Below, one piece after another: positions 1-47,906 of a DNA stretch of 47,906 nt. How positions within the stretch are numbered: the first letter of the stretch is position 1; every line of letters begins with the position of its first letter. The notes below the pieces were generated by a model. The model was not told the origin of the DNA. It did not search any database and saw only the letters and a program-made list of their open reading frames with translations. A program made the position numbers and the translations under genes. The DNA comes from Spirochaetales bacterium (GTDB lineage: Bacteria > Spirochaetota > Spirochaetia > SZUA-6 > JAFGRV01), in the NCBI GenBank assembly GCA_016930085.1, contig JAFGHO010000082.1:1-47906 (forward strand), in the 5' to 3' direction.

Positions 1-3000
1 CGGTTGGTCATGTCGACGATATCCGCGGCCGTTCCGATCGTCAGGGTGCCGGACACCGTGCAGTTGTAGGAGGCGACCGTCAGCCTCGAGCCGCCCTGTT
101 TCGTGAGATTCGCGAACTCAGAACCGCCCGTGACGCAGCTCTGTCCTGCCGCGCTGTCGAAGACGACCGCGCCGCCGCCCGCCGTGTATAAGGCCGAAGA
201 CGAGACGGTCCAGTCGCCCGAAAGGGTGATGGTGTTCCCCGAAGCGGATAATGTTCCCGCGATGATGTCGATGTCGTTCGCCACTTCACAGGAAGCGGCC
301 AGGGTAAAGGTCTGCGAGGCGCCGTTGATCTGGAGATCGTAATAATCAGGCCCGGCGTAGGTCTGGATGCCGCCGCCCGCCGTCCCGTAGACGACGGCGC
401 CCGAATCCGCGTCCGTCCGGCTGACCGCGTCCCCGCCCCTCCGGTACAGGGTCCCTTCGTTCTGGAACGTACTGTTGATCGTCAGCGTGTTGCCTCCCGT
501 ATCGAGCGAGGCCCCGGCTTCGATGGTGATGTTTTCGACCGTAACCGGGGTCGTATCGATGACCGGCATATACGCGGGGCCGAACGGAATGACGACGGTA
601 CCGCCCGCGCCGGGCACTACCTGCGGGAACCAGTTGGTACCGGTGTTCCATGACGTGAGTGCTCCGCCCGTACCGCCGACCCAGGTAAAAAAGGTCTGGT
701 TGATCGTCCAGTTGATGTTGTTCCCGTTGCCGATACTGTCATCGGCCGTTATTGTGTCTCCGCCCGTATTGTCCGAATCCCGTATATCGGCGAAATCGAC
801 ATTTTCCGTGTTCAGGGTATTTAAAATATTCCACCTGGTCGGTCCGGATGTGCTTTCGAGCACGATGAGGTCACCCGCCGCCCCCTGAATGACGAAATTA
901 TTCTGGATTGTCTGTGTTTCGTTCGCGCCGAAGCTGAGCGTTTTCCCGGGCGTCGAACAGGTAAAATTGTAGAAGCCCGTCGTACCGGTAATCGCCGAGG
1001 GCTTGTTTTCATCGATAAATATGACGGTATTGTTGCCGTGGGTAAAGGTCCCGTTGTTGGTCCAGTCACCCCCGACATTGATCGTGTTGCCCGCGGCATC
1101 GAGCGTCCCCCCCGAAATCGCGAGGTTGTTCGCGGCCGTTACTGTCCCTGACAATGTTCTCGTCCCGGTCTGGTTTTCGAGGTTCCAGAAATCCCCGGTA
1201 CCCGGCGTGAGGGTGCCGCTTCCGTCGAAGCGCACCGTCCCGCCGTTATGGGTGAACGCGCCCACGTTCCAGTCACCGGCAATGGAGGCGACACCGGTCG
1301 TCCCCGTCATTGTCGAGACCGATATGTTCCCGTTCACGTCGATCGTCCCCGTCCCCCCCGAAAGCGTTCCGGTTCCCGTTACGTCCCCGGCCGCCGTTAT
1401 CGAATAACCGCCCTGCTCGAGCGTTCCGCTTCCGGAAAATGCGAGGTCGCCCGCCACACCGAGGTTCCCGGTGAGGGTGAAGGACGCCCCGTCGATCGTG
1501 AGGTCGTAATAATCGTAGCCCGTGCTTCCGTAATCCTGGATCGTACCGCCTGTGGTCCTGTAGATGGTCAATCCGGAATCGGTGTCCGTATGGCTGACGT
1601 AGTCCCCGCCCTGACGATAAAGGGTTCCTTCGTTATCGAAGTCCCCCGTAACGGTCAGGGAATATCCGTCCGTATCGAGGCTCCCGCCCGCCTGGATGGT
1701 GAGGGTTTCGACCGTGACATCCGCGTTCATGACGGGCGGGTTTCCCGTGGCCGGGATGACCGCCGTATCGCCCGCCTGCGGATAGTCGACACCGCCCGAC
1801 CAGTTGCCGGTATTGTCCCAGTTCTGGTCGCCCCCGCTTCCCGTCCACGTAAAAAAGGTCGTCCCGCCGGGGAAACTCCACCGGCCCGCATCGACGCCGC
1901 TTTCCGTATCGTTGTTGCCGTCGTCGATACTCGAATCCGCCGTAATGACGGTGGCGTTGGTGATGTCGCTGTCCTGCACGCGTGCATAGTCGACATCGGC
2001 ATTCACCGTGTTGATGATCCACTGATTCGCGTCAGTGCTGTCGAGGATGACATAGTCGCCGACGGCCCCCTGGATGGTGAAGGTGCCGTTTACCGCCTGC
2101 GTCGAAGTCCCCTCGAAAAGGATCGTCTTGCCCGGTGACGTACAGGAGAGGTTGTTGAACGTCGTATTGCCCGAGATCGTCGATGTCCTTGTGTCATCGT
2201 TGAAGTAGACGGTACTGGAATGATTTAATGTCCCGCCGCCGTTCGTCCAGTTTCCGCCCACAGCGATGAAGTTCGTGCCCGCATTCACCGTCGTCCCGGA
2301 GGTGAACCCGAAATCGCCAGTGACGGTAAGGGAGCGCTGCACGGTAACCGAACCGCCAATGTCCAGGATGAGGTTGTAATAATCGGGGGAACCGTAATCC
2401 TGTATCATCGTCCCCGCCCCGCCGGATATGTATTGTACGGTTCCCGAGTCCGTATCGGTTTTCGTGCATTTGTTTTCGATCGAACTGGCCGTTCTGTAGC
2501 GCCTGAGGGTCCCCCGGTTTTCGAAGCTTCCGTTGATCGTGAGGGTGTATCCGGCAATATCCAATGCCGCGCCTTCCCGGATTTCGAGATTCGTCACCGT
2601 ACGATTCGCCGCTAACGCCGGCGCCGCGCCGGTCGCCTGAATGATCGCGGTATCGTTTGTCTGGGGATAGCCGGTCGAAGGACTCCAGTTTGCCGCAGTC
2701 GTCCACGACGTACTTCCCGAACTCACCCACCGGTACACGGTGCCGGAAAAGATCCAGTTCGCATTATTGTTGCCATTGTCCATCGAATTACTCGCCGTAA
2801 ACGAAGGCGCGCTGACCGTACTGTACTGAATCGCCGCGTAATCCGCCGTTCCCGCCGCGGTACTGTTGACCAGGGTCCACGTCGCGGCCGAGGTCCCTTC
2901 CAGGGTCACGTATCCCCCCAGTTCGCCCTGGATGACAAAGCTGTCCGTGATCGTCTGCGAGGTGCCGGACTCAAACCGGATCGTTTTGGACGGCGTCGAA

Positions 3001-6000
3001 CAGGTGAGGTTCGAAAAGGTCGTCGTCCCCGAAACGACGCTGATCCGGGACGCGTCGGTAAAGGTGACGGTGCTCGTACCGTAAGTGAAACCAACCGCGC
3101 CGACCGCGTTGCTCCAGCTGCCGCCGACTGTTATGGTATGGTTGTTCGGGTTGAGGGTTCCGTTCGATATGGCGAGGTTGTTCGCGACACCGATACCGGC
3201 GGGAAGGCTGAAGGTCTGCCCCGCTTCATCGATGGTGAGGTTATAGTAATCATTCCCCGTATATGTCTGTATGTTTCCGCCCGACGTGCGGTAGGTGACG
3301 GTTCCCGAATCGGTATCGATTCTGTTCACCGTATCCCCGCCCCGTCGATAGAGGATGCCCTGAACCTCGAAGGTGTTCGATATATCGAGACTGTTCCCGC
3401 CCGTATCGAACGAAGCGCCGGAAGGAATCGTGAGGTTGAAAAAGGTGGTGTTGACGCCGAGGGTTCCGGCGCCGTCGCAGATCACGGTCCCGGTTCCCGG
3501 GACAAAGCTTCCGGTGACATTCCAGTTCCCCCCCGCGTAGGTGTATCCCGATGTCGCGGTGTAATTCGCAACCCCCAAACTCCCGTTCACATCGATTGTG
3601 CCCGAGCCGCCGGCGAGCGTGCCCGTGCCTCCGAGATTCCCCGCGACCGCGAGATTATGGCCGGACATGGAAAGGCTGCCTGGGTTGTTTATCGTGAGGT
3701 TCCCCTGTACCGTCAGGTTTCCCGAAGCGGTCCTGGTTCCGGCGCTTACCCCGAGGTTGTAGAAGGTTATTGCCGGTACCGTCCCTCCGGCATCGAAACT
3801 GACGGTACCGGTATTATGGCTGAAACTCGTGACGCCCCACTCCCCGCCTATCGTCGTCGTTCCCGTTGACGCGCTATATGTCTGGACGCCGAAATCCCCC
3901 GTCACGTCGATCGAGGCGGATTCGCCCCTGAGGATACCCGTTCCGTACACGTCACCGCCGACGGTCAGTGTGCCGCTCCCCGCATCCATGGCCCCCCCCG
4001 CCCGGATGACGAGGTCCCCGTATACGGTGACGGAGTACGCGCCGGGATCGAAGGTCCCCGCCGTTATCTCGAGATCGCCCGCGACGACGAGATTCGCGCC
4101 GAGGGTAAAGGTCTGCCCGGAGCCGTCGAAACCGAGGTTATAGTAATCCGTCGCCCCGTAGTCCTGTATCGCGCCGCCCGACGCGTCGTAATAGACGACG
4201 GTGCCCGAGTTCGTATCGCTCAACGTGATGGTATCACCCGTTCTTTTTCTGATGATTCCGAAATTCTCGAACTCGAAAACCGGCGGATTGATGATATCAA
4301 ATCCGTTCGTGTCAAGGATCGCCCCGTCATTGATGAATATTTTTGCGGTATCGCCAGGGGCAGGTGTATCGAGATTCTTGGTGAGTACCGGCATGACGGA
4401 AGCGCTTGCGGGAATCACCGCCCTGTCGCTGGCCAGGCCGCCCGGCACCGCGTTCTTGTCCCAGTTCGCTGCGACCTGCCAGTTGTCCGGGTCGCCGAGA
4501 TCGCCGCCCTGCCAGAGATAGTCGTCATCGTCCGGATTGATGATCCAGTTGAGGTTGTTCCCTTCGTCGACGCTATTGGTGGCGGTAATCGCCGGGCCCG
4601 GACTTGCGTCGCTGTCGGACACGATAACGTCATTGACGTTATTGGCTCCCCCGGAATCGATCCGCCATTGTATTCCCGGGATCGTGCTTTTCAGGGTGGT
4701 AAGCAGTCCGTTCGCGACGCCGATATCGAAACGGACGTTGATCGTCTGGAGACTGCCCGCTTCGAATTCGAGAATTTTCCCCGCCGCGTTGCAGTAAAAC
4801 TCGTCGAAGGTATTGTCGCCGGTAATGGTACTCGTCACCGTATTGTCGAGAAAATAGACGGCGCACCCGGTTTCCGCGGTAAAGGCGCCGGCATTGTTCC
4901 AGCTGCCGATGATGGTGATGTCATAGCCGTTATCGTCGAGGTCCCCCGAGGAAATGGCGAGGTCGCCGTCGACATTGATACTGCTTAAAAGCGCCGCGCC
5001 GTCAGAGACGGCGAGATTGTGGAAATTGTTTGTCCCCCCCTGGGTTATCTGTGCATTCGTCGAGGTGAGGGTAATGGTTCCGGCGGGCGGGATGAAGGTG
5101 ACGGCCGAATCGTTCCAGTTTCCGGCGACAGCGTGATTGTATGTTCCGGGAGAAAAGCTTCCCGAAGCAAGTATCAACCCGGCGGTTATCGTAAGTGCGC
5201 CCGTCGCCGTACGGGTTCCGCCGTTAAGCCTGAGGGTCGAAAAACTTTCGGAAGCCACGACACCCGTCCCGTCGAACGCCACCGTCCCCGAATTGTGGGT
5301 GAACCCCCCCACGGTCCAATCACCGCCGACCGAGGTGGTCCCCGTTGTCGCGTTATAAGCGGTAATACCGAAGGCGCCGTCGATATCGATGGCCGCGGTC
5401 CCGCCGTTCAGGGTGCCGCTTCCCGTGACATTTCCCCGCACATGAAGGGTATTCGCCGCGTTGAAGGTGCCCTGAATCTTCACGTTCGCCGCCGCCGAAC
5501 TCCCCGCGGAGAGGTTTCCGTTCTGCTGAAAGGTTTGGCCGGCCGGCACGTAAAAGGCTGTCCCGTCGTTCGTCGTGACCGCCGGGGTTGCCTGTGAATA
5601 CGGAATGTCCGTGTCCCCGTTGTGCGCGGCGGCCATAATAGTGTTGGACATGGAGCCGCCGTTATCGTGACGCACGATAACATGGTTTTGATAGATATCC
5701 ATTCCCGCGAGGTTTCCGCCATCGGTGACACTGACCGTCGCCCCTTTTTCCGTTTCCCCGTCGATAAAAAGAAGAATCGCGTTTCCGGCGGCGATATTGG
5801 CCGTGGGAACGATCAGTTCGTACATCCCGTTCGAATCAGTATCGCCGCTGAAGAGGCTTGTTCCGGCAACGGTGCCGCCATTGACGGAAAGTGCCACGGT
5901 TTTTCCCGCCCCGACGGGTGACGTCCCCTCGCCGGTATACACGGTGCCGGAGATAACTATTTCCTCACGGAAGGTGCAGTAGGAGGATGGATTGTTCTGA

Positions 6001-7100
6001 TTATTATAGGTGGCGGCCAGCCATGCATTCGACCTTCTTGAATGTGAAATCCGTATCTCGTCGAGGCTGCCCATAAACGACCTGTCAGGGTCAATGGCAT
6101 TCGCATCCCCAAAAAGGAGGTTCTGGTCCGCGGGTGAATCGGGAAGAGGTCCCGCCGCCGTTGCTTCCGGGCCATACGAACTCCCGTCCATATACACAGA
6201 TAACTCTTGGGCAACTCCGTCCCATAATAGAACGGCGTAATGCCATCCTCCAGCCGTCATGTTGGCCCCGTCCCGGCCATACACCGTACTGTTGTAATGG
6301 ACCTGGCCGCGGAGAGGATCATTCAGCTTGAAAAGCGTAAAGAGGGTATCATCTCCAGAGGTACCATTTGCTTTGCATATAAGGCGGAAATAGGTAGAAC
6401 CGTCTTCCGAATCGTAATTCCCCGACCAGTTGTACCATACCTCCACGGTCAGGGCGGACCAACTGTTCGTGTCGAAATTATTCACGTCGATATAATCGTC
6501 GACATTTTCATCGCTTCCGTCAAACTCCTGTGCCTGCGCGATTTTCCCGGCCTGAAGGGTCCCGTTTCCGTGCTGGCTTCCGTGCGACTGGTTGGCCGTG
6601 GAATCGTAATGGATCGCGGTCGTCTCGTCGTCCGTTGCGGCCTCGTTCAGGTGCCAGACCCCGGCGTAATCCGAATCCCAGACATTTTCGGCATCCTCCT
6701 GGTTCGAGGCGGCGGAATTACCGTAATACATATAGATGACCGTATCGGACCCGGCATAGAGTGTCTGCACCTTTACCCAAGCATCGAGTTCGGTTGAGCC
6801 CGTGTCCTCGTAATACTCGATTTCATGGGGGATTTTCGTTGTCCCGTCCGAAGTGGTAAAAAGGATGTCGTCGCCGTCGGATTGTGCCGATGTGAAAAGA
6901 TTGTTTGCACCGGTTATTTTAATAAGGAAAGGAAATGCGGAAAGGTTCCCTCCCATACCTAATGAAGCGCTGTCAATGGTAATCTCCTGCCGGTATTTCC
7001 AGGCAGGATCGTACCAGCCGCTTTGCGCGGAAAGAAAAACCGTCTGACCCAAAAAACATATGAGTATAAGGATGAGTTTATAGCGTAATTTCTGCCGAAT
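1..7100 (-). CDS. Giant secreted beta-repeat protein, DUF2341 + LamG + repeats (partial, 3' end outside window)
   Basis: One minus-strand frame stays open from about 7127 to the left edge (at least 2,366 codons); the C-terminus is outside the window. After a basic, hydrophobic signal peptide (KLRYKLILILICFLGQ, ending near LSAQ) comes a DUF2341-like segment starting WYDPAWKYRQE and ending YMYYGNSAA (residues about 27-130). A LamG/concanavalin-like domain follows (about 140-360), then a carboxypeptidase-regulatory-like segment (about 385-460). The rest is Gly/Thr/Asn/Ser-rich beta-strand repeats. Recurrent modules carry W-x-G...NW, a GGDxVxxxDTDSG stretch, a GGxIQxYxGxDYY stretch, and a FxxxTCSxPGKTxxFE stretch. 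The likely role is an exported, beta-helix-like adhesin or polysaccharide-binding surface protein. No ATG or GTG precedes the signal peptide. The chosen start is an ATT at 7100 behind a GAAGGGCGGG stretch; the only TTG, at 7052, would delete most of the signal peptide. Confidence 0.85.
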   Translation of the reverse strand, partial: MRQKLRYKLILILICFLGQTVFLSAQSGWYDPAWKYRQEITIDSASLGMGGNLSAFPFLIKITGANNLFTSAQSDGDDILFTTSDGTTKIPHEIEYYEDTGSTELDAWVKVQTLYAGSDTVIYMYYGNSAASNQEDAENVWDSDYAGVWHLNEAATDDETTAIHYDSTANQSHGSQHGNGTLQAGKIAQAQEFDGSDENVDDYIDVNNFDTNSWSALTVEVWYNWSGNYDSEDGSTYFRLICKANGTSGDDTLFTLFKLNDPLRGQVHYNSTVYGRDGANMTAGGWHYAVLLWDGVAQELSVYMDGSSYGPEATAAGPLPDSPADQNLLFGDANAIDPDRSFMGSLDEIRISHSRRSNAWLAATYNNQNNPSSYCTFREEIVISGTVYTGEGTSPVGAGKTVALSVNGGTVAGTSLFSGDTDSNGMYELIVPTANIAAGNAILLFIDGETEKGATVSVTDGGNLAGMDIYQNHVIVRHDNGGSMSNTIMAAAHNGDTDIPYSQATPAVTTNDGTAFYVPAGQTFQQNGNLSAGSSAAANVKIQGTFNAANTLHVRGNVTGSGTLNGGTAAIDIDGAFGITAYNATTGTTSVGGDWTVGGFTHNSGTVAFDGTGVVASESFSTLRLNGGTRTATGALTITAGLILASGSFSPGTYNHAVAGNWNDSAVTFIPPAGTITLTSTNAQITQGGTNNFHNLAVSDGAALLSSINVDGDLAISSGDLDDNGYDITIIGSWNNAGAFTAETGCAVYFLDNTVTSTITGDNTFDEFYCNAAGKILEFEAGSLQTINVRFDIGVANGLLTTLKSTIPGIQWRIDSGGANNVNDVIVSDSDASPGPAITATNSVDEGNNLNWIINPDDDDYLWQGGDLGDPDNWQVAANWDKNAVPGGLASDRAVIPASASVMPVLTKNLDTPAPGDTAKIFINDGAILDTNGFDIINPPVFEFENFGIIRKRTGDTITLSDTNSGTVVYYDASGGAIQDYGATDYYNLGFDGSGQTFTLGANLVVAGDLEITAGTFDPGAYSVTVYGDLVIRAGGAMDAGSGTLTVGGDVYGTGILRGESASIDVTGDFGVQTYSASTGTTTIGGEWGVTSFSHNTGTVSFDAGGTVPAITFYNLGVSAGTRTASGNLTVQGNLTINNPGSLSMSGHNLAVAGNLGGTGTLAGGSGTIDVNGSLGVANYTATSGYTYAGGNWNVTGSFVPGTGTVICDGAGTLGVNTTFFNLTIPSGASFDTGGNSLDISNTFEVQGILYRRGGDTVNRIDTDSGTVTYRTSGGNIQTYTGNDYYNLTIDEAGQTFSLPAGIGVANNLAISNGTLNPNNHTITVGGSWSNAVGAVGFTYGTSTVTFTDASRISVVSGTTTFSNLTCSTPSKTIRFESGTSQTITDSFVIQGELGGYVTLEGTSAATWTLVNSTAAGTADYAAIQYSTVSAPSFTASNSMDNGNNNANWIFSGTVYRWVSSGSTSWTTAANWSPSTGYPQTNDTAIIQATGAAPALAANRTVTNLEIREGAALDIAGYTLTINGSFENRGTLRRYRTASSIENKCTKTDTDSGTVQYISGGAGTMIQDYGSPDYYNLILDIGGSVTVQRSLTVTGDFGFTSGTTVNAGTNFIAVGGNWTNGGGTLNHSSTVYFNDDTRTSTISGNTTFNNLSCTSPGKTILFEGTSTQAVNGTFTIQGAVGDYVILDSTDANQWIINTVNADVDYARVQDSDITNATVITADSSIDDGNNDTESGVDAGRWSFPGGTTFFTWTGSGGDQNWDNTGNWSGGVDYPQAGDTAVIPATGNPPVMNADVTVETLTIQAGGSLDTDGYSLTVTGDFDNEGTLYRQGGDYVSHTDTDSGLTIYRTTGGTIQDYGSTGYDYYDLTIDGASFTLTGNLGVAGDLAFSGSGTLEQGGYSITAAGDVTGTGTLSGGTGTIDVNGNISVSTMTGTTGVASIAGDWNVGAFTHNGGTVRFDGSGTLTPGTGDFWNLENQTGTRTLSGTVTAANNLAISGGTLDAAGNTINVGGDWTNNGTFTHGNNTVIFIDENKPSAITGTTGFYNFTCSTPGKTLSFGANETQTIQNNFVIQGAAGDLIVLESTSGPTRWNILNTLNTENVDFADIRDSDNTGGDTITADDSIGNGNNINWTINQTFFTWVGGTGGALTSWNTGTNWFPQVVPGAGGTVVIPFGPAYMPVIDTTPVTVENITIEAGASLDTGGNTLTINSTFQNEGTLYRRGGDAVSRTDADSGAVVYGTAGGGIQTYAGPDYYDLQINGASQTFTLAASCEVANDIDIIAGTLSASGNTITLSGDWTVSSSALYTAGGGAVVFDSAAGQSCVTGGSEFANLTKQGGSRLTVASYNCTVSGTLTIGTAADIVDMTN

Positions 7101-7320
7101 CGGTTTACCCGCCCTTCTTTCGAAAACTTATACCCCTTTTAAAAAATACCCCATCTTTTTACGAAAAACAACAAAAGTACATGATTTTTATCTTCTCTTT
7201 TTAGCACAATAAAAAACAAAAATAAAGTGAGTGACCGCACGGGAAAAGGGATTTTTCCCTTCTTCCGGACGGCATTGTGACCGGATCGCCGGAGTTTTCC
7301 GGCCATTTTAGCTTTTCCGG

Positions 7321-8634
7321 CTATCCGATCGCGCCCCCCACGCCTTTTTTTTCCCATTTCCGCAGACTGACGACCTTGGCCAGGGTCGAATTGTTTTCCC
7401 TGATCTCCTGGCGGATACGGTTTTCCGCTTCGAGCACGTCCGAGGCCCTGTTCGCCATTTCGACGACGCGGTCCTTTTCGAGGACGATGACCCCGTCGTC
7501 GTCGGCGGCGATCCAGTCCCCGGGTTCGATCTTCTGATTCGAAATGACGATCGGCACATTGATTTCCCCCATACCGTGCGGGTCGCCGGCATGGGATGTA
7601 ACGAGCTTTGTCCAGACGGGAAATCCGAGTTTTCTGATATCGGCCGTATCCCGCACCGCCCCGTTCACCACGAGGCCCGCGATCCCCTTGTTCTTCGCGC
7701 TTTCCGTCGCGAGTTCCCCCCAGATCGCCGGTGCCATGCCGCAGGCATCGATGACGATAATATCGCCTTTTTTCGCCGCATCGATCGCCTCGACCGGTTT
7801 TGCCCAGTCGCCCGGCATCGTTCTTACCGTCACGGCGGGCCCGCATACCTGAAGCCCCTGAATAAGGGGCCGTATCCCCTCGAGGCACGGTTTCCTGTGG
7901 CTTCCGTCCGAAATATTGCTGGTCCTTACCACGGAGAGGATCTTCCGGAGTTCCTTTGACGTCACCCTGCGGAAGAGTTCCGTTTTGACGGGTGTTGCGG
8001 TATCGATCGCCCGCCTGATATCGGAGGCGGCCCGTTTTACATCGATCGCCTTTGTGATGGCGCCGCCCACGATCACCACGTCGGCCCCCGCTTCCACGGC
8101 AAGGGCTGCGGTTTCGCTGTTGATGCCGCCCGCGACCGCCAGGATCAAATCGGTCTTGCGCCGTACCTGCTTCAAAAGGCCGAAGGGGTCTTTGCCCTCC
8201 ATCTGCGCGTCGATAGCGCAGTGGACGTCAACCCATGCGGCCCCGAGTTCTTTGAGCCGCGGCAGCAGCGCGAGCGGGTCATCGACCCCCAGGAGGTCCA
8301 CGGCCACCCTGATGCCGTAGTGACGCCCCGCTTCCACGCATTCCCGGATCGTCGATTCGGCGGCGGTCCCGAGCACGGTGATAATCCCCGCGCCGGCCTT
8401 TGCCGCGGCCTCCGTCTCGATCTTGCCCGCGTCCATGGTTTTCATGTCGGCGATAATGGTCCTGTCGGGAAAGATACTCTTCAGCTTTCTCACTGCCTCG
8501 AGTCCTTCGGACTTGATAAGCGGGGTTCCGGCTTCGATGTAATCCGCGCCCCCTTCGACGGCTTGGGCCGCGGCATCGAGGGCCCTGTTGAGATCGACAA
8601 AATCGAGCGCTACCTGTAACCGGCAATCACCCAT
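7321..8634 (-). CDS. Bifunctional 3-hexulose-6-phosphate synthase / RraA-like protein
   Basis: 437 aa, two domains. Residues 1-210 form an orotidine-decarboxylase-superfamily barrel of the hexulose-6-phosphate synthase type, with the family's DMKTMDAG active-site motif near residue 63 and a phosphate-binding end VAGGINSE...VIVGGAIT. This enzyme condenses formaldehyde with ribulose 5-phosphate, or works in reverse to make pentose phosphate. Residues about 220-437 are RraA/HMG-aldolase-like, with the signature GELATESAKNKG..GLVVNGAVRD. The same fusion is known, mostly in archaea, as 'bifunctional hexulose-6-phosphate synthase/ribonuclease regulator'. The role of the RraA half is uncertain: the family includes aldolases and RNase E inhibitors. 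The ATG lies 6 bp after the stop of the upstream gene, with GGGGGAG overlapping that stop, so the two are cotranscribed. No phosphohexulose isomerase gene is visible in the window. Confidence 0.93.
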   Translation of the reverse strand: MGDCRLQVALDFVDLNRALDAAAQAVEGGADYIEAGTPLIKSEGLEAVRKLKSIFPDRTIIADMKTMDAGKIETEAAAKAGAGIITVLGTAAESTIRECVEAGRHYGIRVAVDLLGVDDPLALLPRLKELGAAWVDVHCAIDAQMEGKDPFGLLKQVRRKTDLILAVAGGINSETAALAVEAGADVVIVGGAITKAIDVKRAASDIRRAIDTATPVKTELFRRVTSKELRKILSVVRTSNISDGSHRKPCLEGIRPLIQGLQVCGPAVTVRTMPGDWAKPVEAIDAAKKGDIIVIDACGMAPAIWGELATESAKNKGIAGLVVNGAVRDTADIRKLGFPVWTKLVTSHAGDPHGMGEINVPIVISNQKIEPGDWIAADDDGVIVLEKDRVVEMANRASDVLEAENRIRQEIRENNSTLAKVVSLRKWEKKGVGGAIG

Positions 8635-8640
8635 GTTCCG

Positions 8641-9645
8641 TCACTCCCCCTTTCCCTGTTTTTGATACCCCGCCAACATTTCAGCGGTCAGGCGGATGTC
8701 CCGCGTAATTTCGATCCGGATTTTTTCTTCCGGCACAATGGAAGGAACGGAAAGAAAGGGATCGCCGTCCGTAGCCTCGACTTCCCCGCCGTACCGCTTC
8801 GGGACAAAGGCGGGATCTAATCTGTCCGAAGGGGCTGTCGTGAAAAAATCGCCGGGCGGCATGAGTGTCAGACCGATGGTTACCCGATAGGCGTCCCCCG
8901 CTTTGTACGGTGTGGAGTAATTGTCGTTCCACTTGCGAAAAAAATCATTCATATGAAGGATGACCCGGCACACTCCCTTTTCTTCGCGTATGATACGCGC
9001 CTCGGTATCCTTTCTGCCGCCGGGTTCAGCCGCCGCGTCCGAACTCATGCCGTAGAGACTCCCGAACGACACCCCGGCGTTTTTTTCCTTCCATCCGGCA
9101 GGATAGGAAAAAGCGTACTCCATTTCTTCCTTTCCCGCGGACATCCTTTCTTTTACCGAAAAAAGCGAGAAATCGACCGTATATATTAAGGAAGAAAACC
9201 ATTCACCGGGATAATACCAGCTGTATGTTGTGCTGTCGATACGGGATGAAGATGGAATGATCCGGTTGTCAAAAACCGTTTCGATAAAGCTGTGATGATA
9301 GCGTACCTTTTTTCGGAAATATCCGGCGGCATCGAGTATCTCCCCGGAAGAAACCTCATCTCCGGTGACAATTTCAAAGGGAAGTCCTGCCGAAGGCTTC
9401 CCCCCATTGGTCACCGTTAATTGCAGGGTAAGATCGCGGGGCTGGTCTATCGCATGCAGCGCCCGATCATATTCTTCCTGGTTCCAGTAAGCGGGTTGCA
9501 GGAGTTCTTTATCGCTTCCCACACTATCCTCCATGGCGGTCAGGGTCATAAAGATCAAAAGCAGGAAAAAAACAAGTGAAAGAAATGCGAGATTCAGCAG
9601 TGTATTTTTTCTCACGAAAATGCCTTTCCGGGGCGGCCGGCGCAT
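8641..9645 (-). CDS. Membrane-anchored exported protein of unknown function
   Basis: 334 aa and not recognised. It has one N-terminal hydrophobic segment (LLNLAFLSLVFFLLLIFM, about residues 17-34) followed by a hydrophilic extracytoplasmic region rich in beta-type sequence (DLTLQLTVTNGGKPSAGLPF resembles the start of an Ig-like or transthyretin-like beta sandwich). It contains many aromatic residues and no enzymatic motif I can identify. A GTG at 9615, with AAAGG 7 bp upstream and giving RKNTLLNLAFL as N-terminus, is an equally good start; the ATG at 9645 has no clear ribosome-binding site. A sigma70-type promoter lies 26 bp upstream. It is the first gene of a two-gene unit with the hexulose-phosphate synthase/RraA fusion. 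Confidence 0.75.
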   Translation of the reverse strand: MRRPPRKGIFVRKNTLLNLAFLSLVFFLLLIFMTLTAMEDSVGSDKELLQPAYWNQEEYDRALHAIDQPRDLTLQLTVTNGGKPSAGLPFEIVTGDEVSSGEILDAAGYFRKKVRYHHSFIETVFDNRIIPSSSRIDSTTYSWYYPGEWFSSLIYTVDFSLFSVKERMSAGKEEMEYAFSYPAGWKEKNAGVSFGSLYGMSSDAAAEPGGRKDTEARIIREEKGVCRVILHMNDFFRKWNDNYSTPYKAGDAYRVTIGLTLMPPGDFFTTAPSDRLDPAFVPKRYGGEVEATDGDPFLSVPSIVPEEKIRIEITRDIRLTAEMLAGYQKQGKGE

Positions 9646-9670
9646 ACCGGTCTTCGACCTATTTATAAAA

Positions 9671-9700
9671 AGTATAGCCTCAAACGAGCCGCCTGGTCAA
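9671..9700 (-). promoter_or_regulatory. Sigma70-type promoter for the 9645-7321 unit
   Basis: On the minus strand TTGACC (9700-9695), an 18-bp spacer, then TATACT (9676-9671). The predicted start of transcription is near 9664, about 20 nt before the ATG at 9645 or 50 nt before the alternative GTG at 9615. Confidence 0.6.
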
Positions 9701-9814
9701 GCATGGATGTCCGGCGCGTGGACGCATCTCATGCCCGGTTTCCGACCGGGGGCGCCGGCCGGTATTTTTTGCAGTACGACATATGTCGGTAATAAAAGAA
9801 TGGCTTTTTTGCCC

Positions 9815-10711
9815 TTATTTCAGATTTCCCAATAGAATCGCACCCGCGAGGGCCAGGGCGATACCGGTCAATGTGATCGCGGCCGCTTTTGACCGCGGCT
9901 CGACTTCCTTGAAAATAAAAATTCCGATAAACGCATGAAACGCGACATTCAGCTGGGCGATGGTAAATCCCTTTCCCGTCCCGATGAGTTCCATCATACG
10001 AAGCGATGTATAATTGCCGATTCCCCATAAAAGCCCTGAAAGTATTACTCTGGAATAATGGGAAGGTTTATCGAGGAGTATTGATTTTCCGGTAAGTAAA
10101 ACCAGGATTGTGCTTCCCGCGAAAATACCGACCGCCATTGGAAACGCCGCCACCCACATCGATAGCGATCCGAGCTGGATGGGAATGAAATAGGTTCCCC
10201 AAAGGATACCCGCCCCGATCGCGCCAAGTAAACCGGTTTTATACAACCGTTTGTCGGCTTTCGTTTTTTCGCCCCCGGATTTTCCCCTGGCAAAAATGAT
10301 AAGGAGAATACCGCTGATGATGGTGAGGACCGCCAGTACGGAAAGACCGATGATAAAAAAGCCGGATCGAATAAACTCCCCGAAGAGAACGATTCCCCAG
10401 ACGATTGAAACGAGAAGATTCATCGGCGCCCAGATGCCGACGGCTTTGGCCATTCCTATTCTGCTTGTCCCGATAAAAGCAAAATAACCGCTCAAGGCCC
10501 AGATGAGGCCTCCCGCGAACGGAAACCAGAATGTCTCGGCGGTAAGTTCCCTGAATCCCTGAACCAGTGCGACACCAAGGGCCAGAACCAGATTTGCGAC
10601 CGATACGTAAAAAACCTTGATCTGCTGGTTTTTAAAGGAAATCCGCTGACTCGGTGAAAGCCACGTTCCCCATGCCAGCACGGTGACTATCGCAAATAAA
10701 ATACTTTCCAC
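9815..10711 (-). CDS. GRP-family sugar transporter (GlcU/RhaT-like)
   Basis: 298 aa from the chosen GTG. It is almost entirely hydrophobic, with about ten membrane helices in two halves that resemble each other, as in the drug/metabolite transporter superfamily. Sequence marks typical of the glucose/ribose porter (GRP) family are AWGTWLSPSQ near the N-terminus, FAFIGTSRIGMAKA, the second-half counterpart ILWGTYFIPIQ, and GIGNYTSLRMMELIGTGKGF. It should import a sugar by proton or sodium symport; the substrate cannot be told from sequence. The GTG at 10711 is preferred over the ATG at 10759 because it has a strong ribosome-binding site (AGGAAAGGAAG, about 7 bp upstream) and places the first helix directly at the N-terminus. 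It lies on the minus strand, divergent from the methyltransferase gene, and is probably transcribed alone. Confidence 0.9.
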   Translation of the reverse strand: MESILFAIVTVLAWGTWLSPSQRISFKNQQIKVFYVSVANLVLALGVALVQGFRELTAETFWFPFAGGLIWALSGYFAFIGTSRIGMAKAVGIWAPMNLLVSIVWGIVLFGEFIRSGFFIIGLSVLAVLTIISGILLIIFARGKSGGEKTKADKRLYKTGLLGAIGAGILWGTYFIPIQLGSLSMWVAAFPMAVGIFAGSTILVLLTGKSILLDKPSHYSRVILSGLLWGIGNYTSLRMMELIGTGKGFTIAQLNVAFHAFIGIFIFKEVEPRSKAAAITLTGIALALAGAILLGNLK

Positions 10712-11286
10712 CTGCCGCTTCCTTTCCTGGGAGCATTTGTCCCGAACACTATTGAACATCGCTTTGAAAGAAAAATCAAGTCCTCCGTTAAAATATTGTC
10801 GACCGCGCGCTTCCCGCCATATCCGTATAATAAGGCGATCATGGTTTCAGGCGGAATCGTTCGCATATCCCTCCGTTCGGGGAATATCGCTTTACCGCAT
10901 ACCGTCCTCTATATGCCAAATGGTACGGGATGTTTTGCGGTCACCATTAAAAAAAAAATTTATTGCTTGACATATAAAAATCCTTTGGGTATCCTTTTAA
11001 CGATTGATGTTTGTTTGTCGATTATAAAAACAGGTGTATGTGTTTTCAAGAAAAAAGTATGAACATGAGGGTCGCTTCGGTATCAATACCAGACATTTCT
11101 CTCTTTCATATCACTCAAACGGTATATTATGCATCATTTATCATCACGATATCCTCATGCGGAAAAGCCGGCGGTGTGGCACCGGCACACTGGACAAACC
11201 GGTCCGCTGTTTGTCGAAACACGGGACGGCACGACGGGGGCGGGTATTCGATGACATAGCGGGCGGCGACAGAGGGGATCAGGCAC
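10712..11286. other. Divergent intergenic region
   Basis: It separates the sugar transporter (minus) from the methyltransferase (plus). It holds a good plus-strand promoter at 10967-10995 after an A-rich tract, and a long leader with an inverted repeat (GACAAAC 11193-11199, GTTTGTC 11209-11215). Short frames exist, for example from 11053 to 11259, but none has a convincing ribosome-binding site. I see no clear minus-strand promoter and no known riboswitch. Confidence 0.5.
10967..10995 (+). promoter_or_regulatory. Sigma70-type promoter for the methyltransferase-kinase pair
   Basis: TTGACA (10967-10972), a 17-bp spacer, TATCCT (10990-10995), preceded by an A/T run that could act as an UP element. 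The predicted start is near 11002, leaving a leader of about 285 nt before the methyltransferase. Confidence 0.65.
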
Positions 11287-12177
11287 ATGGAATATTTGAT
11301 GAATTATCTGCAGGGATTGGTTCAAAAGGGGGGACCGGATAAGGAGGATTACGGAAAACTGACTGCATGGGCGGACAAGGTTGTCGAATACAAGAAGAAA
11401 AAGATGATCGGTTCGGAAGAACTGTCCCGAATAAACGATATCTGGGGCGATGCGGCGTCCATGGAAACCATCCAGGGATTCGCCTTGAAACGGCCGTACG
11501 GGTATCCCGGAGATTTCGAGCTGCTGGAAAAAATATATAATAAACACCTTTCTCCGCGCCGGGAACTGGTGAAATGGGATGAATACATACACTTTCATAA
11601 AGCATCCGAAGCGCTTCGCAACAGAAAAAAATACTTCATTAACGTCATAATGGCGCATGTAAATAAAAAATTCATCGTTAATGTGTTGAATCTCGGCAGC
11701 GGCCCGGGCAGGGACATGTATGACCTGTTCAATTCCCGGGACCTCGGGAGAAAAATTCTTTTGTTCGACTGCGTCGATCATGACCTGCGGGCGATCCACT
11801 ACGCCAACCGGCTGTGCCGCGCTTATCTCGATCATATAACATTTATCAATGAAAACATCCTTTTTTTCGTCCCCGACAAGCCATACGATGTTATCTGGGC
11901 GGGCGGCGTGTTCGATTATTTCAGCGACAGGATTTTCAGGCGCGTGCTGCAACGACTGGCCGGCGCCGTCAAGAAAAACGGAGAAATCGTGATCGGCAAT
12001 TTTTCAGTCAACAATCCCGCCAGAAATTACATGGAGATGTTCGGATGGACATTACATCATAGAAGCCAACAGCAACTAAACGAGCTTGCACTCTCATGCG
12101 GCATAGATCAGCACGACATTACCATCGGGAGCGAAGAAACCGGCATTAACCTTTTTTTGCATATAACACAAAAATAG
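11287..12177 (+). CDS. PhcB-like class I SAM-dependent methyltransferase
   Basis: 296 aa. A helical N-terminal part carries the block LKRPYGYPGDFELLEKIY (residues 68-84), followed by a segment with W97, H102 and an ALRNRKKYF block. A Rossmann methyltransferase core starts at VLNLGSGPGRD (about 133-143) and continues through the acidic strand LLFDCVDHD. The GY-[AP]-GDF block before the SAM motif is typical of the family annotated as extracellular-factor/3-hydroxypalmitate methyl ester biosynthesis proteins (Ralstonia PhcB), which make diffusible signals; the substrate here is inferred only. The next gene, 44 bp downstream on the same strand, is a membrane histidine kinase with receivers, echoing the Phc gene order. 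The ribosome-binding site is weak (AGGGGATCAGG); an ATG at 11299 is also possible. The long leader suggests extra control. Confidence 0.85.
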   Translation: MEYLMNYLQGLVQKGGPDKEDYGKLTAWADKVVEYKKKKMIGSEELSRINDIWGDAASMETIQGFALKRPYGYPGDFELLEKIYNKHLSPRRELVKWDEYIHFHKASEALRNRKKYFINVIMAHVNKKFIVNVLNLGSGPGRDMYDLFNSRDLGRKILLFDCVDHDLRAIHYANRLCRAYLDHITFINENILFFVPDKPYDVIWAGGVFDYFSDRIFRRVLQRLAGAVKKNGEIVIGNFSVNNPARNYMEMFGWTLHHRSQQQLNELALSCGIDQHDITIGSEETGINLFLHITQK

Positions 12178-12221
12178 ATTATGATTGAGACATATTCGAT
12201 TTAATAAAGGGGACTTTATTT

Positions 12222-14876
12222 GTGAAAGAAGAACAGTCAACCGGCTTACAGGTTGAATTGAAACACGTCATTACCGGATTCAACAAGGAACTTGAAAAAG
12301 AGTTCTATAATGATTTTCTGGAAAGCTCCCTTTTTTTCATACGGGTCTCGCTCGTTTTCGGTATCATCCTCTATGCCGTTTTCGGGATTCTGGATATCTG
12401 GATTGTTCCTCAATCAAAAGAAAAAATATGGTTTATCCGCTACGTTATCGTATGTCCGATCATCACCATTTATTTGTTCATGTCGTCCGCGGTTATGTTC
12501 AAAAAGTATTCACAATTATTGCTGAGTATTTTATCGGCAATACTCGGTATCGGTATTGTGGCAATGATCGGTATGATAAAAGAATCGGAACCGGGTTTCA
12601 GGTATTATTATGCCGGTCTTATTCTTGTCACCATGGCGGTTTATACCGGCTTCCGGTTGCGTTTCATTAATGCGACAATAATGAGCTGGTTTGTCGTCTT
12701 CTCCTATGAGATTGTCGCGGTTTTTTTCAATGGCATGCTCGCCTCCCAGGATAAATTTCCGGTGTTTCTCAACAACAACTTCTTTCTCATCTCATCCAAT
12801 ATCATCGGGATGTTCGCTTCTTTTTCCATCGAATATTTCATCAGAAACGACTTTCTTCTGAGAAAAAAAATTAAAATCGAGGAAGAAAAGGAAAAACAAC
12901 GGGCAAAGCAGGAGTTGATCAAGACAAAAATCGAGCGTGATTACGCACAATATGCCGTCCAGTCGATAGAAGAAGAAACCGATGCCGGGTTGCGCAATAT
13001 CGCCCATTCCATCAAGAACAAGCACATGATTCAGCAGGCGATGAATAATGAAATAAAGGATATCGTGGTCCTGCTGAAACGTTCGATCAAGACCTTGAAA
13101 AAGACCACGCCGCGATTGATCAAGGACAACCTTTCACGGGCGCTCGAGCAGTATACCAAAAAACTCGTCTACCGGATAAAGAAAGAGAATCCCCAAACGG
13201 CCCGTATTCTTGTTTCGGAATACATGCCGGCTATAAAGGCCATGATGAAACGAATCGCCGCAGGATTCGAAGCAAGGAGTACACCGAAAATAAGACATTA
13301 TATGCTCGGGAAACTCGATACGATTTCAAGAAAAATCGACAATTCACTGAATAACGCCTTCGATAACATGACCGATATCCTCAACTATATTTACGCGATT
13401 ATTTCCTACCAGCGGGGAAAAGATATTTCGATGAGCGGGGAGGTATTTACCGATCTGGGACGTATTTTCGGACACATCCAGGACGCGTACGCAGACTGGC
13501 TGGCACAATATAATATCGGATTTTCATATAAAAATTACTCAGGCGAAAATGTACGATTACATATCTATGATTTTATCCTCGAGGAGGATATTCTCCGCAA
13601 TCTGTTCATGAACTCACTCAGGGCGTTGATAGAAAGCGATCCGGAAAACTTAAGGCAGGACAAAAGAATATGGATTGAGGTTTTTATTCGGACACTCAAG
13701 GATTCCACGCAATACTACATCATCCATTTCAGGGACAACGGGCCGGGAATTCCCGAAAACAGGAAAAAACTCGTTTTCGAAGGATTCACATCCAAAGGAA
13801 GAGCGGCGGATGAAGACGATCCCGAAGCCAAAACGGAACACGGCATCGGATTACGGACAGTGAAAAAAAGGGTCGAAGAAGCCGGTGGCGTGATAAAGGA
13901 AACCGGGGTTTTTGGTAAAGGATGCAATGTCATCATAAAGTTCAAAAAGTACGGCAAAAAAGAAATCAAGCCGGGCGATGCACTCACCGATATTTCCGCG
14001 GGCCAGAGTATACGGGAGGTGCCGGATAACAGAAGAAGATATTCGGCGATTCAAAACAAAAATATCCTGATCGTCGATGACAGTGAAGATATCCGCGAAT
14101 CCCTCGGAAAGATGTTTCGAAAAATCGGTATGCTGATCTGTTTCGCTTCGACAATCGATGAAGCGCGCGATCGTCTGTACAACCCGAATAAAAAACCCGA
14201 TATCATCATTCTGGACCTCGATCTCGGCTTGCAGAAGGGCGAAATACTTCTGCTCGAAATGATCGGCAGAAAGGGCAAGGAGATACCCGTTATCGTCGTA
14301 TCAGGATCGGAGAGGGCCTCGAACGATGAGGGGTTGAAACGGTTGCATGCGCGGGCGGTGTTCATCAAACCGGTTAATGAAAAAATACTCTGTGATTGTG
14401 TCTTGGATTTATTGTCGGATCATGAAGAATCGAGGGAAACAGCCGATGGGTTGAGCCGCGGCAAATGGGAAGTGCCTGAACGAATAAAAGAAAAAAAGCT
14501 TCTTATCGTCGACGATGAACCGGAACCCCGCAAGATCATCGCGGACCTTTTCGGCGGATTGACGATAATTTTTGCCGCCTCGAACAGCGAAGCGAAGGAA
14601 AAGATTATCGAATTTCAGCCCGATATTATTACCCTCGATCTCGCATTGGGCAAGGAGAACGGAAGGGATCTTCTCTCCTGGCTGACCGAAAACGAATTGG
14701 CGATTCCGGTGGTTGTCATTTCAGGCGAAATCGATGACGATGAGGACGAATCCATAGAAACCCTGATGAGGATCGGAGCCCGAAGCGCTTACCCAAAGCC
14801 TATAAACGAAAAAATCGTTTTCAACACGATCGTCAGACTGCTTGAAAAACAATCACGAGATTCATTCGTAAAGTGA
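12222..14876 (+). CDS. Membrane hybrid histidine kinase with two C-terminal receiver domains
   Basis: 884 aa from a GTG with AAAGGGG upstream. The N-terminus has about six membrane helices (residues 38-205), with sequence like the membrane domain seen in some adenylate cyclases and Lqs/Phc-type sensors (YAVFGILDIWIVPQ, IWFIRYVIVCP). A long helical stretch contains the putative phospho-acceptor H262 in AHSIKNKH, which is not a standard HisKA H-box. The ATPase domain is complete: N-box LRNLFMNSLRA (458-468), G1 DNGPGIP (505-511), G2 HGIGLRTVKK (540-549). Two receivers follow: REC1 (about 614-735; acceptor D665 in LDLDLG, Lys in FIKPV) and REC2 (about 752-875; LDLALGKENG, YPKPI). No DNA-binding output is present. 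It probably senses a membrane or diffusible signal, perhaps the product of the adjacent methyltransferase. A separate effector should exist. Confidence 0.86.
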   Translation: MKEEQSTGLQVELKHVITGFNKELEKEFYNDFLESSLFFIRVSLVFGIILYAVFGILDIWIVPQSKEKIWFIRYVIVCPIITIYLFMSSAVMFKKYSQLLLSILSAILGIGIVAMIGMIKESEPGFRYYYAGLILVTMAVYTGFRLRFINATIMSWFVVFSYEIVAVFFNGMLASQDKFPVFLNNNFFLISSNIIGMFASFSIEYFIRNDFLLRKKIKIEEEKEKQRAKQELIKTKIERDYAQYAVQSIEEETDAGLRNIAHSIKNKHMIQQAMNNEIKDIVVLLKRSIKTLKKTTPRLIKDNLSRALEQYTKKLVYRIKKENPQTARILVSEYMPAIKAMMKRIAAGFEARSTPKIRHYMLGKLDTISRKIDNSLNNAFDNMTDILNYIYAIISYQRGKDISMSGEVFTDLGRIFGHIQDAYADWLAQYNIGFSYKNYSGENVRLHIYDFILEEDILRNLFMNSLRALIESDPENLRQDKRIWIEVFIRTLKDSTQYYIIHFRDNGPGIPENRKKLVFEGFTSKGRAADEDDPEAKTEHGIGLRTVKKRVEEAGGVIKETGVFGKGCNVIIKFKKYGKKEIKPGDALTDISAGQSIREVPDNRRRYSAIQNKNILIVDDSEDIRESLGKMFRKIGMLICFASTIDEARDRLYNPNKKPDIIILDLDLGLQKGEILLLEMIGRKGKEIPVIVVSGSERASNDEGLKRLHARAVFIKPVNEKILCDCVLDLLSDHEESRETADGLSRGKWEVPERIKEKKLLIVDDEPEPRKIIADLFGGLTIIFAASNSEAKEKIIEFQPDIITLDLALGKENGRDLLSWLTENELAIPVVVISGEIDDDEDESIETLMRIGARSAYPKPINEKIVFNTIVRLLEKQSRDSFVK

Positions 14877-15131
14877 GCGTAAAAAACCGTCAACGCTTGT
14901 AATATCCCGGCATCGTTTTTCCGTTCAATACATACGGCAATACTTGTGCTCCATACTTCACTGACGGTCCCGGATAATCGCATTTACGAAGCGGGATTTT
15001 CACGGAAGGGGATATTGTAAAATTTCCGAAATCAATGTAATCTGGATGACCGGATGAAGAAATTACTGCGATCCGACAGCGAGAAATAGTCCGGGAATAC
15101 GGAAAAAGGGACGAGAAAGAGGGATATACGA

Positions 15132-16607
15132 ATGCGTTATATCAGTACGCGGGCCAACTGGAAACCGGAAGCGTCAAAAACCGTTATCCGGCTCGGGATG
15201 GTGCCGGACGGTGGATTGTTCGTTCCGGAGGTCTTTCCCGCGATCGATATGGAACAAGTAAAAAAAGCATGTTCTTACAAAGATTGCGCCTTTGAAATCA
15301 TGAAACAGTATCTTTCTGATTTCGAAGAACCGGAACTTCGCGGTATTATCGATGCATCATACGGAAACAACTTCAATTCTCCGGACGTCGCGCCGGTTTA
15401 CCGGCTGGACGATACGACGTCAATCCTTGAACTCTGGCACGGCCCGACCGCCGCATTCAAGGACATCGCACTTCAATGTATGCCGCGGCTTCTTATCGCC
15501 GCGATGCGAAAGGAATCGGAATCACTCAGGGTAATGATACTGGTTGCCACATCGGGCGATACGGGCAAGGCGGCGCTCGAAGGGTTCAGGGATGTCGAAG
15601 GGACCACGATTATCACCTTCTATCCCAGCGACGGCGTCAGCAGTATCCAAAAACAGCAGATGGTGACCACGGAAGGACAAAATACCGCCGCGGTCGGGGT
15701 ACGCGGTAATTTCGATGATTGCCAGACCTCGGTTAAAAATGCCTTTCAGGACAGGGACCTGCGCAAGGCCGCGGCGGAGCGTGGAATTGTTTTTTCATCC
15801 GCCAATTCGATTAATTGGGGGCGGCTTGTCCCGCAGATTACCTATTATTTCTGGGCATATCGTGCGATGCACAAACGGAAAATGATCGGGTGGAAAGACG
15901 GCATTAATATCTGCGTGCCGACCGGTAATTTCGGCAACATACTCGCCGCATACTACGCGTATAAAATGGGTCTACCCGTGAATCGATTGATCTGCGCCTC
16001 GAATATGAACAATATTCTTACCGATTTTATCAATACCGGGACCTACAATATCAATCGCACGTTTTATTCAACCGTTTCTCCGTCGATGGATATTCTTATT
16101 TCATCGAACCTCGAACGGCTAATATTCGATCTGACGGGCCGTGACGGGGGCAACGTGGAAGATTATTACGGGAGGCTTAAACGTGACGGGTCATTTTCAT
16201 TAACGCCCGGCGCATTGAATACCATACGAAAGCTTTTTTACGGCGGTTTCGCCTCCGAAGACCGGACATATGATGCAATCAACAGGGTGTACCACGACCA
16301 CTCCTATGTACTCGATACGCACACCGCTGTTGGTTATCATGTACTCTGCGGGTATCGGAAAAAAACCGGCGACATGACCCCGGCCGTCCTGACCTCAACG
16401 GCGAATCCCTACAAGTTTCCCGTCGCGGTCTACCGCGGGATTACCGGCCGGACAGTCGAAAATGACTTCGAGGCCCTTTCACTTCTTCATGAACGAACCG
16501 GCCTGCCGGTCCATCCGTGCCTTTCGGGTATCGAGCAAAAAAAAGTAACGTGTACCGATATCATCGCCCCAGATGAAATCGGCAGCTACATTGAAAAAAG
16601 CCTCTAG
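15132..16607 (+). CDS. thrC: Threonine synthase
   Basis: 491 aa, the usual size of the long threonine synthase subgroup. This PLP enzyme converts O-phosphohomoserine to threonine in the cytoplasm. The N-terminal domain has the family opening (MRYISTRA...GMVPDGGLFVP). The PLP lysine is K110 in WHGPTAAFKDIA. The phosphate-binding and active-site loops VATSGDTGKAAL and VPTGNFGNILAAYYA are intact, as is the SANSINWGRL block. The start has GAGGG 8 bp upstream. A 255-bp gap without a clear terminator separates it from the upstream kinase gene, and 35 bp separate it from the following sensor kinase, with which it is probably cotranscribed. No other threonine pathway genes are nearby, so its placement among signalling genes looks incidental. 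Confidence 0.97.
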   Translation: MRYISTRANWKPEASKTVIRLGMVPDGGLFVPEVFPAIDMEQVKKACSYKDCAFEIMKQYLSDFEEPELRGIIDASYGNNFNSPDVAPVYRLDDTTSILELWHGPTAAFKDIALQCMPRLLIAAMRKESESLRVMILVATSGDTGKAALEGFRDVEGTTIITFYPSDGVSSIQKQQMVTTEGQNTAAVGVRGNFDDCQTSVKNAFQDRDLRKAAAERGIVFSSANSINWGRLVPQITYYFWAYRAMHKRKMIGWKDGINICVPTGNFGNILAAYYAYKMGLPVNRLICASNMNNILTDFINTGTYNINRTFYSTVSPSMDILISSNLERLIFDLTGRDGGNVEDYYGRLKRDGSFSLTPGALNTIRKLFYGGFASEDRTYDAINRVYHDHSYVLDTHTAVGYHVLCGYRKKTGDMTPAVLTSTANPYKFPVAVYRGITGRTVENDFEALSLLHERTGLPVHPCLSGIEQKKVTCTDIIAPDEIGSYIEKSL

Positions 16608-16642
16608 CCGGCCGGAACGAGAAACATTTTACGGAGAGAACG

Positions 16643-18670
16643 GTGAGACGAGTATTTTTCCTTCTTTTATTGTTTTCGTTTTTTTTCCTCTGTTCATGCG
16701 ACCTGATCTTCTGGGGGAAGGGGGGCCTCCCGCGCGCGGTCGACGGCAGGATGGATCTCGCAAACCGGGACTTCGATCGCCAGGGAATCGTCAAACTCGA
16801 CGGCATGTGGGAGTTTTACTGGAACGAACTGCTGGAACGGGAAGATTTCACTACCATGTCCGACCGGCGGGCACATGCCGGACAATACGGAAAGGTTCCC
16901 GGCCTTTGGAACGATTACGAGTATGACGGAAATACCCTTCCGTGTTTCGGCTATGGAACATTCAGACTCATCGTCACCCTTCCGTCCCATCTCGAGAGAA
17001 TGGGAATAAAAGTACTCGACGCAAGCACCGCCTACCGTCTCTGGATCGACGGCACGCCGCTGTTACGGAACGGCCGTGTCGGAAAAACGAGGGAAGAAAT
17101 GCGGCCGCAATATCTTCCTCGTGTGGCCCCGTTTCGTCCCGGTGATAGCGGTGAGATCGAAATCATTATCCAGGTTTCGAATTTTTATGAGGGACTCGGC
17201 GGTTTGTGGAAGAGTATCATGATCGGAATGGAACAGGATATTCTGAACGAACGCGACAAACAGATCGCCCTGGAACTTTTTCTCTCCGGTGTTCTCTTCG
17301 TCATCGGGATTTATCACATCGTGCTTTTTCTGATGGGGAAAAAAGAGCTCTCACTCCTCTTTTTCGGATTATTCTGCTGGGATATCATGATGAGGGTCCT
17401 CGTCACCGGGGAGCGGTTTCTCTTCCAGTTAATACCGGATTTCAACTGGCAGATCGGCACGAGGATGGAACTCTTCACCGTTTTTGCCGGTGTTCCGCTA
17501 TTTCTCTGCTTTATCTATTTTCTTTTCCCGAGGGAATGTAAAAAACTGATCCTTCGGATTCTTTCGGGAATCGGAATTCTCTGGTCGATCGCCATTTTTT
17601 TCATTCCTTCACGTTTTTTCGATCTCATCACGAAATGTTACCAATTCGTCATCATTATATCGTGCGTATATATCATCATCATCATTGTCCGTGCGATCGC
17701 ACGGAAACGTGACGGAGCCGGCTTTATCATGACGGGAGTGATTATCTTCGTCCTGACGATCATCAATGATATACTTACCGTCAACTTTATCATTCGCACG
17801 GACCTTTTCACCCCCCTCGGACTTTTTTTCTTCATACTCTGCGCTTTTGCCCTATACGAAAAATTCGTACGTGCGGAGGAACAATTACGTGTCCAGCAGG
17901 AACAGCTGATCCATGCCGACAAACTCATCTCCCTGGGAACACTCGTCGCCGGTGTCGCGCATGAAATCAACAATCCAAACAACGCGATCATGATCACCTC
18001 GGAAACCTGTTCGAAAATGTGGAAAGGATTCATGAGTGTTCTCGATGAGTACTGCGAAGCCCTCGAGGAGGTAAGCGTCGGGGGGCTTTCCGTTACGGAG
18101 ATGAAAGAGGAAATCGGGGAAAGCTTCAATCGAATACTAAGGAGTTCAAGAAGAATCAAGTTTATCGTGGAAGAACTCAGGAAATTCTCGCGCAAGGATG
18201 TCGGTACTCCCCTGGAAGAAATCGAAATCAATACCCTCATACAGTCCTCGATTAGCCTTGTCGAAAATAAAATCAAAAAAAGCACGCAAAACTTTCATGT
18301 TTCTTATGGGGACAACATACCCCGGCTGAAGGGAAACTACCAGCGGCTCGAACAAGTACTCGTCAACCTTATTCAGAACGCCTGTGACGCGCTCGAGGAT
18401 TCAACACAGGGAATCATGATTTCCACGGCCTACGACAGCCAAAACAGTGAAATCGTCATCAATGTCAAAGACGAAGGTTCCGGAATGAACAGGGAAACAC
18501 TGAAAAGGATTTTCGATCCCTTTTATACGACAAAAAGGGATAGGGGAGGAACGGGTCTCGGGCTGGCGGTTTCCGCAAATATCGTAAAAGAACACGGCGG
18601 CACCCTCACCTTCACCTCCCAACCGGGAAAGGGAACGCATGCCAGGCTCGTTTTTCAGTACCGGGGATAG
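16643..18670 (+). CDS. 7TMR-DISM-type sensor histidine kinase
   Basis: 675 aa from a GTG with GGAGAG upstream. A signal peptide ends in a possible lipobox (FLCSC). Residues about 30-195 form an extracytoplasmic beta domain like 7TMR-DISM extracellular domain 2 (KLDGMWEFYWNEL, YGTFRLIVTLP, YRLWIDGTPLLRNG). Seven membrane helices follow (about 205-405). The kinase core has the H-box GVAHEINNPNNAI (H about 440), N-box QVLVNLIQNACDAL, G1 VKDEGSGM, F-box FDPFYTTK, and G2 GGTGLGLAVSANIVKEHGG. The extracellular domain of this class is thought to bind carbohydrate-type or other small ligands. No receiver or output domain is attached. The convergent response regulator 67 bp downstream is a possible but unproven partner. 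It follows threonine synthase closely on the same strand. Confidence 0.92.
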   Translation: MRRVFFLLLLFSFFFLCSCDLIFWGKGGLPRAVDGRMDLANRDFDRQGIVKLDGMWEFYWNELLEREDFTTMSDRRAHAGQYGKVPGLWNDYEYDGNTLPCFGYGTFRLIVTLPSHLERMGIKVLDASTAYRLWIDGTPLLRNGRVGKTREEMRPQYLPRVAPFRPGDSGEIEIIIQVSNFYEGLGGLWKSIMIGMEQDILNERDKQIALELFLSGVLFVIGIYHIVLFLMGKKELSLLFFGLFCWDIMMRVLVTGERFLFQLIPDFNWQIGTRMELFTVFAGVPLFLCFIYFLFPRECKKLILRILSGIGILWSIAIFFIPSRFFDLITKCYQFVIIISCVYIIIIIVRAIARKRDGAGFIMTGVIIFVLTIINDILTVNFIIRTDLFTPLGLFFFILCAFALYEKFVRAEEQLRVQQEQLIHADKLISLGTLVAGVAHEINNPNNAIMITSETCSKMWKGFMSVLDEYCEALEEVSVGGLSVTEMKEEIGESFNRILRSSRRIKFIVEELRKFSRKDVGTPLEEIEINTLIQSSISLVENKIKKSTQNFHVSYGDNIPRLKGNYQRLEQVLVNLIQNACDALEDSTQGIMISTAYDSQNSEIVINVKDEGSGMNRETLKRIFDPFYTTKRDRGGTGLGLAVSANIVKEHGGTLTFTSQPGKGTHARLVFQYRG

Positions 18671-18737
18671 ACGTTTCTACGATAATTGAATGACTGCCGG
18701 GAACCGGTCTTGCCCGTAAAAGCGGACGCCCGATCAC

Positions 18738-19685
18738 TCAGGCGTGGAGTTGCTGTTCGCCCAGTTTTTTCTCCACGTCCCGTTTGACTTTTTCTTCAAA
18801 ACCGGCATCGACAAAAATGATCAGGTCCTGCCGTGCGCAGTTGATGGGACTCGGCCCGAAGAGGGTGCAATAGAGTTTTCCTTCACCGATTTTAGGCGGT
18901 TTGATCCGCAATCGATAGGTATGCTGCACGCCGGAAGGCCCGTAACTGCCGAACTTGATTTTATATATCTGTTTATGGGAAGCGAGAACATTAAAGACGG
19001 AAATCTGGGCGTCCGCGGGAATGTCCTTGATGCTCTTTATCCTTCTGTTCCACATACTGTTATGCGATTTGCCCGGGCTGTCACTGACCTCGATATCGCG
19101 GGGTTCGACAAGAAACGCCTCGTTTCCGATAGTGTTCTTCACCTCACCGGACAGCTTTTTCACCCGCAGCTTGGTCATCATGTCTATACCGTCATCATCC
19201 ATGATTTTATGCAACTCATTCTCAAACCGTTCGACACCCATAGTTTCAGCCATCCGTATGATCGCAAGGGCCTGTTTTTTTTTGCTTATCAGGTTGTCGA
19301 TCTTTGTTTCGAGGTATTCCCGCTTGAACGGTTTTGGCAGAAAATCGATTGCCCCCGCTTTAAAGGCCTTGATGCCTGTTTTAAAGGGGTCGCTTTCGCT
19401 TTCCGTATGTTCGGAAAGCATAAGGGTGATGGAATCGATGTTGTTCTCGCTGACATAACGAAGCACCTCGATACCCGCATCCGGTTCCGGGAGATAATTG
19501 TCCAGAAGAATCAAATCATAGGCATAATGTTGTTTTTCGGCAATTTTAAACTTCTTTAGCGCGTCATCTTTTGAACCGGCGGTTTCACAGATATATTTTT
19601 CCTCCAATATCCGGCACAGGTGATCCCTCACGAACTTGTTGTCATCGACGATCAATATTCTCAGCTTTTCTCCGATATTATTCAT
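18738..19685 (-). CDS. Response regulator with an unrecognised C-terminal output domain
   Basis: 315 aa. Residues 8-130 are a complete receiver: acidic pair in ILIVDDNK, phospho-acceptor Asp in LILLDNYLPEPD, Ser/Thr position in LMLSEHTE, and Lys in DFLPKPFKREY. A helical linker follows (MAETMGVERFENELHKI). The C-terminal 150 residues match no output domain I know. They mix charged helices with beta-like stretches (YKIKFGSYGPSGVQHTYRLR, GKLYCTLFGPSPINCARQ) and end in a helix (EEKVKRDVEKKLGEQQ). No helix-turn-helix, GGDEF, EAL, HD-GYP or AAA motif is seen. It has its own promoter and converges with the 7TMR-DISM kinase gene, an obvious candidate partner alongside the 12222-14876 kinase. Confidence 0.88.
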   Translation of the reverse strand: MNNIGEKLRILIVDDNKFVRDHLCRILEEKYICETAGSKDDALKKFKIAEKQHYAYDLILLDNYLPEPDAGIEVLRYVSENNIDSITLMLSEHTESESDPFKTGIKAFKAGAIDFLPKPFKREYLETKIDNLISKKKQALAIIRMAETMGVERFENELHKIMDDDGIDMMTKLRVKKLSGEVKNTIGNEAFLVEPRDIEVSDSPGKSHNSMWNRRIKSIKDIPADAQISVFNVLASHKQIYKIKFGSYGPSGVQHTYRLRIKPPKIGEGKLYCTLFGPSPINCARQDLIIFVDAGFEEKVKRDVEKKLGEQQLHA

Positions 19686-19716
19686 TCCTTATATTATCCT
19701 TACCTTCTAGTATAAC

Positions 19717-19746
19717 ATTATAGAAGAAAAGCGGTATGATTTTCAA
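19717..19746 (-). promoter_or_regulatory. Sigma70-type promoter for the response regulator
   Basis: On the minus strand TTGAAA (19746-19741), an 18-bp spacer, TATAAT (19722-19717). The predicted start is near 19710, about 25 nt before the ATG at 19685. A purine-rich AAGGA lies close to the ATG. Confidence 0.65.
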
Positions 19747-19789
19747 ATGGAAAACGTCCGATAACCTTCAGATATTATCGTACACGCTG

Positions 19790-21826
19790 CTATCCCGCGG
19801 CAGGGATGACAAGCATGGTAATGGCATTCAATACGACGGCCATGAGAACAAGAAGTTTAAAGAAGGATTTATTCCCGTGTTGAAGTCCGAGGGCGACAAG
19901 AATAATCAACAACGGCATAAAATCGATGCTGAAGCGTTGTGTGTTATATTGAACCCAGCCATTGTTGTAATACATGAGTGTCCCGACAAGGACGATGCCG
20001 ATGGAAATCCAGGCGGGAACGAGAAGACTTTTTTTCCATCGCGCCCGTAACGAATAGAAAACAAAGGGGCTCGCGAATGTAAGCGAAGTACCGAAGGGAT
20101 CGAGCGGCCACCACTGGTGCACGCTTGTTACCGTGTTCGGTCCGTCGCCGTAATTCAGGTGAAAACCCTGAAGGAACATATAGACGGCGTTGAAAGGAAT
20201 ATGAAACATACTGAATTGTCCGTACTCCTGTACGCGGTATTGCATAAACCCGCCGAGTTCCAGATAGGCATATCCCGTGTCAAAGATATTACCGAACCGG
20301 ATATAGTTGAACGCCAGATATCCGATCACACAGACGCCGAGAGTGGAGAAAAAGAAAAGGGTGTGCATGATCCTGTTTTTCATGTCCTTTCTCCGATCGT
20401 TCGTCCAGAGGCCGAACACGATAAAGAGGGCGAAAAAAATACTCAACTGGCGGGAAAGAAAAGCGAAACCCAAAAACAGACCGGCGAGGATTCCGTTTCC
20501 CCTGCCCAGTGTTTCATGCAGGGTGGCAAGCATGGCAAACACGGCAACGACATGTGCAAACCAGCATACCCCGAGGCTGTTTCTGAGGCACAGCCAGTAA
20601 CCGGTCCCGAGAAAAAAGGCAAGGAGAACCCATGGCCTGACCTCACGCTTCACGTTCAGTCTGGAAAGTATCCGCGCGAGGAGAATGACACTAATAACGG
20701 CGATAAGAATCGCGATGAGGGTGACTTCCGTTTTTAATCCGAAAACGGCGACAAACGGAAGAAGGATGAGTACGGGAAACGGCGGATAGATGACATATAC
20801 CTTGCCTTTATATTGAGCCGTATCGTGAAGCCGTACACCGATGTCGATTCTGCCCTCGAGGATCGCCTTTGCCTGATAGACGTAGTGGTTTTCATTTCCC
20901 GGAATCGGTTCCTGTTCGATCGATTCCCAGATATCATGGACAAACGGCAGCCCGATAATAATTACGAGCAGCAGGGCGACGATTCCTTTCGTGTAGGGGG
21001 ATTGCGTGATCTTTTTAATCCCGCTCAGATGCTGTTCCGGCTGTGGAAAGAATGTATCGATCCATTTCCCGACAAAATCGGGAATCCGTTTCACGATTCC
21101 CTTTTTTCTGAGGATGATAATTCCCGTAACGATAAGCGCTAAAACGACGGCACCGAGAAGGACGATGTAGACAAGCCTTATAGCCGAAAATCCTCCCGCC
21201 GTATTTTTCCCACCCTTGTCATCTCCGGATGCGTCGGTACGCGGCGCGGGGACGGAGAATACCGCCGCGCGCGCTGGAATATCTTCGACTTCAACCACCT
21301 CTACCGCATCGAAGGAGGCCTTCCCCGTGTTCAGGCTGCCGTAGCCGCCGAGGCAGAGGGCGACCGGCAGCCGGGTCAATCCCCGCTCGGGCCTGACATA
21401 CAGTTCGAGATAGCGCCATCCGGACGTCGTCCCCTTGACGTCTGGTGATGTGATAAAGTGGTTGTCGATGGAGAGATTGGCGCCGAGCAGATCGGTATCC
21501 GCATGGCCGACATTATCCGTCCTGACCCATGCGGATATTTTATAAACAGTATTTTCATTGACCGCTACTTGCTGGACGAGCCGGGCGTCGTTTTCCTCAT
21601 CACTGACGATCGTGACATAATACCGTCCTTCATACGGGTCCTCTGTCTGAATCTCGAAACGCGATATATTTTTATTGAATTCCCAGACCCTCCACCAGGC
21701 GATATCGCCCTGTTCCATGCCCGGATTGCGGAGGAGGTTTTCACCGGCGTATACGACAATTGTCGTAAAACCGAATAAAATCAATATCGAGAGAATAAAA
21801 AGCAGACAGGATTTTCTATACACCAT
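19790..21826 (-). CDS. Membrane glycosyltransferase (GT39/GT-C-like) with N-terminal carbohydrate-binding-like domain
   Basis: 678 aa. A signal/anchor helix (FILSILILFGFTTIVVYA) is followed by a CBM4/9-like beta-sandwich (residues about 30-190: NLLRNPGMEQGDIAWWRVWE, a YEGRYYVTIVSD strand, VYKISAWVRTD, SGWRYLELYVRP). A second membrane helix lies near 220-245 (VYIVLLGAVVLALIVTGI). The C-terminal 400 residues form a multi-helix membrane domain with the extracytoplasmic acidic loop ENHYVYQAKAILEGR typical of dolichyl-phosphate-mannose mannosyltransferase-like (PMT/GT39) enzymes, which use lipid-linked sugars on the outer face of the membrane. Acceptor and donor are unknown. It has its own divergent promoter. 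An attached sugar-binding-like domain is unusual for a GT-C enzyme. Confidence 0.86.
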   Translation of the reverse strand: MVYRKSCLLFILSILILFGFTTIVVYAGENLLRNPGMEQGDIAWWRVWEFNKNISRFEIQTEDPYEGRYYVTIVSDEENDARLVQQVAVNENTVYKISAWVRTDNVGHADTDLLGANLSIDNHFITSPDVKGTTSGWRYLELYVRPERGLTRLPVALCLGGYGSLNTGKASFDAVEVVEVEDIPARAAVFSVPAPRTDASGDDKGGKNTAGGFSAIRLVYIVLLGAVVLALIVTGIIILRKKGIVKRIPDFVGKWIDTFFPQPEQHLSGIKKITQSPYTKGIVALLLVIIIGLPFVHDIWESIEQEPIPGNENHYVYQAKAILEGRIDIGVRLHDTAQYKGKVYVIYPPFPVLILLPFVAVFGLKTEVTLIAILIAVISVILLARILSRLNVKREVRPWVLLAFFLGTGYWLCLRNSLGVCWFAHVVAVFAMLATLHETLGRGNGILAGLFLGFAFLSRQLSIFFALFIVFGLWTNDRRKDMKNRIMHTLFFFSTLGVCVIGYLAFNYIRFGNIFDTGYAYLELGGFMQYRVQEYGQFSMFHIPFNAVYMFLQGFHLNYGDGPNTVTSVHQWWPLDPFGTSLTFASPFVFYSLRARWKKSLLVPAWISIGIVLVGTLMYYNNGWVQYNTQRFSIDFMPLLIILVALGLQHGNKSFFKLLVLMAVVLNAITMLVIPAAG

Positions 21827-22171
21827 CTCTTGCTACCTTTTCGGATACGGGATACAGAAAGAGACAGGAAACATCACTTTCTTCAAAAAACTATAATCTC
21901 ACCGCCCGATTCTGTCAAGCATGGGGAAAGGAAGCCGGAAAGACCGCCCGGTTTTATGGCTCTTCAATAAGGTCTTATGTCCTATCTTTGTATGGGGTAT
22001 AATCCTATAATTAAAATAATGTAAATGCTTATAGTCAAATATGTAAAAACGTGATTATCTTAATAATAGAAAAGATAAGCCTGTCATTATATATCGTGGA
22101 TTGGGGTGAAAGCGAAAAGCGTAACGGCATATATGGTAAGGGCAAAAGAATAAATAAAAGGAGCAAGAAAA
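21827..22171. other. Divergent intergenic region
   Basis: It separates the glycosyltransferase (minus) from the cohesin-like lipoprotein (plus). It holds a strong minus-strand promoter at 21890-21918. An AT-rich stretch from 21990 to 22075 contains two TATAAT hexamers on the plus strand (21998-22003 and 22006-22011) but no good -35 partner. No gene or stable RNA structure is seen. Confidence 0.5.
21890..21918 (-). promoter_or_regulatory. Sigma70-type promoter for the glycosyltransferase
   Basis: On the minus strand a consensus TTGACA (21918-21913), a 17-bp spacer, TATAGT (21895-21890). The predicted start is near 21883, giving a leader of about 57 nt. Confidence 0.72.
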
Positions 22172-22843
22172 ATGAAAAAAAGAGGTGTCTATTGTGCTTC
22201 TGTTTTGTTAATTTTGTTTTCAGTCGTATGTATTATCATCAACCTCGGCGGGTGCGCGGATGTGAACGAATCGCCGAAGCCGACGGATTTACCTGTCGAT
22301 GAACCGACAGCCGTACCGACCGCAGTACCCACTGGAGTTCCGACCGCAGTACCCACGGCAGTACCGACAGCCGTGCCGACCATAGTGCCGACTGCAGCTC
22401 CGACCGCCGTTCCCGGCGGAAGAGAGGGGGGAGAAGTATGGCTTGTCCCGGAAGAACTGACGGTAAAAAATAGCGATAAATTCACGATCGAAGTCCATTG
22501 CCATACCGGCGAGCAAAAACTTGCGGCATACGGGATTAGTATCAAATATAACACCTTTAATCTCGATGTCGATACCGATATAGGAACAAACGGCGTCGAA
22601 GCCGGCCCGGACGGATTCGTCGCGGCGGCCAACGCGGTCGAGGAAACAGGGACGCTTGTTATGAGCGGATTCGATACAGGCGGGAAAGGACCCTCTGAAG
22701 ATCTCAATTTATTCATCACACACTGGATTGCCATAGAAAGCGGAACGACCGTGCTTGAGGTGACAATTGTGGATCTTGTCGATGAGAATACGGATCCCAT
22801 AGCTAATCAGATCGCGAATGACGGGAGTGTCACGATTCAGTAA
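22172..22843 (+). CDS. Cohesin-like domain lipoprotein
   Basis: 223 aa with a strong ribosome-binding site (AAAGGAG). The N-terminal signal peptide ends in a lipobox (NLGGC, Cys about 28). Residues 45-80 are nine Pro-Thr-Ala-Val-type tetrads that form a stiff, extended spacer. Residues about 88-223 resemble a cohesin/carbohydrate-binding-like beta-sandwich: VWLVPEELTVKNSDKFTIEV, AAYGISIKYNTFNLDVD, GTLVMSGFDTGGKGP, and the closing strand DGSVTIQ. A lipidated cohesin on a proline-rich stalk would present a docking site at the cell surface, and a dockerin-bearing secreted protein lies at 35416-36255. Non-cellulosomal cohesin-like domains are also common, so docking is inference. A terminator follows directly, so it is probably monocistronic. 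Confidence 0.85.
   Translation: MKKRGVYCASVLLILFSVVCIIINLGGCADVNESPKPTDLPVDEPTAVPTAVPTGVPTAVPTAVPTAVPTIVPTAAPTAVPGGREGGEVWLVPEELTVKNSDKFTIEVHCHTGEQKLAAYGISIKYNTFNLDVDTDIGTNGVEAGPDGFVAAANAVEETGTLVMSGFDTGGKGPSEDLNLFITHWIAIESGTTVLEVTIVDLVDENTDPIANQIANDGSVTIQ
22304..22411 (+). repeat. Nine 12-bp tandem repeats encoding Pro-Thr-Ala-Val units
   Basis: Nine in-frame 12-bp units encode PTAV (six copies) and the variants PTGV, PTIV and PTAA. They form the linker of the cohesin-like lipoprotein. Third-position divergence between units suggests selection on protein sequence, but copy number could vary by slippage. Confidence 0.9.
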
Positions 22844-22878
22844 ATAATCGTATAGCAGATGTTATTATTGACTAACAC

Positions 22879-22918
22879 AAAGGGACGGCCGTTCAGGCTG
22901 TCCCTTTTCTTTTGTCTT
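22879..22918 (+). terminator. Rho-independent terminator after the cohesin-like gene
   Basis: A 12-bp stem (AAAGGGACGGCC / GGCTGTCCCTTT, one G-U pair) with a 5-nt loop is followed by a T-rich run (TCTTTTGTCTT). It lies 35 bp after the stop codon. Confidence 0.85.
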
Positions 22919-23082
22919 CACGCACACACAATTTTTTCCATTACTTGGCACTCCCGTTTTCAAAGCACACCGCTTGATGAAAATCCAATGATGTATAATT
23001 ACTCATCAATGATGCTTGACAAACCGGAAAATCTGTTTCAACGTGTAACAAAATGAAAAGCTATTCAATAAGGAGTTTGAAA

Positions 23083-24936
23083 ATGAAAGAGAGAAGACAA
23101 AAAAACAAAAAACCATTGCTTTTCCTGTTGTTTCTTCTGATCGTCTCCGGCTGCAGCGACATTGGCATTTCCGAGAATGAGCCGGTAAACATGAATAATT
23201 CACTCCCGAGTATTTTTGTCGCCGACGGATCCAATGCAAGAATCTTCGGGATACGGGACATGGACGGAACGGGGTGGCAGAGTTATCCCGATCCCGCCTT
23301 TCCCATGAACAAGCCGCGATGCATCGCCGTTGATAAGGACGGGAAAGCGTATATCACCGATTACAGCAATCACCGCATCATCCGGATAGATCCCGTTTCG
23401 GGCTCGGGCTGCATCACCTTCGGCCGGCAGGGGAGCGGGGAAGGCCAGTTTTATTATCCTTCGGGCATCGCAATCGGGAACGACGGGAAAATCTATATTG
23501 CCGATACCTATAACTACCGGATTGTCCGGATGGACGATATATCGGGAGAAGGCTGGACAACCATCGGTATACAAGGAGTCGGAGATCAGCAATTCAACAG
23601 GCCTTTCGGTATCGCGACCGGTATCGACGGCCGTATCTATGTCGCCGATACCTACAATAACCGTATCGTAAGGATGGATAAGATGACCGGGGCGGGCTGG
23701 GCCGTATTCGGGACAAGGGGAAGCGGGGTCAATCAATTTTACAGATTTCAGGGTATTGCCGTGGGGCCTGACGGGAAAATCTATGTTGCCGATAACAATA
23801 ACCACCGGATTGTCAGGATAAGCGATATGACGGGCAAGGAGTGGAAATCACTCGGCGGCGAAGAAGGGTCCGGAAGTGCGACGGGCCAGTTTAAAAATCC
23901 TTTCGGTATAACGGTCGACGGACAAAACAGGATATATGTCGCAGACTACAACAATTGCCGGCTTATCAGGATGGATGATATGGACGGGAATGGCTGGACT
24001 TCCTACGGGACGTATGGAGCCGGTCCGGATCAACTAGCCTATCCCCGGGACGTCGCTACCGGGAAAAACGGAGAAATTTTCATTACCGATCAAAACAATT
24101 ACCGCGTCATCAAAATGAATAACATGGCCGGTACGGGGAGGAAAATATTTGGCACATACGGAAACCTGCCCGGACAGCTGCGCCGCCCGTACGGTATCGC
24201 AGCCGGTAACGACAAAAAGATTTATATTTCCGATTATGACAATCACCGGATTATACGCATGGACAATACGGCCGGAGAGGGATTGATGACCTTCGGTACG
24301 GCGGGCAATGAAGAAGGCCAATTCACGAATCCCTCAGGCATTGCCCTGGACAATGACAACAGGATCTATATTGCGGACAGGGGCAATCACCGGATCGTCC
24401 GCACGGATGACATGACGGGTGCGGGCTGGATATCCCTCGGGGCGGAGGGGAGTACCTCGCTTCAGTTTTCGAGTCCCTGCGGCGTCGCCTTAAGCCGCGA
24501 CGGCAAAATTTACATCGCCGATTACGGCAATCACCGGATTGTCCGTGTCAATGACATGTACGGGAACGGATGGCAAAGTGTCGGTGGCGAGGCGGGAACC
24601 GGAACAAGGCAGTTTTCCTATCCCACCGGCATCGCTGTCGACGGGGAGAGCGTTGTTTATGTTTCCGATTACGGCAATCACCGTATAATCAAAATGGGGG
24701 ATATGGATAATTCGAGCTGGTTTTCCATCGGCACCCAGGGAAACGGGGTCAATCAGTTCAGCCATCCCTGCTTTATTGCTCTTGACGATGATTCAAGGAT
24801 GTATGTTACCGATTACGACAATCACCGGATCGTCCGCATGAGCGACATATCGGGAACGGACTGGACGTCGTTCGGCACGATTGGCGCCGGCGAAAACCAG
24901 ATGTTTTACCCGACCGGCATCGCTTTCCGGCAATAG
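23083..24936 (+). CDS. NHL-repeat beta-propeller lipoprotein
   Basis: 617 aa from the ATG at 23083, chosen because AAGGAG sits 7 bp upstream; an in-frame ATG at 23053 lacks a site. The signal peptide ends in a lipobox (VSGC). The rest is about twelve units of 48 aa with the pattern P-x-GIA-x-DGKIYIAD-x-NHRIVRMDDM-x-G-x-GW-x-x-GxxGxGxxQF, typical of NHL repeats. Twelve blades would make two six-bladed propellers or one large ring. NHL lipoproteins act as surface scaffolds or ligand-binding proteins; no catalytic residues stand out. It is bounded by terminators on both sides, so it is probably monocistronic. A TATAAT at 22994-22999 may be its -10, without a clear -35. Confidence 0.93.
   Translation: MKERRQKNKKPLLFLLFLLIVSGCSDIGISENEPVNMNNSLPSIFVADGSNARIFGIRDMDGTGWQSYPDPAFPMNKPRCIAVDKDGKAYITDYSNHRIIRIDPVSGSGCITFGRQGSGEGQFYYPSGIAIGNDGKIYIADTYNYRIVRMDDISGEGWTTIGIQGVGDQQFNRPFGIATGIDGRIYVADTYNNRIVRMDKMTGAGWAVFGTRGSGVNQFYRFQGIAVGPDGKIYVADNNNHRIVRISDMTGKEWKSLGGEEGSGSATGQFKNPFGITVDGQNRIYVADYNNCRLIRMDDMDGNGWTSYGTYGAGPDQLAYPRDVATGKNGEIFITDQNNYRVIKMNNMAGTGRKIFGTYGNLPGQLRRPYGIAAGNDKKIYISDYDNHRIIRMDNTAGEGLMTFGTAGNEEGQFTNPSGIALDNDNRIYIADRGNHRIVRTDDMTGAGWISLGAEGSTSLQFSSPCGVALSRDGKIYIADYGNHRIVRVNDMYGNGWQSVGGEAGTGTRQFSYPTGIAVDGESVVYVSDYGNHRIIKMGDMDNSSWFSIGTQGNGVNQFSHPCFIALDDDSRMYVTDYDNHRIVRMSDISGTDWTSFGTIGAGENQMFYPTGIAFRQ
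23310..24936 (+). repeat. About twelve ~144-bp tandem repeats (NHL blades)
   Basis: Units of about 144 bp recur in frame throughout the NHL gene; the last is truncated. Adjacent units share phrases such as AATCACCGGATTGTCCG and recurrent GGGAA/GGCTGG stretches. Confidence 0.85.
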
Positions 24937-24968
24937 CCCGCGTCCGGATTCCCCTGCGCACCCGGGGT

Positions 24969-24991
24969 GACGACAATTGTCGTCTTTTATT
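24969..24991 (+). terminator. Terminator hairpin after the NHL gene
   Basis: A perfect palindrome GACGACAATTGTCGTC (24969-24984) forms a 6-bp stem with an AATT loop and is followed directly by TTTTATT. It lies 32 bp after the stop codon. Confidence 0.7.
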
Positions 24992-25017
24992 GACGGCACA
25001 TACTATGGCCCTTTCCC

Positions 25018-25046
25018 TTGTCTTTTCACCCTGCTTGGTCTATAAT
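25018..25046 (+). promoter_or_regulatory. Promoter abutting the start codon of the 25055-35191 operon
   Basis: TTGTCT (25018-25023), a 17-bp spacer, TATAAT (25041-25046). Only 8 bp separate the -10 from the ATG at 25055, so transcription would begin at or within a base or two of the start codon. There is no ribosome-binding site in those 8 bp. Confidence 0.65.
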
Positions 25047-25054
25047 CCGTTTCA

Positions 25055-28018
25055 ATGAAAGACAATGTCCGGGTCGTAAAACCGATACTCATCGCCGTTT
25101 TTTTCTTTTCCGGCGTGAGCGCCCTCATTTACCAGATCATCTGGATTCGCATGCTCGGCCAGGTGTTCGGGCTGACGGCCGTCGCCGTAACGACCGTCCT
25201 GACCGCTTTCATGGCGGGCCTCGCCGCGGGCAGCTATCTGTTCGGGAAACTCATCGACAAACGGAAGGACCCCCTTTTCGTCTTTATGCTGCTGGAAGCG
25301 GGTATCGGCGCATTCGCCCTTTTATTCCCCGTAATACTCGATGTGTTGACCGGTGTCTACACGGCCCTGACAAAGACGATACGGCCGGACGTCTATGTCA
25401 ACAGTATTTTCCGTTTTGCCGTATCGTTTATCGTCCTCCTGCCGCCCACGACCCTGATGGGGGGGACCCTGCCCGTCCTGAGCAAGTATTATGTCACGTC
25501 GTTACGCGGTCTGGGCGGAAACGTCGGCCGGCTGTATGCGGCGAACAACCTGGGCGCGGTTTCAGGCTGCGTGCTTTCGAGTTTCGTCCTTATCGGGATT
25601 ATCGGGCTTTCGGGAAACATTATTCTCGCCGCGTGCTTCAATTTCGGAATCGCGGCGGTCGTTTTCTTCATCAGGAAAACCCGAACCGGTGAAACGCCGC
25701 ATGATAACGGGAAAAATCCGGAAGAAAGCAAAACAAAAAAAGCGGCGGAACCCGAACGGTATTCACCCGCCTTCCTGAGGCTCGTTCTCTGGGTGTTCGC
25801 GATCGAGGGATTCACCACCCTCTCCTATGAGGTGATCTGGACGCGGATTCTCCTCGGTATTTCATGCGACAGAAGCGTCTATTTCTACGCGACCGTGATT
25901 GCCGCGTTCATCGCCGGTATCTCGATCGGGAGCCTCATCATCACCCGGTTTGTCGACAGAAGGAAAAACCTCGTCTTTCTTCTCGGCGCGATCGAAATCG
26001 CGATCGGGATCGTTTCATGCGTCCTTTTGATTGTCTTCGTTCCGCTCGCGGGCCACCTCAACACGGTACGTCCGCAGTACGGCGAACCGTGGATTTTTTC
26101 GCTGGGGACGGAATATCTCCTCTTTTTTCTCCTCCTGATCGCGCCCGCCGTCCTCATGGGGACGACATTCCCCATTGTCGCCGGCATCTACACGACGAAC
26201 ATCGGGAAAGTTGGCCGAAAGATCGGGGTGATCGGATGCCTGGACACAATCGGTTCGATATTCGGTTCGTTCGCCGCCGGATTTATCCTTATCCCTTTTC
26301 TCGGCGTGGTGAACGCCGTCCTCGTTACCGCGGCGCTGAACGTGTGTATCGGTCTCGCCCTCATTATCGCGCATCCCCGCACAAGGAGGCCGATAAAAGC
26401 AGTCGCTGCCCTTTCAACGCTCTGCGCCGCCGTCATTGTGCTGGTTTTCGCGCCGGGGGAACGCTACTTCAGGCACTGGCAGACTGAAGAGGAAGGCGAC
26501 CGCCTTCTCTTCTACCGGGAAGGACTCGGCTCCACGGTCGCCGTCCCTGAAGAGTTTGACGGTGTGAAGGAATTGGCAATCGACGGCGCGGTGACCGCGA
26601 TCGCCGAATACGGAGACATCCGGGTTCACAAGCTGCTCGGGTACCTGCCCTACCTTCTCTGCGACAATCCCCGCACCGCACTCGTCGTCGGCTTCGGTAT
26701 GGGCGTCACGGCGCAATCGCTGATTCAGGACGATATCGAGGAAGTGGTGTGCGTCGAAATATGTCCGGAAATCCTCTATGGTTCGACGGGCTATTTCAAG
26801 GAAGAAAACGGAGGAGTGCTTTCAGAACCCAAATTAAGGGTGGTTGTCGATGACGGCAGAAGTTTCCTGGCCGCCTCGACGGACATGTACGACGTCATCA
26901 CGACAAACGCCGTGCACCCGCGGCTGAGCATCAACATCTATACGAAGGAGTTCTACGAGCTGTGCAAACGGCGGCTCAGCGAACACGGCGTTATGTGCCA
27001 ATGGATGGCCACCAACTGGATGACGGAGAACGAATACAAAATGCTCGTCCGGAGTTTCGTCGAGGTGTTTCCCCACACGAGCCTCTGGGTGTGCAATATC
27101 GGTCACATCCTCCTCGTCGGGACCCCCGGACCTCTTGAGGTGGACTTCCGGAAACTGGATCTGCAGCTGAGGCGGCAAAAGGTGAAGGCCGATTTAAGGA
27201 CGGTCCATCTGGACGATCCCTTTGCCCTGCTGGCCCTCTTTGCCTGCACGGAGGAAAAACTCATCCCGTATTGTTCCGATGTACCGCCCGCAACGGATAA
27301 TTATCCTCTTCCCGAGTTCAGCCGTTATATCAGCAGGCATCCGAATCTCGCGATAATCGACGAACTACTGAGGTATTCAAGAAACCCGGAAAGCCGTGTT
27401 TTTAACCTGCCCGGAGGGGAAGAGGTCGGAAGAATCGGGAAGTATGTCGAGGCCGAAGTCAATTTTCTCAAGGCCCGTTACGCGGATTATGATTCGCCCG
27501 GGAGCGATACCCTTGGGTATCTTGAAACCGCGGTCCGGCTGAATCCCTATAATTACGCCTTTTATCACGCCCTGGGTGACAAGTACTCGGAAAACGGTCA
27601 ATACGGGAAGGCAATCGACGCGTACCGGGAAGAGATCGCCCTTGATGAGGACAATCCCCTGGGGTATGTCAATCTGTCGTTTGCCTTCATGAGAACCGAT
27701 TCCCCCGATGCCGCCATGGAAGCGGCCGGGAAAGCACTGCGGATTGATCCTGACAACGGGCTTGCACGTTATCTTCTTTCCGTTATTTACAGAATGGAAC
27801 TCAGATTCGGGGAAGCCCTGGAGGAACTTGATTTCGTCGCAAAACATTATCCCACATTCATCAATGCCGTTTTCGAGACCGGGGAAGTCTATGTCGCCCT
27901 TGGCCGGTACGGCGAGGCGAAAAAAGCGTTTGAAACATTTCTCAACACTTCACGGAATAAAAAGATGAACAACGACGCCCGGCTTTTTATCGACGAAATA
28001 AGCCGGGCTGGTTATTGA
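25055..28018 (+). CDS. Membrane spermidine-synthase-like protein with C-terminal TPRs
   Basis: 987 aa. The N-terminal 470 residues form many membrane helices (GVSALIYQIIWIRMLGQVFG opening, PTTLMGGTLPVL), the layout annotated as fused MFS/spermidine synthase. Residues about 490-720 form a soluble spermidine-synthase-like Rossmann domain: ALVVGFGMGVTAQSL at the SAM/dcSAM site, CVEICPEIL, VVDDGRSFL. The usual catalytic loop DxxDP is replaced by DVITTNAVHPR, so polyamine transfer is doubtful. Residues about 825-980 hold four or five TPR units (YHALGDKYSENGQYGKAIDA, LGYVNLSFAFMRTDSPDAAM). The gene has no ribosome-binding site and probably a leaderless transcript. It heads a six-gene operon and ends 16 bp before the binding-protein gene. 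Confidence 0.88.
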   Translation: MKDNVRVVKPILIAVFFFSGVSALIYQIIWIRMLGQVFGLTAVAVTTVLTAFMAGLAAGSYLFGKLIDKRKDPLFVFMLLEAGIGAFALLFPVILDVLTGVYTALTKTIRPDVYVNSIFRFAVSFIVLLPPTTLMGGTLPVLSKYYVTSLRGLGGNVGRLYAANNLGAVSGCVLSSFVLIGIIGLSGNIILAACFNFGIAAVVFFIRKTRTGETPHDNGKNPEESKTKKAAEPERYSPAFLRLVLWVFAIEGFTTLSYEVIWTRILLGISCDRSVYFYATVIAAFIAGISIGSLIITRFVDRRKNLVFLLGAIEIAIGIVSCVLLIVFVPLAGHLNTVRPQYGEPWIFSLGTEYLLFFLLLIAPAVLMGTTFPIVAGIYTTNIGKVGRKIGVIGCLDTIGSIFGSFAAGFILIPFLGVVNAVLVTAALNVCIGLALIIAHPRTRRPIKAVAALSTLCAAVIVLVFAPGERYFRHWQTEEEGDRLLFYREGLGSTVAVPEEFDGVKELAIDGAVTAIAEYGDIRVHKLLGYLPYLLCDNPRTALVVGFGMGVTAQSLIQDDIEEVVCVEICPEILYGSTGYFKEENGGVLSEPKLRVVVDDGRSFLAASTDMYDVITTNAVHPRLSINIYTKEFYELCKRRLSEHGVMCQWMATNWMTENEYKMLVRSFVEVFPHTSLWVCNIGHILLVGTPGPLEVDFRKLDLQLRRQKVKADLRTVHLDDPFALLALFACTEEKLIPYCSDVPPATDNYPLPEFSRYISRHPNLAIIDELLRYSRNPESRVFNLPGGEEVGRIGKYVEAEVNFLKARYADYDSPGSDTLGYLETAVRLNPYNYAFYHALGDKYSENGQYGKAIDAYREEIALDEDNPLGYVNLSFAFMRTDSPDAAMEAAGKALRIDPDNGLARYLLSVIYRMELRFGEALEELDFVAKHYPTFINAVFETGEVYVALGRYGEAKKAFETFLNTSRNKKMNNDARLFIDEISRAGY

Positions 28019-28034
28019 AGAGAGGAAGCGTGAA

Positions 28035-29558
28035 ATGAAACTAAGACTTTTTTTTGTCCGTATATGTTGCGCAGCCATGATGGTATTCGCGGTATCCGGG
28101 TGCAGCCCGAAAACCGACACTCTCGATCTGCTCGGCGAGGGCATCAAAAAGGTCTCCCTCGATCCGGTGACCCTCACCTTCTATTTCATCGCGAATAACG
28201 GCGATGAGGAGGCGATGCGTGACGTGCTTGATGAGGTCGAAAAAAAGGCGGCAAAGGCATTGAACGTCAAGCTGAATTTTATCTTTATACCGCACTATAT
28301 TTACAGGGACACATTAAAAAGGCTGATCGCCCAGGGAGACCCCTGCGATATGTTCGCATATAATAATGAAGGAAGCGTCGATTTTCTCGAAGAAGCATAT
28401 GAGAAAGGCTTTGCCCTCGATATCACCGATCTCTTTCCCAAATACGCACCCTCGTATTACAGCAGGCTGGATGACTATAAGCTCGCAGTTCACAGGCGGC
28501 ACGGCAGGTTGTTTGCCGTCCCCAATAATTTCACGCAAATAAACATGATGTGCGCTATCGTCCGCGACGACCTCATGCAGAAACATAATATTCCGCCCAT
28601 CAAAAACCTGGATGATTTCGATGTGTACCTCGATACGGTGAACAAAAAAGAGGATATTCTTGTCACCCTCGCAGTGTATGATACCCTTTTGGGATTGTTC
28701 GCTTCCGGCTTTGGATATGTCGTCTTCGATTACGTCCTCGGCCTTGTTTACAGATGGGACGATCCGGAAATGAAAATCATTCCGTGGGAGCAGACGCCCG
28801 AATTTCCCCGGACAGTCGAACGCGTTCATAACTGGATACGGAAAGGATATTTTCTCAAAGACACATTTTTCCTTCAACCATACGACGACCTGATCGCGAA
28901 AGGACGGATAGCGGCGGTAATGGGATATCAGCTTCAGGCGTTACGGTTCAATACCGTGCTTTTTGAAGCCGGCGTCGACTGGCGGTATGTCGAATACCCG
29001 CTTTTTCCGGATTCGATCTCGCTGCGTTATTCCTATAATATCGAAGGAATGGCGGTCAGTGCGCACTCCGAACATCCCGAGCGGGCTATGATGTTTGTCG
29101 AGTGGCTGCACGGCAACCAGGATCATTATGATCTCCTCCGTTACGGTATCAAAAAAAAACATTACCTGCTGAAAGGAGACCAGTACTACTTTCCCGAAGG
29201 GGTGACGATCAAGGACGCATTTCTCAACTGGCAGCGGACGATTTTTCTCGATATGGACTTCGAACGCACCCATGTCTCCGCCTCCAGGACATACAGGGAC
29301 GAAGTGATCGCCGCTTTTGAACGCACCTCACGTTATCCCCCTCACGGCGCGTTTCGTCCGGTATATCCAGAAAATCTGATGGCGGGAAGGAGGATCGTCC
29401 TGGGCGAATTCGAACACTATATGAGAGGGGAGCGATACAATTCCGATTCGATAGAGAATTATATCAGGGAACAGAAAAAGCAAGGCATCGACAAACTCGT
29501 TGTCGAAGTCCAATCCCAGCTTGATGAATGGCGGAAGGGTAACAATGAAAATAAATAA
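28035..29558 (+). CDS. Extracellular solute-binding lipoprotein
   Basis: 507 aa with GAGAGGAAG upstream. A signal peptide ends in a lipobox (VSGC, Cys about 23). The mature part has the two-lobe layout of an ABC-importer substrate-binding protein of the family 1 / LplA-like type: VTLTFYFIANNGDEEAM opening strand, GDPCDMFAYNNEG, LDITDLFPKYAPSYY, RLFAVPNNFTQINMMCAIVRDDLM, and SISLRYSYNIEGMAVSAHS. Such proteins usually bind oligosaccharides or similar solutes, but no importer permease pair is encoded here. The downstream partners are an efflux adaptor and a MacB/FtsX permease, so it may act as a periplasmic cargo or signal sensor for an exporter. The stop overlaps the next start by 14 bp, which implies translational coupling. 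Confidence 0.9.
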   Translation: MKLRLFFVRICCAAMMVFAVSGCSPKTDTLDLLGEGIKKVSLDPVTLTFYFIANNGDEEAMRDVLDEVEKKAAKALNVKLNFIFIPHYIYRDTLKRLIAQGDPCDMFAYNNEGSVDFLEEAYEKGFALDITDLFPKYAPSYYSRLDDYKLAVHRRHGRLFAVPNNFTQINMMCAIVRDDLMQKHNIPPIKNLDDFDVYLDTVNKKEDILVTLAVYDTLLGLFASGFGYVVFDYVLGLVYRWDDPEMKIIPWEQTPEFPRTVERVHNWIRKGYFLKDTFFLQPYDDLIAKGRIAAVMGYQLQALRFNTVLFEAGVDWRYVEYPLFPDSISLRYSYNIEGMAVSAHSEHPERAMMFVEWLHGNQDHYDLLRYGIKKKHYLLKGDQYYFPEGVTIKDAFLNWQRTIFLDMDFERTHVSASRTYRDEVIAAFERTSRYPPHGAFRPVYPENLMAGRRIVLGEFEHYMRGERYNSDSIENYIREQKKQGIDKLVVEVQSQLDEWRKGNNENK

Positions 29559-30726
29559 ATCCTCGTTGGCGGCAGCGGGAAAATATAGTGCGATCATCGG
29601 GATAATTGCCGGTATTGTGCTGATCGCCTCGATGAGTGGATTCTTCTTCCCGGAAGAAGAAAAGATGCTCGCACCGCCACTGAAAAAACCGGAAGAGGTC
29701 GTCTATAAAACCCACGAAGTCAAAAAGGGATCGATCGTCAAAAGCATCACCTGTACCGGTTATTTTGCCCCTGAAAAAGAGGTCGATGTGTCCTTTAAAA
29801 GCCGCGACGGGTATCTGAAAACCCTGGATGTGACCCCGGGCCAGAAAGTGGCAAAGGGATATATCTGTGCGACGCTGGACACCGACACCCTGAAGACTGA
29901 AATCAAACGGCAGGAGATCGTTCTCCGGAGGGCCCGGGACATATTCGAGAAACTCGGAAAAATCGCGGAGATCGACATCTCAATCAGCAAAATGGCCCTC
30001 GATCAGTTAAAACGCGATCTCGAACTGAAATACAGACTCAAGGAGAGTATGGCGCAGATCGAGATAGAAAAACAGGAACACTCGGTCGCCGTGGGCGAGC
30101 GCGAATACGACAAGGTCGTCATGGATTATGAATACCAGCTTGCCGCCGCCCGGAACGATATCGAAATGGCGCGTCTTCGACTGGAGGAACTCAATGATGA
30201 ACTCGAAAAATCGATCATGCGGGCGCCGATTTCCGGTATCGTCGATTATGTGGCTTTTGTTCACGAGGGTGAATACCTGGAACCCTACGACACGATCGTG
30301 AAGATCGCCCAACCGGACCGGCTTATCCTCAAATACACGGGAACACAACACGATCGTTTCCGGTGGGGTATGCCGGTCGAGGTCACGATTGACGGCAAAC
30401 GGTATGGGGGAAAAGTGGTCATGACACCCTTTCAGGCACCCGTCGACGATTACGACAAAATGAAAGAGACGGTGTTGATCCGGATCGATCGTCTGCCCCC
30501 GGGAACCGGGATCGACGACGACGCGACCATTGAAGCCGTATTGGAACGCGCAGACAATGTCATCGTCATACCCAGGAGACTCGTTCATTCCTACCTGAAC
30601 AGGAAGTTCGTGAAAGTATTCGAAAACAATATGGTAAGCGAGCGTGATGTTGAAACGGGCATCGAGACCACATCCGAATACGAAATCAAAAGCGGTCTCG
30701 AGCCCGGCGAACTGATTGTCGAATAG
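29545..30726 (+). CDS. HlyD/MacA-family periplasmic adaptor subunit
   Basis: 393 aa from ATG 29545, chosen for its GGAAGGG site. It overlaps the preceding gene by 14 bp. One N-terminal membrane helix (YSAIIGIIAGIVLIASMSGFF) is followed by a lipoyl-like half motif (VDVSFKSRDGYLKTLDVTPG, KVAKGYICATLD), a long alpha-helical coiled-coil hairpin (about 110-215), the second lipoyl half (SIMRAPISGIVDYVAFVHEG), and a beta-barrel domain with the GMPVEVTIDGK motif. In MacAB-TolC-type pumps this protein links the inner-membrane ABC permease to an outer-membrane channel, which supports a diderm host. No TolC-like gene is present in the window. Confidence 0.93.
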   Translation: MKINKSSLAAAGKYSAIIGIIAGIVLIASMSGFFFPEEEKMLAPPLKKPEEVVYKTHEVKKGSIVKSITCTGYFAPEKEVDVSFKSRDGYLKTLDVTPGQKVAKGYICATLDTDTLKTEIKRQEIVLRRARDIFEKLGKIAEIDISISKMALDQLKRDLELKYRLKESMAQIEIEKQEHSVAVGEREYDKVVMDYEYQLAAARNDIEMARLRLEELNDELEKSIMRAPISGIVDYVAFVHEGEYLEPYDTIVKIAQPDRLILKYTGTQHDRFRWGMPVEVTIDGKRYGGKVVMTPFQAPVDDYDKMKETVLIRIDRLPPGTGIDDDATIEAVLERADNVIVIPRRLVHSYLNRKFVKVFENNMVSERDVETGIETTSEYEIKSGLEPGELIVE

Positions 30727-30743
30727 GGGGAGGGGAAAGCGGG

Positions 30744-33593
30744 ATGTTCCGGTTCGTTCTCAAGAAAATGATCAACAACCGGCTTATGGTCGGCTGCCTC
30801 CTTGCCGGATTCATTCTGGCGGTCGCAATGGTCGCTTCGATACCCCTTTACACAAGCGGCATTCTCCAGCGCCTTTTAAAAAGCGATCTCGAATCCTATC
30901 AGACGAAAACCAGGAGTTTTCCGGGAAATTATCTCGTTGCGGCCAATGTCCGTTACCTCGATGAAGACGAACGGCTTCCCGCTTACATTAATCTGAAATC
31001 GAACCTTTTCGCCGAATTGATTCCCCAGATCCCGATTCCCGTGCTATCGGTTTCAGAAGAAGTAACCATCGACTCGTATGAGATAGCGCCCGCCGTTCGG
31101 CGGGAAGCCGATCCGAAAAGCCGTTATATCACCCTCTCGGCCCTTGAGGATATGGAGGAGCATATAGAAATTCTTCAGGGCAGATATCCTTCACCCGAAA
31201 TAACCGACGGCACTATCGAGGTGATCGTCACCGAAAAGTTCCTTCAGGAAAACAACCTTTATCCGGGTGAGGTATGTACGGTGGAAACCCGCATGAACGA
31301 ACCGTTCACAAAGGCAGTGATCATCGGTGTTTTTACGTTTCGCGATTTTACCGATACCTATTGGGAGATTGGCGTCAATTCAACGGCCATGTATTGCGAT
31401 TTTTCATTTTTTACCGGACAGATAGTGAATAAACAACGACACCTTTTGACTTCCGCCAGATGGAATATCGCCCTCGATTATCATAGACTCACCCTGGAAA
31501 ATATCGGAACCATGACATCGGTCCTTGAAACCCACCACCGCCTTGCGAACAGGTACAGACATTTTTTGAGTATCGATTTCAAGGCGGAACCTATTCTCAT
31601 CGATTACACAAAGCGGGAAAAACAACTCCGTCTGATTCTTTGGATCGTTAATATACCGGTATTGATTCTCATATTCTTCTATCTTTTCATGATATCACAT
31701 CAAATCCTCACAAACGAACAAAACGAAATCGCGGTATTGAAAAGCAGGGGTAAAAGCTCACTCCAGGTATTGACCGGTTATGTGATCGAAAGCCTTATTA
31801 TCAGCGGAATCGCCTTGATCGCGGGCCCGCCCATGGGTTTCGCGATCTGCAGGATCATGGGGGCGAGTAATGGATTTCTGGAATTCGTCCGGCGTGCGGC
31901 GTTACCTGTTGCGTTCAACGCCGACGCTTACCTGTATTCGGGCCTTACCCTCGTCTTTCTCATTGCCGTGATCGTTGTCCCTGTTATTTTCAGGGCCCGG
32001 ATGAGTATTGTCGAACTTCAGCTGAAAAAGTCCGGGGGAGAAAAACCCCCGCTCTGGAAAAGATATTTCATCGACGTTTTGATCCTCGGTATCGCCGGCT
32101 ACGGTATATTCAGATATCAAAGCCAGGAAAACATCATGGAAATAACCGGGGCGAGCGGGATCGATATCGGTATTGATCCGCTGCTTTTTCTTGCCTCAAC
32201 CTTTTTTATCCTCGGAACCGGATTGCTGTTTTTGCGCCTTTTCCCGGTCATTGTCGGGGTGGTACATCATGTCGGGAAAAAACGATGGTCGCCCCTCATG
32301 TATGCGGCACTCCTCGAGGTAGGAAGGGCCGGGGAAAAAGGGCAGTTTTTAATGCTCTTTCTCATTTTTTCGATCGCGATCGGTATTTGTAACGCGAATA
32401 TGGCAAGAACACTGAACCGAAATATCGAAGATCAGGTCAGGTACGCAATCGGTGCGGATCTCACGTTACAGCCTGTCTGGGCCCAGGACATCACATCACA
32501 GGAAGCACGAAAAAACAGGAATGCCCCCTCCTTTGTCCCTGAAGAAGAGGTGGAAGGCATATCCGCGGCTGTTCATTTCCGGGAACCTTCTTTTTTCCCG
32601 TACACGCAGATCGAAGGGACGGAAAAAGTGACCAAAGTATTTACGAAAACGTCGGGAAAGGCTTTGGTGGGGAATGACCTGATAACGAACGTCACCGTCA
32701 TGGGAATCGTCCCGCACGAGTTCGGGGAGGTCGCGTGGTTCAGGAACGATCTTCTTCCCTATCATATCAACAACTACCTGAACCTCCTTGCCGATTCGCC
32801 CCAGGCGATTTTAGTTTCGGAAAATTTCGGGCGCCTGTACAAATGCCGGGAAGGTGATACGATTTCCATTACATGGGGAGATCAGGATTATTTACAGGGA
32901 ACGATCTACGCTTTTGTCGACTACTGGCCCACCTATAATCCGCACTCAAGAACGACCTTCAACACCCTCCCCTCACTTGTTGTCGCCAATCTCGAATATC
33001 TACAGAACAGACTCTCGCTCGAACCGTATCAAATTTGGTTACGAAAAAAAGACGGCGCGCCGGACGAAACGGTGTATACGGATATCGAACAACGGAAACT
33101 GGAAATCAGGCAGATGGACAGTATTTCGCAGGAACTCATCAGGCGGAAAAACGACCCCCTTCTGAAGGGGATCAACGGCGCCCTCACCCAGGGATTCATT
33201 CTTATCATGTTCGTCTGTGCGATCGGTTTTTTGATTTACTGGATGCTTTCACTCAGGTCACGGATTCTCCAGTTCGGAATTGTCAGGGCGATCGGGTTGA
33301 CACGGAGGGAAGTAATGACGATGATCGTCCTCGAGCAGCTGCTTATGTCGGGTAGTGCGATTTTCATGGGGATTGTCATCGGGGGAATCGCCTCGAGGCT
33401 TTTCGTTCCCTTTCTGCAACTCGTGTTCAGTTCCCGGACGCAGGTCCCCCCGTTTGCCGTGATCGCCTCCCGGGCTGATTATATCAAGATCTATGCGATT
33501 GTCGGTATCATTCTGGGAACGGGGCTTTTTCTTCTCAGGTACTTTGTAAGGCGGCTCAAAATCGGCAGGGCATTGAAGCTGGGGGAGGATTAA
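30744..33593 (+). CDS. ABC transporter permease with two FtsX-like domains
   Basis: 949 aa with a strong GGGGAGGGG site. The N-terminal helix is about residues 15-38, followed by a large extracytoplasmic (MacB_PCD-like) domain to about 290 and then three helices of the first FtsX core (WIVNIPVLILIFFYLFMI; a segment near 345-375; YLYSGLTLVFLIAVIVVPV). Further helices lie near 435-455 and 480-550, a second extracytoplasmic domain follows, and a second FtsX core closes the protein (ILIMFVCAIGFLIYWML, LIYW...IVRAIGLTRREV, LLMSGSAIFMGIVIGGI). Two FtsX cores in one chain match a full permease that needs no second subunit. It probably performs mechanotransmission or lipoprotein/peptide export with the adaptor and the two ATPases that follow. 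Spacing to the next gene is 3 bp. Confidence 0.93.
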   Translation: MFRFVLKKMINNRLMVGCLLAGFILAVAMVASIPLYTSGILQRLLKSDLESYQTKTRSFPGNYLVAANVRYLDEDERLPAYINLKSNLFAELIPQIPIPVLSVSEEVTIDSYEIAPAVRREADPKSRYITLSALEDMEEHIEILQGRYPSPEITDGTIEVIVTEKFLQENNLYPGEVCTVETRMNEPFTKAVIIGVFTFRDFTDTYWEIGVNSTAMYCDFSFFTGQIVNKQRHLLTSARWNIALDYHRLTLENIGTMTSVLETHHRLANRYRHFLSIDFKAEPILIDYTKREKQLRLILWIVNIPVLILIFFYLFMISHQILTNEQNEIAVLKSRGKSSLQVLTGYVIESLIISGIALIAGPPMGFAICRIMGASNGFLEFVRRAALPVAFNADAYLYSGLTLVFLIAVIVVPVIFRARMSIVELQLKKSGGEKPPLWKRYFIDVLILGIAGYGIFRYQSQENIMEITGASGIDIGIDPLLFLASTFFILGTGLLFLRLFPVIVGVVHHVGKKRWSPLMYAALLEVGRAGEKGQFLMLFLIFSIAIGICNANMARTLNRNIEDQVRYAIGADLTLQPVWAQDITSQEARKNRNAPSFVPEEEVEGISAAVHFREPSFFPYTQIEGTEKVTKVFTKTSGKALVGNDLITNVTVMGIVPHEFGEVAWFRNDLLPYHINNYLNLLADSPQAILVSENFGRLYKCREGDTISITWGDQDYLQGTIYAFVDYWPTYNPHSRTTFNTLPSLVVANLEYLQNRLSLEPYQIWLRKKDGAPDETVYTDIEQRKLEIRQMDSISQELIRRKNDPLLKGINGALTQGFILIMFVCAIGFLIYWMLSLRSRILQFGIVRAIGLTRREVMTMIVLEQLLMSGSAIFMGIVIGGIASRLFVPFLQLVFSSRTQVPPFAVIASRADYIKIYAIVGIILGTGLFLLRYFVRRLKIGRALKLGED

Positions 33594-33596
33594 AAG

Positions 33597-34283
33597 GTGA
33601 AACCGCTTATCGTCGCCGAAAAACTTTCACGGACCTATCATTCCGGCCTGGAAGAAGTCCATGCAGTGGAGGAAGCGAATCTGACCGTCGAAAGGGGGGA
33701 TCTGACGATTTTTTGCGGTCCCTCGGGTTCGGGGAAGACCACCCTTATCAATCTGCTCGGGGCGCTTGATACGCCGTCGTCGGGAAATATTTTTTTTGAC
33801 GGGACGGAAATAACCTCTATGTCCGAATCGGAACAGGATTTTTTAAGAAGAAAACGGATGGGGTTTGTCTTTCAGTCCATCGGGCTTATCTCGATAATGT
33901 CGGCGTATGAAAACATCGAGTTCGGCTTAAGGGTTTCGGGATTCGCCCGTGGCGAACGGAAGGAGCGCGCCGAATACTGTCTTCAGATCGTCGGAATGCA
34001 TAAACGCATGTACCACAGACCATTCGAACTCTCCGGCGGCGAACAGCAGCGTGTGGCGATTGCGAGGGCGATCGCTCATTCTCCCGATATTATATTTGCC
34101 GATGAGCCGACATCGGCGCTTGATACCATGCTCGGGATCAAGGTCCTCAATCTGTTCAAGGAGCTTTCCGAGGAAATGGGCATGACCGTCGTCATGACGA
34201 CACACGATCCGAATTTCCGGGAACTGGCGGATCACGTGTATACCCTCCGGGACGGGAAAATCGCGGGAGACGTAAAAAGATGA
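33597..34283 (+). CDS. ABC transporter ATP-binding protein (LolD/MacB type)
   Basis: 228 aa from a GTG, with GGGGGAGGAT overlapping the stop of the permease gene. All nucleotide-binding motifs are intact: Walker A GPSGSGKT (about 42-49), Q-loop FVFQSIG, signature LSGGEQQRVAIARA, Walker B IIFADEPTSALD, and switch His in MTTHDP. The size and the FRELADHVYTLRDGKI ending fit the LolD/MacB/FtsE branch that energises FtsX-type permeases. Its stop overlaps the next start as ATGA. A pair of different ATPases in one operon suggests a heterodimeric nucleotide-binding core. Confidence 0.97.
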   Translation: MKPLIVAEKLSRTYHSGLEEVHAVEEANLTVERGDLTIFCGPSGSGKTTLINLLGALDTPSSGNIFFDGTEITSMSESEQDFLRRKRMGFVFQSIGLISIMSAYENIEFGLRVSGFARGERKERAEYCLQIVGMHKRMYHRPFELSGGEQQRVAIARAIAHSPDIIFADEPTSALDTMLGIKVLNLFKELSEEMGMTVVMTTHDPNFRELADHVYTLRDGKIAGDVKR

Positions 34284-35191
34284 TCGAATGTGAAAACCTC
34301 GTAAAAATATATAAAACCACGGAGATCGAGGTTGTCGCGCTTCAGGGACTCGATCTGAAAGTCGATGACGGCGAATTTATTGCCGTCATCGGTAATTCCG
34401 GAAGCGGGAAAAGCACGCTGCTGAATATAATCGGCGGACTGGACAGGCCGTCAGCCGGAAAAATCAGCATCGCAGGCAGGGAGTTATACAAGCTGACGGA
34501 AAGGGAACTCGATCATTACAGACGCCGGACGGTCGGTTTCGTGTGGCAGAACAATTCGAGAAACCTCATCCCCTACCTCTCAGCCCTCGACAACGTGCGC
34601 CTTCCCATGGCGGGGATGTCCCTGAAGGAAAAAAACAGCAGGGCCCGCGAACTGCTCGAGATGGTCGGTCTGGATGATCGACGAAACCACAACCTCTTCG
34701 AACTGTCGGGCGGCGAACAGCAGCGTGCGGCGATTGCCATCGCATTGTCGAACAAACCCAGTCTCCTCCTCGCCGATGAACCGACCGGTTCCGTCGACAC
34801 CGGGGCGACGAACCGGATTCTCGGCATCCTGAGAGATTTGAACAAGACCCTCAAGGTGACCGTCGTCATCGTCACCCACGACCTTGACCTCTCGAAAAAA
34901 GTCGACCGCATTGTGGCGATCAGGGACGGCAAGGTGTCGAGCGAGTTTATCCACAATCGTTTTTACAGCCGTGAGTTCAAGAAACTACACGGGTCAAAGG
35001 CACCGCACGAGTTCGGTTTTTCGGGGGACTCATCGACACACATCGAAATGGTTGTTATGGACGGCTCCGGCCGCCTGCAGCTTCCCGCCGAATATGTCGA
35101 TGCATTGAAGGCGGAAGGGCATGACAAGCTGCTTGTTACAAAAGAAGGGCAGAAGATCATTCTGAGGATTCCGGAAAAAAAGAGGGAATGA
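34280..35191 (+). CDS. ABC ATPase fused to a C-terminal AbrB-like domain
   Basis: 303 aa, overlapping the preceding ATPase gene by 4 bp. Residues 1-225 are a complete LolD/MacB-type ATPase: Walker A GNSGSGKST, Q-loop FVWQNNS, signature LSGGEQQRAAIAIA, Walker B LLLADEPTGSVD, and switch VTHDLD. Residues about 225-250 are a linker. Residues about 254-298 read MVVMDGSGRLQLPAEYVDAL followed by GHDKLLVTKEGQKIILR, the pattern of a SpoVT/AbrB swapped-hairpin domain (D-x-x-GRx-x-LP, then a hydrophobic KLxV..GxxIxL hairpin). AbrB domains normally bind DNA as dimers; here the domain could dimerise the ATPase or link transport to transcription. It is the last gene of the operon. Confidence 0.95.
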   Translation: MIECENLVKIYKTTEIEVVALQGLDLKVDDGEFIAVIGNSGSGKSTLLNIIGGLDRPSAGKISIAGRELYKLTERELDHYRRRTVGFVWQNNSRNLIPYLSALDNVRLPMAGMSLKEKNSRARELLEMVGLDDRRNHNLFELSGGEQQRAAIAIALSNKPSLLLADEPTGSVDTGATNRILGILRDLNKTLKVTVVIVTHDLDLSKKVDRIVAIRDGKVSSEFIHNRFYSREFKKLHGSKAPHEFGFSGDSSTHIEMVVMDGSGRLQLPAEYVDALKAEGHDKLLVTKEGQKIILRIPEKKRE

Positions 35192-35259
35192 CCGGCCGCG
35201 CAAACGGGGTTGCCGGGACCTGCTTTCTTTTACGCACTGTTGATGACGTTTATATAGGA

Positions 35260-35297
35260 ACCAATGCGGATTGTCCTGAAGAACAATCCGCATTGGT
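35260..35297. terminator. Perfect 15-bp hairpin between converging genes
   Basis: ACCAATGCGGATTGT (35260-35274) pairs perfectly with ACAATCCGCATTGGT (35283-35297) across an 8-nt loop. It lies 68 bp after the transporter operon and 118 bp after the end of the converging dockerin gene. There is no T-tract on either strand, so it may be a bidirectional 3'-end stabiliser rather than a true intrinsic terminator. Confidence 0.5.
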
Positions 35298-35415
35298 GAG
35301 AAGGTGACCTTTGACACCAAAGTATCAACAAGTCAGGGTAAGGGATATACCCGCGATATCATTCACATCCATTGTCCGGCCGTATAACACGTCAAGGTGC
35401 ACGTACCTTCGATAT

Positions 35416-36255
35416 CTACCTGCCCCACTTTTCCACCGCCTGGTTTCCGAGTGCCTGCTCGCCCGCAGAGTTTGCATGGCAACCGTCCGCTACCTCTGAG
35501 TTACGAAGCGTGAAGGTCCCGGAGTATATCACGTTCAGCGACGAATCATTACCCGCTTGCTGCGCGAGTCTGTCGGTCGACGGAGGTCCGTCCGCCCCTC
35601 CCGCCAGCGTACACACGTTGCCCTCCGGGTAAAGCGGCTGACCGGTGATGTAGATCGTCGCGCCGGGTGCCGCATGCTGCTTCGCGGCTGCGATCATCTG
35701 TTTCACTTCATCGTATGTCGCTCCCTGCGGGAAAATGCACACCTGCACCCACACCGCGGACGGCTTTCCGTATCTGGCCGACTGCTGGTCGAACAACTGC
35801 CATGAACTGGAATTGGGGTCAGTCCAGTTCTGGACGACCATACCTCCCGTCCCGTAACCACCCCACATACGCTGGCCGCCGACCGCACGATACCCGTTCG
35901 CGACATTCTCGGCCATCGAACATCCGCAGTAGCCCATCGTGTTAGGCCCACCGCTTGCGGGCGGCGATGTGGGATCCGGTGTCGATGTCGACGGGCATGA
36001 CAGCTGGGATACCAGCCCTACCGAGTACTGTGCGACACGAAGGGCATCGACGATATTTATATCGGCGTCCCCGTTGACATCCGCAACCGAGGAATCGAAA
36101 TTCGCCGGATACAGGCCCACTGCGTACTGGGCGATGAGGAGTGCATCAACAATGTCGGCCTCCCCGTTTGCATTGACATCACCGCATGACGCCGCAAACG
36201 CCTGACCCAGGCTGAATGCGATCAGAATTACTACGATAAACACCTTTTTTCTCAT
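35416..36255 (-). CDS. Secreted dockerin protein with SGNH-hydrolase-like C-terminal part
   Basis: 279 aa from the ATG at 36255, chosen for AAAGGAG 8 bp upstream and a clean signal peptide (MRKKVFIVVILIAFSLGQ, cleaved near AFA-A). Residues about 25-85 are a dockerin type I domain with two calcium-loop units: CGDVNANGEADIVDALLIA and DVNGDADINIVDALRVA. A Pro/Ser/Thr linker follows (TSTPDPTSPPASGG). The remaining 165 residues resemble an SGNH/GDSL-type fold: a W/Y-rich middle, then VWVQVCIFPQG, a helix TYDEVKQMIAAAKQH, TIYITGQPLYP, and the terminal DGCHANSAGEQALG, which looks like block V (DxxH). The usual GDS block is not recognisable, so catalysis is uncertain. The dockerin should bind a cohesin; a cohesin-like lipoprotein is at 22172-22843. 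Confidence 0.88.
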   Translation of the reverse strand: MRKKVFIVVILIAFSLGQAFAASCGDVNANGEADIVDALLIAQYAVGLYPANFDSSVADVNGDADINIVDALRVAQYSVGLVSQLSCPSTSTPDPTSPPASGGPNTMGYCGCSMAENVANGYRAVGGQRMWGGYGTGGMVVQNWTDPNSSSWQLFDQQSARYGKPSAVWVQVCIFPQGATYDEVKQMIAAAKQHAAPGATIYITGQPLYPEGNVCTLAGGADGPPSTDRLAQQAGNDSSLNVIYSGTFTLRNSEVADGCHANSAGEQALGNQAVEKWGR

Positions 36256-36610
36256 TTTTGAAACTCCTTTTTTATAAAATTCATCCGAAGCGTCCTCACT
36301 CCGGTGTATTAAATGCATCTACAATAGTACGTTTCATTGTACCCGGTTCTCCGTAACGGTAAACCTTCGGTTTGCCGTAAAAATACCGAAGGCGGATCGA
36401 TCGCGACAACACCCTTTTTGATTTGAAATATGGCTGGATATTTCTTTCAAAGCGAGTCAATGGCACACCGGGTTCACCGGGTATTGATTTCAGGTACGAT
36501 TGTATGTTATTATGACATCAGAATACTGAAAAGGCGTGATGTATTGCGGTAACGACAACTCAATAGCGTACAAATATATTCGCATGCATATATAATGCGG
36601 CAGAAACAAT
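36256..36610. other. Divergent regulatory region with an inverted repeat
   Basis: It separates the dockerin gene (minus) from the hybrid kinase (plus). It contains an 8-bp inverted repeat CCTTCGGT (36364-36371) / ACCGAAGG (36385-36392). A possible minus-strand promoter is TTTACC-N16-TACAAT around 36335-36362. A plus-strand promoter is at 36484-36513. A direct repeat CACCGGGT occurs twice near 36465-36482. A second TATAAT at 36591-36596 precedes the kinase start. Confidence 0.45.
36484..36513 (+). promoter_or_regulatory. Candidate promoter for the hybrid kinase
   Basis: TTGATT (36484-36489), an 18-bp spacer, TATTAT (36508-36513). The predicted start is near 36520, about 90 nt before the ATG at 36611. 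Confidence 0.5.
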
Positions 36611-39529
36611 ATGGATGATTCGATGTCAAAAAAAACCCGGCCTCGTTTCGGTGTTCTCACCGACTGGTTTCAGGGATATTATCAGTCCGAACTTATATCA
36701 GGAATCGAACACGAGGCAAAACGTAATAATATCGATGTTTTTTATTTCGTGGGCCGCTCGATCAATTCACCCTACCCCCATGAAGAGGGTTTTAATGTCG
36801 TCTACGATATGGCACTCGACGCCTCACTCGACGGCCTCGCGATACTTCCGATGATCACCAACTTCAGTACGGACAAGCAGGTGTCGGAATTCGTTTCCCG
36901 GTACGCGTCCCTTCCTCTCGTCACCATCGGCTTTACATCAACTCACGGCAACGCGATACTCACGAACAATGTGAACGGATTTCACTCACTCGTCCGGCAC
37001 CTCACCGACGATCACGGCTACAGGAAACTCGCGTTCGTAAACGGTCCCGGGAAAAGCCCCGATGCAATCGAACGATCGGGAATTTATACGTCCGTGTTGC
37101 GATCCGGGGGAATACCGCTTGATTCCTCTCTTATAACAAGCGGCAACTTTTCAACCCCCTCCGGCAGAGAGGCGGTACGGACCTACATTGATGAACGAGG
37201 CCTCATACCGGGACGGGACATGGATGTGATCGTCTGCGCGAACGACCAGATGGCATGGGGCGTTTTGAACGAACTCGAAGACCGCGGCTTCAATGTACCC
37301 CGTGATGTCGCGGTTACCGGATTCGACGACATCCTTTACTCAATTTTTGAAGAACCGACAATCACTACCGTGAACCCGCATGTTTTTGAAATCGGTAAAA
37401 CCGCAGTATCACTTCTCCAATCATACGACCCCGCAAGAAAGGACACGGTCTTCAACGCCGAACTCGTTATTCGCGACTCATGCGGCTGTGGCGGCGGTCG
37501 AACAAAATACAAAGGGGGTACTATCGCCCCCCGCCCGGAAACCCCTGCAAGAAAGCCGGATACCGAAAAACCCATAGCACCTGAAAACATCATCGGGCTG
37601 ACTGGACAGGGCAGGGAGATGGTCATGCGTTTTGTAAAAACAATCTTCATTCTGGACGATCTCAAACGTTTGAAAAACACGAGTGAGCTGGACGAGTGGC
37701 TGGTCCGTATTCTGCCTGATTTTAAAATAAAAAGCGCCTTTCTCTTTCTCTACACGGATTTGCCCGCCCCCTCGGATTGCGTCAAACTCATCTCGGGCTA
37801 CGGCAGGAAGCACCGTGACAAGGACGTAAGGGAGAAAACCCTTGTCTTACAATCGGTGTTCGGCGATATACTTGTTCACGACGAGAGACGATCCTCCTGC
37901 ATCCTCCCGCTGTTCTATGAAGACGAGCAGTACGGGTTTATCGCGGTTGACGTCAACAACTATGCGTCGCTTGTATACGACACATTGAACGGGCCGATCG
38001 GCAGTACGATAAAGAACATGCGTCTCATGGTAGAGGTGAAAAGCGTGAATGAAAAGCTGGAAGAGACGAACCGCATGCTTTACAAGGCAAACGAACAAAA
38101 AACCCAGTTTTTCATCAATGTCGCACATGAGATGAAAACACCGCTTACGCTGATCCAGAATTACCTCGAACGCATTCTGGCACGCAGCAACCCCGATCCG
38201 GAACTGCATATCGTCAAACAGAACATCGATATCCTGATCGAAAATATGGTTAATTTTCTCGATGCGGAACGGCTCGAAAAAGGGAGAATGTCGTTTTCAC
38301 ATGATTCATTCGTCGATCTCTGTGAATCCGTACGGGAAAAGTGCATACTGTTCAGGTCCATTGCCGCAAAAAAAGACATTACCATAGAACTCAACACCAT
38401 GAATAATATCGTCGTCAAAATCGACCCGTGGGCACTCGACCGGGTATTGAATAATTTGATTGAAAACGCGATCAAATATACGCCGCCGGGCGGGAGGGTC
38501 GCGGTAGAAGTGGGAAGAAAAGCCGGCAAGGCGGTATTCCGCGTAAGCGATAACGGGCCCGGGCTTTCCAAAGAGACAATCGAACACCTATTCGAACCGT
38601 ATTACCAGCTTTCGAGGAAACGGTCGAGTAAACAGGGCATCGGCGTTGGATTGTCGATCGTGAAGAAAATCCTTGACGATCTTGGTGCATCGATCGTCGT
38701 TGCCAAAAGCAAAAGCGGCGGTGCCAGTTTCACCGTTGATTTTATCGAGAGTAAAGAAACTCCCGGCGAAAAAGGTCTCTCCGATATTCCTCTTTCCGAA
38801 CCCGCGGCAGATATTATCTCCCCCGGGGATATCACGGAAGATGAGATATCAGGCGATAAACCCTCGATACTCATTGTCGACGACAATGTACAGATGCTTG
38901 ATTTCCTTAAAACGTCACTCAAAAAAACGTACGACATATTTCCGGCACTGAACGCACGTGAAGCGCTCGCCCGGCTCGAATCCATGAAACCTCCTGAGTT
39001 GATCATTTCGGATGTCATGATGGACGGTATGGACGGACATTCGTTCCTTGCCATGCTTGCCGGAAAAGATGAATATTGCGATATTCCCTTTATTTTTCTA
39101 TCCGCGGCAAACGAGCGGGACGAGGCGTTACACGGTCTGGAAGGCGGCGCGATCGATTATATCAGAAAACCGTTTTCCATTAAAGAACTCGAGAAAAAAA
39201 TAGAATCCATTATCGCGCTGCGGGACAACATTCAGAAACGGGAGATAATGAAAATACGTAAAGGGATCGACGGTATGCTTTCGAGGATTGGGGGATTGAA
39301 AAAACGGAAATCAGAAAAAACCTTCGATTCCCTCTGTATCAAATACGGTCTTTCTGCCCGCGAAAAGGAAATCGCATCCCTCCTTCTGGAAGGATTTCTC
39401 AACAAGGAGATCGCCTACCGGCTTCACGTGTCCAAACGGGCGGTCGAATACCACATCACCGGCATCTTCAAAAAAGTCGGCGTCACACGGAAATACGATC
39501 TCATCACGAAATTCAATGCGCAGCCCTGA
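36611..39529 (+). CDS. LacI-type-sensor / histidine kinase / receiver / LuxR hybrid regulator
   Basis: 972 aa in one chain, with no signal peptide or membrane helix, so it is cytoplasmic. Residues about 10-295 form a LacI/PBP1-like ligand-binding domain without the LacI helix-turn-helix (FGVLTDWFQGYYQSELISGI, VICANDQMAWGVLNELEDRG, DVAVTGFDDI) and end in DSCGCGGG. A linker/GAF-like region follows (340-480). The kinase core has the H-box NVAHEMKTPL (H about 506), N-box NNLIENAIKYTPPGG, G1 DNGPGLS, and G2 GIGVGLSIVKK. The receiver spans about 752-870 (acceptor D801 in ISDVMMDG, Lys in YIRKPF). A LuxR-type HTH closes the protein (about 905-970: LSAREKEIASLLLEG, NKEIAYRLHVSKRAVEYHI). It probably senses an imported sugar and regulates transcription directly. 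The ATG lacks a good ribosome-binding site; an ATG at 36623 is possible. Confidence 0.93.
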   Translation: MDDSMSKKTRPRFGVLTDWFQGYYQSELISGIEHEAKRNNIDVFYFVGRSINSPYPHEEGFNVVYDMALDASLDGLAILPMITNFSTDKQVSEFVSRYASLPLVTIGFTSTHGNAILTNNVNGFHSLVRHLTDDHGYRKLAFVNGPGKSPDAIERSGIYTSVLRSGGIPLDSSLITSGNFSTPSGREAVRTYIDERGLIPGRDMDVIVCANDQMAWGVLNELEDRGFNVPRDVAVTGFDDILYSIFEEPTITTVNPHVFEIGKTAVSLLQSYDPARKDTVFNAELVIRDSCGCGGGRTKYKGGTIAPRPETPARKPDTEKPIAPENIIGLTGQGREMVMRFVKTIFILDDLKRLKNTSELDEWLVRILPDFKIKSAFLFLYTDLPAPSDCVKLISGYGRKHRDKDVREKTLVLQSVFGDILVHDERRSSCILPLFYEDEQYGFIAVDVNNYASLVYDTLNGPIGSTIKNMRLMVEVKSVNEKLEETNRMLYKANEQKTQFFINVAHEMKTPLTLIQNYLERILARSNPDPELHIVKQNIDILIENMVNFLDAERLEKGRMSFSHDSFVDLCESVREKCILFRSIAAKKDITIELNTMNNIVVKIDPWALDRVLNNLIENAIKYTPPGGRVAVEVGRKAGKAVFRVSDNGPGLSKETIEHLFEPYYQLSRKRSSKQGIGVGLSIVKKILDDLGASIVVAKSKSGGASFTVDFIESKETPGEKGLSDIPLSEPAADIISPGDITEDEISGDKPSILIVDDNVQMLDFLKTSLKKTYDIFPALNAREALARLESMKPPELIISDVMMDGMDGHSFLAMLAGKDEYCDIPFIFLSAANERDEALHGLEGGAIDYIRKPFSIKELEKKIESIIALRDNIQKREIMKIRKGIDGMLSRIGGLKKRKSEKTFDSLCIKYGLSAREKEIASLLLEGFLNKEIAYRLHVSKRAVEYHITGIFKKVGVTRKYDLITKFNAQP

Positions 39530-39719
39530 ACGCTTCGGGTCTACCGGTTTATATAATGTGCTTATACCCATTCCGTGTTTGCCGTTTCCGGGTCAAGCGT
39601 ATGTCGGGTCCGGCGGTTTGTATTTTCGGTTGTATTCTTCTTTTTAGAAACAATTATTCGTAATGGTCGGCCCTGAAGGTATTTATATATAAAGCGTGGG
39701 GTGGGCGGTATCTGTGTTT
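39530..39719. other. Noncoding gap after the hybrid kinase
   Basis: About 190 bp between converging genes. I see no gene, hairpin terminator or repeat; composition becomes AT-rich towards 39720. Confidence 0.4.
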
Positions 39720-40265
39720 TTAGAGACGAAGTATCCAAAATGGTAAATAATGACTTGTATAAGTGGAAATCAATCTATTCCGACCCGGTAAATGCTGAAT
39801 TATCCTAAACAATTGTCGTAAATTCCTTCGAGGATTACATCGCAGGTTTTCCTCTTCTCTTTTCCAATAACTGAATGTTTTTTTCAATTTCTGAAAAACC
39901 TTATTATTCCCATATTTCTCCACCAACGCCAAAAACAACTCCAACAACCAACGCAAAAGCTGCGCGATACTATAAGAATTCAAATCCGAGTGCAACAGCT
40001 TGATCTTTCGATACATCTCCTCAGGAAAATACACATGCACATGCTCCCTGCTTTCATCGGGATTAAACGATACCGGTTGATACCGGCTCATCCGTTGTTT
40101 TCCCCATTGATGCTCCCTAACGATCAAAGGATCGACAAGGGAGATGATCCCGACAATCACACCGGACAACGAACACCTAGTACCGAATAATCGGAAATTC
40201 CTCAGATTCTCTTTCATTGTACCGGGAATGATAAAATGGAATTCACGCAAATGCGATTGTATCAT
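39720..40265 (-). CDS. Small orphan protein, possible ribbon-helix-helix-like
   Basis: 181 aa with a good ribosome-binding site (AGGAG, 6 bp before the ATG). It is not recognised. The middle (residues about 72-115: REHVHVYFPEEMYRKIKLLH, then SIAQLLRWLLELFLALVEKYG) looks like a ribbon-helix-helix or similar DNA-binding fold, with a basic strand and two amphipathic helices. The C-terminal 60 residues are strongly basic and aromatic (KLKKTFSYWKREEENLRCNP, RRNLRQLFRIIQHLPGRNR). Composition is AT-rich and unlike the neighbours, suggesting recent acquisition or a repeated genomic family. It could resemble small spirochaetal proteins of the DUF1564 kind, but that is a guess. No transposase or inverted repeat ends are seen. 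Confidence 0.55.
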   Translation of the reverse strand: MIQSHLREFHFIIPGTMKENLRNFRLFGTRCSLSGVIVGIISLVDPLIVREHQWGKQRMSRYQPVSFNPDESREHVHVYFPEEMYRKIKLLHSDLNSYSIAQLLRWLLELFLALVEKYGNNKVFQKLKKTFSYWKREEENLRCNPRRNLRQLFRIIQHLPGRNRLISTYTSHYLPFWILRL

Positions 40266-40700
40266 ATGCCACTCCTAAAGCAACTATTCTCATACATTGT
40301 ATAACGCTTAAAAAGTGCATGCCGCTTGGAATTTTTATCTTAAAGGAAATAAAAAAAGCCGGACAACCGATTAATGCGGTATTCTCCTGTCGTGATCATT
40401 TAACGATAATCATTAGACTAGCAATCATGTATAGATATTTTTGAATTACATTTTAACATTGGAGAAAGAAGCATCGATCAAATGGCTATATTATAGCCAG
40501 GCAGACTCCTACTGCGGTTTTATCACATACAGTTTTAATTATCACTAACTTGTTTCAATATAGACAATTATAGTAAATGTCAAAAAACAGTATGCTTTTT
40601 GAGAAAAGCGCTAAAACCCGGCTTAAATATGCAAGTCACTCTATAATAAACAGATAACAAACATTTCAATATGAACTCTTGTAATTGTGAGAAGTCCGGG
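40266..40700. other. AT-rich noncoding stretch
   Basis: About 435 bp, clearly AT-richer than the rest of the window, between the chemotaxis receptor's 3' end and the orphan gene, both on the minus strand. Two adjacent small hairpins occur: GGCTAT-ATT-ATAGCC (40484-40498) and GCAG-N7-CTGC (40501-40515). A minus-strand TTGACA (40583-40578) with TATATT 15 bp on (40562-40557) could be a weak promoter for the orphan gene. No reading frame is supported. Confidence 0.45.
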
Positions 40701-42833
40701 CTAAAACTCCTCAAAATCCGAATCCAGGGTATCCGGTTTGTCTTTCTGTCCCATATCAAGGTCGATTCCCTCATCCCCCTTCTTTTTCCGGTCATCGTCC
40801 GCGACGGCGATTCCCGTCTGCTCTTTTTCTCCCGATGTCCGCTTGTAGCTTCCGGTATGATGAACGATACGGGCGACATGCCCCTTCTCCGACTTTTTTT
40901 TCATATCGATGACTCGTTCGAGACGCATTTGTTTCCCGTCGCCATATTCCTTTCCATTCGTCTTGAAGAACTCGACCGTGGATTGAAGCTGTTCTGCCTG
41001 GCTTGCTAATTCTTCTGAGGTGGCCGCCATCTCCGCCGTTGAAGAGGCATTCTGTTGAATGACCGAATCAAGCTGTATGATCGCCTTATTGATCTGGTCG
41101 GTCCCCGAGTTCTGTTCCTTGCAGGCCGCACTTATTTCCTGAACAAGTTCGGCCGTTTTCTGGATGTCCGGAACAATTCTCCGAAGTAGTTCACCGGCTT
41201 TTTCGGCAACGGCCACACTTGTGGTCGAAAGTTCGGAAATCTCTCCGGCCGCAACCTGGCTTCTTTCGGCCAGTTTCCGCACTTCGGCGGCGACAACGGC
41301 AAATCCCTTCCCGTGTTCCCCTGCCCGTGCCGCTTCAATGGCTGCATTCAGGGCAAGCATGTTGGTCGAGCGGGCGATCTCTTCGATAATCCTGATTTTC
41401 TCCGCGATTTCCTTCATTGCCCCAACCGTATCATCAACCGCTTTCCCGCCTTCCCGGGCGTCCTGCGCCGCCTTGAGTGAAATTTTCTCCGTCTGAAGGG
41501 CATTGTCCGCGTTCTGGCGTATGTTGGAACCCATTTCCTCCATGGCGGAAGAAACCTGCTCGGCGGCCGCGGCCTGCTCGTTCGCACCCTGGGAAATTTC
41601 CTCGGTACTCGAAGAAAGTTGCTGGCTGCCGGAAGCGACATTGACGGCCGCCGTTTTTATCGTTGAAATGACGTCGCTGAGATTATCGATCATGGTTTTC
41701 ATAGATAAGAGCAGTTTCCCCATTTCATCTTTACGGTCGACGAGGACCCGCATGGCCAGATTTCCGTCCGCGAGCTTGTTTGCGATTGAAACCGAATAAT
41801 TCAATGGTTGTGTAATTCCGCGTGTTATGACAAATGCCATCGCGATCGCGATAATCACGCAGATGACAAGAAGTATTGAAGAGATGATAATTGCACTCTG
41901 CTGTCTTTCCATTGCGACTTCAAGCGATGCTTCTTTTGCCGGATCGATCGTGTTTTCCATGACATCATCAAGGGTGGTGACAATTGAAGCATAGCTGGTA
42001 TCAAGATCGTTTTCAAGTCCGGTCATTTCGACGATATTGACATGAACCTGTTCCGCATAATCGGTGAATTCATCGAGATCGCTTCTCAGGGTCTCGACGA
42101 CCCTCAGCATGGCCGCTTCCCTGCCGATAACCTCGGCCCATGCATCAATCCCTTCGGACGCCACATCAAGCCGGCTCTTTACTCCGTTCCACAGTTCTTC
42201 CGTTTGAATATACGAATAGTCATGGGAGACGGTCTGCAGGTGAAGAAAATTGGCGATGACCTCCTCGTTCATTACCATGTCAATGGCACTCCACCGTATC
42301 ATCTCTCTTATATTTCCCGATTTTTCGGCGCGTTCTTTGGCCGGATCGATCGTTTTCTCCATTGTTGTTTGAAGGAGTTTAATCGTCTCGGTTATAATCA
42401 AATCCCAGTTTTCTCTGAATATATCGAGATTTCCGAGCCGTTCCCGATAACTATCGGAAATGGTTTTAATGGCACCGATCCGGGTTTTGATCTGTCCGGC
42501 TATGTTCACAAGCTCCGGATTCCCGCCGACAAGAGCGTCCCATTCACGCATACCCGCATTCAATGTATTGAACCGGTTTTCGACTTCAATCATATTCACA
42601 TGACTTCTGTCAAGACGGTACATCGCGATCGCGTTGATAACGGCGAGTGCTTTCTGTGTGATTCCTTCATTCATCACCATGTCGATGTCTCCCCACTCCG
42701 CATATTCGACAAACAGGGAACGCAGACCGATAATATTGAAAAGGCCCAATACGCCGATCACCAGCGTGATGATGATAATGATGACAAAACCAAGGGTAAT
42801 TTTACCACCCGTACTGATATCCCTGAATTTCAT
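40701..42833 (-). CDS. Methyl-accepting chemotaxis protein
   Basis: 710 aa from ATG 42833, chosen for AAGGAGG 8 bp upstream. The layout is a membrane helix (ITLGFVIIIIITLVIGVLGLF), then a periplasmic helical sensor of about 290 residues with an internal duplication (IDMVMNE...TMEKTIDPAKERA and IDMVMNE...VMENTIDPAKEAS). A second helix follows (SAIIISSILLVICVIIAIAMA), then HAMP (ITQPLNYSVSIANKLADGNL) and the signalling hairpin with tip STNMLALNAAIEAARAGEHG and GFAVVAAEVRKLAERS. The two-bundle sensor looks like the helical bimodular (HBM) type, which binds organic acids in known cases. A basic/acidic tail of about 70 residues ends in DFEEF, a possible tether for CheR/CheB. No che genes lie nearby. 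Confidence 0.95.
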   Translation of the reverse strand: MKFRDISTGGKITLGFVIIIIITLVIGVLGLFNIIGLRSLFVEYAEWGDIDMVMNEGITQKALAVINAIAMYRLDRSHVNMIEVENRFNTLNAGMREWDALVGGNPELVNIAGQIKTRIGAIKTISDSYRERLGNLDIFRENWDLIITETIKLLQTTMEKTIDPAKERAEKSGNIREMIRWSAIDMVMNEEVIANFLHLQTVSHDYSYIQTEELWNGVKSRLDVASEGIDAWAEVIGREAAMLRVVETLRSDLDEFTDYAEQVHVNIVEMTGLENDLDTSYASIVTTLDDVMENTIDPAKEASLEVAMERQQSAIIISSILLVICVIIAIAMAFVITRGITQPLNYSVSIANKLADGNLAMRVLVDRKDEMGKLLLSMKTMIDNLSDVISTIKTAAVNVASGSQQLSSSTEEISQGANEQAAAAEQVSSAMEEMGSNIRQNADNALQTEKISLKAAQDAREGGKAVDDTVGAMKEIAEKIRIIEEIARSTNMLALNAAIEAARAGEHGKGFAVVAAEVRKLAERSQVAAGEISELSTTSVAVAEKAGELLRRIVPDIQKTAELVQEISAACKEQNSGTDQINKAIIQLDSVIQQNASSTAEMAATSEELASQAEQLQSTVEFFKTNGKEYGDGKQMRLERVIDMKKKSEKGHVARIVHHTGSYKRTSGEKEQTGIAVADDDRKKKGDEGIDLDMGQKDKPDTLDSDFEEF

Positions 42834-43127
42834 AATGGCACCCTCCTTTTTTAAATACACGAATATCCCGAAACACCTTACGCAAGGCCGTTTCATTGTC
42901 TCATCCAGATTTTGAATCGCTTCCTGCTATCTACATCTGCAATCCCGTCTTGCTATATAAAGTGTAAGACTCGGAATTTTCGAATGCAATCAGGGAATGT
43001 ATATTTAAATTTTCAAAAAACCTTAGAATGATTTCGAAAAACCTTACAAGTTGTATTCTTTTTGTTCGATTTGAAAATCTGAATACGCCGGGCGGCTAAT
43101 ATTCGATAAGGTGAGGGTATCGCCCCG
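42834..43127. other. Upstream region of the chemotaxis receptor with direct repeats
   Basis: It contains three copies of a 13-bp element; read on the minus strand each is TAAGGT(T/G)TTT(C/T)G(A/G). Plus-strand positions are 43034-43046, 43013-43025 and 42868-42880. The first two are 21 bp apart, two helical turns. A weak promoter TTGCAT-N17-TACACT lies between about 42988 and 42960. I found no sigma54 (GG-N10-GC) or FliA-type site. Confidence 0.5.
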
Positions 43128-44516
43128 TTACCCGATCCCGTATTTCTTTATTTTTGCGATGAGACTTACCCTGGAAATACCCAGAATCCGGGCAGCTTTC
43201 GTCCTGTTCATGTTCGTATATCGAAGTACCCGTCCAATGTGGTCCCTTTCAAGCTCTTCCAGGGACTGCAAAGGGGAATCATACGAACCGGGGGCCGGAA
43301 CGGTGAAATCGTTAATCTCCGTTTTCGACTGTTCATGAAAATAGTGGGGGAGTGAACTCATGGACAATTCCTGTGATGATTCTATAATGATGGAACTGTT
43401 GATGATATTCATGAGTTCCCTGACATTGCCGGGAAAATCGTGGCGTTGCAACAGGGACAAGACCGGGGGAGATATCTTTGTGACATGTTTGTCGTATTTT
43501 TTATTGTACAGATTGAGAAAATGATACGACAGGAGTTCGATGTCTTCCTTTCTCTCCCGTAACGGAGGAAGGTAGATGGAATTGATATTGAGCCTGAAAA
43601 AAAGGTCTTTCCTGAAATTCCCTCTGTTGATTTCATCGAATAAATTCTTGTTCGTTGCGGCGATGATTCTCACATCCGCCTTTCTGTTAGTCGTGGAACC
43701 AAGCCGGTAGAACTCTTCCTCCTGCAGCACCCTGAGCAGTTTTACTTGAATTGGAAGCGAAAGTTCACCGATTTCATCAAGAAAGAGGGTCCCGCCGAAT
43801 GCTTCCTCGATGAATCCCTTTTTATCCTTAACCGCACCGCTGAACGCCCCCTTTTCATGGCCGAAAAATTCGGAAACGAACAATTCATTGGCAAAAGCAC
43901 CGGCATTCACCGCAACAAATTTTCGATCTTTTCGTTTGCTTATCCGGTGGATTGCCCGTGCGATCAGTTCTTTTCCCGTCCCGCTTTCTCCCCAGATAAG
44001 GATGCTGTTGTTCGTTGGGGCGAATTTCTCGACAAAGTGGAATATTTTCATCATTTCGTTGTTTCGAGTTATAATATCCCTGAAAATTTCCCGATGGGAG
44101 AGGCTTTCAAGTGAAAGCGGTACGAGAGATGATGTGCCCCCCCCGATGAGTTCGGAGCGGTCGATGGCAAGGCCCAGTGTGTGCATGATTTTTTCTTCAT
44201 CGATGGGCTTTAACAGGTAATCGAATGTTTTCAGTTTCATCGCCTTTATGGCAAGGTCGATATCCTCGACGCCGGTAAGGACGATCGTGATGATATCGAG
44301 ATTCCTGCTTCGAATGAACTCGAGGATATCGAGACCTGTGACATGCGGCATATCCATATCGAGCAGAAGAATATGAAACCCGTCGTTTTCGAGCATTGAG
44401 AAAGCTTTACGGGAATCCTGAAGGACATGGATATCGAATTTACCTGTTTGAAGAAGAAAAAGGTTCAGATAATTCAGGATAGCCTGATCGTCGTCGATAA
44501 CCAGAATTCTTTTCAT
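43128..44516 (-). CDS. NtrC-family sigma54-dependent response regulator
   Basis: 462 aa. The receiver spans residues 1-120 (acidic pair in VIDDDQ, acceptor D53 in LLLDMDMP, Lys in YLLKPID). The AAA+ domain spans about 140-380: Walker A GESGTGKE (176-183), sigma54-contact loop GAFSGA (223-228, Ser instead of the usual Thr), Walker B GGTLFLDE (241-248), and arginine-finger region LFFRLN. A Fis-type HTH closes the protein (about 425-462: MNRTKAARILGISRVSLIAKI). When phosphorylated it should activate sigma54 promoters. Its ATG overlaps the TGA of the upstream kinase gene by 4 bp, so the two form a cognate pair. The targets may include the upstream molybdoenzyme gene, whose promoter is off the window. 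Confidence 0.97.
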   Translation of the reverse strand: MKRILVIDDDQAILNYLNLFLLQTGKFDIHVLQDSRKAFSMLENDGFHILLLDMDMPHVTGLDILEFIRSRNLDIITIVLTGVEDIDLAIKAMKLKTFDYLLKPIDEEKIMHTLGLAIDRSELIGGGTSSLVPLSLESLSHREIFRDIITRNNEMMKIFHFVEKFAPTNNSILIWGESGTGKELIARAIHRISKRKDRKFVAVNAGAFANELFVSEFFGHEKGAFSGAVKDKKGFIEEAFGGTLFLDEIGELSLPIQVKLLRVLQEEEFYRLGSTTNRKADVRIIAATNKNLFDEINRGNFRKDLFFRLNINSIYLPPLRERKEDIELLSYHFLNLYNKKYDKHVTKISPPVLSLLQRHDFPGNVRELMNIINSSIIIESSQELSMSSLPHYFHEQSKTEINDFTVPAPGSYDSPLQSLEELERDHIGRVLRYTNMNRTKAARILGISRVSLIAKIKKYGIG

Positions 44517-46138
44517 GACGGCATGTCCCGTCCTGTGGGGATAAGAATGGTAAAGGCCGTTCCCTTATGCAATGAACTTTCCACCTCGATGGTTCCTCTG
44601 TGTTCCTTTATAATACCATAGCTGATTGAAAGACCCAACCCCGTTCCCCCGCTTGAACGCTTTGTCGTATAAAAAGGATCAAAGATGTACTTTTTATTTT
44701 TATCATCGATACCGATACCATTATCGGTAATTCTGACAAAAACCCGGCCGGTTTTCCCGTTCAAACCGGTTTCGATGGTGATGAGCCCGCCTTTCCCTTC
44801 AATCGCCTGTGACGCATTGATAAGCATATTCACCATTACCTGCTCGAGTTTCTGGATGTTCCCCTTGAAAACGGGAATATCTTCTTTCAGGTCCAGACCG
44901 ATTTTTGCATGACGCCTGATCTGATTTTCGACAAGGTGCAGACTGCTTCTAACGATTGTGTTGATATTTATATCATCTTCCAGAATACCTTCGTTTTTTC
45001 GCGCAAAATTCCTCAGTCCATCGACGATATTCTTGATTCGATCCACGCCCTGAATCATATCGTCGAGAAGAACGGGAATATGTTCCCTGAACGTCCGATA
45101 ATCAAGCCGTGCGATTTTCATGTCCCTGTGCTGTTTAACGTATTCATCGGTTATCGGCAATATATCTGCGATCGACTCACGGATTATGGCAAGGTTTCCT
45201 TTAATATAAGTGTTCGGATTATTGATTTCATGTGCAATTCCGGCAACGAGCTTTCCCAGTGAAGCGAGTTTATAGGACTGGACGAGATGCCTTTCGATCT
45301 GTTTTTCCTTGGTGATATCGCTGCATTTTTCCAGCACCCTCACCACATTTCCCTGCCGGTTGATAATCGGGTAGGACTTGAGGAGGTAGGTCTTTTTGTC
45401 GATTTTCACTTCCCTTGCCAGGCTATCCTTTGATGTAAAGACCAAACGCGCGGGGCAAAAATCACAAACGGCCTTGTTATTGAATATTTTTTCGTAACAC
45501 CGGGTATTGCCCGCTATAGAGGCTTTGTTCGACATGACGACGTTGAAATCAGGATCGATGACGACAATAATATCGGTAATCGCATCGAAAAACGTCTTGA
45601 GCTTTTTTTTACTGCGCTCGAGGGCTTCGGTTAATTCCTTGAGCGCCTTGTTTTTTCTGTGAGATTCTTCCACTTCCTTCGTTTTTTCACGCACGAGCAC
45701 TTCGAGTTTCATTACATTTCTTTCGCGTTCTTCCTTCAGGTCATATTTTTCGATGGCCAGTGCAATTTTGTTCGATATTTCCTTGATCAGGTTTTTTTCC
45801 TCTTCGAGAAATGCCGCTTTTTTCGTATACCGGATGCGTATTTCTCCCCGCGGCTTTCCGTCGGCGACTATCGGTTGTTCGATACAATTGTCGTACTTTC
45901 CGCACTCCCCCGGTTGTTTACCGTAAAAAGAGTCGTCGATTCGTATGGTAACCTCGGTAATGTCGGGAAACTGGAACCCGTCGATGATATGGCGGACGGA
46001 CCCGGAAATCGCCTCATGTATATCTTTGGCGGATTCCATTTCGGAGCTTATCGCATAAAGACACTGGAGTTCTTTTACCCGTTCCCGCAGCGCGAGTTCG
46101 ATATTTTTTTTATCACGTTCACCGCTTTTCTCTTTCAT
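44513..46138 (-). CDS. GAF/PAS sensor histidine kinase
   Basis: 541 aa, cytoplasmic, with no membrane helix. A GAF-like domain covers residues about 20-140, with C-x6-C near 78-85 (CGKYDNC). A coiled coil follows (about 145-190), then a PAS domain (about 190-290) with a cysteine-rich insert CYEKIFNNKAVCDFCPARL. The kinase core has the H-box GIAHEINNPNTYIKGN (H about 303), N-box QVMVNMLINASQAI, G1 ITDNGIGID, F-box FDPFYTTKR, and G2 GGTGLGLSISYGIIKEH. The cysteines and the molybdoenzyme neighbour suggest redox or metabolite sensing, though such PAS cysteine clusters are common. It starts 26 bp after the molybdoenzyme stop with AAGGGA upstream and is coupled to the NtrC-type regulator downstream. 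Confidence 0.95.
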   Translation of the reverse strand: MKEKSGERDKKNIELALRERVKELQCLYAISSEMESAKDIHEAISGSVRHIIDGFQFPDITEVTIRIDDSFYGKQPGECGKYDNCIEQPIVADGKPRGEIRIRYTKKAAFLEEEKNLIKEISNKIALAIEKYDLKEERERNVMKLEVLVREKTKEVEESHRKNKALKELTEALERSKKKLKTFFDAITDIIVVIDPDFNVVMSNKASIAGNTRCYEKIFNNKAVCDFCPARLVFTSKDSLAREVKIDKKTYLLKSYPIINRQGNVVRVLEKCSDITKEKQIERHLVQSYKLASLGKLVAGIAHEINNPNTYIKGNLAIIRESIADILPITDEYVKQHRDMKIARLDYRTFREHIPVLLDDMIQGVDRIKNIVDGLRNFARKNEGILEDDININTIVRSSLHLVENQIRRHAKIGLDLKEDIPVFKGNIQKLEQVMVNMLINASQAIEGKGGLITIETGLNGKTGRVFVRITDNGIGIDDKNKKYIFDPFYTTKRSSGGTGLGLSISYGIIKEHRGTIEVESSLHKGTAFTILIPTGRDMPS

Positions 46139-46164
46139 CCCGGTATTCCCTTAAACATCGGAGG

Positions 46165-47883
46165 TTATTGCAGCGGAAGTACTCTTTTTTTTATTGTATC
46201 CCTAAAATAGTTTTCTGAAAAGAGAACGGAAGGTTTTTCCGGTCTCAATGTCCTGAAATCGGTATCGAAAACCGAGAATCGAAGCCGTTTGGCCGATGTC
46301 GTCGATTCATGAAGTGCAAGATGAGATACCCATGACTCGCCGGGTGTACAATTCCGATAAAACCTGTTGACCTCGCTTATTTCTTCACAGATCCCGGCCG
46401 CATTCTCTTCATTGAAACCGGGAATAAATCTGCGGGCAAGGCCGCAGATCACTGCAATGCCGTTTTCCGGTTCCATGCCGTCAACGACGGCATTTCCCCT
46501 GCGGATGGTCAGATCGCAGTGTGTATATGTCCCGTTTTTTTCAAGAGGAGACGATCCCGGCAGTATGATATCCGCCTTTTTCGCCGTCTCTGTGAGAAAC
46601 AAATCACTGACCAGGAGAAAGTCTAGTCCGCCAAAATACTGCCTGTTTTCGGTGTGCCATAACGGGTCCTCTCCGAAAACAAGGGCGGCCTTGATCGTTC
46701 CCGATTTCATGTCCGAAAGGATATCTACCGGCCTGAAAATTCCCTCAAGATCGGTATTCCATCTTTGTGCGATCCGCTTGATATCGGCTTCTTCATGGTA
46801 TGTCACGAAACCGGGAAGGTAACGCGGATCGACCCCCATATCGAGAAGGCCTTGTGAGTTCGTGTATTCCCGCAGGAGAATCAGCCCGTTGTCCCGATGA
46901 CGGGGCCACCCTTTCAGCAGGAGGAGGTTCCCGATCGCCGCGAGATCATACGACGACTTGTCGACCCATGCATCGATATTATAGACGAACAATATTTTTT
47001 TTGCCGGATCGGCGAGAAGCCCGGTCAGCTTCGTGAAGGTTTCGCGCGATATTCCGGTAGCAGCGTATAGTTCCTCCTCGGGAAACGCTTCGACCATCGA
47101 CCTGAAGTTTTTAAACCCTTCGATATCAGAGGGGTTTTCCTTTGCGTTTGCGCCATTTTCCAGAATTTTGCGGCAGATGCCGTTTAACAGGGCGGTATTC
47201 GAACCACGTTTCGTATGGACCCACAGATCGGCGAGCTTTGCAAGGCGTGATTCGGAGGAGTCCACGGCAATGAAAGCCGCCCCGTGTTTCATCGCCTTCC
47301 TGATCTGTAATTCCAGAACCACTGTTTCATCACCGCGTCCCGGATTTATTGTCACGATAACATCCGCCCGTTTCATATCGTCGATCGTCGCCGTCGAACA
47401 GGTAATCCCGGCACCCGCATCGAGGCCGTCCAGACCACGGCCGTATAACAGGTGGGAGAGACTCGCCACCGCGTTTGTCCCGAGTCCCGTCCGCGCGAAT
47501 TTCTGTAAAAGGTAGAGTTCCTCGTTCGACAACACAGGTGAACAAAAAACAGCGACCGCGCCGGGTCCATGGGTATCGATGATCGCCTTGAGTCTTTTTT
47601 CGGTGATGTCAAAGGATTCATCAAAGCCCGCCGGCTTGTGCGTGTTCTTCTCAAGTATCATCGGTCCGGCGATACGGTCATTTTCAGTCAGGTAGCGGTG
47701 TCCGAACCGTCCTTTCATACAGAGGTAGCCCTCATTGGAAGAAACCGTCCCGCCTCCGGATATACCTGCGCAGTGAAGATGCTTGTTTGAAACATAACAG
47801 GTCACACCGTCTATTTTCTTATAATTTACCCTGCAGCCGAGTGAACAAAAATGACAGATCGATTCGTGATTGGTCCGCGCCAT
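46165..47883 (-). CDS. Short molybdopterin oxidoreductase (formate-dehydrogenase/NuoG-like)
   Basis: 572 aa. The N-terminus binds one 4Fe-4S cluster (C10, C13, C17, C55; CHFCSLGC and LCMKGR). Molybdopterin-binding domains II and III follow: YLTENDRIAGPM, FDITEKRLKAIIDTHGPGAV, DVIVTINPGRGDETV, ALVFGEDPLWHTEN, and ADIILPGSSPLEKNGTYTHC. At the position that carries Cys or selenocysteine in formate dehydrogenases (before His in R-V-[CU]-H) it reads SLSH, giving Ser143. The chain ends soon after LRFSVFDTDF, where the C-terminal dinucleotide-binding domain IV (about 110-120 aa in relatives) should begin. The stop is 26 bp from the next gene, so no frameshifted remainder fits. Partners may lie upstream, outside the window. 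It is followed by the kinase/NtrC-type pair on the same strand. Confidence 0.9.
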   Translation of the reverse strand: MARTNHESICHFCSLGCRVNYKKIDGVTCYVSNKHLHCAGISGGGTVSSNEGYLCMKGRFGHRYLTENDRIAGPMILEKNTHKPAGFDESFDITEKRLKAIIDTHGPGAVAVFCSPVLSNEELYLLQKFARTGLGTNAVASLSHLLYGRGLDGLDAGAGITCSTATIDDMKRADVIVTINPGRGDETVVLELQIRKAMKHGAAFIAVDSSESRLAKLADLWVHTKRGSNTALLNGICRKILENGANAKENPSDIEGFKNFRSMVEAFPEEELYAATGISRETFTKLTGLLADPAKKILFVYNIDAWVDKSSYDLAAIGNLLLLKGWPRHRDNGLILLREYTNSQGLLDMGVDPRYLPGFVTYHEEADIKRIAQRWNTDLEGIFRPVDILSDMKSGTIKAALVFGEDPLWHTENRQYFGGLDFLLVSDLFLTETAKKADIILPGSSPLEKNGTYTHCDLTIRRGNAVVDGMEPENGIAVICGLARRFIPGFNEENAAGICEEISEVNRFYRNCTPGESWVSHLALHESTTSAKRLRFSVFDTDFRTLRPEKPSVLFSENYFRDTIKKRVLPLQ

Positions 47884-47906
47884 GGTGCCGGGTATGTGAG
47901 AGGGAA

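Follow-up and report, generated by a model that had tools for sequence, protein, structure and literature searches.

The minus-strand open reading frame at positions 46165-47883 of the 47,906-nucleotide stretch of Spirochaetales DNA analysed here (the window, which corresponds to the entire contig C82) can be interpreted with high confidence as the tail of a contig-split stnC gene of an Stn/Nfn-Bfu transhydrogenase, with a dead FdhF-like tail that most likely serves complex assembly. What appeared to be a short Ser-ligated molybdenum protein is, in this interpretation, a piece of a known bifurcating transhydrogenase truncated by the end of the contig, and the window frame should therefore not be used to seed a new enzyme family. 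The window genome would also add a member from Spirochaetota to the Stn family; in our search of the literature (open-access papers), we found no StnABC from a Spirochaete. The positions of the main features are listed in Table 1.

Table 1. Positions of the stnC tail, its landmarks and the adjoining signalling genes (window coordinates unless a locus is given).
Feature	Position	Strand	Basis or remark
C-terminal 579 codons of stnC-type gene, FdhF-like domain	46165..47904	-	5' part on contig C20, ends at C20:57121
FdhF-type [4Fe-4S] cysteines C10, C13, C17, C55 (572-aa ORF numbering)	47719..47856	-	Alignment, 17/17 rows
SLSH, residues 141-144, 2-5 residues upstream of the ligand column	47452..47463	-	phmmer, MAFFT, FDH-only HMM
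Leu146-Tyr147, equivalents of the FDH Cys/Sec-His pair	47443..47448	-	phmmer, MAFFT, FDH-only HMM
Stub of about 42 residues matching the FDH domain IV start	46168..46293	-	Alignments, model
Histidine kinase (HisKA, HATPase_c), C-x(n)-CxxC in a PAS-like stretch, 26 bp after stnC	44513..46138	-	Pfam
NtrC-type response regulator (REC, sigma-54 activator, Fis HTH), overlaps kinase end	43128..44516	-	Pfam
Receiver domain and two AsnC_trans_reg domains, just before stnA	L050:7786-8787 (C20)		Pfam

A stnC gene split across two contig ends

The window frame encodes 572 amino acids and matches the Pfam profiles PF00384 (E 4.3e-28) and PF04879 (E 2.9e-6) far beyond chance, which agrees with its identification as a molybdopterin-oxidoreductase homologue in a preliminary description of this DNA. 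The same description took the frame for a complete, short protein, and this reading fell because of the contig edge. The frame is open up to the end of C82, 7 codons past the ATG at position 47883, for a total of 579 codons; this ATG is located 23 bp from the contig end and is internal to the gene, the rest of which is found at the end of contig C20 of the same genome.

The closest relative of the window domain (E 1.7e-160, 45% identity) is encoded by G002, a genome of the same family, in a single ORF of 1273 amino acids (L031:5004-8825) that carries the window-type domain last and is preceded by NuoE and NuoF genes. When the G002 protein was searched against the window's own genome, its residues 23-698 matched C20:55094-57121 (62%) and its residues 710-1272 matched the window (46%). 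Since C20 has 57121 bases, the first of these matches reaches its last base. C20 ends in frame with CISCGNCIDAC and the window frame starts with PSHIPGTMARTNHES, the G002 protein having CIDACPTGAITEQFDIRIPGTLPRKNH. The ends of C20 and C82 share no exact overlap of any length between 200 and 6 bases, so that the two parts are joined by homology. The assembly gap hides about 8-9 residues, and the full StnC protein of the window genome would have about 1264 amino acids.

The presence of an ATG and the intact ORF would also suit a stand-alone molybdopterin-like protein of 570 amino acids starting 23 bp from the contig end. We consider this highly improbable, given that the frame runs open to the contig end, that the N-terminal part lies at the end of C20 and that the nearest relative has an undivided gene. 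The locus survey argues in the same direction. A search of the genome contigs with the tail as a single-protein query gave no match, and an alignment-based scan retrieved 33 loci. Frames of 1209-1413 amino acids are present in 22 of these 33 named loci, and the others correspond to shorter types, contig-cut frames or a plain formate dehydrogenase (FDH). Uncut homologues some 570 amino acids long, a family of which would have spoken against the reading of the preliminary description by its own account, were not encountered among them; the 556-aa frame of L094 is cut by a contig end.

The part of StnC encoded by C20 contains the Pfam domains Fer2_4, Fer4_20, Pyr_redox_2 and Fer4_Nqo3. The domain set of StnC is thus present, with the [2Fe-2S] N-domain, the GltD-like FAD/NADPH domain and the dicluster ferredoxin on C20 and the FdhF-like tail in the window. 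Over its whole length, the C20 part can be aligned with residues 1-666 of Nfn-ABC from Caldicellulosiruptor saccharolyticus (9BOV/9BP5; 9bov chain A, E 1.8e-199, the best match) and of StnC from Sporomusa ovata (8oh5, E 1.4e-175). The lysine of its NPLKRY motif aligns to K170 of S. ovata StnC and R239 is also kept; Cys114 is replaced by Ile. In the consulted sections of PMC10482914, K170 is described as strictly conserved and C114 as Val or Ile in two homologues. C20 presents the gene order NuoE-NuoF-StnC, as in G002, with a StnA-type gene (NuoE-like, PF01257) and a StnB-type gene (NuoF-like, PF01512, PF10589 and two Fer4). The cysteines for the [2Fe-2S] cluster of StnA and for the two C-terminal [4Fe-4S] clusters of StnB are recognisable, and the gene spacing fits a common operon. 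Judged by its sequence features, the protein composed of the C20 and window parts qualifies as a Stn/Nfn-Bfu transhydrogenase. The tail alone does not reach the NuoG model TIGR01973 (110.9 bits for a cut-off of 470).

The system of the window genome shares with StnABC of S. ovata (8OH5/8OH9; PMC10482914, PMC7483475) the StnA/StnB/StnC set, the GltD-NuoG fusion, K170, R239, the Fe-S cysteines and the end point of the tail without a full domain IV. It differs by a StnC about 90 residues longer, the change of C114 to Ile, a tail closer to real FDHs by sequence, the REC-AsnC, kinase and regulator genes of its own operon, and its Spirochaetota host. The Nfn-Bfu type 1 of the Bfu family likewise shares the modified BfuA with a NADP(H)-FAD domain and the BfuBC core; the relevant passages of PMC9304861 list this type in Euryarchaeota, Firmicutes, Synergistetes and Bacteroidetes and do not name Spirochaetota.

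Fold and ligand position of the FdhF-like tail

The preliminary description of a normal 4Fe-4S site holds, the four FdhF-type cluster cysteines being invariant in the alignment. The absence of domain IV is also confirmed for the most part: the ORF ends near residue 603 of the 715 residues of E. coli FdhH, indicating that most of this domain is missing. The last 42 residues or so match what we take, with an assumed domain border, to be the beginning of FDH domain IV, and the protein then stops. A separate domain IV gene, which by the preliminary description's own account would also have spoken against its reading, was not found among the three genes around stnC that were typed with Pfam (stnB, the kinase and the regulator).

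An AlphaFold2 model of the window domain (mean pLDDT 79.5, pTM 0.86, 17 sequences) superimposes on residues 1-603 of FdhH (1aa6) with a Z of 35.2 over 551 residues (rmsd 3.0), on residues 683-1177 of 9bov with a top Z of 37.0 over 490 residues (rmsd 2.6), at a structural-alignment identity of only 25%, and on residues 683-1172 of 8oh5 with a Z of 34.7 over 480 residues (rmsd 2.4). The 9bov and 8oh5 alignments run to the C-termini of these chains. The solved StnC-type chains therefore end at the same point, and lacking this domain is an established character of the family rather than a peculiarity of the window protein. Several FDH chains tie with 9bov, with Z values within 1 of the top; the fold alone cannot separate StnC from FDH, and it is the gene context that does so. 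By sequence, the window domain is nearest to FDHs among solved structures (phmmer; FdhF of HDCR, E 1.7e-51; E. coli FdhH, E 5.9e-49), the matches to StnC-type structures being weaker (9bov, E 1.3e-32; 8oh5, E 3.6e-28). It shares with these FdhF-type enzymes the fold and the [4Fe-4S] site, but is part of a larger protein and lacks most of domain IV as well as the Cys/Sec-His pair.

The serine that had been placed at the metal-ligand position results from a register error. Comparisons with phmmer against solved FDHs, two MAFFT alignments and an FDH-only HMM are all ungapped in the ligand region (GTNAVASLSHLLYG vs GTNNVDHCARLCHA), and in all four the FDH Cys/Sec falls on Leu146 and the FDH His on Tyr147, upstream of which lies SLSH. 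Four Fdh-labelled rows (L010, L011, L015 and L016) with a wrong or broken frame were disregarded in the first MAFFT alignment; the second one included 30 of the 33 named loci (all except L075, L099 and L100) and 7 FDH rows. The ligand pair is replaced by Phe-Tyr in G002, Ser-Ser in G271 and Gly-Thr in G029. The Cys/Sec-His pair is present in all nine FDH-type rows, including the named loci L089 and L102, and Cys occurs in the ligand column in none of the 29 StnC-type rows, where L, F, S, G, E, I, V and D are found instead, the column being doubtful in the short or worn tails of L090-L095 and L098. These counts indicate that a SLSH-like stretch is frequent in the StnC-type family, yet is not the ligand, and that the true position is not conserved. 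Some distant StnC-type rows, such as L073, L079 and L101, do have Ser exactly in the ligand column, as could be imagined for a Ser-ligated Mo/W enzyme. With Leu in the window column, Tyr in place of the FDH His, a column so variable across the 29 rows and no Mo-cofactor genes found (see below), such an enzyme is hardly conceivable here.

Cofactor supply, distribution and putative function

MoaC, MoeA_N and Mob_synth_C were found in none of the four carriers of a better-preserved tail (the window genome G000, G002, G029 and G271), and all three are present in G001 and G004, genomes of the same family with FDH-type matches. Across our genome sets, 6 of 11 genomes gave a match to MoeA_N (PF03453) and 7 of 11 to Mob_synth_C (PF06463), a single one of the latter being above the curated cut-off; MoaC (PF01967) was found in 22 of 41 genomes and in 2 of 6 in a smaller set. 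The four carriers are draft genomes (96, 92, 90 and 63% complete; 95.95% for G000), so that the missing genes are not proof. PF00384 matches only once in G000, at the window locus. Since MoaA, MoaC and MoeA were not found and this is the sole PF00384 match, it is very probable that the window domain contains no molybdopterin. That a less worn FdhF-like tail persists where cofactor synthesis was not detected supports a structural view of the domain.

For the tree, a further ten StnC-type rows were set aside as short or close copies, and long branches are seen for three of the rows kept. The window and G002 form a pair in it (99/98). This pair joins the other Spirochaetota-Fermentibacterota type with a support (90/89) short of firm. 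L089:514-4707 (Vibrio gelatinilyticus), which groups with the true FDHs, encodes a 1397-aa GltD-like-FDH fusion with an intact Cys-His pair and a long tail resembling a full domain IV, possibly a NADP-linked formate dehydrogenase. At L100:6324-8399 (Spirochaetes MAG Dive96_bin4.94), a StnC-type frame of 691 amino acids adjoins StnA and StnB and stops right after the ferredoxin domain, without the FdhF-like tail. The window genome itself contains two more NuoE/NuoF-type sets, L051 (C88) and L052 (C124), whose accompanying proteins match ends of the N-terminal part of StnC; these sets are probably HydABC-like.

By analogy with S. ovata StnABC, NADPH would reduce the FAD of the GltD-like part of StnC, and the electrons would pass through the Fe-S clusters of StnC to the FMN of StnB; StnAB would then split them between NAD+ and ferredoxin, or the reverse run would make NADPH. 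From this analogy we infer the activity and direction of the complex in the window genome. Its FdhF-like tail has lost the Cys/Sec-His pair, most of domain IV and apparently the cofactor supply, while keeping the fold and one [4Fe-4S] site. According to parts of PMC10482914, residues 683-1172 of StnC, its FdhF domain, are catalytically inactive; active complex could not be purified after deletion of this domain, and tetramers failed to form when its cluster cysteines were changed. By comparison with that enzyme, the tail of the window protein most likely serves the assembly of the complex.

An active formate-oxidising subunit feeding the bifurcating core (Fdh-Bfu) could be considered instead, as FDHs are the nearest enzyme family by sequence, the tail retains the CxKG lysine and the Arg loop (LLREYTNSQGLLDMG), and Fdh-Bfu enzymes have been described (PMC9304861, in the portion consulted). 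The window protein, however, lacks the Cys/Sec, the His and a full domain IV in a genome where Mo-cofactor genes were not found, and S. ovata StnC shows no formate oxidation according to an excerpt of PMC7483475, which leaves this alternative almost no credit. Between the two proposals made in the preliminary description, the inactive, structural homologue thus stands, on the lost ligand pair, the cofactor genes not found and the inactivity of the solved StnC domain together with its need in assembly; the Ser-ligated one disappears with the register error.

Signalling genes around the stn operon

The next gene, 26 bp on as previously noted, encodes a histidine kinase. Its C-x(n)-CxxC stretch, located in a part that we read as PAS-like although Pfam gives no PAS match, is shared by the kinases of all seven loci aligned. 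With tblastn searches of the 33 named loci using the window and C20 proteins, we found a homologue of the REC-AsnC protein before stnA in at least 17, and the kinase-regulator pair after stnC in at least six (L073, L076, L080, L081, L085, about 3.8 kb further on, and L097), both counts being lower bounds since several loci are contig-cut. G002 (contig JAFGQK010000108.1, the same as L070, a Spirochaetales MAG) has the REC-AsnC gene, and the kinase pair was not found within 5 kb downstream of its stnC. These observations draw attention to signalling genes that travel together with the stn operon in several phyla.

The adjoining kinase and response regulator are also the sole hint of a sensory role for the FdhF-like domain. 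The dead domain could be kept as a reporter of redox state for the kinase, besides or instead of its part in assembly, as suggested by the recurrence of the gene pair in the window and in six named loci from several phyla and by the cysteine stretch common to the kinases. This appears improbable, since the closest relative, G002, has none over 5 kb downstream of stnC and the tail is present in many loci where such a kinase was not found. More speculatively, and with a chance that we rate as small, the complex could inform a histidine kinase and sigma-54 regulator dedicated to it of the balance between NADPH, NADH and ferredoxin, perhaps by way of the REC-AsnC protein or of its dead FdhF-like domain. 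Such a self-regulated Stn branch would span Spirochaetota, Fermentibacterota, Krumholzibacteriota and Verrucomicrobiota; no link between StnABC and a histidine kinase was found in our search of open-access papers.

Two other genes of the window can be mentioned, both read from their translations. Positions 36611-39529 encode a 972-aa hybrid protein that seems to combine a LacI-type binding domain, a histidine kinase, a receiver and a LuxR-type HTH, and positions 35416-36318 encode a secreted-looking protein of 300 amino acids that has a C-terminal domain in addition to dockerin-like repeats (GDVNANGEADIVDALLIAQYAVGL).
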